Source: Candidatus Gastranaerophilales bacterium
GTDB lineage: Bacteria; Cyanobacteriota; Vampirovibrionia; Gastranaerophilales; Gastranaerophilaceae
Direction of reading: 5' to 3'
Assembly: GCA_947594025.1 (NCBI GenBank)
Contig: CANQDZ010000001.1
Span: 1-64,000 of the forward strand
DNA: 64,000 bases
The notes beneath the pieces were generated by a model that was not told the origin of the DNA, searched no databases, and worked only from the letters and a program-made list of their open reading frames with translations. Shown piece after piece: positions 1 through 64,000 of this stretch. Position 1 is the stretch's first letter. Every line of letters starts with the position of its first letter. Made by a program: the position numbers and the translations under genes.

Positions 1-453
1 GCTGAAGAAACGGCTCAAGGTACTGCAATTGCCGTTAACTTGTGCGAAATGGCAAAGTTAGAAGTTCCCGTTATTTCGGTTATAACCGGTGAAGGTTGTT
101 CAGGCGGTGCTTTAGGTATTGCGGTTGCAAACAAGGTTATGATTTTAGAGCATGCGTATTATACCGTTATTTCGCCCGAGGGTTGTGCGTCAATCCTGTG
201 GAGAGATGCAAACCAAGCGCAAAAAGCTGCAGAAGTTTTAAAAATAACAGGTGATGACCTTATTAAATTCAATATCGTTGATGAAATCATTAAAGAACCT
301 ATTGGCGGTGCTCATCAAAATCCTGAAGAAATGGCAAAAAATCTTAAAAAATCCATCCTGAAAGCACTTGATGAATATAAAGGTATGACACCTAAACAGC
401 TTAGGGAGCACAGATGTTCTAAGTACAGAGCAATGGGCGTTTTTGAATCATAA
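1..453 (+). CDS. accA: Acetyl-CoA carboxylase carboxyltransferase subunit alpha (3' part)
   Basis: The reading frame is open from base 1, so the 5' part of the gene lies outside the window and about 150 C-terminal residues are present. The product transfers the carboxyl group from carboxybiotin to acetyl-CoA, giving malonyl-CoA, as part of the AccA2D2 cytoplasmic complex for fatty acid synthesis. The crotonase-fold signature GEGCSGGALGI is visible, followed by YTVISPEGCASILW, which is typical of AccA. The gene runs convergently into the TPR gene: only one base separates the two stop codons, and there is no hairpin between them. Identity is firm; only the start is missing. Confidence 0.97.
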   Translation, partial: AEETAQGTAIAVNLCEMAKLEVPVISVITGEGCSGGALGIAVANKVMILEHAYYTVISPEGCASILWRDANQAQKAAEVLKITGDDLIKFNIVDEIIKEPIGGAHQNPEEMAKNLKKSILKALDEYKGMTPKQLREHRCSKYRAMGVFES

Positions 454-454
454 A

Positions 455-1630
455 CTATTTATTCTTTGAAAAGAAAGAAATAATCTTATTCAAAAGACCT
501 TCGTCTTCTTCAAAGGCTTCTTCGTATTTCTTTTCTTCGGCGGTTGTTTCTTCTTCGCCCGCATATTTTCTGTAAAGTCTTAAGTCGCCCTGTTTTTTAT
601 AAAAATCGGCAAGAATTTTAGCGGCTTCTTTGTCCTCATCTATATCGTACAATTTTTGCCAAAATTCGATTGATACAAATTTGTCATCAATCTGCTCATA
701 CAATTTTGCAAGCTCAATTATAACATTTTTGTCTTTTTCGTTTGTATTGTGTGCACTTTGGAATTGCATAACAGCTTCTTCCAATTTGTTTCTTAATTTG
801 TAACAGTAGCCCCAATTTACATGAGCATTAAATTCATCTCCCATACCCTCATATACAAGCGCTTTCATTTGGAAATAAACAGGGTTTGGTTTTGCTTCTT
901 TAACATATTCGTCTAAAACCTTAAGTGTTTCCTCAAACTCTTTTTTATTATAGTGATATTGTGCCAAAAGTTTTAGGTATTCAATTTTATCTTCTTTTTT
1001 GGGAGATTTTTTTGAAATTTCATCTAAAATTTCTTTTGCTTTTTCATCGTCATTTTGCTGAAGATATATTTTAGCTTTAGTCATATCGTTTTGAGCATAT
1101 TCAAGTGCTTTTTCACAGTTGCCAAGCTCAAAGTAAAGATTGGAAACATTATCTTTAAGAACCTTATCATCCTTAAACTTTTCAAGTGCCTGAAGCGCAA
1201 TATTTAAAGCGCTTTCCTTACTTCCTTCGAGAAGATAAAGGGTAATTAAATCGAGGTAAGCATTTTTTTCTTTACCGTCAATTTCAATTACTCTCATAAA
1301 TTCATCTATTGCTTTTAGGCGTTTATTTGTCATTGCATAGAGCTTTGCAAGTTTAAGGTGGGGGGTAAGTTCTGAAGCACTCACATTTATCGCTTTTTTA
1401 CAATCGTTTATTGCATGCTCAAATTTGCCTTGAACAATATTTAAATTTGCACGGGTAATGTAATATTTTAACTTATCCGTATCAAAATATAAGTCCATTA
1501 ATTGAGAATATGATGCAACATCTTCAGGGTTTTTAGAGATTATTTCGTTATATATCTCAATTGCTTTTTCGTAATTATTTTCTTCAAGAGCCGCATTTGC
1601 TCTTTCGTGCAAAGTATCAATATTTGCCAT
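455..1630 (-). CDS. TPR-repeat protein, 391 aa
   Basis: This is a tetratricopeptide-repeat protein with about nine helical repeats covering most of its length. Repeat signatures include NYEKAIEIYNEIISKNPED near residue 18 and later KFEHAINDCKKAI. There is no signal peptide, so it is probably a cytoplasmic scaffold. The C-terminus is acidic (AEEKKYEEAFEEDEG) and then basic. A good ribosome site (GAGGGG) precedes the ATG. It starts 2 nt after the phosphoesterase gene on the same strand and is surely co-transcribed with it. The partner proteins cannot be told from sequence. Confidence 0.9.
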   Translation of the reverse strand: MANIDTLHERANAALEENNYEKAIEIYNEIISKNPEDVASYSQLMDLYFDTDKLKYYITRANLNIVQGKFEHAINDCKKAINVSASELTPHLKLAKLYAMTNKRLKAIDEFMRVIEIDGKEKNAYLDLITLYLLEGSKESALNIALQALEKFKDDKVLKDNVSNLYFELGNCEKALEYAQNDMTKAKIYLQQNDDEKAKEILDEISKKSPKKEDKIEYLKLLAQYHYNKKEFEETLKVLDEYVKEAKPNPVYFQMKALVYEGMGDEFNAHVNWGYCYKLRNKLEEAVMQFQSAHNTNEKDKNVIIELAKLYEQIDDKFVSIEFWQKLYDIDEDKEAAKILADFYKKQGDLRLYRKYAGEEETTAEEKKYEEAFEEDEGLLNKIISFFSKNK

Positions 1631-1632
1631 TA

Positions 1633-2364
1633 CTACCCCTCTAGCATTTTTGCTAATGTTTCGCAGTCGTGAAGACCTCTTTCTCTGATTTTTTGTGCGG
1701 CAAGTTTGTTATCATACGGAACAAAAACATGTTCTACCGTGTATTCCTTTGTTGCGGGATTGATATCAACTACGGCATAGCAAGCCTCTTTTTCAAGAGT
1801 CATTGGTCTTCCGACGCTTCCTACGTTTACGACAGTCTGCCCTGAAGCCAACTGGTATCCGCAAGGCACGTGGGTATGACCGCACAAAATAAGGTCCGCA
1901 TCCGTGTCTTGAATTATTTCTTCAACCTGCTCATCTGATAAATCATCCGTTATATTTTCATCAACTCTCCTTGGCGAACCGTGACACATAAATATTTTAA
2001 TACCCTCTATTGTTATTTCCTTATGAGTCGGGAACAGACCGATAAAATCCATATAGGAAGGTTTAATTATTTCAAGGTCATTCCTGTATGCAAATGCCAT
2101 ACAAGGTGCAATGACGTAGATTTTGTCAAACCCGTCAACTCTCGGATGAGTAAGCATTAAATCCGTGTTGCCTTGGATAATTTCCGCATCATGAGTTGTT
2201 TGTAATTTTTCAATCCTTTGAACAATGCCGTTCGGATCGTATCCTGCAAGCATATAGTCGCCGAGACATAATACTTTCTTACAACACTTAATTTTAATAT
2301 CCGCTAAAACTGCATCGTATGCAAGTGTGTTTCCATGTATATCAGATATAACCGCAATTTTCAT
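1633..2364 (-). CDS. Calcineurin-like metallophosphoesterase (YfcE/MJ0936 type), 243 aa
   Basis: This is a dinuclear-metal phosphodiesterase-fold protein. All five metal motifs are seen in order: SDIHGN (residues 7-12), GDYMLAG, GNTD, CHGSPR and GHTHVP. Length and motif spacing fit the YfcE/MJ0936 family, which hydrolyses phosphodiesters in vitro; the natural substrate here is unknown. It is the first gene of a two-gene minus-strand unit with the TPR gene. Its start codon sits inside a palindrome shared with the divergent ispG start, and no ribosome site is present. A TGCTAATAT box ends 6 nt before the ATG, suggesting a leaderless mRNA. Confidence 0.92.
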   Translation of the reverse strand: MKIAVISDIHGNTLAYDAVLADIKIKCCKKVLCLGDYMLAGYDPNGIVQRIEKLQTTHDAEIIQGNTDLMLTHPRVDGFDKIYVIAPCMAFAYRNDLEIIKPSYMDFIGLFPTHKEITIEGIKIFMCHGSPRRVDENITDDLSDEQVEEIIQDTDADLILCGHTHVPCGYQLASGQTVVNVGSVGRPMTLEKEACYAVVDINPATKEYTVEHVFVPYDNKLAAQKIRERGLHDCETLAKMLEG

Positions 2365-2381
2365 GCTATTATATTAGCATG
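2362..2381. promoter_or_regulatory. Bidirectional leaderless promoter in a palindrome
   Basis: The 20-bp palindrome has perfect 7-bp arms (CATGCTA / TAGCATG), and its two ends are the start codons of the divergent phosphoesterase (minus) and ispG (plus) genes. On plus, TGC-TATTAT (2364-2372) is followed by 6 nt and then the ispG ATG. On minus, TGC-TAATAT (2379-2371) is followed by 6 nt and then the phosphoesterase ATG. Both are TGn-extended -10 boxes whose expected +1 is the A of the ATG. There is no room for a ribosome-binding site. The promoter function is inferred. Confidence 0.6.
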
Positions 2382-3437
2382 GTTATTGAAAAAAAACAAA
2401 TCCAAATAGGTGATATAAAAATAGGAAAAGGCGCCCCCATAAGTGTTCAGTCTATGACAAACACAAAAACTGACGACATTAAAGGGACTTTATATCAAAT
2501 AGAGGAACTTAAGGATTACGGCTGCGAAATAGTAAGACTTGCGGTTTTAAACAAAAGCTGCGCGGAAGCAATTAAAGAAATAAAAAGAAAATCGCCCCTT
2601 CCGATTGTTGCAGACATCCATTTTGATTACAGGCTTGCCTTAACATGTCTTAACAACGGCGTTGACGGGTTAAGATTAAACCCCGGTAATATTGGCGGAG
2701 TTGAACATGTGAGAGAGGTTGTACGCTTAGCCAAAAAAACAAAAATTCCGATAAGAATAGGGGTAAATGGCGGTTCTCTTGAAAAAGAACTTGAACAAGA
2801 TACATCCCTTACAATTCCTCAAAAAATGGTAAAAAGCGCACTTTCACATATAAAAATATTGGAAGACCTTGATTTTGACCTTATAAAAGTGTCTTTAAAA
2901 TCCAGCGATGTTAAATCAACGGTTGAAGCATACAGACAAATATACGAAATTATCCCTTATCCTTTACATGTAGGTATTACAGAAGCTGGAACCATGAGAA
3001 TGGGAATTATAAAATCCGCAATCGGGATAGGAAGCCTTTTGCTTGACGGAATAGGGGACACCATAAGAGTTTCCTTAACGGAAAATCCTACAGAAGAAGT
3101 AAAAGCGGCATGGGATATTTTAAAAACGTTAAAATTAAGAAATCATGGCGTAAATTTTGTGTCATGTCCTACTTGCGGAAGAACGCAGATTGATTTAATA
3201 AATCTTGCAAAATCGGTTGAAGAAAGATTTAAAAATCTAAATCAATCAATCACAATTGCAACAATGGGCTGTGCGGTAAACGGTCCAAATGAGGCTCGCC
3301 ATGCAGATTATGGAATTGCGGGCGGAATTAGCGAAGGTTATATTTTCAAAAAGGGAGAACTTATTAAAAAAGTTCCTCAGGAAAATTTGCTTAACGAATT
3401 AGAAAAAATTATATCCGATGATATAAAATTACATTAA
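2379..3437 (+). CDS. ispG: 4-hydroxy-3-methylbut-2-enyl diphosphate synthase (IspG/GcpE)
   Basis: This enzyme performs the penultimate step of the MEP isoprenoid pathway, the reductive ring opening of MEcPP to HMBPP. At 352 aa it matches the short bacterial two-domain form (TIM barrel plus iron-sulfur domain). The opening SVQSMTNTKTDD and the barrel motif VADIHFDYRLAL are diagnostic. The [4Fe-4S] ligands are in SCPTCGRTQIDL and MGCAVNGPNEA near the C-terminus. The ATG lies in the shared palindrome, so the transcript is probably leaderless. Confidence 0.97.
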   Translation: MVIEKKQIQIGDIKIGKGAPISVQSMTNTKTDDIKGTLYQIEELKDYGCEIVRLAVLNKSCAEAIKEIKRKSPLPIVADIHFDYRLALTCLNNGVDGLRLNPGNIGGVEHVREVVRLAKKTKIPIRIGVNGGSLEKELEQDTSLTIPQKMVKSALSHIKILEDLDFDLIKVSLKSSDVKSTVEAYRQIYEIIPYPLHVGITEAGTMRMGIIKSAIGIGSLLLDGIGDTIRVSLTENPTEEVKAAWDILKTLKLRNHGVNFVSCPTCGRTQIDLINLAKSVEERFKNLNQSITIATMGCAVNGPNEARHADYGIAGGISEGYIFKKGELIKKVPQENLLNELEKIISDDIKLH

Positions 3438-3441
3438 ATAG

Positions 3442-3470
3442 TTGGTTAAATTTTAAAAATAATATATAAT
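3442..3470 (+). promoter_or_regulatory. Sigma-70-type promoter of the small exported protein gene
   Basis: A TTGGTT -35 (3442-3447), a 17-nt spacer and a perfect TATAAT -10 (3465-3470) lie in the short gap after ispG. A second TATAAT at 3481-3486 is closer to the gene, but it would start transcription inside the ribosome site AGAGGT, so the upstream box is preferred. Confidence 0.55.
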
Positions 3471-3501
3471 AATATTAAAGTATAATTAAAGAGGTAAATT
3501 A

Positions 3502-3906
3502 ATGAAAAAGATATTTTTTACTTTGGTGTTAATAATCGTCATGGCTCCGCTTGCTCAAGCAGGGATTATGGAAGGCAGAATGACCGATAATGATATGATG
3601 TTAAAAACCGATTACAGCGAATCGGCAGCTCGAATTATAGATACGGTTCGCCACCATAATAACTATGATATGGATTATTATTATGAAAGAGTTTACACGG
3701 ACAGTTATCCTGAAGACTTTGGCGAATATGCCGCTTTATACTACAGAAAAATAAAAGCATGGTTTGACCCTATGGCTGATGACAGATACTTTGGAGACCA
3801 TGAGGTTAACTTTGACAACAAGTTCTTCCAAATGGAACCGAGTTTCAGAGATTATTTAAGAAACGCTAAAAATGCAAATAACGGCAGAGTAGAAGAATCT
3901 CTGTAA
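3502..3906 (+). CDS. Small exported protein of unknown function, 134 aa
   Basis: I do not recognise this protein. It begins with a clear Sec signal peptide: basic MKK, a hydrophobic core FFTLVLIIVMAPL, and a likely cleavage site after AQA (residue 20). The mature part of about 114 residues is rich in Tyr, Asp and Met, with YYYERVYTDSYPEDF in the middle, and contains no cysteine. It is probably periplasmic or outer-surface. It stands alone, with its own promoter, ribosome site (AGAGGT) and a terminator directly downstream. Confidence 0.75.
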   Translation: MKKIFFTLVLIIVMAPLAQAGIMEGRMTDNDMMLKTDYSESAARIIDTVRHHNNYDMDYYYERVYTDSYPEDFGEYAALYYRKIKAWFDPMADDRYFGDHEVNFDNKFFQMEPSFRDYLRNAKNANNGRVEESL

Positions 3907-3926
3907 GTAAATTAAATATGTTTAAA

Positions 3927-3959
3927 AAAATAACTCCTGTTTAAAACGGGAGTTATTTT
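3927..3959. terminator. Bidirectional intrinsic terminator
   Basis: Inverted arms AAAATAACTCC (3927-3937) and GGAGTTATTTT (3949-3959) form a strong stem, with T-runs on both sides. It sits between the convergent exported-protein gene and the aldolase gene and can serve both. Confidence 0.85.
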
Positions 3960-3981
3960 TGTTATTTAATACCTGCGTTTA

Positions 3982-4941
3982 CTAGTCGTCGGCATGTCCT
4001 GCAGTACCGAGAACATCTGTCATTTTATGTTTAACCATTTCTTTGACTGCTGTTCTTCCGGGGCCCATATACTCTCTCGGGTCAAATTTTTCAGGATGTT
4101 CAATAAAGAATTCTCTGATTGTAGATGTCATGGCAAGTCTCAAGTCAGTATCAATGTTAATTTTTGCAACACCGTGAGCTGATGCATATTTAAGCATATC
4201 TTCAGGAACGCCTTGTGCATTCGGAAGGTTTCCGCCATATTTATTACATTTCGCAACAAAATCAGCAGGAACGGAAGATGAACCGTGAAGAACGATTGGA
4301 TAATCGCCAAAGCCTGCTTCTTTAAGAGCATCTTTAATTTCTTTTAGTCTTTCAAAGTCTAATTTTGCTTCACCTGCAAATTTGTATGCACCGTGTGAAG
4401 TACCGATTGCAATTGCAAGTGAATCACAACCTGTTTGTTTAACAAATTCAACAGCTTCTTTAACGTTAGTATATTTAGCATCTTTGCTGTCAACATTTAC
4501 GTCGTCTTCAACGCCTGCAAGTTTACCGAGTTCGGCTTCAACTGAAACACCTCTTTCGTGAGCATATTCAACAACTTTTTTAGTTAAAGCAACGTTTTCA
4601 TCAAACGGAAATCTTGAACCGTCTATCATAACTGAAGAAAAACCGCCGTCGATACAAGATTTGCAAATTTCAAAATCTGCACCGTGGTCTAAGTGTAATG
4701 CTATAGGAACAGTTGTTGTTGCCAAAGCTGCTTCAACAAGTTTTATAAGATAAGTTTGGTTTGCGTATTTTCTTGCGCCTGCTGAAACTTGAAGGATAAT
4801 AGGACTTCTTGTTTCTTCGGCAGCCTCAGCAATACCTTGAAGAATTTCCATGTTGTTTACATTGTATGCACCAATTGCATAACCGCCTGCAAGGGCTTTT
4901 TTGAACATTTCTCCTGTTCCGACTAATTTTCTTTCGCTCAT
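3982..4941 (-). CDS. fba: Class II fructose-bisphosphate aldolase, 319 aa
   Basis: This is a zinc-dependent aldolase that cleaves fructose-1,6-bisphosphate to DHAP and glyceraldehyde-3-phosphate in glycolysis, and runs the reverse reaction in gluconeogenesis. Metal-binding histidines are visible in LHLDHGADFE and in LHGSSSVP. The phosphate-binding and loop motifs GTSHGAYK and KINIDTDLRLAM are present. The length is usual for the FbaA family. The ribosome site GAGGA lies 6 nt before the ATG. The gene is monocistronic, with a shared terminator downstream and a 156-nt AT-rich gap upstream in which I see no clear promoter consensus. Confidence 0.95.
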   Translation of the reverse strand: MSERKLVGTGEMFKKALAGGYAIGAYNVNNMEILQGIAEAAEETRSPIILQVSAGARKYANQTYLIKLVEAALATTTVPIALHLDHGADFEICKSCIDGGFSSVMIDGSRFPFDENVALTKKVVEYAHERGVSVEAELGKLAGVEDDVNVDSKDAKYTNVKEAVEFVKQTGCDSLAIAIGTSHGAYKFAGEAKLDFERLKEIKDALKEAGFGDYPIVLHGSSSVPADFVAKCNKYGGNLPNAQGVPEDMLKYASAHGVAKINIDTDLRLAMTSTIREFFIEHPEKFDPREYMGPGRTAVKEMVKHKMTDVLGTAGHADD

Positions 4942-5109
4942 TTTTTAATCCTCATAAATAATTCTTTAAACACAAGTAATTTACAACAAATAAACTTTTA
5001 AAACAAGCACAATTTATTAAGAAATATTAAATTAAGCGGAATAAAAGGAAAAAAAATTATTTACAAGTTTTATACATTCAAAATAAAAATAAGAAAGGTG
5101 TTGTTAGAT

Positions 5110-6909
5110 ATGAAAGTTGAAAAAATTTCTCAAAACCAAGTTTTTAAAGGCATGATGGGCATAAAAGTTCAAGAGCAGCCAAAACAGCCGCAAGAATCAT
5201 CAATCAAATCCTTAATGGACTCAGACTCATCCGCAACCTTAAAATCAATTATAAACTTTAAGGGCGCAGGTAAAGCCTCAGAATACGCAAAAAGCTTTGT
5301 ATCAAATACAGAAATAAGAGTTCCCGATTTATTTAATATCAGCGAAAATATCCATCTTAGCTTAGAAGATATGGAGCCAAACCAAAGGAAATTAAATACG
5401 GCAGGTTTAAACATTGTAAAAACAGAGGGAGAAAATTCAACTAAAATTAAAATCAAAAACGACAAAGAAAACGTTATATTTGAAGGTGAGGTAGAAAAAG
5501 GAGCGGAAACACCAAAAGTAATTTACAAACAAGGTAAATACATGCCTGAAATTACCCTAAAAGATGAACACCTAAACGGTTCGGTTGTAAAAATGTTCTC
5601 AGGCAGTAAAGTTGAAGGCGACGGCTTTAAATTTGTTATGCCCGGTGACTACACCGACCTTGGAACAGGAAAAAATAAAAACATCAGCTTTACGGGCAAC
5701 ACTGTAATTACAACATTAAATAAAGAACCCAGAACACAAAATGCCGTTGACTTATATATGTCATCAGACTTAATCGGCAAAACAACAAAAGGGGATTATA
5801 CGGACATCGTTGAAGAATATCAACCGACAGTAGTTATCCCTGCAGGCGGCTTTGGCGAACGTTTCAAAAATATGACGAGAGAAGCTGAAAACAAGCCTTC
5901 ATATATGCTTCCGACAGCCGACGAATACAGAATTATTGCAACAGCTCTTAACATGGCATCTGCTGCAGGTGTAATTGATGAAGATTCTTCAAAAAATAAT
6001 TTGACATACTTAAGCCAAAATCATGAAATTGAAGGCGAAAATATCAAACAAATTCCCAAATATAAAACAGACGGCGGCGCAATCGCATACGGTCTTGATG
6101 AAGATTATATTGACAGACATAAAGATATGATTGTTCTAAATGGCGATATCATTTCTAACGCAGACATCACAAGAGCATACAAGGCTTTAAAAACACTGCC
6201 TCATGCAGCTCTCGTTATTCCTTACTATCCAGTTAATGCCGAAAGAGCTAAATCATTTGGTCTTTTAGGTTTTGATGAAGATGAGTACGGAAATACGCAA
6301 TTAACATCATTTGTTGAAAAGACACCTTACACGGATAAATCACCTTTACCTGAAGATTTTTCATCAGATGAAGACTACAAAAAAGCAATTCAGGGATATA
6401 TTGATGCACAAAAAGCATTAAGCCCGATTGATAAAAAATCATTCCTCGCAAACCCGGGCATATACCTTTTAAGCGAAGAAGCAACAAAAGTTCTGAGACA
6501 TATGGGAATTAAAGACCCTGCTTCAACAGGTTTAGGCGGAAGCGTAATGCCCGAAATCGTAAGATTATGTAATGAAGGCAAATTAGTTGATAAAGACGGC
6601 AACAAAATGAAGGCATACACCGTTCCGTTAGAAACAAAAGGCGGAAAACCCGCATTCTGGGATGATATCGGAACTGCTGAAGCATATTTATCAACAATTA
6701 AACAAATAGCGAAAGAAACATCAGAAAAAGGTACCGGAGTTGATAACTTCTACTATGGTATGCCGACGTTCGTTCTTGAAGACTTCGTGAAAAACGCAGA
6801 CTTAGATACAGGCGTGTTATATATGTCAGATGAATCAAGAGCTAATGTTGAAAACTTTAAAGAACAACATAATGTTTCCGAGTTTTGCGGAAATATATTT
6901 GCTGTATAA
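5110..6909 (+). CDS. Nucleotidyltransferase-fold protein with a long novel N-terminal region, 599 aa
   Basis: Residues from about 235 to the C-terminus form a sugar-1-phosphate nucleotidyltransferase domain. The loop VVIPAGGFGERF is present, then the acceptor-side motif NKPSYMLPT, the metal site VLNGDIISNADI, and the GlgC/RmlA-like tail AFWDDIGTAEAYL. The first 230 residues match nothing I know. They are low in hydrophobics, with Gly/Asn-rich beta-like segments (INFKGAGK, ISFTGNT) and no signal peptide. I chose the ATG at 5110 because the GTG at 5098 overlaps the ribosome site AAAGGTG. The substrate is unknown; glucose-1-phosphate is possible. The gene is monocistronic and ends at a perfect terminator. 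Confidence 0.8.
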   Translation: MKVEKISQNQVFKGMMGIKVQEQPKQPQESSIKSLMDSDSSATLKSIINFKGAGKASEYAKSFVSNTEIRVPDLFNISENIHLSLEDMEPNQRKLNTAGLNIVKTEGENSTKIKIKNDKENVIFEGEVEKGAETPKVIYKQGKYMPEITLKDEHLNGSVVKMFSGSKVEGDGFKFVMPGDYTDLGTGKNKNISFTGNTVITTLNKEPRTQNAVDLYMSSDLIGKTTKGDYTDIVEEYQPTVVIPAGGFGERFKNMTREAENKPSYMLPTADEYRIIATALNMASAAGVIDEDSSKNNLTYLSQNHEIEGENIKQIPKYKTDGGAIAYGLDEDYIDRHKDMIVLNGDIISNADITRAYKALKTLPHAALVIPYYPVNAERAKSFGLLGFDEDEYGNTQLTSFVEKTPYTDKSPLPEDFSSDEDYKKAIQGYIDAQKALSPIDKKSFLANPGIYLLSEEATKVLRHMGIKDPASTGLGGSVMPEIVRLCNEGKLVDKDGNKMKAYTVPLETKGGKPAFWDDIGTAEAYLSTIKQIAKETSEKGTGVDNFYYGMPTFVLEDFVKNADLDTGVLYMSDESRANVENFKEQHNVSEFCGNIFAV

Positions 6910-6926
6910 TAAACGCGAAAGATAAG

Positions 6927-6958
6927 AAAAAGCTCGAAGAAATTTCTTCGAGCTTTTT
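6927..6958. terminator. Bidirectional intrinsic terminator
   Basis: A perfect 16-bp inverted repeat with no unpaired loop has AAAAAGCTCGAAGAAA as its left arm, so A- and T-runs flank both sides. It separates the convergent nucleotidyltransferase and helicase genes; the helicase stop codon touches its right end. Confidence 0.9.
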
Positions 6959-9273
6959 TATTCGATATTTACAGGTTCCATATTAATTGCCTTAATTGCA
7001 ATTTTTGCATTCTCAACCAGATTTAAATTTACATTTTCAAGAATTGTTATCTGCCTTAAAATGTCAATTGTGCGTTTAAATGCCCTTACAACATCTCCTT
7101 GAGAAAAATCGTTTTCACTAAACAATGTATCCCAGATTTCCGAGCTTTTATCTTCTCCTTCGATGTTTTTTGAAGTCCAAAGTTCAATCAAAGAGCAGAA
7201 CTGAGAATTTAAATTCATGGCATTTTCAACGTTATGTTCATGCTCTAAGAAATTTATTTGACGCCTTATGTCCTTAATTTTTCCGAGAGTTTTCCTTACA
7301 TTTTTGCATGGGGGAATTGACGAATATTCGTCTAAATTTCTGTTTTCTTCAGATGAAACTGCGCACATAACTGACGCAAGTTCAACGGGAGTCAGGTCAT
7401 CTAAAAGACCCCTTAGGATAATTTCGCTTATATATAGCTCGTTTTCCGCACGAAGCGCCATAGGCACTTTTCCTTTTTCCGTCGGAAAATCATCTTTAAT
7501 ATTTCCCGTTTGTTCAAGAATGTCCTTGTGTGCTAAAAATTTTTGCCAGTAAATATCTTTTTGAAAATCTATATCTTTTTCAAGTTTTTTAATTTTCTTT
7601 AAATATCTTTCGGAAATTTCAAGCTCTTTTTTGTGTTTTTGGTAAGACTTGCAGTTATCGCAGCGAAATTTTTCCATATTTTTTCTTAATTCTTTTGATT
7701 TTTGGATAAAATCAATCGCTTCTTTGCTCATTCCTTTTTTGCCCGCTTGTTTTTTTAATGTTTTTGCAATAGTTCTTGCTTCAACAAACATATTTTTCCA
7801 CTTGATAAACTCAAGCATATCTTCAGTTTTATGGTGATAAGGGCAAGGATAATTTTTAACATCATTAATTTTTTCTTTGTAAAATTCAAGTTCTTTAACT
7901 AAAGGCGCGGTTCTGTCCGTTGACGAAAAATATCCAAAGGTTTTCAAAATAAGTTCTTTGGCATCTTCAATACTAAATCTTTGGAGAAGATTTAAGACCA
8001 TGGAATATCCCGGAGAAAATTTGCTTTCAAGCGGGTTTGCACCCGCAGTTGCAAGAGCTGCAACTTCAATCGGGGTTTGAAAAGGAGTTCCCACTATGAC
8101 GACATACCCTATCTTGTCCATACCGCGTCTTCCCGCTCTGCCCGACATCTGCAAAAATTCATTTGCGGTAAGAAGCCTGTGTCCGTTATCTCCTCTTTTT
8201 GAGATTGAGCTTATAACGGTTGTTCTTGCAGGCATGTTTATTCCTGCAGCCAGCGTTTCCGTTGCAAACACCATTTTAATAAGCCCTTTTTGGAAAAGCC
8301 TTTCAACAAGAACCTTCCAAGAGGGCAATAATCCGGCATGGTGAGATGCTACGCCGTTTTGAAGAAGTTCAATTTGTTCATTGTTTTCAAGATACGGGTT
8401 TTCTTTTATATACTCGTCAATAATAGCTTGTGCCTCGAGCATTTCTTCTTTTGTAAGCAGATCAAGCCCAACGCATTTTTTTGCATTTTCGTCGCATTTT
8501 TTTCTTGAAAAAGTAAAATATATTGCAGGAAGCATATCCCTTTCGTTTAGAACGGATGTGATTTTTGCAACGGGATTTTGAGGTTTTTTCCTGCTGAAAT
8601 GTTTGTATTTGCTTTCAGGTTTTATTTTACTGTTCAATTGTCCGTTTGGAGTAAGCAAGGGCAGTATTTCATAAGGTTTTGAGCTGTCGTAATAATAAAA
8701 TTTTAAAGGAACCGGCCTGAAATCCGTGTAAACAAGTTCCGTTCCTGAATGTACGGAATTTATCCAATCGGTTAATTGTTTTGAGTTTTGGACGGTTGCA
8801 CTCAGTGCAATTATTTGAATATTAACAGGGCAATAAATAATGCTTTCTTCCCAAACCGTCCCTCTTTGTTCATCATTCATATAATGAACTTCATCCAATA
8901 CAACATATTTGACATCTTTTAAATTATCCCTCACGGTTCCAAATGTCGTTCCATACAACATATTTCTAAAAACCTCGGTTGTCATAACAACAATTTGGGC
9001 ATCTCTGTTAACTGATGTATCACCCGTTAAAAGACCAACTCTGCTTTCGCCATATTGTCTTGAAAAATCGTAAAATTTTTGATTAGACAAAGCTTTGAGG
9101 GGGGTTGTATAAAAAATCCTCTGATTATTTTCTAAAGCTAAGTGTATGGCGCTTTGTGCAATAACTGTTTTTCCCGCACCGGTCGGCGCACATACAACAA
9201 CACTTTTTCCCTCTTGTATAAAATTTATAGCCTCTTTTTGAAAATCATCCAGCTCAAAATTAAAACCGTACAT
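6958..9273 (-). CDS. Ski2/Mtr4-like superfamily 2 RNA helicase, 771 aa
   Basis: This is an ATP-dependent helicase of the Ski2-like family, probably acting in RNA turnover or processing. Motifs in order are APTGAGKT (Walker A, near residue 29), TTPLKALSNQK (Ia), DEVHYMND (DEVH box), SATV (III) and MSGRAGRRGMD (VI). The C-terminal third is helical and DSHCT-like, with a possible metal site YPCPYH...CDNCKSYQK in the linker. Cyanobacteria also carry Ski2-like proteins. There is no ribosome site: TGC-TAATAT ends 7 nt before the ATG, suggesting a leaderless mRNA. Confidence 0.9.
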   Translation of the reverse strand: MYGFNFELDDFQKEAINFIQEGKSVVVCAPTGAGKTVIAQSAIHLALENNQRIFYTTPLKALSNQKFYDFSRQYGESRVGLLTGDTSVNRDAQIVVMTTEVFRNMLYGTTFGTVRDNLKDVKYVVLDEVHYMNDEQRGTVWEESIIYCPVNIQIIALSATVQNSKQLTDWINSVHSGTELVYTDFRPVPLKFYYYDSSKPYEILPLLTPNGQLNSKIKPESKYKHFSRKKPQNPVAKITSVLNERDMLPAIYFTFSRKKCDENAKKCVGLDLLTKEEMLEAQAIIDEYIKENPYLENNEQIELLQNGVASHHAGLLPSWKVLVERLFQKGLIKMVFATETLAAGINMPARTTVISSISKRGDNGHRLLTANEFLQMSGRAGRRGMDKIGYVVIVGTPFQTPIEVAALATAGANPLESKFSPGYSMVLNLLQRFSIEDAKELILKTFGYFSSTDRTAPLVKELEFYKEKINDVKNYPCPYHHKTEDMLEFIKWKNMFVEARTIAKTLKKQAGKKGMSKEAIDFIQKSKELRKNMEKFRCDNCKSYQKHKKELEISERYLKKIKKLEKDIDFQKDIYWQKFLAHKDILEQTGNIKDDFPTEKGKVPMALRAENELYISEIILRGLLDDLTPVELASVMCAVSSEENRNLDEYSSIPPCKNVRKTLGKIKDIRRQINFLEHEHNVENAMNLNSQFCSLIELWTSKNIEGEDKSSEIWDTLFSENDFSQGDVVRAFKRTIDILRQITILENVNLNLVENAKIAIKAINMEPVNIE

Positions 9274-9367
9274 ACTTTACATATTAGCATAGTTTTTAAA
9301 AATATTGGCATGTTATTTTTTTTATTTTTTGATAAAATAATAGAAAAGTAGTTTCGAGGAATAAAAT

Positions 9368-10708
9368 ATGAAAAACAAAATTATGTTATTTTGGGCTATT
9401 GTCGTAATTGTTATATTTAGTGCATTAGTTGTTTTTACAACCCCAAAAGAAGACGGTAAAGCAGGCAAAATCTTTAATAAACCTGCATCTTTGGGGCTTG
9501 ACCTTGTCGGAGGTTCAAGCCTTGTATTGGAAGCACAGACAACGGATACAATTACAAAAATTACCCCCGATATGATGGATTCATTATTATATACAATTGA
9601 AAACAGGGTTAACTCACTGGGTGTAAACGAAACATCAGTAAGAAAAATCGGAGAAAGAAGACTTTTAGTTGAAATCCCAAATATTACAGACCCTAAAAAA
9701 GCAAAGGCGTTTTTAGGCGAAACTGCTGAACTTGAATTCAAAAAACCTGTTAACGTAAGTAAAGACGGAAATGTTACTTGGACATCAACGGGTATTACGG
9801 GTAAAGACTTGAAAAAAGCCCTTGCCGCAACTGAAAACACCGGCAAATGGATGGTTTCTTTAGAATTTACTCCTGAAGGAAGCAAAAAATTTGCAACGGC
9901 AACAAAAGAACTTGTCGGTCAGCCAATGGCAATATTTTTCAACGGAGAATTAAAATCAGCTCCTATTATTCAAGAACAAATTATTGGCGGTCATGCACAA
10001 ATTACTGGTGATTTTGAATATCAAGAAGTTAAAGATATGGTTGACCTGTTAAACGCAGGCGCGCTTCCTGTTCCTGCAAAAATCATAGAAGAAAACTCGG
10101 TTGGACCGACTCTTGGTGCCGACAGCATAAGAAAAAGTGAAATTGCGGGCGCAATCGGTATCGGGCTTGTAATGTTATTTATGCTTATATATTATAGAGC
10201 CCCCGGTGTTATTGCGGATATTGCACTTATCATCTATGCGCTTATCGTATTTACGCTATTTAAGTTAATCCCTGTAACTCTTACTCTTGCAGGTATTGCA
10301 GGCTTCATTCTGAGTGTGGGTATGGCAGTTGATGCCAATATCTTGATTTTTGAAAGAACAAAAGAGGAACTTCGAAGCGGAAGAAGTTTGTTTACCGCAA
10401 TTAATTCAGGCTTTGACAGAGCGTTTACAAGTATTTTTGACTCAAATATGTCAACAATTATAACTTGTATAATCTTATATTTACTTGGCACAAGCGTTGT
10501 TAAGGGTTTCGCCTTAACTCTTGCAATAGGTGTTTTGGTTAGTATGTTTACGGCAATTACGGTTACAAGAAACTTTATGCACCTTGTATTCGGAACGGGC
10601 GAGCTTAAACACCCCGCTTTATTTGGCCTTAAGGCAAGCGATATAAATAACGGTTATAAAGCAGTTGAAACCACAAAAGAAAACGCAAAATTCGGCGTTT
10701 TAGATTAA
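9368..10708 (+). CDS. secD: Protein translocase subunit SecD
   Basis: This inner-membrane RND-like subunit works with SecF to drive late stages of Sec-dependent export using the proton gradient. It has an N-terminal membrane segment (residues 7-25), then the SecD motif GLDLVGGSSLVLE, a large periplasmic P1 domain, and five C-terminal membrane helices from about residue 255 including AVDANILIFERTKEEL. At 446 aa it resembles the shorter Gram-positive/cyanobacterial form rather than the 615-aa E. coli protein. The ribosome site CGAGGA precedes the ATG. secF follows after 10 nt. Confidence 0.97.
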   Translation: MKNKIMLFWAIVVIVIFSALVVFTTPKEDGKAGKIFNKPASLGLDLVGGSSLVLEAQTTDTITKITPDMMDSLLYTIENRVNSLGVNETSVRKIGERRLLVEIPNITDPKKAKAFLGETAELEFKKPVNVSKDGNVTWTSTGITGKDLKKALAATENTGKWMVSLEFTPEGSKKFATATKELVGQPMAIFFNGELKSAPIIQEQIIGGHAQITGDFEYQEVKDMVDLLNAGALPVPAKIIEENSVGPTLGADSIRKSEIAGAIGIGLVMLFMLIYYRAPGVIADIALIIYALIVFTLFKLIPVTLTLAGIAGFILSVGMAVDANILIFERTKEELRSGRSLFTAINSGFDRAFTSIFDSNMSTIITCIILYLLGTSVVKGFALTLAIGVLVSMFTAITVTRNFMHLVFGTGELKHPALFGLKASDINNGYKAVETTKENAKFGVLD

Positions 10709-10718
10709 GGAGATAAAA

Positions 10719-11693
10719 ATGGCACATCCTAATTTATTAAAAGATAAATATATAATTGATATCAAAAAACAACGTTGGTTATGGCTGTCAATTTCAGCGT
10801 TATTGTTGTTGCCATGTATTGCTTGTATGACTTATTCAATACTTACATATGAAAGCCATACACCTATCAAGGTTGGTATTGATTTTACGGGCGGTACAAT
10901 TCTTAAATATGATATTAAAGAAGGTATCACAACGGATAAAATGGCCGATATCAGAACTCAACTGCATGAAGCCGGAATTGAAAATCCGATTATTCAAAAT
11001 ATAAGTACCGACCTTAAAACGGAAGAAGGCGGGGTCAACCACTTATTATCAATTACAACGCCGTTCATTGACGAAAACTCGGATAAAGCCGATGTTGTAA
11101 CAAAAATATTAAACGACAATCTTCCAAAGGCAGAGCTTGTAACCACAAACTCCGTAGGTCCTGCATTAGGTAAAGAGCTGTTATTAAATTCAATGGCTAC
11201 CTTGGCACTTGCTTTTATCGGCATTGTCTTATATCTAAACTTAAGATTTCAACTTGATTATGCGGTCATTGCAATTCTTGCGTTGGCGCATGATACGCTG
11301 TTTGTAATCGGCGTATTTTCAATTATGTCATTGCTTTTTAATGTTCAGATAGACAGTTTATTTATAACGGCAATCCTGACGGTTATCGGTTTTTCCGTTC
11401 ACGATACAATCGTTGTATTTGACAGAGTGAGAGAAAATAACAGATTTTTAGCCAAAAAATGTACAATATCGGAAATCATTAACGCAAGCGTAAACCAAAC
11501 AATTACAAGAAGCATAAACACTTCTTTTACAACTTTATTAACACTTCTTGCTCTATATTTATTTGGCGGGGCAACAATTAAAGAATTTACCTTGGCCATG
11601 ATTTTAGGTATCTTAATCGGTACATATTCAAGTATCTTCTTTGCAAGCGTAATATTAGACATGTGGGAAGAAAGAAAAGCAGGCATTAAATAA
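10719..11693 (+). CDS. secF: Protein translocase subunit SecF
   Basis: This is the partner of SecD in the Sec accessory complex of the inner membrane. It has one N-terminal helix (residues 20-43), the SecF signature VGIDFTGGTILKY, a periplasmic domain, and five C-terminal helices with VIGFSVHDTIVVFDRVREN. The length of 324 aa is usual. The AAGGAG ribosome site is good. The next gene begins immediately after the TAA, so secD, secF and the HTH protein form one operon. Confidence 0.97.
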   Translation: MAHPNLLKDKYIIDIKKQRWLWLSISALLLLPCIACMTYSILTYESHTPIKVGIDFTGGTILKYDIKEGITTDKMADIRTQLHEAGIENPIIQNISTDLKTEEGGVNHLLSITTPFIDENSDKADVVTKILNDNLPKAELVTTNSVGPALGKELLLNSMATLALAFIGIVLYLNLRFQLDYAVIAILALAHDTLFVIGVFSIMSLLFNVQIDSLFITAILTVIGFSVHDTIVVFDRVRENNRFLAKKCTISEIINASVNQTITRSINTSFTTLLTLLALYLFGGATIKEFTLAMILGILIGTYSSIFFASVILDMWEERKAGIK

Positions 11694-12107
11694 ATGTCGG
11701 AAACAAAATCTTTTGCACAATTCATTTCTGAAAAACGCGAAAAACTCGGACTAAATCAGCTTGGTTTTGCAAAAAGGTGCAATTTAACTCTTAAAGAAAT
11801 TGAAGATATTGAATCGGGAGTTGAATTATTTTTACCTACAACCACAAGACAAAAAATCGCTAAGGTGTTAAAAATTGAGCTTTCAGAAATTAAAAAATAC
11901 GAAATAAAAGAAGAACCTGAGGGGTTAAAAGAAGATGTCATTGAGGATATAAAAGAAAGAATTCTAAACGGAGAAAAAGAAATTTTGTGTCCCGTATGCA
12001 AAAACCCTTTGATAGTAAGGATAGCAAAGATGTATGACTTGGAGGATAATTTAATGTTACATCCCAAAGCAAGATGCACAAAATGTCCGTTTCAGCTGAA
12101 ATACTAA
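11694..12107 (+). CDS. HTH (XRE-type) protein with C-terminal zinc ribbon, 137 aa
   Basis: Residues 8-65 form a Cro/C1-type helix-turn-helix (LGLNQLGFAKRCNLTLKEIEDIESG). The C-terminal part carries two Cys pairs, CPVCKNPL and CTKCPF, which are likely zinc ligands. The combination suggests a DNA-binding regulator; its targets are unknown. The ATG directly abuts the secF stop codon, so translation is probably coupled to secF. The gene is translated from the secDF mRNA, and ilvB downstream has its own promoter. Confidence 0.85.
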   Translation: MSETKSFAQFISEKREKLGLNQLGFAKRCNLTLKEIEDIESGVELFLPTTTRQKIAKVLKIELSEIKKYEIKEEPEGLKEDVIEDIKERILNGEKEILCPVCKNPLIVRIAKMYDLEDNLMLHPKARCTKCPFQLKY

Positions 12108-12109
12108 CT

Positions 12110-12137
12110 TTGCATTTTAATATTGTTTTAGTATAAT
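12110..12137 (+). promoter_or_regulatory. Promoter of ilvB-ilvN
   Basis: TTGCAT (12110-12115), a 16-nt spacer and TATAAT (12132-12137) lie 28 nt before the ilvB start. I see no leader peptide or attenuator hairpin in the remaining leader. Confidence 0.55.
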
Positions 12138-12165
12138 CTGATTATAAAATGTTGGGAGCACTAAT

Positions 12166-13884
12166 ATGTCAAAGAAGGAATTATATTCAGGTGCAGAAAT
12201 ATTACTTAAGTCACTTGAGGAAGAAGGCGTAAGAGAGATTTTCGGATATCCCGGAGGGGCAATCCTTACAATATATGATGCCTTATATATGCAGGATAAA
12301 ATTAAACACTATCTTGTACGTCATGAACAAGCCGCAATTCATGCAGCGGAAGGTTATGCAAGAACAACGGGAAAATGCGGTGTTGCGCTTGTTACATCAG
12401 GTCCCGGAGCATGTAATGCCATCACGGGTATTGCAAACGCTTATTATGACGGATACCCTCTTGTTGTGCTTACGGGACAAGTTTCTTCCGACCTGATAGG
12501 AGGAGATGCTTTCCAAGAAGCCGATATCGTAGGTATTACGCGTTCTTGCTGTAAACATAATTACTTGGTTAAAGACGTCAAAGATTTAGCAAGAATTATA
12601 AAAGAAGCGTTTTATATTGCAACAACGGGAAAACCGGGTCCTGTAGTAATTGATTTGCCAAAGGATGTTATAAACGCAAAAACAACTTTTAACTATCCGA
12701 AGGAAGTTAAACTTGAAGGTTATAATCCTACATACGTTGGTCACCCTCTCCAAATTAAAAAAGCTCTTAAGATGTTATGCTATGCTCAAAGACCCGTTAT
12801 TATTGCAGGCGGCGGCGTTTTAACATCAGGTGCGGAGGAGGCACTGACAACGCTTGCTCAAAATTTAGAAATCCCCGTAACTCATACGTTAATGGGTACG
12901 GGTGTTTACCCTGCAAATTGTCCTAAATACTTGGGAATGCTTGGAATGCACGGAAATTACTGGGCAAATTATGCGGTAGTTCATGCTGACGTAATTTTCG
13001 CAGTAGGTACTCGTTTCAACGATAGAATTACGGGCTGTCTAAAACGCTTTGCGCAAGATTCGCAAGTAATTCATGTTGATATTGACCCTTGCTCAATATC
13101 TAAAAACGTAAAAGTTGACGTACCGATTGTGGGAGATGCCAAAAACGTTCTTAAAAGTATGAACGAGCTTTTTGAAGCCAAGAAACAAGAAATACACAGA
13201 GCTAAAAAAGAGGCTTGGTTTGCACAAATTGAAGAATGGAAAAAGAAAAGGGTAATACCTGCGGTAAATTCCGATAAATTAAGTGCCGTTAAGGTTATCG
13301 AAACAATTTATGAAACGACAAAAGAATATGACCCTATCGTTTGCACGGAAGTTGGTCAGCATCAAATGTGGACTGCTCAATTATTCCAATTTAATAAACC
13401 AAGACGCCTTATAACATCGGGCGGACTCGGAACAATGGGCTTTGGCTTCCCTGCAGCAATGGGAGCATGCGCCGGTAATAATAATAAAGTTGTATTAAAC
13501 ATCGCAGGTGACGGTTCAATCCAAATGAACATTCAAGAACTTGCAACTTGTGCCGATTATGGTTTCAAGGTAATTAACTGTGTTATAAATAACGGCTATC
13601 TCGGAATGGTAAGACAATGGCAGGAAAAGATATACAACAAACACTATTCTCAAACAAAAATTTCGGCGCCTGATTTTGTAAAGCTTGCTGAAGCCTACGG
13701 TGCTCTTGGAATGAGAGTTGAAAAAGAAGAAGAAATTGTACCTGCAATCAAAAGGGCACTTGAAGCAAAAACACCTGTTATAATTGACTTCGTATGCGAA
13801 AACTTTGAAATGGTATATCCATGGGTGCTTGCAGGTAAACCATTAAACGAAGTGTTACTTTCAAATGATAATGACGGTATGTAA
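12166..13884 (+). CDS. ilvB: Acetolactate synthase large (catalytic) subunit
   Basis: This ThDP- and FAD-dependent enzyme condenses pyruvate to acetolactate (or with 2-ketobutyrate), the first common step of branched-chain amino acid synthesis. The N-terminal ThDP glutamate lies in RHEQAAIHAAEGYAR. The ThDP-Mg motif is GDGSIQMNIQELATC through INNGYLGMVRQWQ. The 572-aa length is usual. The ribosome site is GGGAG. ilvN follows 11 nt after the stop, forming a two-gene operon that ends at an intrinsic terminator. Confidence 0.98.
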   Translation: MSKKELYSGAEILLKSLEEEGVREIFGYPGGAILTIYDALYMQDKIKHYLVRHEQAAIHAAEGYARTTGKCGVALVTSGPGACNAITGIANAYYDGYPLVVLTGQVSSDLIGGDAFQEADIVGITRSCCKHNYLVKDVKDLARIIKEAFYIATTGKPGPVVIDLPKDVINAKTTFNYPKEVKLEGYNPTYVGHPLQIKKALKMLCYAQRPVIIAGGGVLTSGAEEALTTLAQNLEIPVTHTLMGTGVYPANCPKYLGMLGMHGNYWANYAVVHADVIFAVGTRFNDRITGCLKRFAQDSQVIHVDIDPCSISKNVKVDVPIVGDAKNVLKSMNELFEAKKQEIHRAKKEAWFAQIEEWKKKRVIPAVNSDKLSAVKVIETIYETTKEYDPIVCTEVGQHQMWTAQLFQFNKPRRLITSGGLGTMGFGFPAAMGACAGNNNKVVLNIAGDGSIQMNIQELATCADYGFKVINCVINNGYLGMVRQWQEKIYNKHYSQTKISAPDFVKLAEAYGALGMRVEKEEEIVPAIKRALEAKTPVIIDFVCENFEMVYPWVLAGKPLNEVLLSNDNDGM

Positions 13885-13895
13885 GGAAGAATTTT

Positions 13896-14381
13896 ATGAA
13901 TAATCACACAATATCAATATCTGTTACAAACGAACCCGGTGTACTATCAAGAATAGTTGACCTGTTTTCAGGAAGGGGATTTAATATAGAAAGCTTAACC
14001 GTAGCCCCCACAATGGATAGAGCTTTTTCAAGAGTAACCATTGTAACTCAAGGAGATGACAGCTCTATTGAACAGATAACAAAGCAGTTAAACAGGCTTA
14101 TACCTATTTTAAAAGTGACGGACTTGACAATTGCGGAAGCTATTGAAACAGAAGTTGCTCTAATTAAAGTCCACACGAAGGATGAAACAAGGGCTCAAAT
14201 ATTAAATTGCGTAGCATCAACGGGCGCAAAGGTTGTAGATGTTACGGATAAAATATATACAATTCAGATTGTAGGAGATACAAAACAAGTCAACGCTCTT
14301 ATGGAGTTGTTAAGACCAATCGGCATAAAAGAATTTGTAAGATCGGGTAAAACTGCCTTATCAAAAAATGTAAGCTTATAA
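13896..14381 (+). CDS. ilvN: Acetolactate synthase small (regulatory) subunit
   Basis: This subunit activates IlvB and confers valine feedback inhibition. An N-terminal ACT domain (SVTNEPGVLSRIVDLFSGRGFNIESL split over residues 5-30) is followed by a second ACT-like half ending ELLRPIGIKEFVRSGKTAL. At 161 aa it has the usual IlvH/IlvN length. A ribosome site AAGGAAG precedes the ATG. It is the last gene of the operon. Confidence 0.97.
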   Translation: MNNHTISISVTNEPGVLSRIVDLFSGRGFNIESLTVAPTMDRAFSRVTIVTQGDDSSIEQITKQLNRLIPILKVTDLTIAEAIETEVALIKVHTKDETRAQILNCVASTGAKVVDVTDKIYTIQIVGDTKQVNALMELLRPIGIKEFVRSGKTALSKNVSL

Positions 14382-14409
14382 AAAACCTGAGCTTTTGGCT
14401 CAGGTTTTT
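14381..14409. terminator. Bidirectional intrinsic terminator
   Basis: A 12-bp stem (AAAAACCTGAGC / GCTCAGGTTTTT) with loop TTTTG is flanked by A- and T-runs. It lies between the convergent ilvN and dapA genes and can stop transcription from both sides. Confidence 0.9.
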
Positions 14410-14421
14410 TATTTTCACTTT

Positions 14422-15327
14422 CTATTCCATACCCTTTAAGGATTCCGTTACCTTATTTAAAACATCAAACAATTCAAGTCTTTCAATTTCGTTTAGCTCA
14501 AATAAAGGACGTCTTACATAATTTTCCATAATTCCTAATTTTGAAAGAACCGCTTTTACGGGAATTGGATTTGGCGCCATAAACAGTTTTCTAAACAGAG
14601 GGAATAATGTTTTGTGCATATTTTTTGCAGCATGCACCTGACCTGATTTATAGTTTCTAATCATCGATTTTATTTCAGAGCCGACAACGTGCGAAGCGAC
14701 AGAAATAACACCATGTGCACCAAGTGATAACATAGGCAGTGTTAAGCTGTCATCTCCCGAATAGATAACAAAATCATCGGGGCAAAGTTCAACAATTTCG
14801 CTTACCGTATCCATATCGCCAAAACTTTGTTTAACACCAACGATGTTTGAATATTCTTTTGCAAGAAATGCCATTGTTTGAGGTGTCATGCTTATTCCCG
14901 TTCTTGACGGTATGTTATAAATAATAATCGGAAGGTCTGTTGCCCTTGCAATTGCGCCAAAGTGTTCGATAAGACCCTGCTGGTTTGGTTTGTTGTAATA
15001 TGGAACAACGGATAATAAGGCGTCAACTCCAATTTCGCTCATTTTTTTAGTTACGTCAACCGCCGTTCTTGTAGAGTTTGAGCCCGCGCTGAAAATAAGT
15101 TTTGCGCTTCCGCATACTGCTGATTTAACAGTATAGAAAATTTCAAATTCTTCTTCGTGAGTCAATGTTGGTGATTCACCCGTTGTACCTGCGACAAGAA
15201 TTGTATCTGAACCGTTATCAACCAAATGGCGAGCCAATTTTTCAAGACTTGAATAATCAACCTCTCTTTTTTCGTTAAAAGGGGTTGCCATTGCCGTGAT
15301 AACTTCGCCTGCATCGTATCTTAACAT
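14422..15327 (-). CDS. dapA: 4-hydroxy-tetrahydrodipicolinate synthase
   Basis: This enzyme condenses pyruvate with aspartate semialdehyde in the DAP/lysine pathway. Visible are the class I aldolase N-terminal signature AGTTGESPTL, the tyrosine motif VPYYNKPNQQG, and the Schiff-base lysine in IVGVKQSFGD. In the last motif the usual KEA reads KQS, which is a mild deviation. The 301-aa length is normal. It is the last gene of the dapB-asd-dapA operon, 11 nt after asd, with ribosome site AAGGAGA. Confidence 0.96.
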   Translation of the reverse strand: MLRYDAGEVITAMATPFNEKREVDYSSLEKLARHLVDNGSDTILVAGTTGESPTLTHEEEFEIFYTVKSAVCGSAKLIFSAGSNSTRTAVDVTKKMSEIGVDALLSVVPYYNKPNQQGLIEHFGAIARATDLPIIIYNIPSRTGISMTPQTMAFLAKEYSNIVGVKQSFGDMDTVSEIVELCPDDFVIYSGDDSLTLPMLSLGAHGVISVASHVVGSEIKSMIRNYKSGQVHAAKNMHKTLFPLFRKLFMAPNPIPVKAVLSKLGIMENYVRRPLFELNEIERLELFDVLNKVTESLKGME

Positions 15328-15338
15328 ATACCTTCTCC

Positions 15339-16361
15339 TTAATATAATTGCATTTCAATAACTTTTTGCGCCAAACGCACGGTATTAAGTGCCGCACCAA
15401 TTCTTAAATTATCTGCAACACAGAATAAATCAATTCCGTTATCAAACGCAATTGATTTCCTTATACGTCCTACATAAACAGGGTCTTTATCCGCTGCATG
15501 TCTTGGTGTCGGATATACAAAGTTTGAAATATCATCCATAACTTCAACCCCCCATGCATTATTTAAAATTTCCTTTACCTTTTCGGGGGTAATTTCTTTT
15601 TCAAATTCGATTGTGACCGCTTCCGAGTGTCCTTTATAGACAGGAACCCTGACTGCGGTACAGCTAATCGGGACTGATTTATCCAAATGAAGAATTTTTC
15701 TTGTTTCGTTTGTTACCTTCATTTCTTCTTTTGTGTATCCGTTTTCGCAAAAAACATCAATTTGAGGAATAACATTAAATGCTATTTCGTACTTAAATGC
15801 ATCGTTTTTAAATTCTTCTCCCTGCATTTTGGCTTTTGTGTTTTCCGTAAGTTCATTTATTGCTTTAAGCCCTGCACCTGAAACTGCCTGATAAGTTGAA
15901 ACAATAAGTCTTTTTATTTTTGCATGGTTATCAAGCGGTTTTAAAACCAGCATAAGTTGAGAAGTCGAGCAGTTTGGATTTGCAATAATCCCCTTGTGAA
16001 GTTTTAAATCGTCATCATTAACGCCCGCAATGACAAGAGGGACATCTTTTTCCATTCTGAATGCACTTGAGTTGTCTATAAATACCGCTCCTCTTTTTGC
16101 AGCCTCGGGTGCAAGTTTTAAACTTGTTGAACCGCCTGCTGAAGCAAGCACTATATTGATACCTTCAAAAACTTCAGGTGTTGCTTCAATAACAGTATGT
16201 TCTTCGCCTTTAAATTCTATTTTGGAACCGGCAGATCTTGCTGAAGCTAAAAATTTAATGCTTTTATATGGAACATTATTTTCAACCAATATTTTTAAGA
16301 TTTCACGCCCAACAACTCCCGTTGCGCCTAATACAGCTATGTTTGGTAATTCCTTCGTCAT
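15339..16361 (-). CDS. asd: Aspartate-semialdehyde dehydrogenase
   Basis: This NADP-dependent enzyme reduces aspartyl phosphate to the semialdehyde, the branch point to DAP, threonine and methionine. The Rossmann motif AVLGATGVVGREIL is at residues 9-22. The catalytic cysteine is in IANPNCSTSQL near residue 130, and the substrate-binding segment STYQAVSGAG follows. At 340 aa it belongs to the bacterial USG-1/Asd branch. The start overlaps the dapB stop by 4 nt (ATGA), so translation is coupled. Confidence 0.97.
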   Translation of the reverse strand: MTKELPNIAVLGATGVVGREILKILVENNVPYKSIKFLASARSAGSKIEFKGEEHTVIEATPEVFEGINIVLASAGGSTSLKLAPEAAKRGAVFIDNSSAFRMEKDVPLVIAGVNDDDLKLHKGIIANPNCSTSQLMLVLKPLDNHAKIKRLIVSTYQAVSGAGLKAINELTENTKAKMQGEEFKNDAFKYEIAFNVIPQIDVFCENGYTKEEMKVTNETRKILHLDKSVPISCTAVRVPVYKGHSEAVTIEFEKEITPEKVKEILNNAWGVEVMDDISNFVYPTPRHAADKDPVYVGRIRKSIAFDNGIDLFCVADNLRIGAALNTVRLAQKVIEMQLY

Positions 16362-17131
16362 AGTATGTTCTCCAATCCGTATGTAAATTTGTTGTTATCG
16401 TTTAAGTATTTTAAAGCCAAGATTACGCCTGACATATAGCATTTTCTGTCTACACTGTCATGTCTTATTTTTAGTATTTGACCTGCCGCACCAAAAATTA
16501 CCTCTTGAGATGCCATAAATCCGGGCATTCTGATTGAGTGAATTCTTATATTTGATTCAGCACATCCGCCTCTTGAGCCTTTAATGGTTTCTTGTTCTTC
16601 GCAGTTTCCGTTAGAAAGATTTTCGTTTACGGAAGCCATAAGTTCAGCAGTCTTTATTGCGGTTCCTGACGGAGCATCTTTCTTTTGATTATGATGAAAT
16701 TCTAAAATTTCGGCATTATTAAAGTATTTTGATGCCGTTTGTGCAAACATCATCATCAAAACTGCTCCTATGGTAAAGTTTGGAGCTATAAAACAGCCGA
16801 CATTTTTTTCTTCTGATTTTTTCTTAATATTTTCTATTTCTTCTTTTTTAAGACCTGTCGTACCTATTACTGATTTTACATTCAAATCCAGATAAATATT
16901 TATATTTTTATAGATTGTGCTTGGCTGAGTGAAATCTACAACGATATCGGGCTTTTTGCTTTTTAGTGCAGCTTCAATATCTTCTTCAATTTCCACATTA
17001 TCCGCAACTTTTTTGCCTGCTTCAAATTTATCGACCGCGCAAACAAGTTCTAAGTCTTTATCGTTCAAAACGGCATTTACAACTTCTTTGCCCATTTTGC
17101 CCGCTGCTCCTATAACACCGACTTTAATCAT
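16358..17131 (-). CDS. dapB: 4-hydroxy-tetrahydrodipicolinate reductase
   Basis: This enzyme reduces the DapA product with NAD(P)H. It has the N-terminal dinucleotide motif VGVIGAAGKMGKEV and the catalytic motif EFHHNQKKDAPSGTA with its His and Lys residues. The 257-aa length is usual. It is the first gene of the operon dapB-asd-dapA. The ribosome site GGAG lies 5 nt before the ATG. Confidence 0.96.
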   Translation of the reverse strand: MIKVGVIGAAGKMGKEVVNAVLNDKDLELVCAVDKFEAGKKVADNVEIEEDIEAALKSKKPDIVVDFTQPSTIYKNINIYLDLNVKSVIGTTGLKKEEIENIKKKSEEKNVGCFIAPNFTIGAVLMMMFAQTASKYFNNAEILEFHHNQKKDAPSGTAIKTAELMASVNENLSNGNCEEQETIKGSRGGCAESNIRIHSIRMPGFMASQEVIFGAAGQILKIRHDSVDRKCYMSGVILALKYLNDNNKFTYGLENIL

Positions 17132-17183
17132 GACATCTCCTTTTTTGTTTCCTCATTATACAAGAATTAGCCTACAAAGACAA

Positions 17184-17210
17184 TAAATAATGAAAAAAAA
17201 TGCCCGACAA
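17184..17210 (+). promoter_or_regulatory. Possible sigma-28-like promoter before the radical SAM gene
   Basis: TAAA (17184-17187), exactly 15 nt, then CCCGACAA (17203-17210) matches the FliA pattern TAAA-N15-GCCGATAA in the -35 core and in 6 of 8 bases of the -10. It lies 62 nt before the start codon. This is the weakest of the three sigma-28-like candidates in the window. Confidence 0.3.
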
Positions 17211-17271
17211 GTTAATTTCGATTTTCAATTCATCAAATAAGAATTAGTTGTAATCAGAAAGGAATGTAAAA

Positions 17272-18141
17272 ATGCAAAATACGGAAATCAGAAACAATTT
17301 TATGTATGCCCCGAGTGTAACTTTGGATAGACTTAACAATTTATTTTTTGAACTTACAAGAGAAAATTGTAATCTTAAGTGTAAAAACTGCTACATAAAA
17401 AGATTAAATCATAAAGAAGTGAAAGACTATCTCAAGCTTGATAAAATAAAAAATACTCTTTTGGCAGCAAAAAATGAAGATTTAAAGGCAATTTATTTAA
17501 CGGGCGGAGAGCCTATGATGCACCCTGAATTCAATAAAATTCTAAGAATGTGTCTAAAATGTACGGACACAACAATCGTCACAAACGGAACATTTCTAAA
17601 CGAAAAAAAGGCAAGATTTTTTAAAAAAATTGATGATGAAAACGAATATGAAATAATTTTTGTTGTAAGTATCGGCGATTGGAGAGAGAAAGAAAATGAC
17701 CAAATAAGAGGATACGGAAACTACAGGCGCACAATGCTTGCAATAAACTCGTTACTAAAATATGAATTTAACCCCATAATTTCTTATGTAAACACAAACA
17801 ACTTAAGAGAAGAAGAAATTTTTAACAATTTTTCTGAAATATTTGAGAGAAACGGTTTCAAATTTGAAAAAATAAACCTGAAAATAATGCCCGATTTCAA
17901 TAACCTTCAAGAAATTGAAGTTCAGGAAAGAAAAAAAGAAAATACGAATTACGATTGCAAAAATTCAAGAATTGTAAGCTCAAAAGGAGTTTTTGCCTGC
18001 CCTGTGTTATGCAATGATTTTAGGTCAAGAGTCGGAAGCACTATAGATGATTGCTCAAGAAAAATTTGTCTTGATACTGAAAAGTGCGCAATATGCTCAC
18101 GTCATAACAGAAAAATCTTTTCTCACGACTGGATAAAATAA
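17272..18141 (+). CDS. Radical SAM protein with a Cys-rich C-terminus, 289 aa
   Basis: The radical SAM cluster motif CNLKCKNC (Cys33, 37, 40) and the SAM-binding TGGEP (residues 77-81) are clear. The C-terminal 60 residues hold seven cysteines (229, 243, 247, 261, 266, 272, 275), consistent with a SPASM/twitch-type domain binding auxiliary Fe-S clusters. Such enzymes often modify peptides or proteins. The substrate is unknown, and no precursor peptide gene is obvious beside it. The gene is monocistronic between the dap operon and ftsZ, with ribosome site AAAGGA. Confidence 0.88.
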   Translation: MQNTEIRNNFMYAPSVTLDRLNNLFFELTRENCNLKCKNCYIKRLNHKEVKDYLKLDKIKNTLLAAKNEDLKAIYLTGGEPMMHPEFNKILRMCLKCTDTTIVTNGTFLNEKKARFFKKIDDENEYEIIFVVSIGDWREKENDQIRGYGNYRRTMLAINSLLKYEFNPIISYVNTNNLREEEIFNNFSEIFERNGFKFEKINLKIMPDFNNLQEIEVQERKKENTNYDCKNSRIVSSKGVFACPVLCNDFRSRVGSTIDDCSRKICLDTEKCAICSRHNRKIFSHDWIK

Positions 18142-18217
18142 CTTTATCAAAATCATTAAGATGTGTAAATAATACTTGTTTTTCTTTGCAGTTTATCGCA
18201 TAATATTTGTGGAACAC

Positions 18218-18246
18218 TTTACATTGTGTTTTTTTTCAAATATACT
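18218..18246 (+). promoter_or_regulatory. ftsZ promoter
   Basis: TTTACA (18218-18223), a 17-nt spacer and TATACT (18241-18246) lie 33 nt before the ftsZ GTG. The match to the sigma-70 consensus is good in both boxes and in spacing. Confidence 0.6.
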
Positions 18247-18279
18247 CATATTAAGATTAAAAAATGGGGGCTAAACTAA

Positions 18280-19503
18280 GTGGAAAAGTTCAGATTAGAT
18301 GGTTTTGATAAAAGTTCAAACAACAGCGAGTACAGTAACCAAAGATATGTGTCAAAAGCTAACATCAAGGTTGTAGGTGTAGGCGGCGGCGGCGGAAATG
18401 CTGTAAACCGTATGATTAAAGCAGGTCTTGGCGGTGTTGAATTTTGGGCTATGAATACGGATGCTCAAGTTCTTGAAATGTCATCTGCCACAAAGAAAAT
18501 TCAACTTGGTGCCAAACTTACAAACGGTCTCGGTGCAGGCGGAAATCCTTCAGTCGGTGAAAAGGCTGCAGAAGAATCTAAAGAAGATTTAATGGTTGCT
18601 CTTGAAGGTGCCGATATGGTATTTGTCACAGCAGGTATGGGCGGCGGTACCGGCACGGGTGCAGCTCCGGTTGTTGCAAAAATTGCAAAAGAACTTGGTG
18701 CTTTGACTGTTGCAGTTGTTACAAAACCTTTTGGTTTTGAAGGCAAGAAAAGATTAAATCAAGCTTTACAAGGCTTGGAAAGATTAAAAGAAAATGTTGA
18801 TGCCCTAATTGTAATTCCAAACGATAAACTTTTAGAAGTAGTTGAACGCAGAACAACAATGAGAGATGCTTTCATCGTTGTTGATGAAGTTCTTCTATCA
18901 GGTGTTCAAGGCATTACAGATATCATCACCGTTCCCGGCATGATAAACGTTGATTTTGCAGATGTTAAGGCCGTTATGGCTTCATCAGGCTCAGCTCTAA
19001 TGGGTATAGGCAGAGCGTCAGGAGAAGGCAGAGCAATGGAAGCTGCAAGACTTGCCATAAACTCTAAATTGCTTGAAACATCAATCAACGGTGCAACGGG
19101 TATCATTATGAATGTAACGGGCGGTTCCGATTTAACATTATCTGAAGTTAACGAAGCTGCAAGCGTTATACACGATGCAGTTGCAGACGACGCAGAAGTT
19201 ATCTTCGGTACGGCACTTGATGACAGAATTCAAGGAGAAATCCAAATTACGGTTATCGCAACAGGTTTCCAATTAAGAAACGGCGAAGTAAAAGTTAAAG
19301 ATGATAAAAAATTATCATCAGTAGTTGATTTCTTCTCTCAAGGAAGCCCGTTTGGCGGTGTATCAAGCTTTGGTTCCACATCAAACACAAGCGAAGATAC
19401 AACTTCAACATCTTCTTATGACTCACCTCGTCCGCAGTCAAGCGAATCTACAGGCGGCTTGTTAGACATTCCTGAGTTTTTAAATCCAAACCCGAGAAGA
19501 TAG
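18280..19503 (+). CDS. ftsZ: Cell division protein FtsZ
   Basis: FtsZ is the tubulin-like GTPase that forms the division ring. The G-box [15 protein letters not shown] and the T7 loop [11 protein letters not shown] are present. The N-terminal [14 protein letters not shown] binds nucleotide. After a Ser/Thr-rich linker (residues 350-390) the conserved C-terminal peptide [13 protein letters not shown] would bind FtsA- or SepF-like partners. It starts with GTG behind a GGGGG ribosome site. The gene is monocistronic with its own promoter and terminator, not in a dcw cluster as in many bacteria. Confidence 0.98.
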
Positions 19504-19516
19504 TTAAAAATTAGGC

Positions 19517-19546
19517 AAAAAAGCGAGGTTAACCCCTCGCTTTTTT
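19517..19546 (+). terminator. Intrinsic terminator of ftsZ
   Basis: A 12-bp perfect stem (AAAAAAGCGAGG / CCTCGCTTTTTT) with a TTAACC loop and a T-run directly follows the ftsZ stop codon. Confidence 0.92.
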
Positions 19547-19608
19547 GTGCCTTACTTACTGCGCCTCACCGTTTTTTGTGTCTTATTTATTGCATTTTAT
19601 ATAAAAAT

Positions 19609-19623
19609 TGCTAGAATAAAGTT
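19609..19623 (+). promoter_or_regulatory. Extended -10 promoter of xerC, leaderless
   Basis: TGC-TAGAAT (19609-19617) is followed by 6 nt and the ATG at 19624. No ribosome-binding sequence is present. The predicted transcript begins at the start codon. Confidence 0.55.
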
Positions 19624-20499
19624 ATGTTAAAAGAGCAGTTAGACGAATATATCGACTTTTTAAAATATGAAAAATGCCTGAGTGATAACACAATTCTTGC
19701 ATACAAAAAAGATATAGAATCATTTACGGAATACCTTAAAGATTTAAAGATATATGACTCATCCGGAGTAGGGCGCAAGAATATAGGTTCTTATACCACT
19801 TATCTTGCAACAAATAATATAAAGCCGAGCAGTATTGTAAGAAAAATTGCGTCAATAAAAGGATTTTTTAGGTTTCTAAATGCAAGGCAAGAAATAAAAA
19901 ACAACCCCTCTCTTGATGTTTCAAGCCCAAAGGTTCCAAACAGACTGCCAAAAGTTCTTTCAATTGATGAAATAGAAAAACTGCTCATCGGCAAAATGGA
20001 CTTAATGGATAAAGCAATATTTGAACTCCTTTATGCAACAGGGCTTCGTGTGAGCGAACTTGTAAATTTAACCGTAGATAATATAGATTTTAAAAGAAAT
20101 ACTGTAAGAACAATAGGAAAGGGCTCAAAAGAAAGGATTATTCCGTTGGGTTCAAAGGCAAAAACCGCACTTAAAGCTTATCTTGCAGATAGAGAAATTA
20201 AAATAAAACTTATGAGCCCCAAATATTTAAAAGCCGATATGGTCTTTTTAAATCAACATGGAGGCGCCATTTCAAGACAGTATGTCTATAGTTTTATAAA
20301 AGAACAGGGAAAAATAATAAATAAAAATATTTCACCTCACACAATAAGACATTCATTTGCCACTCACTTACTTGAAAACGGTGCAGATTTACGCGTTGTG
20401 CAAGAGCTTTTAGGGCACAGCAGTATTGTAACAACTCAACTTTATACTCACATAAGCAAAAAACGATTAAGAGAAGTTTACCACAGCATAAACGGCTAA
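19624..20499 (+). CDS. xerC: Tyrosine recombinase XerC/XerD
   Basis: This site-specific recombinase is likely to resolve chromosome dimers at dif. It has the N-terminal SAM-like core-binding domain (residues 1-95). Catalytic residues appear in ATGLRVSELVNL (Arg), HTIRHSFATHLL (His-x-x-Arg), LLGHSSIVTTQLYTHIS (His and nucleophile Tyr). The 291-aa length fits the Xer family rather than phage integrases. Whether it is XerC or XerD cannot be settled without the other copy. Its 3' end overlaps the convergent glgX stop by 4 nt. The mRNA is probably leaderless. Confidence 0.92.
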   Translation: MLKEQLDEYIDFLKYEKCLSDNTILAYKKDIESFTEYLKDLKIYDSSGVGRKNIGSYTTYLATNNIKPSSIVRKIASIKGFFRFLNARQEIKNNPSLDVSSPKVPNRLPKVLSIDEIEKLLIGKMDLMDKAIFELLYATGLRVSELVNLTVDNIDFKRNTVRTIGKGSKERIIPLGSKAKTALKAYLADREIKIKLMSPKYLKADMVFLNQHGGAISRQYVYSFIKEQGKIINKNISPHTIRHSFATHLLENGADLRVVQELLGHSSIVTTQLYTHISKKRLREVYHSING

Positions 20500-22601
20500 C
20501 GTTCAATAAACATCATAAAAGAATTCGGCTCTAATTTTAAAATATCGCTTGTGAAAAGTTCGCCTTCATTATTTATGGCGCCGTCTTTTGTTGTGTCCAA
20601 TAGCTGATACCAGTTTTTATTTTCCTTATTTTTAGGAAGCTTAATTTCAACGGGATATCGGGCTTTAGATGTTGCACAGTATATGGCATTTTCATCATTT
20701 ATCTTAAATAGGAAATAATCCATACCTTTATTTTGCCAGTAGTTCCAATTATCGTTCGGGATTATGTTTGCGTTTGTTCCGTAGTAATCGATTTTGTTAT
20801 GATAACCGGGCTCGCTTAAAATCTTATGGCTTTTTCTAAAGTTCATCATTGATTTAATAAATGTATAAATTCTGTATTCTCTGGAATTTTTATCCTTAAT
20901 TTTTGAAAAATCGATATAATTTATGTAGTTGTCAAGATTGTAGCTGTTATTATTACCTAATTTTGTATGCCCAACCATATCTCCCACCTGAAGCATGGGA
21001 ATTCCTTTTGATAAAAATAAAAGAGCAACCTGTTTTTTAATTGAAAGTTCTTGTTTTTCCTTATCCCCGCCATAACTTGAGCACATTTCCCAATCTGAAC
21101 CGTCTGATGTTTCGGCAGATTTTTTATCGTAAGAGTTTAAATCATTAAGGGTAAAACCATCATGAGATGCTATGTAATTTATAGCTTTCAAGTCCTCGCC
21201 AAAGCAAAATGGCGTTCCTTCAATCAAGTTTCTCAGACCCAAAGGATCTGTCCCTTGAGGCGAAATTGTATTTGCTCTTATTGTATTTCTTGCAACATCA
21301 CTCCATTCAAGCCAATTTGAGGGGAAGTTGCCTAGTTGATAACAGCAAGAACCGGAACACACCCAAGGCTCCGCAATTAAAAATACTCCTTCTCCTTTTT
21401 CATGACTATCAAGAACGCGAATTCCTCTTTCTTTTAACCTATCCTCTATGTGACAAATAAATCCGTCGTATTTATCATAAGAAACACCCATACCGCTATC
21501 TTTATCCATTAATGCAGCTGCAAGGTCAAACCTGAAAGCATCAACACCTTGTTTTATCCAAAATTCAAGTGAATCTATGATTAAATCTTGAACGCCTTTA
21601 TTTGCAACATTGAAATCGTTATTACATCCTGAATAACATGTATAGAAATTATCGGATGTTTGCTTGTAGTATGTTTGATTATCGATAAGGGCATAACTCA
21701 TTAAATCGGCATCATTAGGGGTACTGTACGTTCTTGCTTCGCCCGTATGATTAAAAACAATATCCATACAAACTTTTATATCGTTTTCATGAAAGGCGTT
21801 AACCATTTTTCTAAATTCATTGAGTGCTTCTCCGTTTTTCTTTGAATAAGAATATTTTTTCGAAATTGCAAAATAGCTCAAGGGAATATAACCCCAGTGG
21901 TTATTTTCGTCATCAAATTCATTTAAGGGCAAAAATTCAATTGTTGTGAAGCCCATTTCTTTAAGCCTTTTGGCAAATTTAAGAGCACCCGTATATGTTC
22001 CATGTTCTTTTATATTTAAAAGTTCGGTCAAATCTTTTAAATGCACTTCTCCTATAATTTCGTCTTTTGGTGCACGAAGATTTAAGACCTTAGACATCTT
22101 AAAATCGTCAATATAGTTAAAAGTACTTTTTGATGCATACTTAGAATTATCTTCCTTATAATTTTCAGCATTTACTCTGAATTTCTTATATTTTGAAGGG
22201 AGATGACTTATTTCCAACCCGTATGGGTCATAAGCAATTTTGTTCGGATTGAAACGGTTATGGTTTTCATCAACAAATGATTTAAAGCCTATATCCGTAT
22301 TTGGTTTAAAGTTTTTATCGTATTCCCAATTTGGTCCAAAAACTCTAAAACCGTAATAGAAAGTTTTTTTAAGGTATTTGCATTCAGACAATTTAACGGA
22401 TACTTCAAAAATATCTTCGCTGTTTTTTAACATATCGACATTAAAAACGGACTCCTCTCCTTCCGCTTCTTTAAAAATGCACAAGATAACATGAGTTGCA
22501 TTTAAAGAATAAAGCTTAAAATCAATGCTTTTTGCGGCAGGATTATATACGGCACCCAGCCTTGAATGGTTTTTTGCCAAAAATTTATTTTGCAATTTCA
22601 T
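20496..22601 (-). CDS. glgX: Glycogen debranching enzyme (GlgX/isoamylase type, GH13), 701 aa
   Basis: This GH13 enzyme hydrolyses alpha-1,6 branches of glycogen or limit dextrin. An N-terminal carbohydrate-binding domain (residues 8-125) precedes the TIM barrel. The catalytic nucleophile is in VDAFRFDLAAAL, the acid in FLIAEPWV, and the third Asp in IASHDGFTL. MDIVFNHTGE is the conserved region I. It is the third gene of the ahcY-DUF1015-glgX minus-strand run, 11 nt after its neighbour. GlgX versus other isoamylases is judged from overall motifs only. Confidence 0.9.
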   Translation of the reverse strand: MKLQNKFLAKNHSRLGAVYNPAAKSIDFKLYSLNATHVILCIFKEAEGEESVFNVDMLKNSEDIFEVSVKLSECKYLKKTFYYGFRVFGPNWEYDKNFKPNTDIGFKSFVDENHNRFNPNKIAYDPYGLEISHLPSKYKKFRVNAENYKEDNSKYASKSTFNYIDDFKMSKVLNLRAPKDEIIGEVHLKDLTELLNIKEHGTYTGALKFAKRLKEMGFTTIEFLPLNEFDDENNHWGYIPLSYFAISKKYSYSKKNGEALNEFRKMVNAFHENDIKVCMDIVFNHTGEARTYSTPNDADLMSYALIDNQTYYKQTSDNFYTCYSGCNNDFNVANKGVQDLIIDSLEFWIKQGVDAFRFDLAAALMDKDSGMGVSYDKYDGFICHIEDRLKERGIRVLDSHEKGEGVFLIAEPWVCSGSCCYQLGNFPSNWLEWSDVARNTIRANTISPQGTDPLGLRNLIEGTPFCFGEDLKAINYIASHDGFTLNDLNSYDKKSAETSDGSDWEMCSSYGGDKEKQELSIKKQVALLFLSKGIPMLQVGDMVGHTKLGNNNSYNLDNYINYIDFSKIKDKNSREYRIYTFIKSMMNFRKSHKILSEPGYHNKIDYYGTNANIIPNDNWNYWQNKGMDYFLFKINDENAIYCATSKARYPVEIKLPKNKENKNWYQLLDTTKDGAINNEGELFTSDILKLEPNSFMMFIER

Positions 22602-22612
22602 TTTCCTTTATC

Positions 22613-23890
22613 TTATTTTGACCAAAGAGGATTGATTGCAAGTCCGCTTAATAATTTTGGATAGAAATATGTAGATTTTTGAGGCATTTTGTATCCGGCT
22701 GATGAAATATCTCTTATATCTTGCATTTTAGGATACGCCATAATGAATGATGCGCAAGCCTTTCCCGTATCTATCATATCAAAAGCTTCTTGTTCTTGTT
22801 TTATGTATTTAATACCTTCCTGTGCCATTTGCTGTTCTTTTGAATAGCCAAGTTCTTTTGTAATAATTAATTCGTGAAGTACGGTTAAATCAAGTTTTTT
22901 AAGAACCTCGGGCGCATCAACAAGATTTAGGGCTTCGGGTTTTAATTTTAATACGTAAAACTTATTAACACCTCTCAAGATTAAACCCATTGTGATTTGT
23001 TTCTTGTTTTCTTCCTCTATTTTTTGTAAGAACTTTTCTTTAACATTGTCCTTATTTTCTGCATTGAAGTCAAATTCTTCTATTTCGTAGTATTTTTTTA
23101 CACTGTCAAGAATATCCTCTTTGTCAAATTCTTTTGTTATAATTCTGTGTGTCGGGTATACAATAAGGTTTTCGTCATCCAGATTTGTAAAATAGCTCAT
23201 AACAAATTTTGCTTCGTCATTTTCGGGATGTTCTTTTGAATAATTCATTGATGTTTCATATCTGTGATGACCGTCCGCAATAAGAAGCGTTTTATACTTC
23301 ATCATATCCTGTATGGCTTTAATATCATTTTCATCATCAATTAACCATACAAGATTTTGAACGCCTTTATCATCCTTTACGTCAATGAAAGGCTTTGTTT
23401 GAGATATTTTTTTGCCTATGTTGTTTTCCATAAGCATTGTTATATCGGAATAAACCATAAATATTTGGCTAAAGAATGCCTTGCAGGCGCTAACAAGTTT
23501 TAGTCTGTCAGCCTTTGGACCGCCCATTGTAAATTCATGAGGAAATATGCTTCCTTTTCCAAATTCTTCGATTTTATTTCTTGCAATAAAACCTTTTCTT
23601 TCAATGTTTTGACCTTTTTCGTTAACGTATTTTTGAACAATATATAAAATGCAAGGTTTATCAAGTTGTTTTAAAATGCCTTCTTCAAGCCATTTTTCAA
23701 AGTCTCGTTTTGCATCTTCATATCTGTTTTCGCCTTTTGCCAAAATCAAACGTACGATATTATATGCACTTCTGCCATATAATTCATCTTGATAGCCCGA
23801 GTCAATGACATCATAAGGCGGTGCCACAACATCATTTATATCAACCTTGTCTTGGTTGTACACAATTACATTAAGCGGTCTTATTTCCAT
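22613..23890 (-). CDS. DUF1015 family protein, 425 aa
   Basis: This is a conserved bacterial and archaeal family with no firmly assigned function. Recognisable segments are DVVAPPYDVI near residue 22, FPHEFTMGGPKADRL, and the signature LLIADGHHRYETSMNYS. The conserved His/Arg cluster suggests an enzyme acting on a phosphorylated or nucleotide substrate, but this is inference. It lies 14 nt after ahcY and 11 nt before glgX on the same strand, with ribosome site AGGAG. Confidence 0.88.
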   Translation of the reverse strand: MEIRPLNVIVYNQDKVDINDVVAPPYDVIDSGYQDELYGRSAYNIVRLILAKGENRYEDAKRDFEKWLEEGILKQLDKPCILYIVQKYVNEKGQNIERKGFIARNKIEEFGKGSIFPHEFTMGGPKADRLKLVSACKAFFSQIFMVYSDITMLMENNIGKKISQTKPFIDVKDDKGVQNLVWLIDDENDIKAIQDMMKYKTLLIADGHHRYETSMNYSKEHPENDEAKFVMSYFTNLDDENLIVYPTHRIITKEFDKEDILDSVKKYYEIEEFDFNAENKDNVKEKFLQKIEEENKKQITMGLILRGVNKFYVLKLKPEALNLVDAPEVLKKLDLTVLHELIITKELGYSKEQQMAQEGIKYIKQEQEAFDMIDTGKACASFIMAYPKMQDIRDISSAGYKMPQKSTYFYPKLLSGLAINPLWSK

Positions 23891-23904
23891 TTTTGCTCCT
23901 GTTT

Positions 23905-25179
<1,275 letters not shown>

Positions 25180-25218
25180 CTATACCCATATTTTACCACA
25201 AAATACTCTGCGGTCTTT

Positions 25219-25854
25219 TTATTTTTTGTATTTCTCATGATGATATATCACATCGGTTACATATAAATTTTCACATGTACCGTTTCGTAAATCATATTTT
25301 ATGAGACTGCTTTTTCCGGAATAAGATTCTTTTGTGCTTATATTTTTCCCTTCCAATTTAACAATATAGCCTCTTAAGTATACGCTGTCCCCTTTTCTCA
25401 GCTTTTTGAGTTTTTTAAGAATTTCATTATTTTTGGGGATAAGATGAATATTTGCAGCATGAGATTTCACGTATCTTGAGTCCAAACTCTGAAAATCGTA
25501 ATTAAGCTTCCGTGTTTCGTAATAAGTTTTAATCTTCTTATACTCATTACCCTTGTAAAACGGTCCCCACGCAACACCAAGGTCTTGAGGGGAAATAACG
25601 GCATCTATCCCGTAAAAATAAGACTTTTTATTTAAAACTTTTGCAGTTACTTCATAATGAGCTGAAGGAATAATAAGTATTTTCCAATCGCCTATATTCT
25701 TTACGTATTTCAACTCATCTGTCTGTTTTTTTGATAAGTCGTACCGGTAGGGTCCGTCAAAATATGGTATATCTCTCGGGTCATCCTGCATATAATTATT
25801 CCAGCAGGTAAGAACAATCAGAAAAAATAATATATAGGTTATCAGCTTATTCAT
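25219..25854 (-). CDS. Membrane-anchored protein of unknown function, 211 aa
   Basis: An N-terminal hydrophobic segment (residues 4-18) ends in LTCWNN; the Cys could be a weak lipobox, but the -1 Thr is unusual, so a simple anchor is as likely. The body has ISPQDLGVAWGPF, HAANIHLIPKN, GDSVYLRGYIVKLEG and SSLIKYDLRNGTCENLYV. I recall this order from a family of small bacterial conserved hypotheticals with the pattern WG..., NxHLIP..., SSL...GxCE, function unknown. The start overlaps the gatA stop by 4 nt, so it is translationally coupled to gatA. Confidence 0.75.
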   Translation of the reverse strand: MNKLITYILFFLIVLTCWNNYMQDDPRDIPYFDGPYRYDLSKKQTDELKYVKNIGDWKILIIPSAHYEVTAKVLNKKSYFYGIDAVISPQDLGVAWGPFYKGNEYKKIKTYYETRKLNYDFQSLDSRYVKSHAANIHLIPKNNEILKKLKKLRKGDSVYLRGYIVKLEGKNISTKESYSGKSSLIKYDLRNGTCENLYVTDVIYHHEKYKK

Positions 25855-27287
25855 TTAAGTCCCAGTTCTACATTATAAGCAGTTCTTAAAAGTACATCTT
25901 CTTTTAAAACATCCGTCATGATTTGAAGACCGACGGGCATGCCCTCCCTGTCAAAACCGACAGGGGTGCTGAGAGCAGGAATACCTGCCAAGTTTGCACA
26001 AATAGTTCCAATATCGGTTAAATACATTGCAAGCGGGTCATCATTTCTTGAACCCAAGTCGAATGCGGTTGTAGGACATGTCGGAGATACAAGAACGTCA
26101 ACTTCTTTAAATACTCTATCAAATTCATTTTTAACCAATCTGCGCATTTGTTGAGCTTTTTTGTAATATGCATCATAGTATCCGCTTGAAAGAGCATAAG
26201 TTCCAAGCATTATACGTCTCTTCACTTCGTCGCCAAAACCTTCCGCACGTGTCTTTGTATACATTTCCAGCAAGTTTTCGGCGCCTTTTGTTCTGTGTCC
26301 GTATCTAACGCCATCAAATCTTGCAAGGTTAGAACTTGCCTCAGCCGTTGCAAGAACGTAGTAAATACCGATTGCGTATTTTAATGTCGGCATTTTTACC
26401 TCTTTTACGGTTGCACCTGCTTTTTTCAAAACCTCGATTGAGTTCAGAACATTTTTTTTAACGTCTTCTTCAACACCTTCTTGCATTAAGTCCGTTATAA
26501 CACCAACCTTTAAGCCTTTAATGTCTTGTTTTAAAGAACTTAAAATATCACCTGCAGGCATATCTAAAGATGTTGAATCATGCATATCATGTCCTGCAAT
26601 CACCTGATAAAGAGCGGCGGCATCTTCAACACATCTGCCAAAAGGACCGATTTGATCAAGCGATGAGGCAAAGGCAATAAGTCCGTATCTTGAAACACGT
26701 CCGTAGGTTGGTTTAAACCCTGTAAGACCACAGAAGCTTGCGGGAAGTCTTATACTTCCGCCCGTATCGGAGCCAAGAGAAACAGTTGCCTCAAAAGCAG
26801 CAACGGAAGCTGCCGAACCGCCTGAGGAGCCGCCCGGAACTTTTTTTGTGTTTATTGGATTTCTTACGATTTTGAACGCTGAATTTTCATTACTTGAGCC
26901 CATTGCAAATTCATCAAGGTTAGTTTTACCTACGATTGGAACCAAGTTTTCTTTCAATTTAACTACAACGGTTGCGTCGTAAGGGGAAACGTAATTTTCC
27001 AAAATTTTAGATGATGCGGTTGTATATGAACCTATCATATTCATATTATCTTTTAGTGCTAAAGGAATACCCGCCATAAGAGGTAATTCTTCACCTTTTT
27101 CTATTTTTTCGTCAACTTTTTTTGCTGTCTCATATGCATATTCTTTTGTTAATGAGTTATATGCGCCGATTTCTTCGTCCCTTTTTTCTATTTGTTCATA
27201 TGTTAAATCCAATAACTCAACGGCCTTAATCTCTTTGCTTAAAAGAGCTTGTCTTTGTTCAACCGCTGTTTTTTCAATAATTGTCAT
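25851..27287 (-). CDS. gatA: Glutamyl/aspartyl-tRNA amidotransferase subunit A
   Basis: This is the amidase subunit of GatCAB, which supplies ammonia from glutamine to convert Glu-tRNA(Gln) or Asp-tRNA(Asn). The amidase Ser-Ser-Lys triad is visible: Lys in IPLALKDNMNM, and the serines in GGSSGGSAASVA and GSDTGGSIRLPA. I take the ATG at 27287 (478 aa) because it has the ribosome site GAGGAAG; an upstream in-frame extension of 16 residues is spurious. gatB and gatC are not adjacent. The anchored-protein gene follows with a 4-nt overlap. Confidence 0.95.
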   Translation of the reverse strand: MTIIEKTAVEQRQALLSKEIKAVELLDLTYEQIEKRDEEIGAYNSLTKEYAYETAKKVDEKIEKGEELPLMAGIPLALKDNMNMIGSYTTASSKILENYVSPYDATVVVKLKENLVPIVGKTNLDEFAMGSSNENSAFKIVRNPINTKKVPGGSSGGSAASVAAFEATVSLGSDTGGSIRLPASFCGLTGFKPTYGRVSRYGLIAFASSLDQIGPFGRCVEDAAALYQVIAGHDMHDSTSLDMPAGDILSSLKQDIKGLKVGVITDLMQEGVEEDVKKNVLNSIEVLKKAGATVKEVKMPTLKYAIGIYYVLATAEASSNLARFDGVRYGHRTKGAENLLEMYTKTRAEGFGDEVKRRIMLGTYALSSGYYDAYYKKAQQMRRLVKNEFDRVFKEVDVLVSPTCPTTAFDLGSRNDDPLAMYLTDIGTICANLAGIPALSTPVGFDREGMPVGLQIMTDVLKEDVLLRTAYNVELGLK

Positions 27288-27322
27288 GTTCTTCCTCGCA
27301 ATTTCTGATGTAACATTATAAT

Positions 27323-27688
27323 ATGTCAAACACAAAAAAAGGTAAACTGGGGGAAGACATAGCTGTTAAATATCTTCAAAAAAACGGCTATAAAATATTG
27401 GAAAGAAATTACCGCTATTCAAAGTATGGCGAGATTGATATAATCGCATACAAAAATTTTAAAATAATTGCAGTCGAAGTGAAAGCAAGAACAAGCCTTA
27501 TTTGCGGAGAACCGATTGAAGCCGTTACAAAGGATAAGATAAACAAAATTCATGCAACGCTCAATTATTACTTAGGACATACAAAAATCCCGAGAATATC
27601 TCATCAAATAGATGTTATATCCATTGTATTCAACAAAGATAATCCTGAACTAAACAGTATAAACCATTTAAAAAATATAGAAATTTGA
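27323..27688 (+). CDS. yraN: YraN/UPF0102 nuclease-fold protein, 121 aa
   Basis: This small endonuclease-like protein belongs to the UPF0102 family. The family motif KLGEDIAVKYLQKNGYKILE is near the N-terminus, followed by GEIDIIAYKNF and VEVKAR, giving the D-x-n-E-x-K nuclease pattern. A role in DNA processing is suspected for the family but unproven. It is divergent from gatA; their starts are 35 nt apart with AT-rich TATAAT-like sequence between. No ribosome site is seen. Confidence 0.9.
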   Translation: MSNTKKGKLGEDIAVKYLQKNGYKILERNYRYSKYGEIDIIAYKNFKIIAVEVKARTSLICGEPIEAVTKDKINKIHATLNYYLGHTKIPRISHQIDVISIVFNKDNPELNSINHLKNIEI

Positions 27689-27716
27689 TTGCTCTAAAAA
27701 AGGACGAGGTTTTTAG

Positions 27717-27860
27717 TTATAGGCTGAAAGCGGCAACGGCAGTAGATTTGTCTGCTTTTAAAATTGTGTTTTCCGTGTAAGAAAAAATTACAAAAAGCAT
27801 TACCGTGCAAATTGCAATCAGCATAACCATAACCATGTTTGCAAAAAATCTTTCTTTCAT
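27717..27860 (-). CDS. Small single-span membrane protein, 47 aa
   Basis: This short ORF accounts for most of the otherwise empty 302-nt gap between yraN and the repeat protein. The product starts MKERFFANMVMVML, continues with a hydrophobic stretch (residues 8-27) and ends with a polar tail TENTILKADKSTAVAAFSL. A GGAG motif lies 11-12 nt before the ATG. It follows the 11-mer-repeat gene on the same strand and may share its transcript. I do not recognise the family, and its existence rests on the ORF, ribosome site and transmembrane pattern. Confidence 0.5.
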   Translation of the reverse strand: MKERFFANMVMVMLIAICTVMLFVIFSYTENTILKADKSTAVAAFSL

Positions 27861-27901
27861 GCTAAATGACACTCCGTTTCTCTCTACAATTCTCTTTTGT
27901 C

Positions 27902-27960
27902 TGTCTGTTTTCTATCCGTGTTTTGTCTGTTTTCTATCCGTGTTTTGTCTGCTTTGTCTG
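27902..27960. repeat. 22-bp tandem repeat, two full copies plus remnants
   Basis: Two identical 22-bp units begin with TGTCTGTTTTCTATCC (27902-27923 and 27924-27945). Further TGTCTG hexamers follow to 27960. The array lies between the stop of the repeat-protein gene and the start of the 47-aa ORF. It has no coding role in either strand that I can see and may be replication-slippage material or a binding array. Confidence 0.8.
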
Positions 27961-27990
27961 TTATTTAAAATAGGGAAGGTTAATTATTTA

Positions 27991-29943
27991 TTACGCATTA
28001 GCGCTTGATGAACCGCTTGAAGATGATGAACCGCTTGAAGAAGAATTTCCGCCGTTACCACCGTTAGATGATGCACCGCCTTCGTTTCCGCCTGCAAATG
28101 AAGAAACTTCAACTGCTGATGATGAAGATGCGCTTCCTGTTGCAACAGTTTCGCTTGATTGAGTTGATGATTGAACTGAGCTTGCAGCTGAAGATACATA
28201 AGATGCAACTTGGGCTGCGCTTTGTGAACTTACACCGCTTGTAAGCGATAAGAATGAAACTGAAGATGTTTCTGTTTGATTAGATTGAGCACTGTTATCT
28301 TCGCTTGAAGCTTCAGCTGTTTTGGCGTATGTTGTAAGCCAGCTGGATGATTTGCTTGCCGCAAGTTCTTTCGCATTCCAGCTTCCTTTTTGTGCTCTTG
28401 GAGCTTGAGCGGATTTGTGTGCAGATGAAGAGTTTACTTCAGAATGTGCAACAGCAGCTTCACTCTTTGTTTCGCTTGAAGTTTCAGTTTTAGCAGCTGA
28501 AACTTTTGCAGCACTTTCCGTGATATTTGCGGCAGCACCGGTGATATTACCTTCAATATTTGCTTGAGCAATTGTTGCACCTGCTTCTTCTTTATCAAAT
28601 GCAAGAGTTGCGCCTGCTTCTTCTTTTGCTTGAGCAATGGTTGCGCCTGCTTCTTCTTTATCAAATGCAATGGTTGCACCTGCTTCTTCTTTATCGAATG
28701 CAAGAGTTGCACCTGCTTCTTCTTTTACTTGAGCAATGGTTGCACCTGCTTCTTCTTTATCGAATGCAAGAGTTGCACCTGCTTCTTCTTCGTTTGAAGC
28801 AAGAGTTGCGCCTGCTTCTTCTTTTACTTGAGCAATGGTTGCACCTGCTTCTTCTTTATCGAATGCAAGAGTCGCACCTGCTTCTTCTTTTAGTTGAGCA
28901 AGAGTTGTTTCTACTTCTTCTTTATCAAATGCAAGAGTTGAACCTGTTTCTTCTTGTTTTGAGCCTGCCGTAATATCATTTTCATTTATTGCGGGAGTTG
29001 AAACATTAACTTCTTTATCAACAACATCGGCTGCAGCACCTGTCGTAACGCCTTCTTTTTTATCAGTAATTAATGCGGATAAATCTTTAAGAGACGGCGT
29101 TTTAAAATTGTTTTCATTTGTATTCTCTTTTCCTTCTTCAGCAATATTGTTGTTGTTTGCCTGAGGTTTATTTGCGTTGAAGGCTTCTTTTGCTTGAGCA
29201 ACTTTATCCAGTGTTTGCTCTATAGAGTTTAAAGAGTTTTGGTCAGCTGATGCTGCTGTTTTTTCCTTTTCCAATGTTTGAGCTGCTTGATTGTCGTTTT
29301 CAGCAACAGAAGCGCTGTCGTCAATATTTTTATCTGCATTTACGGTATTTGATTTGTTTGTCATGTTGTTAAAAGTATATTCTTCACCTTCTTCTTTGAC
29401 ATCATCGGATTTTTGGCTTGCATTTTGTTTGTCAGCTCCGATTAAATCTTCTCCTTTATTTTCGTTAACAACATCTAAACCTTCTGATGCATTTTGTTTT
29501 GCAACCGGTTGAGTTTCTGCTGCTTTTTTTGTTTCTTCTTCAGAAATAATTTTTTCAGCACTTTTAATTTGCTGTGTGTTTTGTGTTTTTGATTGGCTGA
29601 AGAAGTCAACAATGTCTAAAATCCCTTTTGTAAATTTATTTAGATTTTTGTCGTTTTCGTTATTAGTTTTGTTTTTAGTTGCAACTTCAAGTTTGTTTTG
29701 TGCTGCTTTATTTTTTGTATCTGCTGAATAAGGGCGATAACTTGTATGAGAACTTCTTGTATTATTTGAAACAGATTTTCCCGTGCTTCTTCTTGTGCTT
29801 TTTACAACTACATCTTGAGTCGCATTTTTTTTGGGGGGAAATACTTGTTTATTCTGTCTGGGGTTTCTTCTTGTGGTTTTTGCAGGTTTATCCGTTTTAC
29901 CGCCAAAGAATGTTTTAATTTTGTCTATAATCTTGAAGCTCAT
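27991..29943 (-). CDS. Low-complexity protein with twelve 11-residue repeats, 650 aa
   Basis: I do not recognise a known family. The N-terminus is basic (residues 1-70, rich in Lys, Arg, Thr), with no signal peptide or membrane span. A polar, acidic middle follows. Then come twelve consecutive undecapeptides of the type KEEAGATLAFD or KEEAGATIAQV (DNA 28561-28956). The C-terminal 180 residues are Ser/Ala/Gly-rich and end in a Gly-Ser tail. The 11-residue period recalls LEA-type amphipathic helices. Upstream are a GAGGGA ribosome site and a sigma-28-like promoter. It could be structural or secreted by a non-Sec route. Confidence 0.85.
   Translation of the reverse strand: MSFKIIDKIKTFFGGKTDKPAKTTRRNPRQNKQVFPPKKNATQDVVVKSTRRSTGKSVSNNTRSSHTSYRPYSADTKNKAAQNKLEVATKNKTNNENDKNLNKFTKGILDIVDFFSQSKTQNTQQIKSAEKIISEEETKKAAETQPVAKQNASEGLDVVNENKGEDLIGADKQNASQKSDDVKEEGEEYTFNNMTNKSNTVNADKNIDDSASVAENDNQAAQTLEKEKTAASADQNSLNSIEQTLDKVAQAKEAFNANKPQANNNNIAEEGKENTNENNFKTPSLKDLSALITDKKEGVTTGAAADVVDKEVNVSTPAINENDITAGSKQEETGSTLAFDKEEVETTLAQLKEEAGATLAFDKEEAGATIAQVKEEAGATLASNEEEAGATLAFDKEEAGATIAQVKEEAGATLAFDKEEAGATIAFDKEEAGATIAQAKEEAGATLAFDKEEAGATIAQANIEGNITGAAANITESAAKVSAAKTETSSETKSEAAVAHSEVNSSSAHKSAQAPRAQKGSWNAKELAASKSSSWLTTYAKTAEASSEDNSAQSNQTETSSVSFLSLTSGVSSQSAAQVASYVSSAASSVQSSTQSSETVATGSASSSSAVEVSSFAGGNEGGASSNGGNGGNSSSSGSSSSSGSSSANA
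28561..28956 (-). repeat. Twelve tandem 33-bp coding repeats
   Basis: The repeats occupy exactly 396 bp, or 12 x 33 bp, in frame within the 650-aa gene. Outer units are diverged (QEETGSTLAFD, KEEVETTLAQL), while inner units are nearly identical, as expected from recent slippage or unequal exchange. Units ending in AFD and AQV/AQA alternate, hinting at a 66-bp higher-order unit. Confidence 0.95.
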
Positions 29944-29983
29944 TTATTCCCTCATTTATATATACTACTTATATAAATGTTAT

Positions 29984-30010
29984 ATTACGGCTCAAATTTC
30001 AAAAAATTTA
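29984..30010 (-). promoter_or_regulatory. Sigma-28-like promoter of the 11-mer-repeat gene
   Basis: On the minus strand TAAATTTT (30010-30003), exactly 11 nt, then GCCGTAAT (29991-29984). The FliA consensus is TAAAGTTT-N11-GCCGATAA. The -35 differs at one base, and the GCCG core of the -10 and the spacing are exact. It lies 41 nt before the start codon. Confidence 0.6.
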
Positions 30011-30013
30011 GTT

Positions 30014-30033
30014 TTTGTTACAAATCTTTACAA
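30014..30033 (-). promoter_or_regulatory. Upstream element shared with the 170-aa protein gene
   Basis: TTTGTTACA-NNNN-TTTACAA (plus strand) occurs here and at 48235-48254 with identical arms. The two copies lie 71 and 72 nt from the two start codons, upstream of the sigma-28-like -35 boxes (3 nt and 15 nt respectively). A binding site is possible but unproven. Confidence 0.3.
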
Positions 30034-30087
30034 GAAAAATGATTAAGAAGTTTTTTAAATTTAAAGGGAAATTTTAAGTAAATATCT

Positions 30088-30399
30088 TTAGTTATTTTCT
30101 TTGCCCAAATCTTTTTTTATAAAATCGCAGATTTCTTCAAGCCTTTTGTCTTCCATGGCATCTATCAATTCTTGAATGTCGTTAAATTTTCCAAGCTTTA
30201 GCCCGACTTCCGCAAGAAGCACGCAGTCGTTGCACAGTCTGTTGTTTCCGTATTGAATAGAGCCTGCCATACACTTTGATTTTCCGCAGCATGAGCAGTC
30301 AAAATATTCCTCTAAAACTGCGGGATTTTCTTCAACGTCATCATCAAACATTTGATTACAAACAAGCTGCATATCGGCTATTATTTCTTTTTCATTCAT
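30088..30399 (-). CDS. Small Cys-motif protein downstream of recF, 103 aa
   Basis: The product is acidic and contains a cysteine cluster FDCSCCGKSKCMAG...LCNDCVLLAE (residues 33-61), likely a zinc or Fe-S site. The rest is helical (DIQELIDAMEDKRLEEICDF). I do not recognise the family. Its ATG lies inside the end of recF (8-nt overlap), so it is co-transcribed and probably coupled. This suggests a role near DNA repair or replication, but that is context only. Confidence 0.75.
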   Translation of the reverse strand: MNEKEIIADMQLVCNQMFDDDVEENPAVLEEYFDCSCCGKSKCMAGSIQYGNNRLCNDCVLLAEVGLKLGKFNDIQELIDAMEDKRLEEICDFIKKDLGKENN

Positions 30400-31498
30400 T
30401 TATAATTTCTCCGTCTTTAATTTTTAATATATCAACATTTTTTAAAAATTCTTTGTCAAATGCAAGAGTGTCAACGCTTGTTATAACGGTTTGTATACCA
30501 TTATTAATACTCTTTAACAAAAAGTTTTGTCTTACGTTATCAAGCTCCGCAAGTACATCATCCAAAAGCAGCAAGGGGGCTTCCCCGTTTTTTTCCTTAA
30601 TTATTTCAAGTTCTCCAAGCTTAAGTGCAAGTACAATAGTTCTTTGTTGTCCTTGAGAAGCATATTTTTTAGAATCAACTCCGTTTATATAATAAGAAAC
30701 ATCATCTCTGTGAGGACCAACCAAACATTGTGCTCGTCTAATCTCATCCTGTTTAACTTCATCAAGCGCCCTTAAGAAGCTCTCCTCTATTTGTGAAGGG
30801 GTCATATCATCCGTTATACCTGAAATGGTTGGCTCATACGTTAAAGTTAAGACTTCACTGTTTGCGATTTCTTCATGTTTTATTGCGGATATTTTTTCAA
30901 GCTCTTTTAAAAATCTTTGTCTTAAATAAACAATATTTGCGCCGCTTGTTGCAAGCTGGGTATTAAAAACATCAAGCATGCCCTCATTGTATTCAAACTG
31001 AGCCAAGAAGTTGCTTTTTTGAAGCCTTATCTTATTGTATTTATTTATTTTATCCGAATATGACGGATAAATCTGACATATTGCATCATCAATATGATGA
31101 CGTCTGATTGACGGTTCACCTCTTAAAAGCAAAAGGTCATCAACGCAGAAATTAACAACACTAAGCACCCTTAAGAAGTCGGCAGATTTATTCTTTTTTA
31201 TTCCGTTTACCTTTAATATCTTCTTTTTTGGGGGATTAATAATAACTTCAAGCTCCTGATTGTAATCGTCTTTTTGGATTTCAGCCTTGAGTTTTGCGGT
31301 TTCCTCATTAAATTTTATAAGCTCAGCGTCTTTTGAAATTCTTCTTGAATTAAGAGATGAAAGATAGTGTATGCCTTCTAAAAAATTGGTTTTCCCTTGT
31401 GCATTTTTTCCGATAATAAGAGTCTTATCGTTTTTAAACTCATACTCTAATTTTTTATAGTTTCTAAAATTATTAAGTTCTATGCTTTTTAACTTCAT
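30392..31498 (-). CDS. recF: DNA replication/repair protein RecF
   Basis: RecF is an SMC-like ATPase that helps load RecA at gaps. Walker A is GKNAQGKTN (residues 31-39), the ABC signature is SQGQQRTIVLALKL, and Walker B is LLLLDDVLAELD. The 368-aa length is usual. It is not in a dnaA-dnaN-recF cluster here. The start has no ribosome site: TATAAT (31510-31505) ends exactly 6 nt before the ATG, so the mRNA is probably leaderless. Confidence 0.97.
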   Translation of the reverse strand: MKLKSIELNNFRNYKKLEYEFKNDKTLIIGKNAQGKTNFLEGIHYLSSLNSRRISKDAELIKFNEETAKLKAEIQKDDYNQELEVIINPPKKKILKVNGIKKNKSADFLRVLSVVNFCVDDLLLLRGEPSIRRHHIDDAICQIYPSYSDKINKYNKIRLQKSNFLAQFEYNEGMLDVFNTQLATSGANIVYLRQRFLKELEKISAIKHEEIANSEVLTLTYEPTISGITDDMTPSQIEESFLRALDEVKQDEIRRAQCLVGPHRDDVSYYINGVDSKKYASQGQQRTIVLALKLGELEIIKEKNGEAPLLLLDDVLAELDNVRQNFLLKSINNGIQTVITSVDTLAFDKEFLKNVDILKIKDGEIINE

Positions 31499-31546
31499 TA
31501 TATTATTATAGAATAAAAGCCAAAATTAAAAAGAGGAGAATGCGCA

Positions 31547-32617
31547 ATGAGCAAAAAGTATGATTTCATCACAATAGGTTCTGCAACTATTGATTATTTT
31601 GTGGAAAGCGATCAATCAATAATTGCAAGCTATAGTACAATGAAAACACAATTTGACCTTATGTGCTTCAGATATGGTTCAAAAGTTGAAATTGACGAAT
31701 TCCAAAGAAATATAGGAGGGGGCGGTTTAAACACTGCCATCAACTTTGCAAATCTTGGATTTAAAACAACAACAATGGCAAAAATGGGTTCAAAAGATGA
31801 AATTCAAGGCGTAATAAAGAAAAAACTTAAAGAGGCAAATGTAGACACGGCAAATGTTATCCAATCCGAAAGCCATATGACGGGCTTTTCAATCATTTTG
31901 GTAAGCTTTCAGGGAGACAGAACGGTTTTAGCTCATAGAGGTGCAAACGGACATATAGAATCAAAAGATATAGATTATGACATCATAAAAAATTCAAAAT
32001 GGTTATATGTCGCTCCTCTTTCAGGCAAAAGCAACAGGGTGCTTGACGATTTAGCCAAATTTGCAAAAGAAAACGACATAAACCTATCAATAAATGCGGG
32101 AACAACCGCCATTAAAAAGGGTGAAAAATACTTCTCAAACATAATAAAAGCCGCAAAAATCTTGGTATTAAATAAAGAAGAAGCACAAATGCTTACAGGA
32201 ATAAGTGTCCGCCCCGACACTAAATGTGAAAAATTCTCACAATGTGAAATTCACCCCGACGTTATTGCAATACATAAAAAATTAAGAGCGGGAAGCAATG
32301 CAATCGTAATTGTAACAGACGGAAAAAATGGCGTTACGGCATATGACGGTAAAGATTTTTATAAATGCGGGGAATTTAAAGCCCAAGTTGTGTCTACCCT
32401 TGGTGCGGGAGATTGTTTTGCATCAACATTTACCGCTGCGGTTGAAAAATTTGGCTATAATATAGAGAAAGCACTTGAGTACGCTTCAGTTAACGCAGCA
32501 GCCGTTGTGGAACACTTTGGTGCGCAAGAAGGATTTTTATCATTTGATGAAATTCAAAGAAAATTAGATATAAATCCCGATTTTAAAGCAGTTAAGGTTA
32601 AAAATGAGACTAGATAA
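31547..32617 (+). CDS. PfkB-family carbohydrate/nucleoside kinase, 356 aa
   Basis: This is a ribokinase-fold kinase. The PfkB signature 1 region is NIGGGGLNTAINFANLGF (residues 56-73), and signature 2 is STLGAGDCFASTFTAA with the catalytic Asp. An unusual Cys segment TKCEKFSQCEIH lies between them. The substrate (sugar, adenosine or other nucleoside) cannot be chosen from sequence. The ribosome site GAGGAG is strong. The S4 gene overlaps its 3' end by 14 nt. Confidence 0.9.
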   Translation: MSKKYDFITIGSATIDYFVESDQSIIASYSTMKTQFDLMCFRYGSKVEIDEFQRNIGGGGLNTAINFANLGFKTTTMAKMGSKDEIQGVIKKKLKEANVDTANVIQSESHMTGFSIILVSFQGDRTVLAHRGANGHIESKDIDYDIIKNSKWLYVAPLSGKSNRVLDDLAKFAKENDINLSINAGTTAIKKGEKYFSNIIKAAKILVLNKEEAQMLTGISVRPDTKCEKFSQCEIHPDVIAIHKKLRAGSNAIVIVTDGKNGVTAYDGKDFYKCGEFKAQVVSTLGAGDCFASTFTAAVEKFGYNIEKALEYASVNAAAVVEHFGAQEGFLSFDEIQRKLDINPDFKAVKVKNETR

Positions 32618-32846
32618 GTTTTTAAAAGTTTCAAGATTAATAAAAAGAAGAACTGTTGCAAATAATGTGTGTAACAATTCAAGAATACTTGTAAACGGAA
32701 ATACCGCCAAGCCCTCAAAACAGCTTAAGGCAGGTGATATTATAACCTTTGAGGGGGCTAATCCCTACAGTGTTAAAGTACTTCTTGTGCCGGAGGGAAA
32801 TGTCAGCGTCAATGATGCGCCTACACTTTATGAAGTACAAAACTAG
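32604..32846 (+). CDS. S4-domain RNA-binding protein (RqcP/Hsp15 type), 80 aa
   Basis: This is a minimal S4 domain starting MRLDKFLKVSRLIKRRTVAN with the continuation SRILVNGNTAKPSKQLKAGD. The family includes RqcP (YabO) and Hsp15, which act on stalled 50S-nascent-chain complexes in ribosome quality control. The length fits RqcP. It overlaps the PfkB kinase gene by 14 nt. Confidence 0.88.
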   Translation: MRLDKFLKVSRLIKRRTVANNVCNNSRILVNGNTAKPSKQLKAGDIITFEGANPYSVKVLLVPEGNVSVNDAPTLYEVQN

Positions 32847-32907
32847 CTCAAACCCACCCGTTGTATGAGATTTTTTTAGAGCTTTTCAACTAAACAAATG
32901 ATGTAAA

Positions 32908-32945
32908 AAGTCTTCAAATATTTAACAATGTCAGTGTAAAGACTT
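32908..32945. promoter_or_regulatory. Inverted repeat before the FliA-type sigma gene
   Basis: AAGTCTT (32908-32914) and AAGACTT (32939-32945) are perfect inverted arms separated by 24 nt, ending 9 nt before the sigma-factor ATG. Near-repeats CAAATATTT and GGAAATATT flank them. It may be an operator or an mRNA hairpin controlling initiation. Confidence 0.3.
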
Positions 32946-32954
32946 GGAAATATT

Positions 32955-33776
32955 ATGGAGACAAATAAGGACGTAAATTTATATTCTAAAGTGCGCAGGT
33001 TATCTGATGATGAGATAGCAAAACTTTGGGATGAATATTTTAAGACTAAGGATAAAACCTTAAGGGATAAACTTATAATTCAATATCTCCATCTTATTCG
33101 CTACGTTATAAGCAGAATAAAGATAAGCCTTCCCCCGACATATAACTATGATGATATTATGGGGTTTGGAACAGAGGGCTTAATTGACGCTATTGAAAAA
33201 TTTGCAACGGGCAGAGGCGCCAAGTTTGAAACGTATGCAATTATGAGAATAAGGGGTTCTATTATTGATAAGATACGTTCTCAAGATTTTCTCCCGAGAA
33301 CGGTAAGACAAAAAATTAAAAACCTGAAAACAATAATTGAAGAATTCAAACAAAAAAACGGAAGAAACCCGAGCAACAACGAATTATCTATTATAACAGG
33401 CATTGAACCGGATAAAATAAACGAAATAATGACAAGCGACGTGGGCTTTGAATCGTTATACGCGACAAAAAATATAGGGGACGGCAGCATTGAAATCATT
33501 GATACCATTGAAGATGAAAAAAATATCCGCCCCGATGAAGAAGCAGAAAAAAATGACTCAAAAAGAGAACTTGAAAGAGCACTAAAAAAACTTCCCGAAA
33601 GAGAAAGAAATCTTTTAATTCTTTACTATCATGAAAACATGACATTTAAACAAATAGGTCAGTTTGTAAATGTTTCAGAATCAAGAGCATGCCAGCTCCA
33701 CGCCCAGGCCATTATGAAATTGAGAAATATTCTAAGCGCAAAAAGAAGCGAAAGAATGAGCAAAGCTATTATTTAA
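32955..33776 (+). CDS. FliA/WhiG-type sigma factor (sigma-28 family), 273 aa
   Basis: This is an alternative sigma factor. Region 2 contains YDDIMGFGTEGLIDAIEKF and AKFETYAIMRIRGSIIDKIR, which is diagnostic for the FliA/WhiG/SigD group. Region 3 is PRTVRQKIKNLKTIIEEF. Region 4 has ERNLLILYYHENMTFKQIG and VSESRACQLHAQAIMKLR. Family members direct flagellar, sporulation or other late genes. No flagellar or anti-sigma (FlgM) gene is nearby. Two other genes in this window have good FliA-type promoters. No strong ribosome site precedes the ATG. Confidence 0.92.
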   Translation: METNKDVNLYSKVRRLSDDEIAKLWDEYFKTKDKTLRDKLIIQYLHLIRYVISRIKISLPPTYNYDDIMGFGTEGLIDAIEKFATGRGAKFETYAIMRIRGSIIDKIRSQDFLPRTVRQKIKNLKTIIEEFKQKNGRNPSNNELSIITGIEPDKINEIMTSDVGFESLYATKNIGDGSIEIIDTIEDEKNIRPDEEAEKNDSKRELERALKKLPERERNLLILYYHENMTFKQIGQFVNVSESRACQLHAQAIMKLRNILSAKRSERMSKAII

Positions 33777-34150
33777 GCTTTGTTGTATTTAATTCTTTTT
33801 AAAGGTATGTTTTCTTCAACCCAAATTTGTGTTGTTTCGTCAAAATTATTTTGATAAATAACTTCTTTTTTCTGAATTGCATAGCCAATATCGCTTATAT
33901 CTATTTTTTCCAGTTTTTCGATGTAATATTCTTCTCCGCCGCAATTTTGACAAAAGTTTGTCACAGGCTCTATATCTTGTAAAGTAATCTTACTCTCTCT
34001 TTTAATGCCGCAGTGTGCGCATCTTACAACGTAATAATATTTTTTGAGATACGCTCCGCAATGGGGGCAATACCCCTCATGGCTGTGCTCCAGAGCGCCT
34101 TCATGAGTGCATTTGCGTTTAAATAAAACAAGTAAAGATGATAAATCCAT
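33773..34150 (-). CDS. Zinc-ribbon protein, 125 aa
   Basis: Three CxxC-type pairs are present: CPHCGAYL, CAHCGIKRES and CQNCGGEEYY, and an additional Cys-His pair KCTHEGALEHSHEGY lies near the N-terminus. The second half ends in a predicted beta segment (QIWVEENIPLKRIKYNKA). It is probably a small nucleic-acid- or protein-binding zinc protein. It converges with the sigma factor gene (4-nt overlap of the stops) and diverges from the pyr leader. I do not recognise the family. Confidence 0.78.
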   Translation of the reverse strand: MDLSSLLVLFKRKCTHEGALEHSHEGYCPHCGAYLKKYYYVVRCAHCGIKRESKITLQDIEPVTNFCQNCGGEEYYIEKLEKIDISDIGYAIQKKEVIYQNNFDETTQIWVEENIPLKRIKYNKA

Positions 34151-34212
34151 ATCTTTTTTTTAATTCTTTTTTTAAAAGAGTCAAAATGTAAATAATTATT
34201 TCAAAATAAATA

Positions 34213-34218
34213 TATATT
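34213..34218 (+). promoter_or_regulatory. Likely -10 box of the pyr operon
   Basis: TATATT is followed by 6 nt and an ATG (34225), the same spacing as at other leaderless starts here. This predicts transcription from about 34225 and a leader of about 110 nt before pyrK. No good -35 is visible. Confidence 0.4.
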
Positions 34219-34224
34219 CTGCCC

Positions 34225-34257
34225 ATGCCTCATTTTTGTTTTAGGATAAGAGTATGA
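34225..34257 (+). CDS. Possible first pyr leader peptide, 10 aa
   Basis: ATG at the predicted transcription start encodes MPHFCFRIRV and then TGA. The TGA overlaps the ATG of the second leader ORF (ATGA). It would be translated without a ribosome site and could deliver a ribosome to the second leader ORF. This is speculative on its own. Confidence 0.3.
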   Translation: MPHFCFRIRV

Positions 34258-34292
34258 GCATAAAAAACAAAAATATTTTTATATATACTTAA
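34254..34292 (+). CDS. pyr operon leader peptide, 12 aa
   Basis: The ORF MSIKNKNIFIYT has a ribosome site (AGGA at 34243-34246) 7 nt upstream. Its last codons run through a U-rich mRNA segment (TATTTTTATATATACTT, 34274-34290), and its stop codon TAA (34290-34292) lies at the base of the terminator hairpin. A ribosome at the stop would cover the left arm of the stem and block termination. This is the arrangement known from the E. coli pyrBI leader. Confidence 0.6.
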   Translation: MSIKNKNIFIYT

Positions 34293-34322
34293 AAACAAAG
34301 GCGTTTTTGCCTTTGTTTTTTT
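34291..34322 (+). terminator. Attenuator terminator in front of pyrK
   Basis: A 12-bp perfect stem AAAAACAAAGGC / GCCTTTGTTTTT (34291-34302 and 34309-34320) has a GTTTTT loop, and the T-run extends to 34322. It ends only 15 nt before the pyrK start. The gene upstream is on the other strand, so the hairpin can only act on a transcript that starts in the 187-nt intergenic region, which means it controls the pyr operon. Confidence 0.85.
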
Positions 34323-34337
34323 ATATGAGGATGTTAA

Positions 34338-35054
34338 GTGAAAAAGCTACACGAAGGAAAAATAATAAATATAGAAAAAGAGTGCAAAGATACTTATAAG
34401 CTGTCTTTTAAAAGTGATTTAAGGGATATTGAAGCGGGACAGTTCCTAAGCATTTTATGTCCTCCCAAAACGCTTAGACGTCCTTTTGGAGTTTATGATT
34501 TCAATGACGGGGTTATCACAATTCTTTTTAGGCTGAGAGGAGATGGAACCAACTATCTTAAAAATTTAAAAATAGGCGATACTATTAATTTTAACGCTCC
34601 CTTAGGTCATGGTTTTATTCAAAAAGATAAGAAAGCTCTTATTGTTGGTGCAGGCATTGGTGCTGCACCATTAATTTATCTGAATAAACAATTAAAAGAA
34701 AAGGGCATTGAAACAAGGCTTATTTCGGGATTTAAGGAAGAAGATGAGGTAATTAAAGGCTCTGATTACAATAAAATCGGAGGCACAATTGTTGATGAAG
34801 TTGAAAAATATATTGATGAATTCAAGCCTGAAGTTATCTATTGCTGCGCTCCTTACATTGTTTTAAAACTTGTGAGCGAAATAGGATTAAAACGCAATAT
34901 TGAAGTTCAGGTCGCAATGGAAAAAATAATGGCATGCGGGATTGGAGTATGCAGAGGTTGTATTATTCAAATTAAAAAGAAAGACAAAATTGAAAACCGC
35001 TCTATATGCGGTGACGGTCCCGTCTTTTACGGATGTGAGGTAGCATGGGAATAG
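34338..35054 (+). CDS. pyrK: Dihydroorotate dehydrogenase electron transfer subunit PyrK
   Basis: This FAD and [2Fe-2S] subunit of the heterotetrameric class 1B dihydroorotate dehydrogenase passes electrons to NAD. The FAD-binding motif RPFGVYDF is near residue 52, the NAD-binding GAGIGAAPLIYL near 105, and the 2Fe-2S ligands are in CGIGVCRGC with the last Cys in FYGCEV. It starts with GTG behind GAGGA. It overlaps pyrD by 10 nt. It is the first gene of an eight-gene UMP operon. Confidence 0.95.
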   Translation: MKKLHEGKIINIEKECKDTYKLSFKSDLRDIEAGQFLSILCPPKTLRRPFGVYDFNDGVITILFRLRGDGTNYLKNLKIGDTINFNAPLGHGFIQKDKKALIVGAGIGAAPLIYLNKQLKEKGIETRLISGFKEEDEVIKGSDYNKIGGTIVDEVEKYIDEFKPEVIYCCAPYIVLKLVSEIGLKRNIEVQVAMEKIMACGIGVCRGCIIQIKKKDKIENRSICGDGPVFYGCEVAWE

Positions 35055-35962
35055 ATTTAAGCGTAAATTTTAATAAGATTAAACTCAAAAACCCTATTCT
35101 TACAGCCTCAGGAACATACGGCTATAATACGGAATTTGATGATTTTATAGATATAAACAAATTGGGCGGAATTGTAACGAAGGCAATAAGCCTAAAACCA
35201 AGACTCGGAAACGAAGGGGACAGGCTCTTTGAAACGGAATGCGGACTTATAAACAGAATAGGGCTTGAAAATGTCGGAATTGAAAAGTTTTTAGAGGTCA
35301 AAAAGCCGGTTCTTGATGAAAATAATATTTTTTACATTTTAAATATCGCAGGCAATTCATTTGACGAATATTTTAAACTCGCACATATATGTGAAAAAGA
35401 AAATATCAAAGCTATTGAAATCAATGTTTCCTGTCCTAACGTAAAATCAGGCTGTCTTGAATTTGGAACAGACCCCAAAACGCTTTATAAACTTGTAAAA
35501 GGCATCAGAAAAAGATACAAAAGCTTTTTAATTATAAAATTGACCCCTAATGTATCTGATATTGAAAGTCTGGCTCTTGCCGTTCAAAAGGGGGGAGCAG
35601 ATGCAATTTCCGCAATAAATACGGTTAAGGGGCTCGGGGTTAAGCTTGATTATATAAATAATAAATTTACAAAAAGCTTTGTTCAAGGCGGTTTGAGCGG
35701 AAAATGTATAAAGCCTGTCGCCTTATCTATGGTAAAAAGAATAAAAGAGGCTGTCACAATTCCGGTTATTGGAATAGGCGGAATTTCAAATTATAAAGAT
35801 GTTCTTGAATTTATGTGCGTCGGAGCGGATGCGGTTCAAATAGGAACAGAAAACTTCACCAATCCAAATGTCACGGAAATTATTCTGAAAGATTTAGAAA
35901 ATTTTATGAGGGAAAACAATTTTGAAACACTTGAGGACTTAAAAAGGAGTTTAAGATTATGA
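35045..35962 (+). CDS. pyrD: Dihydroorotate dehydrogenase catalytic subunit (class 1B)
   Basis: This FMN enzyme oxidises dihydroorotate to orotate. The N-terminal NPILTASGTYGYN and the catalytic-cysteine region INVSCPNVKSGCLEFG mark class 1B, in agreement with the adjacent pyrK. The FMN-phosphate motif IPVIGIGGISNYKD is near the C-terminus. The 305-aa length is normal. It overlaps both neighbours, so translation is coupled. Confidence 0.97.
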   Translation: MGIDLSVNFNKIKLKNPILTASGTYGYNTEFDDFIDINKLGGIVTKAISLKPRLGNEGDRLFETECGLINRIGLENVGIEKFLEVKKPVLDENNIFYILNIAGNSFDEYFKLAHICEKENIKAIEINVSCPNVKSGCLEFGTDPKTLYKLVKGIRKRYKSFLIIKLTPNVSDIESLALAVQKGGADAISAINTVKGLGVKLDYINNKFTKSFVQGGLSGKCIKPVALSMVKRIKEAVTIPVIGIGGISNYKDVLEFMCVGADAVQIGTENFTNPNVTEIILKDLENFMRENNFETLEDLKRSLRL

Positions 35963-36522
35963 ATAAAACAGTTGAACTTTTAAGAAAATATGATGCACTT
36001 TTGACGGGACATTTTTGTCTTACATCGGGACTTCACTCTGATACGTATTTTCAATGTGCAAAGTTATACCAATATCCGAATGTTGTGGAAAAACTTGCAA
36101 AAGAACTTGCAAAAAAGCTAAAGGGTATTGAATTTGATACAATAATTGCCCCTGCAATCGGAGCGGTAATTTTTGGTTATGAGGTTGCAAAGCAAACGGG
36201 CAAAAGAAATTTATTTGTTGAAAGAAAAGACGACAAAATGCAGTTGAGGAGAGGTTACACCCTAAAAAAAGGTGAGCGCGTTGTAATTATTGAAGATGTT
36301 ATTACAACTGCAAGAACAATTTATGAAACACAAGATGCAATAAAAGACTTTGGACCTGAAGTGGTTGCCGTTGGCTGCATTGTAGACAGAACTCAAGGCA
36401 AAACGGGTCTTAAAATAAATTCCGTAATTCAGGCAGACCCCGTTTTGTATAACCCTGATAATTGCCCCCTTTGCAAACAGGGAATTGAAGTTGTAAAACC
36501 CGGTTCAAGGGTCGGTAAGTAG
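35959..36522 (+). CDS. pyrE: Orotate phosphoribosyltransferase
   Basis: This enzyme joins orotate and PRPP to give OMP. The PRPP-binding motif VVIIEDVITTARTIYE is clear. LTSGLHSDTYFQCAKLY near the N-terminus binds orotate. A C-terminal CPLCKQG pair is present, as in many members of this branch. It has 187 aa. The ATG overlaps the pyrD stop by 4 nt. Confidence 0.96.
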   Translation: MNKTVELLRKYDALLTGHFCLTSGLHSDTYFQCAKLYQYPNVVEKLAKELAKKLKGIEFDTIIAPAIGAVIFGYEVAKQTGKRNLFVERKDDKMQLRRGYTLKKGERVVIIEDVITTARTIYETQDAIKDFGPEVVAVGCIVDRTQGKTGLKINSVIQADPVLYNPDNCPLCKQGIEVVKPGSRVGK

Positions 36523-36524
36523 AT

Positions 36525-37397
36525 ATGGAAAATTTAATCTCAATTAAAAATTTAACAAACGAAGACATTCTAAAAATTATGAGAATGGCAGACGGATTTG
36601 AAAAAAAGAAAATAAAATCATCCGTTAAAGATAAAAATGTCTGCATGATGTTTTTTGAAAATTCTACAAGGACAAGATTTTCTTTTGAAATGGCGGCTCA
36701 TAATTTAGGTCTTAGAGTTTTTAATTTTGACACTCAGAAAACCTCTTTATCTAAAGGTGAAAGCCTGTTTGACACAATTCAAAACTTATCTTCAATAGGA
36801 ATAAATTGTTGTGTTGTAAGAAGCAAAGAAAGTATCATCACAAGCCTTTTAGATACTAATATGAGGTTTATAAACGCAGGTGAAGGAACAATTTCTCACC
36901 CGACTCAGGCTCTTTTGGACTTTTATACAATTCAAAAGCATTTTGACGATTTAACGGATAAAAAAGTTGTGATTGTGGGAGATATCAAACATTCAAGAGT
37001 TGCAAAGTCAAATGCGGAGCTTTTATCAAGATTTGGCGCAGATATAGTGCTTGCGGCACCCGATTATTTTCAAGATAATTCAATTAAAAATGTAAGATAC
37101 AGTGAAAATTTAAATGAAGAACTAAAAGACGCCGATATCACAATGGGGCTGAGAATACAAAAGGAAAGAATTGAAGAAAACATAAAATTTGATGATTACA
37201 TTAAAAACTTTCAAATAAATTCTTCAAATATCAATAAAAATACTTTATTAATGCACCCGGGTCCCGTAAACAGAGATGTTGAGCTATCAAGCGAACTTGT
37301 CAATTCAAGTATGGGCTCTGTCATACTGGAGCAGGCGAAAAACGGAGTATATATCAGAATGGCGGTTTTAGATATGATTATCGGGGGCAAAAGATGA
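36525..37397 (+). CDS. pyrB: Aspartate carbamoyltransferase catalytic chain
   Basis: This enzyme forms carbamoyl aspartate. The carbamoyl-phosphate motif FFENSTRTRFSFEMA is at residues 44-58. The catalytic HPTQALLDFYTI and the MHPGPVNRDVE loop are present. At 290 aa it is slightly short but complete. No pyrI regulatory chain is nearby, so feedback control by PyrI seems absent. It starts 2 nt after pyrE. Confidence 0.96.
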   Translation: MENLISIKNLTNEDILKIMRMADGFEKKKIKSSVKDKNVCMMFFENSTRTRFSFEMAAHNLGLRVFNFDTQKTSLSKGESLFDTIQNLSSIGINCCVVRSKESIITSLLDTNMRFINAGEGTISHPTQALLDFYTIQKHFDDLTDKKVVIVGDIKHSRVAKSNAELLSRFGADIVLAAPDYFQDNSIKNVRYSENLNEELKDADITMGLRIQKERIEENIKFDDYIKNFQINSSNINKNTLLMHPGPVNRDVELSSELVNSSMGSVILEQAKNGVYIRMAVLDMIIGGKR

Positions 37398-38374
37398 AAA
37401 TAGTTGAAATTCCTGCTCTTATTGATATGCATGTCCATTTTAGAGAACCCGGATTTACGGAAAAAGAAACAATATTATCGGGCTTAAAATCAGCCCGTGC
37501 AGGAGGCTTTGGCTGTGTTTGCACAATGCCTAACACAAAACCCGTCGCAGATAATGTTGAAACGTTAAGATACATTTTGGACGAGGCTAAAAAATATCCC
37601 TATGTTACAATTTATCCCATTTGTGCGGTTACTAAAAATTTAAATTCCAAAGTTCTTGTTAATTTTAAAGAGCTTAAAAATAACGGTGCAGTTGCTTTTT
37701 CAAATGACGGTTTGCCGATTTTAGATAAAAAGGTTTTCAAATCAGCGCTTGAATCAGGGGAACTTATAATTTCTCACCTTGAGGATGAAGCGTCTGAAGC
37801 TAAGTGGCAAATTGAAATATATAAACAGGTGCTTGAAGAAAAAAAAGTTTTGCCAAAACTCCATTTTGCACACATTTCAAAAAAAAGAACTCTTGATTTA
37901 ATACGAAAAGAAAAACCGAATTGTCCGACACTCACGGTTGAAACCTGTCCTCATTATTTTACCTTTACAAAAGATAATGTTAAGAACAACGGAATTTATA
38001 AAATGAACCCTGCACTCGGAGATGAGGAAGATAAAGAGGCGGTTATTGAAGCAATTTTAGACGATACCATAGATGTTATATCAACCGACCATGCCCCCCA
38101 TACAATTGAGGAAAAACTCCTTCCTTACGATAAGGCTCCAAACGGAATAACAGGGCTTGAAACAGCATTTTCACTTGTATATTCGAAATTTGGAATTGAT
38201 ACGGTAATAAAAAAGATGTCAATTATGCCAAAAAAAATTTTAGACATAGAAGATTACAAAAAAGTAAAGGCAGACTTGGATAAGATTTGGGAAGTAAATT
38301 CGAAAGCGTTCAAAACTAAATGCAAAGTATCTCCATATGAAGGGATGATTTTAAAGGGGAAAATAATATGTTAA
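37394..38374 (+). CDS. pyrC: Dihydroorotase, short type I form
   Basis: This zinc amidohydrolase closes carbamoyl aspartate to dihydroorotate. The metal motif DMHVHFREPG begins at residue 11. The bridging Asp motif AFSNDG and the catalytic STDHAPH are present. At 326 aa it lacks most of the N-terminal beta-sandwich domain of the usual 420-430-aa type I enzymes, but the barrel motifs are intact. It overlaps pyrB by 4 nt and pyrF by 7 nt. Confidence 0.94.
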   Translation: MKIVEIPALIDMHVHFREPGFTEKETILSGLKSARAGGFGCVCTMPNTKPVADNVETLRYILDEAKKYPYVTIYPICAVTKNLNSKVLVNFKELKNNGAVAFSNDGLPILDKKVFKSALESGELIISHLEDEASEAKWQIEIYKQVLEEKKVLPKLHFAHISKKRTLDLIRKEKPNCPTLTVETCPHYFTFTKDNVKNNGIYKMNPALGDEEDKEAVIEAILDDTIDVISTDHAPHTIEEKLLPYDKAPNGITGLETAFSLVYSKFGIDTVIKKMSIMPKKILDIEDYKKVKADLDKIWEVNSKAFKTKCKVSPYEGMILKGKIIC

Positions 38375-39099
38375 AAGATAACGAAATAAAAGAAAAAATA
38401 TGCTTAGCTCTTGATGTCGAAAATATAGAAAAAGCAAAAAAACTTGTTGAGGACCTTGCACCATACGTCGGAACATTTAAAATCGGACTTCAATTATATT
38501 GTGCCTACGGAAATGAAATTATTGATTATATTAAAGAAAAAAACGGCAATTTCTTTTTGGATGTTAAACTTATGGATATTCCAAATACCGTTAAAAAAGC
38601 AAGTGAAAGCATAGTAAAAAGGGGGGCAAACTTCTTTAACGTTCATGCGCTTGGCGGAATTGAAATGATGAAAGCGGCATTTGAAGGGGCGGCGGAAGCA
38701 GCTTTAAAACTCGGTAAAAAACCGCCCGTAATTCTTGCGGTTACAATGCTTACAAGCATATCTCAAGATGTTTTGGATAATGAACTTAAAATAGATAAAA
38801 ATGTATCGGATTATGCAATTTATCTTGCAAAACTTGCAAAAAAAGCGGGACTTGCGGGAGTTGTTGCTTCCCCTCTTGAAGTTGAAAGAATTAAAAAAGA
38901 AACGGGCAAAGATTTTAAAGTATTATGTCCTGGTATCAGACCTTGCTGGGCAAGCAAAAATGACCAAAAAAGAATTGCAACTCCCAAAGATACCGTTCAA
39001 AAGGGAGCTGATTACATAGTATTGGGGCGCGCGGTTACAAGCGCAGATAATCCTATTGAAGCAATTAAAAAAATATATGATGAATTAAGGGAAATATAA
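38368..39099 (+). CDS. pyrF: Orotidine 5'-phosphate decarboxylase
   Basis: This enzyme performs the last step to UMP. The catalytic Asp-Lys-Asp array is in FFLDVKLMDIPNTV, and KIGLQLY precedes it. The phosphate loop YIVLGRAVTSADNP closes the barrel. It has 243 aa, typical for the short PyrF group. The start overlaps pyrC by 7 nt, and carA follows after 2 nt. Confidence 0.97.
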   Translation: MLKDNEIKEKICLALDVENIEKAKKLVEDLAPYVGTFKIGLQLYCAYGNEIIDYIKEKNGNFFLDVKLMDIPNTVKKASESIVKRGANFFNVHALGGIEMMKAAFEGAAEAALKLGKKPPVILAVTMLTSISQDVLDNELKIDKNVSDYAIYLAKLAKKAGLAGVVASPLEVERIKKETGKDFKVLCPGIRPCWASKNDQKRIATPKDTVQKGADYIVLGRAVTSADNPIEAIKKIYDELREI

Positions 39100-39101
39100 T
39101 A

Positions 39102-40193
39102 ATGGCAACACTATTACTGGAAGACGGAACTATATTAAAAGGAAAAAATTTTGGGGCGGAAGGTACAAAAATTGGTGAAATTGTATTTAACACGTCAATG
39201 AACGGATATCAAGAAACGGTTTCTGACCCGAGCTATGCAAATCAAATAATAACTATGACGTATCCTGAAATCGGAAACTACGGTTTAAATGAAGAAGATT
39301 TTGAATCAAAAAAACCTGAATGTCTCGGTTTTGTTGTTAAAAACTATTGCAAAAACGAATCTCATTATCAAAGCACTAAAAAACTCGGGGAATATTTTAA
39401 AGAAAACGGGGTTATAGCTATTGAGGGAATAGATACAAGAACCCTTACACGCAAAATAAGAGATATGGGAACAATGAAATGCTTAATAACCTCGGAAAAT
39501 TTAAAAGAACACGAGCTTTCCGAAAATTTTGCAAAAATTGCAATGTATAAATTTAACCCTGATGTTGTAAAAACGGTTACCGCAAAAGAAAATTACAAAT
39601 ACAATAATGAGGGCGAAATAAATATTGCTCTTTTGGATTACGGCTGTAAATCAGGAATTATGAAAAACCTTGCAATAAGAGGGTGTAACGTTTCAGTGTT
39701 TAAGGCGGATACAAAAGCGGAAGAAATATTAAACGGCGGATTTGATTGCGTATTTTTATCAAACGGCCCCGGAGACCCGAGCGATTGTCACGATGAAATA
39801 GAAACCATAAAAAATCTTATAGGTAAAATTTCGATTTTTGCAATTTGTCTTGGTTATCAGCTTTTAGGAATAGTTTTAGGCGCAAAAACGTATAAACTTA
39901 AATACGGTCACAGAGGAGGAAACCACCCTGTTATAAACCTTGAAACGAACAAAATTATAATTACATCTCAAAACCACGGGTACGCAATAGATGAAAAAAC
40001 TCTCACGGGACTTATGAGTGCAACTTATAAAAATTTGAATGACGGCACATTGGAAGGTTTTAAGTCTGAAAGATTAAAAATATACGCCGTCCAATTTCAC
40101 CCTGAAGCTGCGGCAGGTCCGACCGATGCAAGCATTATTTTTGACGAATGGGTAGAAATTATGAAAAAGGAGAAAGCAAATGCCAAAAATTAA
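39102..40193 (+). CDS. carA: Carbamoyl-phosphate synthase small chain
   Basis: This is the glutamine amidotransferase subunit of CPSase. The N-terminal domain starts LLLEDGTILKGKNFG. The GATase nucleophile is in FAICLGYQLLG, and the His-Glu pair in QFHPEAAAGP. The usual CLGHQ reads CLGYQ here. It has 363 aa. The carB start lies inside its last codons (14-nt overlap). Confidence 0.96.
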   Translation: MATLLLEDGTILKGKNFGAEGTKIGEIVFNTSMNGYQETVSDPSYANQIITMTYPEIGNYGLNEEDFESKKPECLGFVVKNYCKNESHYQSTKKLGEYFKENGVIAIEGIDTRTLTRKIRDMGTMKCLITSENLKEHELSENFAKIAMYKFNPDVVKTVTAKENYKYNNEGEINIALLDYGCKSGIMKNLAIRGCNVSVFKADTKAEEILNGGFDCVFLSNGPGDPSDCHDEIETIKNLIGKISIFAICLGYQLLGIVLGAKTYKLKYGHRGGNHPVINLETNKIIITSQNHGYAIDEKTLTGLMSATYKNLNDGTLEGFKSERLKIYAVQFHPEAAAGPTDASIIFDEWVEIMKKEKANAKN

Positions 40194-43100
40194 AAATATA
40201 AAAAAAGTTTTAGTTATAGGCTCAGGACCTATCGTTATAGGACAGGCGGCAGAATTTGATTACGCAGGCGTGCAGGCTTGTCTTGCCCTAAAAGAAGAAG
40301 GGATTGAAGTTGTACTTATAAACTCAAATCCCGCAACAATTATGACGGACACGCACATTGCAGACAGGGTATATATAGAACCGTTAAATGCTGAAACTAT
40401 TGAAAGGATAATAGAAAAAGAACGTCCGCATGGTATTATAGTCACCCTTGGGGGACAAACAGCACTAAACTTGGGAGTTGAACTCGATAAAAAAGGAGTG
40501 TTTGAAAAATATAACGTAAAAGTTTTAGGCACAAACATTGAATCTATTAAAAAAGGTGAAGACAGACAGCTTTTCAAGGATTTAATGCAAGAAATAAATG
40601 AACCTATTCCTGAAAGTATGACGGCTTCCAGTCTTGAAGAAGCTCAAATTTTTGCGGATAAAATAGGTTTTCCGATAATTATCCGTCCCGCTTTTACTTT
40701 AGGAGGAACGGGAGGAGGAATTGCAACAAATCAACAAGAATATGAAGAAATAGTTGCAATGGGGCTTTCTCAATCAACGGCAAATCAAGTACTGGTTGAA
40801 AAATCAATTGCAGGTTACAAAGAAATTGAATACGAGGTTATAAGAGATGCAAATGACACCGTTATAACCGTATGCAATATGGAAAATATAGACCCAATCG
40901 GTATTCACACGGGGGACAGTTTTGTTGTTGCGCCAAGCCAAACACTTACAAATAATGAAGTTCAAATGCTTAGAACCTCTGCAATAAAAATTGTTCGTGC
41001 GCTTGGTATTGAAGGCGGATGTAACGTACAAATGGCGCTTGATACAAAATCAAAACAATATTACATAATTGAAGTTAACCCCAGAGTTTCAAGGTCTTCC
41101 GCTCTTGCGTCAAAAGCAACGGGATATCCTATTGCCAAAATCGCAACAAAAATTGCAATAGGGTACAATTTACACGAAATTAAAAATGCTGTTACAGGCA
41201 AAACAGTTGCAGCATTTGAGCCAAGCCTTGATTATGTTGTTGTAAAAATACCAAAATGGCCTTTTGATAAATTTGCAACAGGGGATAGAATGCTCGGCAC
41301 AAAGATGAAAGCGACCGGCGAAGTTATGGCGCTTGGCAGAACTTTTGAAAACAGCTTCAAGAAAGCAATAACTTCTCTTGAGGATAAACATACTGGGCTT
41401 TTACATTATAAATTTGAAGAATACGATGACGAAACTTTAATTCAGGAATGTTCAATTCAAGATGACAGACGTATGTTCAGAGTCGCAGAAGCTCTAAAAA
41501 GAGGGGTGGATGTAAATAAATTACATGAAATTACCAAAATTGATGTGTGGTTTATTTCAAAAATAAAGGATATTGTTGACTTAAGCACATCACTTGAAAA
41601 AGAAGAATTGACCGAGGAATTATACAAAAAAGCAAAAGAATTCGGCTTCCTTGATTCCGAGATACTTTCTGCAACAGGCTTAAAACAAGAGGACCTCGAT
41701 AAATTCAATTATGAATGTTCTTTTAAAACGGTTGATACCTGCGCGGGAGAATTTGAAGCAGCAACACCTTATTTCTATTCAACATACGGCGAAAAATGCG
41801 AAATTGAAGAAATTAAAAAAGACAATAAAAAAGAAAACATTGTGGTTTTAGGCTCAGGTCCAATCAGAATAGGTCAAGGCATTGAGTTTGATTATTGTTC
41901 GGTACATTGTGCGTGGGCAATTAAAGATATGGGGCTTGAGTCAGTTATGATAAATTCAAACCCTGAAACGCTTTCAACGGATTTTAACATCGCAACAAGA
42001 CTTTATTTTGAACCGATGAATATTGAAAATGTGATGAATGTCATCAAAAAAGAAAATCCCAAAGGGGTTATGGTTCAATTTGGCGGACAAACAGCAATTA
42101 ACCTTGCTCCAAAACTTGAAGAACACGGGGTTAAAATTCTGGGTACAAGCCTTCAAAGCATAAATGCCGTTGAAAACAGAAAAGAATTTGAGAAGCTTTT
42201 ATCAGACCTTAAAATTCCACAGCCAAAAGGAAGAGGGGTAAAATCTTCAAAGGAAGCGCTTGAAACCACAAAAGAATTGGGGTATCCGGTTCTCGTCCGC
42301 CCTTCTTACGTTATAGGCGGGCGCGGTATGCAGGTTGTATACAACGATGACGAACTTTTAACCTACATAAATGAAGCATTTAAATTTTCTGACGAACATC
42401 CGGTTTTAATTGACCAGTATTTAGAGGGTCTTGAATGCGAACTTGATGCAATATCAGACGGACGGGATATTTTAATTCCTGCGATATGCGAACATATAGA
42501 GCGTGCGGGAGTTCACTCGGGCGACAGCATGAGCATATATCCGAGCAGAAATATAAGCAGAAAACTGCAAAATGATATGGTTAAATATGCAAAGAAAATT
42601 GCCCGTGCCGTTAAAATACAAGGATTAATGAATATCCAATTCATTATAAAAGATGAAAAAGTATACGTCATTGAAGTTAACCCGAGGGCAAGCAGAACCG
42701 TTCCTATATTCTCTAAAGTAACGGGCATTCCAATGGTTAAAATTGCAACAGAGATTGCTCTCGGTAAAAGCCTGAGGTCTTGCGGATACGGAGTGGGGCT
42801 TTATCCTGCGACAAAGCTTGTGTGCGTTAAAATGCCCATTTTCTCATTCCAAAAGCTAAATAGAATTGACCCTGCACTTGCTCCTGAAATGAAGTCAACA
42901 GGCGAAGTTTTAGGTATAGATTACAGTTATAAAAACGCTCTTTTAAAAGCATTTATTATGGGCGGATATAAATTTGGCGGACACAAACAAAGGGCATTAA
43001 TTTCACTTAATGACCACTACAAAGAGCCCGCTCTTAAAATAGCAAAGAAAGCATTTGCCCTCGGTTATTTCTTTATGGCAACTTGGGGAACGCATAAATT

Positions 43101-43401
43101 CCTTGAAAAAAACGGTGTGCCTTCCAAGATGATTGAAAAGTTTATGATAGATAAACTTCAAAAGAGAATGAAAAACGGAAGATTAAGCTTTGTCTTAAAC
43201 ACGCCTACGACAGGAAAAGATTCACAAAAAAGCGGTTTTCAGATAAGAACAATTGCCGAGATGTATTCTATCCCTTGTTTTACCTCAATAGATACCGCAA
43301 ATGCTTTTTTGAAAGCCGTCAAAACTTATGACAAAGGTGCAAAATTAAATTGCGATGTCGTATCAAACTATCGCAAAAAGAAATTTTTAGGTATATTTTA
43401 A
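40180..43401 (+). CDS. carB: Carbamoyl-phosphate synthase large chain
   Basis: The 1073-aa synthetase subunit is made of two homologous ATP-grasp halves. Each half begins with a VLVIGSGPIVIGQAAEFDYA-like motif (residues 10-29 and again about 557-576) and has RPAFTLGGTGGG or RPSYVIGGRGMQ as its nucleotide loop. The C-terminal 130 residues form the MGS-like allosteric domain, where UMP and other effectors bind in homologues. Full length, no break. Confidence 0.98.
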   Translation: MPKIKNIKKVLVIGSGPIVIGQAAEFDYAGVQACLALKEEGIEVVLINSNPATIMTDTHIADRVYIEPLNAETIERIIEKERPHGIIVTLGGQTALNLGVELDKKGVFEKYNVKVLGTNIESIKKGEDRQLFKDLMQEINEPIPESMTASSLEEAQIFADKIGFPIIIRPAFTLGGTGGGIATNQQEYEEIVAMGLSQSTANQVLVEKSIAGYKEIEYEVIRDANDTVITVCNMENIDPIGIHTGDSFVVAPSQTLTNNEVQMLRTSAIKIVRALGIEGGCNVQMALDTKSKQYYIIEVNPRVSRSSALASKATGYPIAKIATKIAIGYNLHEIKNAVTGKTVAAFEPSLDYVVVKIPKWPFDKFATGDRMLGTKMKATGEVMALGRTFENSFKKAITSLEDKHTGLLHYKFEEYDDETLIQECSIQDDRRMFRVAEALKRGVDVNKLHEITKIDVWFISKIKDIVDLSTSLEKEELTEELYKKAKEFGFLDSEILSATGLKQEDLDKFNYECSFKTVDTCAGEFEAATPYFYSTYGEKCEIEEIKKDNKKENIVVLGSGPIRIGQGIEFDYCSVHCAWAIKDMGLESVMINSNPETLSTDFNIATRLYFEPMNIENVMNVIKKENPKGVMVQFGGQTAINLAPKLEEHGVKILGTSLQSINAVENRKEFEKLLSDLKIPQPKGRGVKSSKEALETTKELGYPVLVRPSYVIGGRGMQVVYNDDELLTYINEAFKFSDEHPVLIDQYLEGLECELDAISDGRDILIPAICEHIERAGVHSGDSMSIYPSRNISRKLQNDMVKYAKKIARAVKIQGLMNIQFIIKDEKVYVIEVNPRASRTVPIFSKVTGIPMVKIATEIALGKSLRSCGYGVGLYPATKLVCVKMPIFSFQKLNRIDPALAPEMKSTGEVLGIDYSYKNALLKAFIMGGYKFGGHKQRALISLNDHYKEPALKIAKKAFALGYFFMATWGTHKFLEKNGVPSKMIEKFMIDKLQKRMKNGRLSFVLNTPTTGKDSQKSGFQIRTIAEMYSIPCFTSIDTANAFLKAVKTYDKGAKLNCDVVSNYRKKKFLGIF

Positions 43402-43408
43402 GCTGTAT

Positions 43409-44329
43409 ATGGCTAAGAGTTTGCAAAATGTAAGTACAACCATAAACCTGACAGGATATAGATTGCTGTTCCTGTTAAGACTTTTGATGCAGGGTGCAAT
43501 CTCAAAAGAGCGCATAATAAAGGAATGCGAAAATAACGAATATATAAGAGAAATTTCTTATGACACCATAAGGCTTGATATTAACACTCTTAAAAATGCA
43601 GGCTTTGATATTACAAACTCAATTATAGACGGCGAATACGTCTATATGCTTAAATCTCATCCTCTTGAAATAAAATTCACAAAAGAGGACATTAAAGTCC
43701 TTAACAGAATAAAGAAGATTGCCATTGAACTTTGGAAGTGGGAAGATATAATTTCACTGTATGAAACGTTGGAAAAAATACTGCAGTTTACGGATAACGA
43801 AGAATATAAAGACTCTGTTTTGAATTTTGGCTATTTTATGAAAATAGATTTTCAAATTCTAAAGGAACTTCACAGGCATTGTCTTCAAAATAACGAAATT
43901 GCCGTCAAATATAATTCGCCTAAAAACGGGAATATGCGTATAAAAATGAGGGCTCTTTGGATTGAGCATGATAAAAACACAAATAAAATGCATCTTTTCG
44001 GACAATTCGAACACTATAACTATATAAGCTACTTGAGAATAGATAAAATAACCAAAATAGAAAAAATTTATTTAAAGCCCTCAATCAAGCCCCTTAAGAA
44101 AGAATACAAAACATACAAAGTCAAAAATACGGCAAATTTTACCCCTTTGTTTAATGAAGAAATTATCGAAGAAACATCGGATTTTATAACGGTTAAAACA
44201 ACCGTAGTGAATGACTTTTCCTATGTTCAAAGAATTTTATCTTTAGGCAAAAACGTGGTTGAAGTTGACAAACATACAAGCGCTCAAATTATGGAAAACC
44301 TCCTAAAAACAAGGGAGGTGTACAAATGA
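43409..44329 (+). CDS. WYL-type transcriptional regulator, first of a tandem pair, 306 aa
   Basis: A winged-helix HTH region (residues 12-75, with EISYDTIRLDINTLKNAGFDI) is followed by a WYL-like domain. In the latter, ALWIEHDKNTNKMHLFGQ and YISYLRIDKITKIEKI replace the usual WYL and RxFRLDRI signatures. WYL proteins often bind nucleotide-type ligands. It starts 7 nt after carB, so it probably belongs to the pyr transcript, and overlaps the next regulator by 4 nt. The pairing of two WYL genes recalls PafB-PafC-like arrangements, but the target is unknown. Confidence 0.78.
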   Translation: MAKSLQNVSTTINLTGYRLLFLLRLLMQGAISKERIIKECENNEYIREISYDTIRLDINTLKNAGFDITNSIIDGEYVYMLKSHPLEIKFTKEDIKVLNRIKKIAIELWKWEDIISLYETLEKILQFTDNEEYKDSVLNFGYFMKIDFQILKELHRHCLQNNEIAVKYNSPKNGNMRIKMRALWIEHDKNTNKMHLFGQFEHYNYISYLRIDKITKIEKIYLKPSIKPLKKEYKTYKVKNTANFTPLFNEEIIEETSDFITVKTTVVNDFSYVQRILSLGKNVVEVDKHTSAQIMENLLKTREVYK

Positions 44330-45201
44330 CAAAAAGAATAATTGAAACAAGCTATCGCATAATCCAAATGTTAAATTTTCTTTTTGAAAAGCCGAGAACT
44401 CTTGAGGAGTTAATGTATCTTTTTGATGTCCAAGAGTGTGCAATTGAAAGAAAAACCATCACAAAATATTTTGCAACTTTGAGAAAATTCGGTTGTGTTA
44501 TCACGAAAGAAAATAATAAATTTGTTTTAAGCCATTCTCCGTTTTTTGTTAACTTTAATAAAGAAGATATCAGAAATCTTAATAACCTTTATTTCTTATC
44601 GAAAGAAGTTTTAGTTAAAAGCCAGCACAAAAAGCTTTCAAACATAATAAGTTTATTGTACGGAAAATCAAATAACCGCATTGTTGAAGATGATACTCAA
44701 AGCTCTTACGGTGTTTTTGGTAAATACAAAGAAAAAATAGAAATGCTGTCAAACTACTTGTATGATGAAGCACCCAAAGTCAGAATTTCATACAATGACG
44801 AAAAAATAATTGCAAAGCTCAGAAACTTTAAATATAAAAGAAAAAATATCTATATAATGGTATTTGATGAAGAAAAAACGGAAAACAGACTTTTGCTTTT
44901 AGATAACATTCTTAATGTTGAAAATTTATCGCAAATCTCATCTAAAATGAATTTTGCAAAACCAACCGTATTCAAATTAAAGGGCAGAATCGCAAAAGGT
45001 TACACAAGTCCTTATGAAGAAGAAACCATAACTTATCTTGATGACGGTTCAATTATCGTTGAAAATAAATATGAAGATAAAAAGATATTAAGACAAAGGC
45101 TTTTAAAATATTTTGATATGTGTGAGATAATAGAACCGGAATCGGAAAGAGAAGAATTTAAAAAGACAATTGATATGTATATAAAAAAATATACGTCATA
45201 A
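44326..45201 (+). CDS. WYL-type transcriptional regulator, second of a tandem pair, 291 aa
   Basis: Its architecture matches the preceding protein: an N-terminal HTH (RTLEELMYLFDV...IERKTITKYFATLRKFG, residues 22-62), a helical linker, and a degenerate WYL domain around NIYIMVFDEEKTENRLLLLD. The C-terminus is strongly charged. The ATGA overlap with the previous gene implies coupled translation and perhaps a heterodimer. The two proteins are distant paralogues rather than copies. Confidence 0.75.
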   Translation: MTKRIIETSYRIIQMLNFLFEKPRTLEELMYLFDVQECAIERKTITKYFATLRKFGCVITKENNKFVLSHSPFFVNFNKEDIRNLNNLYFLSKEVLVKSQHKKLSNIISLLYGKSNNRIVEDDTQSSYGVFGKYKEKIEMLSNYLYDEAPKVRISYNDEKIIAKLRNFKYKRKNIYIMVFDEEKTENRLLLLDNILNVENLSQISSKMNFAKPTVFKLKGRIAKGYTSPYEEETITYLDDGSIIVENKYEDKKILRQRLLKYFDMCEIIEPESEREEFKKTIDMYIKKYTS

Positions 45202-45249
45202 AAGCTTTTTATATTCCGTTACATTCTGTATATTTTAACCCCTCAAATA

Positions 45250-45258
45250 TGCTATAAT
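45250..45258 (+). promoter_or_regulatory. Extended -10 promoter of the GH13 gene
   Basis: TGC-TATAAT lies 26 nt before the start codon. A ribosome site AAGGGCGG follows, so this transcript has a normal leader. Confidence 0.55.
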
Positions 45259-45284
45259 GGAGAACATCAAGAAAGGGCGGATAT

Positions 45285-47588
45285 ATGATAAATGTGCTTA
45301 AAAAATACACCTCTAAACACTCTTTTTTAAGTGATGTTGATATAAATGTTTTTTTAAACAGCCTTAAGTATTTATACGGATATGAGTCTGTAAGAGAAGA
45401 AAGAAAAGCCTATTTAAAAGAAATGATTGAGACATACGGATACCTTCCCTATCCTCATTTCCAAACCCTTAACGAACTTACCCCTGCAGAGGTTATCTAC
45501 ACTCTTAATCAAAAATTAATAAGAGAAGGAGTGATGATTGATAACAAAATTAAGGAATTTAAAAACCCTTCTCCCCTTGCAAGATATAAAATTAAAAATT
45601 CAAACTGGCTAAAAAAAGAGGGGCACAATATAAAACTAATTTCGCTGGCTGCTTTAAACGACGGCGAAAAAACAAACGAAACGGGAAAACTTATTCAGTG
45701 GCTTGCACAGCTTATAACATTACCCGCAGGTAACGTAAAAGAAGGCGTAATGCCTGCTACAATATATTTGACCCCAATTCATCCGAGAGATTTTGGTTGT
45801 GCTTATTTACCAAAATCAAGTGAGGTAAGCGACAAGCTTGAAGATAAAAAAATTTCTCAATATTTAGGATATGATGCAAAAAAACAGGTTCAACTGTTTA
45901 TAAAACTTGCTCAGCTTACGGGTCACCCCGTTATTTATGATGTACTTCCCCAAACGGGAAGATTTTCAAAAGCGGTTCTTGCAAATCCTTCAATTGCAAG
46001 GTGGTTCAATGTAAATGAACTGATAAGCCAAATTGAAGAAAGCGCCCAAACTGCTGCCAAAAAATTAAAAAGTTCATCAAAATTTAAGAAAGAAGATGTT
46101 GATTTAACTCTTGAAATTTATCTAAAAATTTTAAGGGGCTCAAACAAAAAATATAATGAAGTTCAAAATAAAATAGCGGAAGAACTTGAAAAAACACTTA
46201 AAGAATGTAAAATTTTATATTCTAATCAGATGTCTTATAAACAAAAACAAAAAGATATCGTAAACTTTGTTAAAGATATTATTGAAGATACAAACGGCAA
46301 AAAACCGGCATGCGAAGAAGACATTGAAAAACAGGACGAAATAATTAAGGCATTAATAAACGTAGGTTATTGGCCTGCACCCGGGGGCGCATGGTGTTCT
46401 GCAGGTGTTCCGATATTTGACAAAATGAGCCCAAAATGCGAATATCCTGTATTTAAACACTATAATTTTAAAGGTGAAGATGTAACCCGTTTTGCAAATC
46501 TTGACTGCCAAACTCCGTACTTCTTTACCTATTTTGAAAGAAACAAGTTTAACTCAAAAGTTATCAAATTCTATATTGAATATGTTAAAAAACTTTGTGA
46601 AGACTACAACTTAGACGGTATCAGGGTTGACCATGTTGACCATATAGTTGATGAAGTATCCGTTAAAAACAACATTCCCATAAGCTATAGGGCTCCTTCT
46701 TATGTGTTAAATAAGGTGAACACAGTGATGAAAAACGAAAAGCCTTATTTCGCAACCCTTGCAGAATACATGCTCTGGGATAATTTCTATCTTGAATACC
46801 ATAAGGGAATGTCTTTTGATGTGCTGTGGGGAAATGATATAGTTTCACAAGAATATAAAAATCCAAAACAAATAATCGAAGATAACAAATATCTTGAAAA
46901 ATATAATAAAAAGCACGGAGGGAAAAATCCTCTGTCAATCCTTAAAACTTATAACAATCAAGACGGCGAATTTGAGGCAATTGACCAAAGACCGGGACAG
47001 CTTGGCGAAAATGGCGCACTATTTAAGTGGTTCAAGTACAAATTCCTTCCCGGAGGCTTGGGCGCAAACAGACCTTCTCTTTATGTTGACGGAGATGAAA
47101 GTTTTACAAAATCAGGAATTGAAAGAATTATAGGTGAAGAAACTTCAATGATTAGAAATAAGAATTGGAATTTCTTTGAAAAATTTGATGCAATAAATCG
47201 CTTTGTTGAAAATTCACCCTTGATTATAAACGGAAAAGCCCGCCTTCTTGAATATGAAGAAGATGGTTTTGCGGCGTGGGAGATTTCAAGCAAAAAATAT
47301 GATTATAGCTTCTTAATTGTTGTAAATTATAATTATCCGACGGAAAAAGTAACCGTAAAAGATGAAAATTCCTGCAAACGTCAGGTTGTTAAGGGCAAAA
47401 CAATTTATGATAACTATGTTGAAATAGATGACGATAAAAAGATAGTTTCATATTACGAGTTTGAATATGATAAAAATCAAAAGTGCACACTGGTTCAAAA
47501 ACCGTTGATTGATGAAATATATTCTTCAATTCATTTTGAACTGTTACAGCCTTCTGAATTTAAAATATACAAACTTATTAAAAGATAA
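45285..47588 (+). CDS. GH13-like alpha-amylase family protein, 767 aa
   Basis: A TIM-barrel glycoside hydrolase. The nucleophile region reads LDGIRVDHVDHIVD (about residue 445), and the acid lies in FATLAEYMLWDN. The N-terminal 150 residues and a helical insertion (about residues 235-345) are unusual for amylases. The C-terminus (YDYSFLIVVNYNYPTEKVTV) is a likely beta domain. There is no signal peptide, so it acts in the cytoplasm, probably on glycogen or a maltodextrin/disaccharide. Exact specificity cannot be read. Confidence 0.82.
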   Translation: MINVLKKYTSKHSFLSDVDINVFLNSLKYLYGYESVREERKAYLKEMIETYGYLPYPHFQTLNELTPAEVIYTLNQKLIREGVMIDNKIKEFKNPSPLARYKIKNSNWLKKEGHNIKLISLAALNDGEKTNETGKLIQWLAQLITLPAGNVKEGVMPATIYLTPIHPRDFGCAYLPKSSEVSDKLEDKKISQYLGYDAKKQVQLFIKLAQLTGHPVIYDVLPQTGRFSKAVLANPSIARWFNVNELISQIEESAQTAAKKLKSSSKFKKEDVDLTLEIYLKILRGSNKKYNEVQNKIAEELEKTLKECKILYSNQMSYKQKQKDIVNFVKDIIEDTNGKKPACEEDIEKQDEIIKALINVGYWPAPGGAWCSAGVPIFDKMSPKCEYPVFKHYNFKGEDVTRFANLDCQTPYFFTYFERNKFNSKVIKFYIEYVKKLCEDYNLDGIRVDHVDHIVDEVSVKNNIPISYRAPSYVLNKVNTVMKNEKPYFATLAEYMLWDNFYLEYHKGMSFDVLWGNDIVSQEYKNPKQIIEDNKYLEKYNKKHGGKNPLSILKTYNNQDGEFEAIDQRPGQLGENGALFKWFKYKFLPGGLGANRPSLYVDGDESFTKSGIERIIGEETSMIRNKNWNFFEKFDAINRFVENSPLIINGKARLLEYEEDGFAAWEISSKKYDYSFLIVVNYNYPTEKVTVKDENSCKRQVVKGKTIYDNYVEIDDDKKIVSYYEFEYDKNQKCTLVQKPLIDEIYSSIHFELLQPSEFKIYKLIKR

Positions 47589-47616
47589 AAAAAGGCCGAG
47601 ATTTGACAACCTCGGC
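47587..47616 (-). terminator. Intrinsic terminator of the 170-aa protein gene
   Basis: On the minus strand GCCGAG (47616-47611), a 10-nt loop and CTCGGC (47600-47595) are followed by seven T (complement of 47587-47593). In the plus direction no T-run follows the stem, so it serves mainly the minus-strand gene. Confidence 0.75.
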
Positions 47617-47650
47617 TATAAAAGCACAAATAAAAGTAATGTTGAAAAGA

Positions 47651-48163
47651 TCACGCTTGGATATCTAAACTTTCGTTATTATCCTCGTTTTCAACCTTGC
47701 TTCTTCTTTGGAAGAGGAATTGAGAAGCCCCTCTCTTATCTTTTGAAATATTTGATGTTGATATAACGTCTTGTGAACCGAATACGGGGTATACATCAAC
47801 ATTTTTTTCCACTGCAGTTTCGTTAACGGATATGTTCATTTTGCCTTGAATTTTTTGGCTTATGTCCGTACCGTATAAATTAGCTGCCGCTTGTGCATTT
47901 ATTTTAGCTATTGTGTCATTTGCAGCTCCAAATAAACCGGCATTTGACATAGCAATGTATCTTTGAGTTTCCAATGAAACATTTCTGCTGTACAAATCAA
48001 TACCTTGAGTTTGTCTGTTAAATTTAGTTAAATCTACCTTAGTTAAATCAACAGTTTTTTGTTGAGCTCTTTGAAATATTTGTTCACTTACCCTGCTGAT
48101 ATTTTGAACATCAACCCCTGCCCAAGAATTTGATATTGAATTTGCATTAAAGTTTACTGACAT
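47651..48163 (-). CDS. Unknown protein under a sigma-28 promoter, 170 aa
   Basis: I do not recognise this family. The protein is polar and Asn/Gln/Ser-rich, without signal peptide, membrane span or cysteine. Residues 15-110 look helical (VSEQIFQRAQQKTVDLTK, RYIAMSNAGLFGAANDTI). The C-terminal 45 residues are charged and probably disordered (KDKRGASQFLFQRRSKVENE). It is monocistronic, with ribosome site AAGGA, its own terminator and an exact FliA-type promoter, so it belongs to the regulon of the sigma factor at 32955. Confidence 0.8.
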   Translation of the reverse strand: MSVNFNANSISNSWAGVDVQNISRVSEQIFQRAQQKTVDLTKVDLTKFNRQTQGIDLYSRNVSLETQRYIAMSNAGLFGAANDTIAKINAQAAANLYGTDISQKIQGKMNISVNETAVEKNVDVYPVFGSQDVISTSNISKDKRGASQFLFQRRSKVENEDNNESLDIQA

Positions 48164-48192
48164 TTCCTTGCTTTTCCTTCCCTATGCTATAT

Positions 48193-48219
48193 TTATCGGC
48201 ACATTAAAAGAAAACTTTA
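48193..48219 (-). promoter_or_regulatory. Sigma-28 (FliA-type) promoter, exact consensus
   Basis: On the minus strand TAAAGTTT (48219-48212), 11 nt, GCCGATAA (48200-48193). This equals the published E. coli FliA consensus in all 16 positions and in spacing. It lies 29 nt before the start codon of the 170-aa protein. Confidence 0.85.
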
Positions 48220-48234
48220 TATTCTCATCCAATC

Positions 48235-48275
48235 TTTGTTACATTTGTTTACAATTAATTCGAGTTTTGTTTACA
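48235..48275. repeat. Iterated TTTGTT(T)ACA motif
   Basis: TTTGTTACA (48235-48243), TTTGTTTACA (48244-48253) and TTTGTTTACA (48266-48275) lie in the divergent region between the 170-aa protein and the GNAT gene. The two exact copies start 22 bp apart, about two helical turns. The first two together form the element also seen at 30014-30033. Confidence 0.5.
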
Positions 48276-48325
48276 TTTTGTTAAAACAGGACTTTATTTT
48301 CTTTAAAAATTAGCTGTCTTTGTAG

Positions 48326-48331
48326 TATAAT
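48326..48331 (+). promoter_or_regulatory. -10 box of the GNAT gene
   Basis: A perfect TATAAT lies 18 nt before the ATG, with ribosome site GAGGTAGG between. No clear -35. Confidence 0.5.
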
Positions 48332-48349
48332 CACCTTAACGAGGTAGGA

Positions 48350-49330
48350 ATGTATCAAACAAAGATTTTAAGTGAAGAATATTTCAATATTTTTAGCGGA
48401 GTCTATAATGACTTTAGAATGAATTCCGCAAAAGATTACAATTTTGAAATTCAGCCGTTAGATTACGAAGGTTTTATCGAATACTATAAAAAGGGTTTTA
48501 TTGAATGTATTCTTTTGCTTGAAGACGGTATTCCGACAGGTTTTGTCGCATATTCAACAATACAGGAAGATGTTATTGAATTATATATAATTCATCTTCT
48601 CGGAAATGAAGATTTGAAGAAAAAGTATGTTCTTCTTTTAACTGCGTTTATGCAAGATGTTTCCAAAAAAAGAAAATCAAAAATAGTTGAATATCCGATG
48701 CTCGGAAAACAGAAAAACTATAGAATTGAAACAGAGTCAATGGGCTTTAAGTTTGTGGATTTAGGTGTTGTTAAATTTGATATGCAAAACCAAGAAAAAA
48801 TCAGGGACATACTTAGGGAACGACCTGAAACATTGCCTATTAACTACAAAATTGTACCTTATAAAGAAAACTATTTTGATGAATTGACAAGTGCCATTCA
48901 CTTATGTTTTAAAAATGCAACCGACACAAAATTTGACCCGAGATTTTTAACAATAGAAGGCTGTGTTGATGTTGCTCAAAAAATAACATCGTCATTTTAT
49001 GGCAAATTTATTGACGATGCGTCTAAAATTTTACTTTATGAAAACAGGCTTATAGGTTTTTGCCTAAGCAATATAACAGAAGGCAAAATCGGCAATATTC
49101 CGCTTGTAGGAATTATCCCCGAGTATCAAAAAACCGGATTGTCCAGCATCCTGTTAAAAACAGCCCTTACCGAAATTATAAGGGAAAACCAAAACGGTTT
49201 CTTAGATTTATCGGAAGTTAACGCAAGTGTTGATTTGGCAAACGTCAGAGCTTGCAGAATGTATAAAAAGGCAGGCTTTACGGAAGTTTATACATATCCT
49301 CAAGCCTATCTTGAAAAGATTACTATTTAA
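48350..49330 (+). CDS. GNAT-type acetyltransferase, 326 aa
   Basis: The protein appears to hold two GNAT folds. The second (residues 165-326) has the acetyl-CoA loop GIIPEYQKTGLSSILLKTAL and the usual NVRACRMYKKAGFTEVYTY end. The first (residues 1-160) is degenerate and lacks a clear QxxGxG/A loop. The acceptor substrate is unknown. It lies 81 nt upstream of serA on the same strand. Confidence 0.85.
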   Translation: MYQTKILSEEYFNIFSGVYNDFRMNSAKDYNFEIQPLDYEGFIEYYKKGFIECILLLEDGIPTGFVAYSTIQEDVIELYIIHLLGNEDLKKKYVLLLTAFMQDVSKKRKSKIVEYPMLGKQKNYRIETESMGFKFVDLGVVKFDMQNQEKIRDILRERPETLPINYKIVPYKENYFDELTSAIHLCFKNATDTKFDPRFLTIEGCVDVAQKITSSFYGKFIDDASKILLYENRLIGFCLSNITEGKIGNIPLVGIIPEYQKTGLSSILLKTALTEIIRENQNGFLDLSEVNASVDLANVRACRMYKKAGFTEVYTYPQAYLEKITI

Positions 49331-49411
49331 CAGCGGTGCAGACTACAAAACAAGCTTCAAGCAGGTGTTTAAAACTGCGCTGATTAAGGATTATAAAATA
49401 AGGAAGTTAAA

Positions 49412-50998
49412 ATGGCAAAAGTACTAATTACAGATAAAATTAATGAAATGGCAGTCAAAATTGTAGAAAAAGCAGCACAAGTTGACAATCTGCCTACAAT
49501 GGACGAAGACGAACTTTGTAAAATAATAGGCGATTATGATGCACTGCTTGTAAGAAGCCAGACAAAAGTCACAAAGAAAATTATTGAAGCAGGTAAAAAC
49601 CTTAAAATAATAGGCAGAGCAGGCGTTGGAGTTGATAACATTGACTTGGATGCTGCAACCCAAAACGGCATAATTGTTGTAAACTCACCCGACGGTAACA
49701 CAAATGCGGCAGCAGAACATACTATTGCTCTTATGCTTTCTATGGCAAGAAACATCCCTGTTGCAAACTCCTCAATTAAACAAGGTCTTTGGGAGCGTTC
49801 AAAATTCACGGGGGTTGAAGTTTTTGGTAAAACTCTCGGTATTATAGGATTTGGAAAAATCGGAAGACACGTAGGTCAGGCAGCATTGGCATTAGGCATG
49901 AATTTGATTGTGTTTGACCCGTATTCAACAAAAGAGGCTGTTGAAAAATTTGGTGCAAAATATGCGGAACACTTAGATGAATTCTGGGGCGAATGCGATT
50001 TTATCACCGTTCACACCCCAAAAACAAAAGAAACCGATCACTTAATAAATAAAAATACAATTAACAGAATGAAAAAAGGAGTCCGCTTAATTAACTGCGC
50101 AAGAGGCGGTATTATGGAAGAAGAAGCACTTAAGGAAGGGCTTGAATCAGGTCAAATTGCAGGTATTGCAATAGACGTTTTTGAAAATGAAAAAGATATT
50201 CCAAACTGCCCCTTAATTAAATGTGACCAAAGAGCAGTTCTTACCCCTCACCTTGGCGCAAGCACATCGGAAGCACAAATTAACGTTGCACTTGATGTCG
50301 CAGAACAGGTGGTTGATGTTCTTGAAGGGCGTGATGCAAGGTCAGCGGTAAATATTCCGTCTTTAAGACCTCAAAAATTGGAGCCGGTTAAAGATTATAT
50401 GAGACTTGCGGAAAACATCGCAGAACTTGCTCATCAAATATCTGAGGGCGGAATAAAATCAATTGAAATTGAAGTAAAGGGAAACCTTGCAACACTTGAT
50501 GTTTCACCTCTCGAAGTTGCAATATTAAAAGGACTTTTATCAAGCCATGTTGAAAACGTTAACTATGTAAACGCACCTTTGATTGCGAAAAACAGGGGCA
50601 TTAAAGTAACAACTAAAAAATCAGAACAAACAACGGATTATATCGGGACAATTTCGGTAAAAATTGAATGTGAAAAACAAAATGCTTATGTTGCGGGAGC
50701 ATTAATTGCAAAAGACATTGAAAGAATTGTTCAAATTAACGACTACAAACTTTCAATTCAGCCTCAAAAATATATGCTTCTCGTGCCTCACGCAAATCAA
50801 CCGGGCATGATTGCACGTGTTGCGACAGTCTTGGGCGACAACAACGTAAACATCTCAAGCATGCAGGTAAGCAACAAAGAAGATGACATAAGTATTATGA
50901 TTATAAATACGGACAGCACGGTGGATGCTGAAACATTGGATAAAATCTCTAAATTAGACGGCATTAAAGATGCTAAATTTTCAACTTTAAATGTCTAA
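49412..50998 (+). CDS. serA: D-3-phosphoglycerate dehydrogenase
   Basis: This NAD-dependent enzyme makes the first step of serine synthesis. The Rossmann motif is LGIIGFGKIGRHVGQAA (about residue 145). INCARGGIMEEEAL and LTPHLGASTSEAQ contain the catalytic Arg/Glu/His region. The long form has an intervening (ASB) domain and a C-terminal ACT domain (about residues 455-528, HANQPGMIARVATVLGDNNV), so serine feedback is possible. It has 528 aa. The stop codon overlaps the stop of the convergent 52-aa gene. Confidence 0.97.
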   Translation: MAKVLITDKINEMAVKIVEKAAQVDNLPTMDEDELCKIIGDYDALLVRSQTKVTKKIIEAGKNLKIIGRAGVGVDNIDLDAATQNGIIVVNSPDGNTNAAAEHTIALMLSMARNIPVANSSIKQGLWERSKFTGVEVFGKTLGIIGFGKIGRHVGQAALALGMNLIVFDPYSTKEAVEKFGAKYAEHLDEFWGECDFITVHTPKTKETDHLINKNTINRMKKGVRLINCARGGIMEEEALKEGLESGQIAGIAIDVFENEKDIPNCPLIKCDQRAVLTPHLGASTSEAQINVALDVAEQVVDVLEGRDARSAVNIPSLRPQKLEPVKDYMRLAENIAELAHQISEGGIKSIEIEVKGNLATLDVSPLEVAILKGLLSSHVENVNYVNAPLIAKNRGIKVTTKKSEQTTDYIGTISVKIECEKQNAYVAGALIAKDIERIVQINDYKLSIQPQKYMLLVPHANQPGMIARVATVLGDNNVNISSMQVSNKEDDISIMIINTDSTVDAETLDKISKLDGIKDAKFSTLNV

Positions 50999-51153
50999 AT
51001 CTGATGAGATACAACAACGCTTAAAACGTCATCCTTAACCTCTGTTACGGCATATCTTATGACGTTTAAATTATGAGCTTTAAACCAATCTTCCAGAAAA
51101 TCGAGGGTTGGTTTTTTGCACTCTATTTTAAATATTTCGCTTTTTATTTCCAT
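50995..51153 (-). CDS. Small protein, 52 aa, leaderless gene
   Basis: This ORF lies in the serA-51215 gap. The product runs MEIKSEIFKIECKKPTLDFL...DDVLSVVVSHQI, with a balanced alpha/beta composition and no low complexity, which looks like a real folded domain. On the minus strand TGC-TATTAT ends exactly 6 nt before the ATG, the same pattern as at recF and xerC. Family unknown. The stop overlaps the serA stop by 2 nt. Confidence 0.65.
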   Translation of the reverse strand: MEIKSEIFKIECKKPTLDFLEDWFKAHNLNVIRYAVTEVKDDVLSVVVSHQI

Positions 51154-51158
51154 ACAAC

Positions 51159-51164
51159 TATAAT
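51159..51164 (+). promoter_or_regulatory. -10 box of the 205-aa protein gene
   Basis: TATAAT on plus overlaps the TATTAT on minus that drives the 52-aa gene, forming a compact bidirectional promoter. The plus transcript would have a leader of about 45 nt with a GGAG ribosome site. Confidence 0.45.
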
Positions 51165-51214
51165 AGCAAAAAAAATTTTATTGAGTTTTTATACAGGCAA
51201 ATGGAGATTTTAAA

Positions 51215-51832
51215 ATGACTATAAGTTTTGGGAAGTTCATTCCCGTTAAAGTATATATCGATGGCAAAGAAATAAAGACTCCCGCGGGAGGCAATGTGCC
51301 AAAAGAAGTGGAGCGTGCAACTTTAACTATGTGCGATTGTCTTACAAAAGACAAAAATTACCCTGATACCGAGCTTGCAGAACAGCAAAGAAGATTTTTT
51401 TCGCTTGGTGTAGACGACTACAGAATTCCGAGAAAATCTCCAAAAAATAAAACAGATATATTGCCTTCTACCGTAAAAACCGCAAATATTGAAGGACAAA
51501 GATATTTAGTTACCGGTAGTGACATCCTTACATATAAAGAACAAGGTCATCAGCTTGGCATTAAAAGAAAAGAAATGTTAGAAAGAGCGGAAGATGCAAT
51601 CGGCTCTGAAGCGGAAGGAATGTCTAAAAAACAATTTGACCAAGCAATTATGGAAATGACCGGACTTGAAAATCAAATTTTAGGACAAGACAGAATAAAC
51701 ATAATCAAGCAGCACATGAGAAGAAATGACAGAGTACTTGATAAAACTCTTTATATAAACGCTGTTACAAATCCCGATGCTAAATTGCAAAGAGATAAAT
51801 ACAAAATCACACTTATCGATTTTAAAGCTTAA
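51215..51832 (+). CDS. Hypothetical protein, 205 aa
   Basis: I do not recognise the family. The protein starts with a likely beta segment (FGKFIPVKVYIDGKEI), has no signal peptide or membrane span, and is rich in charged residues (QLGIKRKEMLERAEDAIGS, INIIKQHMRRNDRVLDKTLY). Two cysteines (MCDCLTK) lie near residue 40. It resembles the small cytoplasmic lineage-specific proteins of this genome in style only. It converges with nupC; one base separates the two stops. Confidence 0.75.
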   Translation: MTISFGKFIPVKVYIDGKEIKTPAGGNVPKEVERATLTMCDCLTKDKNYPDTELAEQQRRFFSLGVDDYRIPRKSPKNKTDILPSTVKTANIEGQRYLVTGSDILTYKEQGHQLGIKRKEMLERAEDAIGSEAEGMSKKQFDQAIMEMTGLENQILGQDRINIIKQHMRRNDRVLDKTLYINAVTNPDAKLQRDKYKITLIDFKA

Positions 51833-51833
51833 T

Positions 51834-53117
51834 CTACATCAAAATTCCTGCCATACAAGCGGAAATATATGATGTAAATGTTCCTCCGATAAGTGCTCTT
51901 ATACCCATTCTTGCAAGATTTTTTCTTTGATTTGGTGCAAGTTCTCCGACACCTGAAATTAATATTGCAACTGAGGCAAAGTTTGCAAAACCGCAAAGAG
52001 CAAAAACGGAAATTATGCTTGCTCTGGGCGATAATGTCATTGTGACATAATCTGCGTATGCAATAGCTTCATTTAATACGAATTTTTCACCTAAAAGCGC
52101 ACCTACACTTGCAACTTCCTTTAAGGGAACCCCCATAATAAGTGCAAATACGGAAAATATTTTCCCGAAAATCATCTTAATTGAAAGATGTTCTAAATCA
52201 AGCCCGATAAAGTCTAAATTTAAGTGACAAGCCGTGTGCATAAAACTTCCAAATAGTCCTAAAAACCAATCCAAAAGAGCAATAAGAGCAACAAGCGCTA
52301 TAAGCATAGCAACAACATTAAGACCAACTTTCATACCCTCTGACGCACCTTTTGAAATTGCATCCAATACGTTAACTGCAGTTCTTCTTCTTTTGCTTGT
52401 TGTAATTTTAAAATCTGTCTTGGTTTGAGGAGTTAGTGTTTCAGGATAGATTATTTTTGAAACAACCAAGGCGCCGGGTGCCGCCATAACGCAGGCTGCA
52501 ATCATATATTCGGCATTTACGCCGATACCTGCGTAAACAGCAAGCAAGGCGCCTGATATGCAGGCAAGACTTCCTGTCATAGAGGCTAAAATCTCCGATC
52601 TTGTAAGATTTGGAAGATAAGGTTTAATCGTAATTTGCGCAACAACCTGTCCTACAAATGAACTTGCAACGTTGGAAAGGGCTTCCGCACCTGACACATC
52701 CATTACTTTATTCATCAGCCTTCCAAAAAAAGAGATAACTTTTTGCATAATGTTGTAGTAATACAAAATATTAATTAAAATCATCATAAAGATTAGAGAC
52801 GGAATAAGTTGAAGTGCAAACATAAAGGATTTATCAAAACCGAATAAATTGCCCCAAACGTCAGGACTGTTTGTCAAAGGTCCAAATACAAAGTTTGCAC
52901 CTTCTGTTGCAAATTCTAAAATTTTATTTATAAAAACCGCAATTTTACTGAATATAAATTGACCGACAGGGACTTTAAGAATAAAAAGCGCAAGCAAGAA
53001 CTGAATAATAAGTCCCGTAATTACGGTTTTATAGTTGATTGCCTTTTTGTTAAAAGACATCAAATAGCATAAACCTAAAATAATAATAATCCCAATTAAG
53101 CCAATAAATCTTTCCAT
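51834..53117 (-). CDS. nupC: Concentrative nucleoside transporter (NupC/CNT family), 427 aa
   Basis: This inner-membrane cation-coupled importer of nucleosides has many hydrophobic helices, with the family motifs MTGSLACISGALLAVYAGIG and EGMKVGLNVVAMLIALVALI. The C-terminal ALCGFANFASVAILISGVG binds substrate in homologues. The ATG at 53117 is preferred to the one at 53135, because TATAAT (53129-53124) ends exactly 6 nt before it, leaving the upstream codons untranscribed, and because MERFIGLIGIII fits family N-termini. Confidence 0.93.
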   Translation of the reverse strand: MERFIGLIGIIIILGLCYLMSFNKKAINYKTVITGLIIQFLLALFILKVPVGQFIFSKIAVFINKILEFATEGANFVFGPLTNSPDVWGNLFGFDKSFMFALQLIPSLIFMMILINILYYYNIMQKVISFFGRLMNKVMDVSGAEALSNVASSFVGQVVAQITIKPYLPNLTRSEILASMTGSLACISGALLAVYAGIGVNAEYMIAACVMAAPGALVVSKIIYPETLTPQTKTDFKITTSKRRRTAVNVLDAISKGASEGMKVGLNVVAMLIALVALIALLDWFLGLFGSFMHTACHLNLDFIGLDLEHLSIKMIFGKIFSVFALIMGVPLKEVASVGALLGEKFVLNEAIAYADYVTMTLSPRASIISVFALCGFANFASVAILISGVGELAPNQRKNLARMGIRALIGGTFTSYISACMAGILM

Positions 53118-53145
53118 AAATTCATTATACATCAAAAAAAGTTTA

Positions 53146-53154
53146 TGCTACAAT
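53146..53154 (+). promoter_or_regulatory. Extended -10 promoter of dgt-dnaG-rpoD
   Basis: TGC-TACAAT ends 8 nt before the ATG at 53163. The nupC -10 lies 20 bp away on the other strand. The predicted transcript is leaderless or nearly so. Confidence 0.5.
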
Positions 53155-53162
53155 TTAAGGGT

Positions 53163-54104
53163 ATGCAAGAGATTTTCCCTGAAATAAAAGAATTATTGTT
53201 CAAAAAAGAAAGCGAACTTTCTCCCTTCGCCTTAAAATCTTACGATTCTAAAGGAAGAAAGGTTTATGAAGAACCTTGCCCCTTTAGAACGGATTTTAAA
53301 AGAGACAGGGACAGAATTCTTCATTCAAAAGCATTCAGAAGATTAAAGAGAAAAACTCAGGTGTTTTTTGCACCTAAAAATGACCATTTAAGAACAAGAT
53401 TGACGCACACCCTTGAGGTTTCCCAGATTGCAAGAACAATTGCAAGCATATTAAATTTAAATGAAGATTTAACGGAAGCTATTGCTCTTGGGCACGATTT
53501 AGGGCACACCCCTTTTGGACACAGCGGGGAAGATGCACTAAATTCAGTTTGCACCGGCGGTTTTAAACACAATGTACACAGCGTTAGAGTAATTGAGGTA
53601 ATTGAAAAATTAAACTTATGCGAAGAAACCCTTGACGGCATTTTGCACCATACGGGCAAAGTATTACCTAAAACCCTTGAGGGACAAGCCGTTAGAATTT
53701 CAGACCGAGTTGCATATATAAGTCATGACATAGAAGATTCCATAAGAGCGGAAGTTATGACAAGGGAAGATATTCCAAAACAATACAGAGACTATTTTGG
53801 CGATACAAAGAACAGTATGCTGAGAAAAATCATCTCGGACATATATAAAACAAGCAAAGATAAACCGCAGGTTATGATGAGCAAGGAATGCGAAGAAAAC
53901 TTAAACGCACTAAGAAATTGGATGTTTGAACATGTTTATCATAGCGACAAAACAAAGGGTGATGAAAAAAATATCAAAGAAATGGTTGTAAAATTATATA
54001 ATTACTACAAAGAAAAAATGGGCGAGCAAGAGGCTATTGATTACGTTGCAGGCATGAGCGACGAATACGCCCTTGAAGAATACAAAAAGATATATAAAAA
54101 ATAA
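53163..54104 (+). CDS. dgt: Deoxyguanosinetriphosphate triphosphohydrolase-like HD protein
   Basis: An HD-domain dNTP triphosphohydrolase-like protein of 313 aa. The signature DRDRILHSKAFRRLKRKTQV, the metal residues in RLTHTLEVSQ, and ALGHDLGHTPFGHSGE are clear. I use the ATG at 53163 (MQEIFPEIKEL); an upstream in-frame ATG overlaps the probable -10 box. It directly precedes dnaG (no gap) and rpoD, an arrangement known in other bacteria. Confidence 0.93.
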   Translation: MQEIFPEIKELLFKKESELSPFALKSYDSKGRKVYEEPCPFRTDFKRDRDRILHSKAFRRLKRKTQVFFAPKNDHLRTRLTHTLEVSQIARTIASILNLNEDLTEAIALGHDLGHTPFGHSGEDALNSVCTGGFKHNVHSVRVIEVIEKLNLCEETLDGILHHTGKVLPKTLEGQAVRISDRVAYISHDIEDSIRAEVMTREDIPKQYRDYFGDTKNSMLRKIISDIYKTSKDKPQVMMSKECEENLNALRNWMFEHVYHSDKTKGDEKNIKEMVVKLYNYYKEKMGEQEAIDYVAGMSDEYALEEYKKIYKK

Positions 54105-55997
54105 ATGGCAGAAGTTACATTCCAAGAAGCAGTAGAAAGAATAAAAAACTCACTTGATATAGTCGACGTTATATCAAAGTATGTTGTGCTTAAAAAAAGC
54201 GGGCAAAATTATACGGGTTTATGTCCTTTTCATAACGAAAAAACACCTTCTTTTGTTGTAACTCCAACCAAGCAGATATTCAAATGCTTCGGCTGCGGGG
54301 AAGGGGGAGATGTCTTTAGTTTTTTGATGAAAATAAATAACCAGAGTTTTTATGAAGCAGTTAAAGAGCAGGCGGATTTTTTAGGAATTGAGCTTCCAAA
54401 GTCATACAATCAAGAAAAAAATGAAGAAAGAAAAAAAGAAAAAGAACGTCTGTATTTGGCAATGAAAAAGTCTGTTGAATTTTTCCATAACAATCTTTTA
54501 AACAATCCTGACGCTCTTGAATATCTTGAAAAAAGAGGTGTAAAAGATAAAGTTATAGGCAAATTCTTCTTAGGACTTTCTCTAAATTCAAAATCCGCTC
54601 TCATTGATTATCTTGCAAAAGAAGAAAACGGCAAATTTACGCATGACGAACTTATAAAGGCAGGACTTGCATTTCAGGGAGAAAGGGAGTGCGTAGACAG
54701 ATTTAAAAACAGGATTATGATTCCTATTTTTGACATTAATGATAACTGCATAGGATTTGGTGCGCGCGCAATAACGGACAATCAAAACCCTAAATATTTG
54801 AATTCTCCGGATAGCGAAATATACAATAAAAGCAACGTTCTGTTTGGTCTAAATACGGCAAAAGAAGCCATAAAAGAGGAAGATGCCGCAATTATTATGG
54901 AGGGATATTTTGACGTGATATCCGCTCAGGCAAACGGAGTTAAAAACGTTGTTGCATCCTGCGGAACGGCTCTAACGCCACAGCATATTAAGCTTCTTTC
55001 AAGATATACATCTTCAAGAAAAATATATTTGGCATTTGATGCGGATGAAGCGGGTCTTAAGGCTGCGAAAAACGGCGGACAAATAATAAAAGAAATTTTT
55101 GCTGGGCTAGGAAACATTAAACAGTACGACTCAAGCTACATGCCGTTGTCTAACAATGTTTGCGAAATAAGAGTGGTATCTCAATTATCGGGAAAAGACC
55201 CTGACGAATTTATAAGAGAATTTGGAGCGGAAGAATACAAAGCTCAAATTAAAAAAGCACCGTTATACTTGGATTTTGAGCTTCAACAAGCATTTAAAAA
55301 TTTTGACAGGGACATGGCTCCTACGGAAAAAGCTAAGTTTGTACAACAGATAGTTGAAATTCTCTCAGAAATAGAAAATGATGTTGTTTTGGGCGATTAT
55401 ATTAGGAGAGCTGCCTACAAGCTTGATGTGGATGAAAGTGTTATCAAAAAAGAGATTAGAGCCTTTAAATCAAGAAACGAAGATGTAAATATTAAGAAAT
55501 ATAAAGATGAAATTAAGCCTATAAAATTCAAAAAAAACAGCCTTGAAGACAGGTATTTTGCCATGGAAGCCAACATCTTAAAATTGGCTCTAAGTGCGGA
55601 TACAGAAGAAAAAAGAGTGTATACAAAACAATCAATCTCGGGCTTGACACTGAAAAACGAAACAAACAAAACGATTTTGGAGAATATTGACAAATTGTTA
55701 ACAAAGGTAAATAATAAAGAAGAACTAGCAAAAAAACTTTTTGCCCAGTTTTGTAGTGAAGTAGAAATACAAAAATATATAACCGATTTAATATATTCGT
55801 CGGATGAATTCTCTAATTTAAAATATGAAGATTTCACACAAGCGTTAATGGAAGTTTTTGAAAGACTAAAAAGCTTGAAGGTAACACTTGACAAGAACGC
55901 AATGCGCGAAAAAATCAAAAACAACAATACTACCGAAGAAGAACAAATAAAAATTTCAAAAGAAATATATGAAAAGTTTGGACACAGGAGACAATAA
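54105..55997 (+). CDS. dnaG: DNA primase DnaG
   Basis: The replication primase. The N-terminal zinc finger has [11 protein letters not shown] and [11 protein letters not shown]. The TOPRIM core holds [12 protein letters not shown] and [13 protein letters not shown]. The C-terminal helical helicase-binding region is poorly conserved. The 630-aa length is usual. It begins directly after the dgt stop, and its stop overlaps the rpoD start (TAATG). Confidence 0.97.
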
Positions 55998-57046
55998 TGA
56001 CCAAAAAACGAAACCTCGATGATTCAATCAGCATGCTGGATAAAGCCACAGGCGACGACGCTTTTTATGAAGGTGCGGGACTTGAAACCGATAATATTTC
56101 AAATATTATAAGAACTCACGGCATTACTGCAGAAACAAACCCTATTATGTTTGATTCAGAACTTGATGATGATGAAGAACAAGAATTGGCTATTCCCAAG
56201 GGTATTGCAGTTGACGACCCTGTTAGAATGTACTTGAGAGAAATAGGCAGAATTAAATTATTGACTGCTGACGAAGAAATTGATTTAGCAAGAAAAATCC
56301 TTGCCGGCGGTTCAATAGGTGCGGTTGCTAAACGTAAATTAGTTCAGGCAAACCTTCGTTTAGTCGTATCCATTGCAAAAAAATATGTCGGACGCGGAAT
56401 GTTATTCTTAGATTTAATTCAAGAAGGAAACCTGGGTCTTATTAGAGCGGCTGAAAAATTTGACCATGAAAGAGGATACAAATTCTCAACTTATGCAACA
56501 TGGTGGATTAGACAAGCAATCACCAGAGCTATTGCAGACCAAGCAAGAACAATCAGAATTCCTGTTCACATGGTTGAAACAATTAATAAACTTAAAAAAG
56601 TTACAAGAAAACTTTCTCAAGAGCTTGCAAGAAAACCTTCCGAGGAAGAACTTGCAGTCGAAATGGGTGTTTCCATCAATAAGTTAAGAGAAATCATTAA
56701 AGTTGCACAAGAACCTCTATCCCTTGAAACTCCGATAGGTAAAGAAGAAGATTCAAGACTTGGCGATTTCATTGAAGATAAAGATGCGGATGCTCCGGTT
56801 AAAACGGTTGCACATGAACTTTTAAGAGAAGATTTGGCGGAAGTTTTAAGCTCACTTTCTCCTCGTGAACGTGACGTCTTAAGATTAAGATTTGGTATGG
56901 ATGACGGCCGTCAAAGAACTCTTGAAGAAGTGGGACAGCTGTTTGGCGTAACTCGTGAACGTATCAGACAAATTGAAGCAAAGGCACTTCGCAAATTGCG
57001 TCATCCAAACAGAAGCAAACGCTTAAAAGAATATGTGGAAGTTTAA
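55997..57046 (+). CDS. rpoD: Primary sigma factor (RpoD/SigA), 349 aa
   Basis: The housekeeping sigma factor. Region 1.2 ([16 protein letters not shown]), region 2 ([20 protein letters not shown] and [19 protein letters not shown]) and region 4.2 ([20 protein letters not shown]) are complete. An acidic N-terminal extension of about 70 residues precedes region 1.2. It is the last gene of dgt-dnaG-rpoD, with ribosome site GGAGAC inside the dnaG end, and a terminator follows. Confidence 0.98.
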
Positions 57047-57051
57047 TAAAT

Positions 57052-57083
57052 AAAAAACCCTGATTTTAAAATCAGGGTTTTTT
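57052..57083. terminator. Bidirectional intrinsic terminator
   Basis: A perfect 16-bp inverted repeat (AAAAAACCCTGATTTT and its complement) with A/T flanks separates the convergent rpoD and lepB genes. Confidence 0.9.
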
Positions 57084-57093
57084 ACTGTTTTAA

Positions 57094-57888
57094 TTATAAT
57101 TTTTTAATTCTGTTTAAAGGCCAGAACAAAAACGTTGCCCTTCCTATAACTCTGTCTTTATTAAGCACTCCCCAAAATCTGCTGTCCAGTGAGTTTCCCC
57201 TGTTGTCGCCCATCATAAAATAGCTGTCCTCGGGAATTATAAAAGGACCGCAGTACATTCCTTCTTTGCAGGAAATCCAATCCTTGTGAGTCAAAATATA
57301 GGGTTCTTCAAGTTTTACGTCATTCACATAAACATAGCTGTTTCCGTTTAATTCTTCTTTTATTTCGAATTTATCTCCGCCAATTGCTACAACTCTTTTT
57401 ATGTAAGCAATATCTTTACAAAATATTCCGGTAAGTCTTGTAAACACAGACCAAAAGTCATTCAAAAGGCTTTCGCTTGGCGGATAAAACACAATCACAT
57501 CGCCCCTTTGTATACTTCTGTTCCAGCTTGTAAGCTTTTGAACAAAAACTCTGTCGCCTTCGATGATAGTATTTTTCATAGATGCTGAGGGTATAATTCT
57601 AAGCTCGCCTATAAATTCTCTTATTAAGATAACGGCAACAATTACAAAAACAATTGTTGAGATAAGCTCTTTTATTACAAGATAAACTTCAACTTTATCC
57701 TTGTACATTTCTCTTAAATCTTTAAAAAGCTTTTGCCTGTATTCTTTATCCTTAAAGAATTTAAAAAAGCAATCGTCATTATCTTCTTTTTTTCCCTCGT
57801 ATTTGTTTGCCAGTTCTTTTAGCTTATTTTTATATTCTCTTTTTTTAACTTCGTCGTAAAAGTTTTTTATTTTCTGAATGAATGACAT
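57094..57888 (-). CDS. lepB: Signal peptidase I
   Basis: This enzyme cleaves Sec signal peptides at the outer face of the inner membrane. One membrane helix (about residues 68-88) is preceded by a long, highly charged cytoplasmic extension. The catalytic Ser is in IIPSASMKNTIIEGD, the Lys in YIKRVVAIGGDKF, and box E is GDNRGNSLDSRFWG. It has 264 aa. It follows the prenyl synthase gene after 9 nt, with ribosome site AAAGGTG, as the last gene of the lpxD operon. Confidence 0.95.
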   Translation of the reverse strand: MSFIQKIKNFYDEVKKREYKNKLKELANKYEGKKEDNDDCFFKFFKDKEYRQKLFKDLREMYKDKVEVYLVIKELISTIVFVIVAVILIREFIGELRIIPSASMKNTIIEGDRVFVQKLTSWNRSIQRGDVIVFYPPSESLLNDFWSVFTRLTGIFCKDIAYIKRVVAIGGDKFEIKEELNGNSYVYVNDVKLEEPYILTHKDWISCKEGMYCGPFIIPEDSYFMMGDNRGNSLDSRFWGVLNKDRVIGRATFLFWPLNRIKKL

Positions 57889-57897
57889 TTTTCACCT

Positions 57898-58692
57898 TTA
57901 TAATTTGTACAAAATTTCGCATAACTCTTTTTTATATACGTTATCCGTGAAATCAAGATTTTTGTTTGTCTTTTTAATAAGTTCATCAACAAAATCTTTA
58001 ACTATAATATCACAATCTGAAATATTATTTGTTTTACATAAAATATCTTTTAAGGTATAAATTCCGTTTTCCTTATCTTCATTTGATTTCAAGTCATTTA
58101 AAATTTGAAATGCGAGCCCAAATGATAAAGTAAAATCTTCTATCTCTTTTTTATGTTCTTCATAATTTGAAATTAAAAGAGCACTCTGAACACCTGATAA
58201 GAACAAAAGCGCGGTTTTATTTATATTTTTTTCCAAATATTCATCAAGCGTTGGTATTTTTCCTCTCTCAAAAAGCTGGGTTATTTCACTTTCAATCATC
58301 TTTTGAGTATTTTTCGAAAAAATTTCTATAATTTTTTGATTGTTGAGTTTTGAAAGCTCAAAAAGCGCCACGGATAAAAGATAATCTCCGCCAAGAACGG
58401 CAGACTTTGCGCCAAATTCTTTCACGGTTGTAATTTTTCCGCGCCTTAAAGAAGCATCGTCTATAATATCATCATGAATTAAGGTGGCGCTGTGTAAAAT
58501 CTCAACCGCATAAGCAAGATTTATGTGCTCTTTTTTAATCTCCAGATTTAACATCTTAAGAATTAAAAAAATGAGTTTTGGGCGTAATCTTTTTGAGGGT
58601 AAATTCAAAAAATCGATTAGGTGTAATTTATCCTCCTCGATTTTTGTATCTTTAATTTTATGCTCGAGTTGTTCTAATTCAAAAGTAAGCAT
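57898..58692 (-). CDS. Trans-isoprenyl diphosphate synthase-like protein with altered second Asp motif, 264 aa
   Basis: The family motifs SKRLRPKLIF (residues 33-42), LIHDDIIDDASLRRG with the first DDxxD at 74-78, GGDYLLSVALFEL and FGLAFQIL are in order. The second Asp-rich motif, normally DDxxD after FQI, reads NDLKS (199-203). The protein is also shorter than the usual 300-340 aa. It may make a prenyl diphosphate with altered metal binding, or be a non-catalytic partner subunit. The start overlaps the M29 peptidase stop by 1 nt. Confidence 0.82.
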   Translation of the reverse strand: MLTFELEQLEHKIKDTKIEEDKLHLIDFLNLPSKRLRPKLIFLILKMLNLEIKKEHINLAYAVEILHSATLIHDDIIDDASLRRGKITTVKEFGAKSAVLGGDYLLSVALFELSKLNNQKIIEIFSKNTQKMIESEITQLFERGKIPTLDEYLEKNINKTALLFLSGVQSALLISNYEEHKKEIEDFTLSFGLAFQILNDLKSNEDKENGIYTLKDILCKTNNISDCDIIVKDFVDELIKKTNKNLDFTDNVYKKELCEILYKL

Positions 58693-59795
58693 TATATCAA
58701 AAATTCACCGTCTTTGTATATTAAAACATCATCAGCATATATTTCACCGCCATTTTTCATATCTTTAATTAAATCCCAGTGAAGTCCGGATTCATTTTTA
58801 CCGCCTGTTTCGGGATAACTTGCACCGAGCGCCATATGAATTGAACCGCCGATTTTTTCATCAAAAAGGATGTTTCCCGTTACATCTTTAACTCTTTTGT
58901 TTGTACCTATTGCAATTTCGCCCACAAATTTTGCACCCTCATCAATATTTATCATTGATTGGAAAAATTCATCGCCGACTTCAGCACGAGCTTCCGTCAC
59001 TTTGCCGTTTTCCAAAGTTAAGTGAATTTTGTGAGATTCGGAACCTCTGTAAATTGCAGGAAAGTCAAAATAGATATGACCGTTCGCGCTATCTTCAACG
59101 GGAGATGTAAAGATTTCTCCGTCGGGAAAATTGTTAAAGCCTGCACAGCTAATCCAAGTTCTTCCTTTTGTTGAAAATGTAATATCGGTATCGAGTCCGA
59201 CATATCTTATTTTTGAGGTTTTGTTCAGGTACTCGGCAATTTTGTCTTGTTTTTTGCCTATTTCCGTCCATACGCTTACGGGATCATCTTCGTCCAAATA
59301 ACAAGTTGAAATAATAAAATCTTTATATTCATCAAGACTCATCTTTGCTTCCTGAGCAAGCGCGTTAGTCGGATAATCCGCAATAACCCAATTCAAATTA
59401 CCCTCAGCAGCTCTTTTTAAAAGAAGATTAGATAATCCTTTTGTATAATTAGACCTTTTTGCCATTTTTTGTTTGTCGGCTCTTGCCATATTTTTGACGT
59501 TTACGGGTGCGCCGATTGAAATAAAAACATCTGCCTTTTCATATTCAACTTGGCTCATGGGGTCAATATACTCAAGCTGTTCATCATTTGCATATTTAAA
59601 ATAAATTTCGGAAAGCTCGTCCATGGAACATCTCACAACTGGATTTGCCCCGAGTTCAAGCACTTTTTTGTATATTTCTTTAACTAAAGGTTGTGCCTCG
59701 TTTGTTGAACGGATAACAACAAGGTCGCCTTTTTTGACGCGTGTTGAGTATTCAACCAAGACGCGTGCATATTTTTCTAAAATAGGATGATACAT
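58692..59795 (-). CDS. M29-family metalloaminopeptidase (AmpS/PepS type), 367 aa
   Basis: A cytoplasmic metal-dependent aminopeptidase. The M29 pattern is visible in PDGEIFTSPVEDSANGHI, the EARAEVGDEFFQ segment, IGTNKRV, and the His/Tyr/Asp cluster GSIHMALGASYPETGG and LHWDLI. The family trims N-terminal residues broadly. The ribosome site GAAAGGTG lies inside lpxA; its ATG overlaps the lpxA stop by 1 nt. Its place inside the lipid A operon is probably only transcriptional. Confidence 0.9.
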   Translation of the reverse strand: MYHPILEKYARVLVEYSTRVKKGDLVVIRSTNEAQPLVKEIYKKVLELGANPVVRCSMDELSEIYFKYANDEQLEYIDPMSQVEYEKADVFISIGAPVNVKNMARADKQKMAKRSNYTKGLSNLLLKRAAEGNLNWVIADYPTNALAQEAKMSLDEYKDFIISTCYLDEDDPVSVWTEIGKKQDKIAEYLNKTSKIRYVGLDTDITFSTKGRTWISCAGFNNFPDGEIFTSPVEDSANGHIYFDFPAIYRGSESHKIHLTLENGKVTEARAEVGDEFFQSMINIDEGAKFVGEIAIGTNKRVKDVTGNILFDEKIGGSIHMALGASYPETGGKNESGLHWDLIKDMKNGGEIYADDVLIYKDGEFLI

Positions 59796-60598
59796 TATTC
59801 ACCTTTCTCATCTGAATTGTGAAAACCTTCTTTATCCTTAAGGGTTACGCCACGCTTAGAGGTTTTAACAAATTCTATAATATTTTTTACATATTGATTC
59901 ATTTCAACAGTTTTTTCAATCTCCTCAAGAGCTTGAGTGGTATTAAGATGTTCACTTGTTAAAATTCTAATTGCTTTATGAACCGCATCTCTTGTATCTT
60001 TATCAATTCCTCTGCGTCTTAAGCCGATTGCATTTAATCCCTTAGGAATTGCGGGAATACCTTCCGCTTTAACGTAGGGCAAAATATCCATTCTCGCGGC
60101 AGAAGCGCCTGAAATAATTGCCATTTCACCAATTCTTATGTTTTGGTGGAATACGCTTTGACCGCCTAAAAATGCACCTCGTCCGACATGAACGTGTCCG
60201 CCGATTGTAGCCGCATTTGCCATTATAACTTCATCACCCAAATGGCAATTATGTGCAACATGGGTGTATGCCATAAGAAGACATTTATTGCCTATAACGG
60301 TTGCACCTTCGCCTGATGCTCTGTGTACCGTTGCAAATTCTCTAATCCAGCAGTTATCGCCAATAATAACTTTTGTTTCTTCTCCTTTATAACCCAAATC
60401 TTGAGGTTCCGCACCTATTACTGACATAGGTCCGATTTTACAATTTTCGCCGATTTCAGCATATTCTATAAAAGAACCTGCAAGGATTTTTGTCCCTTTT
60501 TTAATTACAACGTTTTTTCCTATTACAACGTTTGCACCAATCTCAACGCTTTCATCTATTTTAGCTGTCTCATCAATAATTGCTGTTTTATGTATCAT
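59795..60598 (-). CDS. lpxA: UDP-N-acetylglucosamine acyltransferase
   Basis: This enzyme performs the first step of lipid A synthesis. It is a left-handed beta-helix with hexapeptide repeats (IDETAKIDESVEIGANVVIG). The catalytic His is in YTHVAHNCHLGDE. A C-terminal helical domain follows (residues 190-250). I use the ATG at 60598 (267 aa) because the GGAGGT ribosome site in the fabZ end serves it; an upstream in-frame extension of 18 residues overlaps fabZ and has no family counterpart. Confidence 0.96.
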   Translation of the reverse strand: MIHKTAIIDETAKIDESVEIGANVVIGKNVVIKKGTKILAGSFIEYAEIGENCKIGPMSVIGAEPQDLGYKGEETKVIIGDNCWIREFATVHRASGEGATVIGNKCLLMAYTHVAHNCHLGDEVIMANAATIGGHVHVGRGAFLGGQSVFHQNIRIGEMAIISGASAARMDILPYVKAEGIPAIPKGLNAIGLRRRGIDKDTRDAVHKAIRILTSEHLNTTQALEEIEKTVEMNQYVKNIIEFVKTSKRGVTLKDKEGFHNSDEKGE

Positions 60599-60600
60599 AT

Positions 60601-61050
60601 CTATTTTTGACCTCCGTCTATAAATGCAACTTTCATAACGGCTTCGGTACATAAATTGCCGTTGACGTAGGCTTTTCCTTCAGAAACTCCAAAAGGTCCC
60701 TTTAATTTTGTTAAATGTATTTCCATATCGAGCCTATCCCCCGGTCTTACAACGTTTTTAAACTTAACGCTTTCAAGACCTGCAAACAATGCAAGCTTTC
60801 CTTTATATTGAGGAAGACATAACAAAATTGGAGCTGAACATTGAGCCATAGCCTCAATTTGTAAAACACCCGGCATTACGGGATTATTCGGAAAATGTCC
60901 TTGAAAGAATGCCTCGTTCATAGTCAGATTTTTATATCCTTTGGAATATTCCCCCGGAACGCACTCTGTTATTTTATCAACAAGTAAAAACGGATATCTG
61001 TGAGGAATAAGTTTCATAATGCCGTCTATATCAAAAGATAATTTTTCCAT
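60601..61050 (-). CDS. fabZ: 3-hydroxyacyl-[ACP] dehydratase FabZ
   Basis: This hotdog-fold dehydratase of fatty acid elongation draws on the same hydroxyacyl-ACP pool as LpxA. MKLIPHRYPFLLVDKITE and the active-site segment FFQGHFPNNPVMPGVLQIEA show the catalytic His and Glu. It has 149 aa. The ATG overlaps the lpxC stop (TAATG). The lpxC-fabZ-lpxA order is classical. Confidence 0.97.
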   Translation of the reverse strand: MEKLSFDIDGIMKLIPHRYPFLLVDKITECVPGEYSKGYKNLTMNEAFFQGHFPNNPVMPGVLQIEAMAQCSAPILLCLPQYKGKLALFAGLESVKFKNVVRPGDRLDMEIHLTKLKGPFGVSEGKAYVNGNLCTEAVMKVAFIDGGQK

Positions 61051-61889
61051 TATATTTTCTCCTTTAATAATTTAGAGGTTTCAACATGCATAAAATGCCC
61101 TGCTTCTTTAACTAAAACATTCATTTTCATCTTTAAGGGATTATAGCCCGTGAGCCTTAAATCACCTATTATGTCCAAAATTTTATGTTTAGCGGGTTCC
61201 AATTCAGACCTTAATTCTGTTGTGTAACCAACATCTTTAAGACCAACCGTATTCTCAATTGTAACCCCGCGCGAATATCCTGCTGCCTGCAGCATATCTA
61301 AATCTTTTAAATAACCAAAAGTTCTTGCTTCAATTACTTCTTCAATATTAGAAGAAGTTGCAAACCTTTGTATTAAATCAGGGTGATTGTAATTTACGGA
61401 ATAAGTAATTTTTGTATCATCTTCACTCGGTAAAAGAACAACTGAGCTTTTGCCTTTTTGATAATAAACAGGCTCTTTTAAAGAGGGCGCTTCGTCTTCT
61501 TCCCCGTCATAACCGACTTCATTAAATAATCTGACCCATTCTTTTGCACTGCCGTCAAATATAGGCAATTCAAAGGCATTTTGGGTCATTTTTGCAGCTT
61601 CAAAATTTGGATTTACAAAAATAATATCAAGTGCGTCAATTCCGCATATTGCAACAGCTGCCATAAAATGCTCAATAAGTGCAACTTTATAGCCTGCAAG
61701 GTCATTAAAATCACCAAGAACAACACAGTGTTCGGTTGAAACTATATTATTACAATCTGCAACAAGTGTTTTATCTGCAATATGGAACCTAATCCCCTTT
61801 TCGTTTGACGGACACAACTCAATAAGAGCAGGAACGCCCGTCATAAGTCCATTCCCTTTTGCTGTTATTTTAGATTTTACCGTCTTCAT
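61050..61889 (-). CDS. lpxC: UDP-3-O-acyl-N-acetylglucosamine deacetylase
   Basis: This zinc enzyme performs the committed step of lipid A synthesis. Zinc ligands are visible in [19 protein letters not shown] and [17 protein letters not shown], and the catalytic His in [10 protein letters not shown]. The N-terminal motif usually written GLHSG reads GLMTG. It has 279 aa. It overlaps lpxD by 20 nt, so translation is coupled. Confidence 0.96.
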
Positions 61890-62979
61890 TTAAAAATTTC
61901 TCGTAATCTTCCAGCAAGTGCTGGTATTTTTTGTATTTTTGAACCATAACCTCTGCTTCGCCCAAGTATTTTAGACGTTTTAGGAAGTCTTTTCTCGGAA
62001 CTGCCGGAGCACCCATTAACACTGAACGTGCAGGATGAGATTTTGTAACACCTGCTTGCGCAAGAATTATAGAATCCGAGCCTATTTCGATATGGTCTGC
62101 AAGACCCGCTTGACCTGCAATTACAACTCTGTCTCCAATCACGCAGCTTCCTGCAATACCTGTTTGAGAAACAATCATGCATCCTTTTCCTATTCTGCAA
62201 TTATGTCCTATCATAACCAGATTATCAATTTTTGTCTGAGTTCCGATTGTCGTATTCTCAACAGTTCCTCTGTCTATTGTTGTATTTGCACCAATTTCAA
62301 CATCGTCTTCAATTACAACTGAACCGAGAGAAGGAATTTTGAATATCCTTTGATTTTCTTTTCCGCCTTTAATTTCGCCTTCTTGACGAGCTTGCTCAAT
62401 ATTATCGGGCGTTTCCGTTACAAAGCTGAAACCGTCCGCGCCGATTGATGCACCATGGTGAATAATAACTCTTGAACCGATTTGAACAAAGTCACCAACG
62501 TTAACACCCGGATGGAATAAACAATTTTCACCGATTTTTGCAAATTTACCGACGTATACGTTTGGCATCAATTTTGAATTGTTACCTATAACCGCCCCCC
62601 TTGAGACAACAACATTCGGACCGATTGAAACATTTTGTCCGATTTTTGCTTCAGGATGAATGACGGCAGTCGGGTGAATGCCGATAGGAGTATCAGGTGC
62701 TTCATAAAACACATGTAAAAGCTTCATCATTGCAAGTCTTGGTCTTTCAACTTCAATTGTTGAAATATTTTCAAGGCTGACGCCTAATGGAGTAACCGCA
62801 CATTTTGCTTTGCTGTGTTCTAAGTTTGCAATTTCTTCTTCACCAAGCGCAAGAGCCAGTGTATTTTCATCCGCCAATAACGGAGGCAAAACTTTATCTA
62901 TTTTGGCATCGTTATTTTTTGTTAAAATACCGCCTACAATTTCAGCCAATTCCTCTTGCGTATACATTTTTTTACTCAC
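61870..62979 (-). CDS. lpxD: UDP-3-O-acylglucosamine N-acyltransferase
   Basis: This enzyme is the third acylation step of lipid A. An N-terminal uridine-binding domain (residues 1-100) precedes a hexapeptide beta-helix ([20 protein letters not shown]). The catalytic His pair is in [14 protein letters not shown] and [12 protein letters not shown]. It starts with GTG: GGAGG lies 6 nt before it. It leads the operon lpxD-lpxC-fabZ-lpxA-peptidase-prenyl synthase-lepB. Confidence 0.96.
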
Positions 62980-63012
62980 CCAAAACCTCCTATAAAGAAT
63001 TTCTCTATGCTA

Positions 63013-63042
63013 AGTATATCAACTATACCGTCATTTAGTCAA
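63013..63042 (-). promoter_or_regulatory. Sigma-70 promoter of the lpxD operon
   Basis: TTGACT (63042-63037), an 18-nt spacer and TATACT (63018-63013) lie 33 nt before the lpxD GTG. Both boxes are one mismatch from consensus. Confidence 0.7.
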
Positions 63043-63049
63043 TATATTG

Positions 63050-63517
63050 TTAAGCCTTAATTTTATTGATTAAACCGGTTGTTGATTTACCCTCTTCGAA
63101 CTTTATAAACTCAACATGCCCGCCGTATTCCTTAATAACAGGCGCCTCGGGCAATGTGTCCATTGTATAATCAGCCCCCTTGGTATAGACATCAGGCTTA
63201 ATTTTAGCCAGAAGCTTTGAGGGGCTTTTTTCGTCAAATAAAATAACATAATCAACGCAGGATAAGGCACATAAAATATAGGCTCTGTCAACTTCGCTGT
63301 TTATCGGGCGTCCTTCCCCTTTTATTAATTTAACTGACACATCCGAGTTCATAAGAACAATTAAAATATCCCCAAAAGATTTACTCTTTTCAAGATATTT
63401 AACATGTCCCACATGCAAAATATCAAAACAACCGTTGGTTAAAACCGTCTTTTTGTTTTCTTGTTTTAGTTTAACTAAAAGTTTATCGATATTTTCTTGT
63501 AAAATAATTTCTCCCAT
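63050..63517 (-). CDS. rfaE2: D-glycero-beta-D-manno-heptose 1-phosphate adenylyltransferase
   Basis: This nucleotidyltransferase makes ADP-heptose for the LPS core. TNGCFDILHVGHVKYLE is the cytidylyltransferase-fold HxGH motif, and LIKGEGRPIN and VYTKGADYTMD are RfaE2/HldE-C signatures, ending with GKSTTGLI. It is a stand-alone domain (155 aa), without the kinase half of HldE. The ATG at 63517 is preferred over a TTG at 63532, because TATAAT (63529-63524) ends exactly 6 nt before it. Confidence 0.94.
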   Translation of the reverse strand: MGEIILQENIDKLLVKLKQENKKTVLTNGCFDILHVGHVKYLEKSKSFGDILIVLMNSDVSVKLIKGEGRPINSEVDRAYILCALSCVDYVILFDEKSPSKLLAKIKPDVYTKGADYTMDTLPEAPVIKEYGGHVEFIKFEEGKSTTGLINKIKA

Positions 63518-63554
63518 ACGGTCATTATACAATAAATTATGTTAAAATGTAGCT

Positions 63555-64000
63555 ATGGATTTTAAAAGACAAAACACCAAAAATTTAATGTCTAAAGACT
63601 TAAATGCCGCAAACAAAGAATGCAAAAATATACTTGACAATTGCGATGTTGAAGCATTTAGTGATTTATGTGAAAATTCGGAATTTATTTTTGATTTTAT
63701 AAAAACCAAAATAAACAAAAACTTTTTAAATAATGTCACTCAAGATAACTATTTAAATCTTTTAAAATTCACAAAAATATATTGCGAAGATTTTGAAGAT
63801 TTTATTGTCAAGGGTCTTGTAAAATTTGCCGATGAAGATTTAACAGACAATATCCTCGAACTTTTTGAAAACGGAAGTTATGAAGAAAAAGCGTATTGCG
63901 CAAAATATTTTTATTATATTCAAGACCCCCTCTCTCTTGATTTATTAAGAGAATATGCGCTTTGCGATTTTTCGCCCTTAAGTTATAACTGCGCTCAAAC
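63555..64000 (+). CDS. Unknown protein, N-terminal part, open at the window end
   Basis: The frame is open from ATG 63555 to the last base (at least 148 codons). TGT-TAAAAT ends 6 nt before the ATG, the leaderless pattern. The product is acidic, Asn/Leu/Phe-rich and apparently all-helical. Segments such as EEKAYCAKYFYYIQDPLSLD and LREYALCDFSPLSYNCA look like HEAT-type helical pairs. No catalytic motif is visible. It is divergent from rfaE2. Confidence 0.75.
   Translation, partial: MDFKRQNTKNLMSKDLNAANKECKNILDNCDVEAFSDLCENSEFIFDFIKTKINKNFLNNVTQDNYLNLLKFTKIYCEDFEDFIVKGLVKFADEDLTDNILELFENGSYEEKAYCAKYFYYIQDPLSLDLLREYALCDFSPLSYNCAQ

Follow-up and report, generated by a model that had tools for sequence, protein, structure and literature searches.

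A candidate UTP-sensitive, translation-coupled attenuator before the complete UMP operon of Gastranaerophilales

How is the synthesis of UMP regulated in Candidatus Gastranaerophilales bacterium, a member of the Vampirovibrionia (Melainabacteria) whose genome comprises 1.5 Mb? The stretch of DNA analysed here (64,000 nt at its full length, hereafter the window) contains the operon pyrK-pyrD-pyrE-pyrB-pyrC-pyrF-carA-carB, in which successive genes overlap or are separated by gaps of at most 2 nt; carA and carB were assigned from their own sequences. This confirms a preliminary description of the same DNA, which had reported a complete UMP operon of eight pyr/car genes preceded by a gene of opposite direction. 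The description had also proposed that the gap between the two holds a pyrBI-like attenuator, and the elements that it listed there, in order before pyrK, were all located in the sequence and its fold. The locus is laid out as follows.

33773-34150, minus strand: gene upstream of the gap, divergent (sequence)
34151-34337: gap of 187 nt before pyrK (sequence)
34213-34218, plus strand: TATATT, the -10 candidate of the preliminary description, an alternative promoter (sequence; not conserved in sister species L002)
34242-34247, plus strand: TAGGAT, -10-like, a likelier -10 than TATATT (TAGAAT in the sister species)
34243-34246, plus strand: AGGA, possible Shine-Dalgarno site for the leader ORF (missing from sister species L002)
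34254-34292, plus strand: leader ORF of 12 codons, MSIKNKNIFIYT followed by a stop (sequence; open frame kept across the family)
34290-34292, plus strand: leader stop codon TAA, overlapping the left arm of the terminator (sequence)
34291-34303, plus strand: left arm of the terminator, nearly all purine (fold, family comparison)
34304-34320, plus strand: terminator loop (TTTT) and U-loaded 3' arm (34308-34320), the proposed UTP-sensing stretch (comparison)
34316-34322, plus strand: U-tract and termination point, the T-run ending at 34322 (sequence)
34338, plus strand: start codon GTG of pyrK (sequence)
34338-43401, plus strand: pyrK to carB, the operon under control

Two similar genes of ~300 aa each lie on the operon strand at 43409-45201 of the window, the first beginning 7 nt past carB. 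Their sequences resemble regulators of the HTH/WYL type, and co-transcription with the UMP operon is possible.

Is the leader of the operon a regulatory device, or a terminator with an ORF placed before it by accident? The terminator itself is well above chance. Its stem comprises 12 bp, or 13 when one G-U pair is counted (34291-34303 with 34308-34320), and a fold of 156 nt gave a z of -4.74, with 0 of 200 shuffles as good. An ORF of 12 codons is expected by chance in a single AT-rich sequence, and relatives are therefore needed to judge its significance. This chance expectation is also what speaks for a constitutive partial terminator that merely lowers the expression of the operon, the ORF being incidental.

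Searches for PyrK covered 59 relatives and 383 family members, and ~130 distinct pyrK upstream regions were read in the sense orientation. A single-protein PyrK scan of genome contigs gave no match; a CarB scan did match relatives, and pyrK was present in 53 of the 64 loci fetched around carB. All ~118 untruncated regions of families f1, f6 and f7, which are the family of the window and two sister families and span ~20 genera, carry a promoter-like stretch and a short ORF whose end lies at the foot of a terminator. Most of these leaders (113) were found by script and the remainder by eye, owing to long inserts, a short T-tract or a shifted match start. The architecture of leader ORF and terminator was seen in 0 of 10 pyrK upstream regions from families f2, f3 and f4 of the order. 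The preliminary description had staked its reading on the conservation of leader ORF and hairpin among relatives, and both are kept in f1, f6 and f7. Leader sequence is not conserved between genera.

The region between leader and operon varies in some species. In genus g57 (L098, L102, L103, L111, L112, L114, L118, L124 and L131), repeat arrays lie between the leader terminator and pyrK; the insert is a dispersed GC-richer repeat (beginning GCGTAGGGTGAAATCGAGCGAAGCGAGTGAACCCGAAG) placed exactly there in many species. Different inserts follow the leader terminator in L134 and L137, and in leader L104 just four T follow the stem. PyrK is missing from 258 of the 383 family f1 genomes searched, about two thirds (e.g. 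G002, G003, G005 and G006). Among 21 genomes without PyrK, the 18 of family f1 also gave no convincing PyrB or PyrE, which suggests that these genomes have lost the entire pyrimidine pathway.

In 102 of 113 leaders, the frame set by the start codon runs open to the hairpin, which means that it ends at most 28 nt short of the loop or continues further. Shuffles confined to the sequence from start codon to hairpin gave a mean of 39.6 and a maximum of 52 of 113 over 300 trials. Since sequences of the same genus are related and raw counts overstate independence, the safer figure is that for one leader per genus, which is 17.7 of 21 against 7.0 in shuffles. A control in the +1 frame is biased because ATGA contains TGA, and the shuffles therefore served as the main control. 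The median length of the leader ORF is 12 codons. Measured from the stem foot, the stop codon starts between -14 and +16 nt in 107 of 113 leaders, a distribution that leans towards the model because the hairpin-reaching ORF was favoured where several start codons were possible; the open-frame test is free of that choice. In a few leaders, the ORF ends up to 14 nt ahead of the stem or continues through the terminator. The preliminary description had argued that a ribosome at the stop would cover the left stem arm, and the stop codon does lie within ribosome reach of the stem. A family-wide open frame far above shuffles, with start, length and stop position maintained despite sequence change, makes a constitutive terminator with an incidental ORF very improbable.

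What is being selected in the leader ORF? Changes between leaders are evenly distributed over codon positions, and the leader frame shows no excess of synonymous change (22%, against 29% and 28% in the other two frames). Selection thus appears to maintain translation over a set length rather than a peptide, and it would be the act of translation that matters. An apparent ending K-I-E-Y-I in one genus, considered as a conserved peptide, was not supported as coding selection. Leaders of genus g21 (e.g. L044, L058, L065, L085 and L193) carry a conserved TGAAGTATGAAA at the stem foot, which places a second ATG at the hairpin foot and provides two of the frames with stop codons, so that a reinitiation or pause site is possible there.

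A short leader ORF ahead of a terminator, in front of a biosynthetic operon, also recalls classical amino-acid attenuation, in which codons for amino acids such as aspartate, glutamine or arginine would govern switching between antiterminator and terminator. The leader comparison found no regulatory codons that were conserved or repeated in the ORFs, and the lack of synonymous excess argues in the same direction. The stop codon of the leader sits on the foot of the stem, whereas attenuators of that class keep it >20 nt from the hairpin (PMC4824070). A competing or alternative hairpin was looked for and none was found, the leader before the right arm being as unstructured as shuffles (median z +0.37); this speaks against an antiterminator or an aptamer of ordinary stability. 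We give amino-acid attenuation almost no credence.

In other bacteria, PyrR leaders commonly precede pyr operons. A leader bound by a protein or ligand, with a PyrR-type site or a pyrimidine riboswitch controlling the terminator, would therefore have been a natural expectation. The preliminary description had noted that the operon contains no pyrR. This is borne out and extends to the relatives, as no PyrR above the cut-off was found in 59 genomes (6 of 14 control genomes passed); the genome of the window has Hpt, Apt and Upp instead. No Rfam family matched at its gathering score, and the weak matches (E 0.05-0.6) fell far below the cut-offs. The leader is also too short, has the terminator as its sole structure and is not conserved in sequence between genera, so that a bound leader is very improbable. 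Genome G011 encodes a PyrR-like phosphoribosyltransferase (C189:256-735) that scored 78 bits, below the 138-bit cut-off, and is the sole genome with an unusual-looking leader (L028, with repeated ATGGGATG).

If translation of the leader controls the terminator, what would be the signal? The base composition of the hairpin points to an answer. The U fraction of the loop and 3' arm is 0.71 in the leader terminators, compared with 0.44 in other terminators from the same genomes (n=190) and 0.43 in a set in which each was read in its U-richer direction (n=139). A U fraction of at least 0.65 was reached by 80% of the leaders and by 3.6% of the 139 controls; the 5 control terminators with such a 3' half were inspected, and none was leader-type. 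Within the inner eight pairs, the U of A-U pairs lies on the 3' side in a ratio of 478:18 in leaders versus 307:207 in controls, an excess present in every genus, and the orientation of G-C pairs is less strict (242:76). In the sequence examined, the leader-type arrangement was found only before the UMP operon. We infer from these comparisons selection for U where the polymerase must pass before the hairpin closes. As the product of the operon, UMP, is the precursor of UTP, a hairpin with a U-loaded 3' half points to UTP as the signal. Alternatively, selection may have favoured a polypurine left arm on other grounds, and the U-loading would simply follow from it.

The preliminary description had placed the sensor elsewhere, in a U-rich stretch within the last leader codons. 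Such a stretch is present in the window (62% U over the 13 nt before the hairpin) but is not conserved, the corresponding tract being only mildly U-rich in the family (mean U 0.41 over genera). The comparison of pyrK upstream regions that the description had suggested recovered the leader ORF and hairpin but not the U-rich run, which was dropped as a conserved sensor and is peculiar to the genome of the window.

A translation-coupled attenuator need not read UTP at all. It might report ribosome supply or growth state, with UTP playing no special part, and the evidence for translation (open frame, no conservation of the peptide, position of the stop) fits that possibility equally well, as does a tract before the hairpin that is not consistently U-rich. 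Such a device leaves two things unexplained: the U-loading of loop and 3' arm, which is seen in every genus and sets these hairpins apart from the other terminators of their genomes, and the restriction of the arrangement to the UMP operon within the sequence examined. We regard it as unlikely. The reading that we consider likely is UTP-sensitive attenuation, in which translation of the leader governs transcription of the complete UMP operon.

The start of the leader mRNA bears on how such an attenuator might work. The TATATT proposed in the preliminary description is present and as a promoter would imply a 5' UTR of ~29 nt, but it is TAGGAT that the sister species conserves. TAGGAT lies exactly 6 nt ahead of the leader ATG, which predicts that the leader mRNA may be leaderless. 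Genera g20 and g55 and part of g21 likewise have a -10 box placed 5-7 nt upstream of the leader start codon, in addition to g1, the genus of the window; two boxes of g20, TTTAAT and TTAAAT, were read by eye. Leaderless leader mRNAs are predicted for g1, g20, g55 and some of g21, and the other genera would use a Shine-Dalgarno site. Purine-rich ribosome sites do precede the leader start codons in most genera.

In a reporter system, placing the stop codon within a few nt of a hairpin has been shown to reduce termination from ~90% to <10%, and the effect of the terminating ribosome on the terminator was gone beyond ~27-30 nt (PMC4824070). The ribosome rarely catches the polymerase in the first 100 bp unless the polymerase pauses (PMC4824070). 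Total leader length is mostly <100 nt, and with the spacing of direct silencing, termination should be the default, relieved only if the polymerase is slowed. In the proposed mechanism, RNA polymerase would initiate at the leader AUG or just upstream, with the hairpin loop ~50 nt past the AUG. When UTP is ample, the polymerase would be through loop and 3' arm, the U-loaded part, sooner than a ribosome can load and cross ~12 codons, so that the hairpin closes and transcription ends. When UTP is low, the polymerase would be slowed within the 3' half of the hairpin, which is ~70% U, and the ribosome would reach the stop codon at the stem foot and mask the A-rich left arm. The hairpin would then not form and pyrK to carB would be transcribed. 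Translation of the leader ORF in the cell, control by read-through and UTP as signal are thus the parts that we infer from the layout. We remain evenly poised on a more specific version, in which UTP sensing arose convergently and is performed by the terminator: U in its loop and 3' arm would delay completion of the hairpin at low UTP, and a ribosome translating the minimal leader of 12 codons (in some genera on a leaderless mRNA with its AUG at +1) would exploit the delay.

To our knowledge, UTP sensing via the coupling of ribosome and polymerase is known only from proteobacterial pyr genes. If the proposal is true, the logic of pyrBI has been built differently in uncultured gut relatives of cyanobacteria, and regulator-free regulation evolves repeatedly. 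The ~118 leaders would then be natural variants of a minimal coupling device (~70-90 nt), with which to test what distance a ribosome has to cover to win the race against RNA polymerase. The signature of a U-loaded terminator with a short ORF ending at its foot is usable to find switches in other phyla.

How does this leader compare with known systems? Transcription attenuation of the complete UMP operon is known from Bacillus subtilis. The two are alike in this extent of control; the B. subtilis system requires PyrR and anti-antiterminator structures, neither of which was found in Gastranaerophilales. In the intercistronic attenuator of E. coli rph-pyrE, a ribosome likewise ends an ORF near a terminator before a pyr gene, but there the full gene rph supplies the leader with its end, and U-loading is absent from the hairpin (GGCGACTGATGAGTCGCC). 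The closest parallel is pyrBI of E. coli, known from the work of Turnbough and co-workers. In pyrBI, tight coupling across the pyrL leader peptide prevents the terminator (PMC5021804). Shared with pyrBI are a leader ORF translated towards and reaching an intrinsic terminator directly before the first pyrimidine gene, the absence of a repressor protein and of an antiterminator, ribosome position rather than the peptide as the deciding element, and low UTP as the likely signal. The construction differs. pyrL has 44 codons and passes through the terminator, whereas the Gastranaerophilales ORF has ~12 codons and ends at the stem foot. pyrBI has a U-rich pause tract (GTTTTTCTTCCCGTTG) upstream of a GC-rich hairpin (AGCCCCTCAATCGAGGGGCT), whereas in Gastranaerophilales the upstream tract is not conserved and the U-load lies within the 3' half of the hairpin itself. 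Some Gastranaerophilales leaders also look leaderless, and all eight UMP genes would be controlled. The preliminary description knew of no such control in this lineage, and the open-access literature indeed gave no account of pyr regulation there. With the same logic, a different construction and no evident sequence relation, the putative attenuator is classed as pyrBI-like in its working and not by descent. To conclude, the conserved layout appears to be a genuine equivalent of the pyrBI attenuator that has not been described before, and the two are probably convergent.
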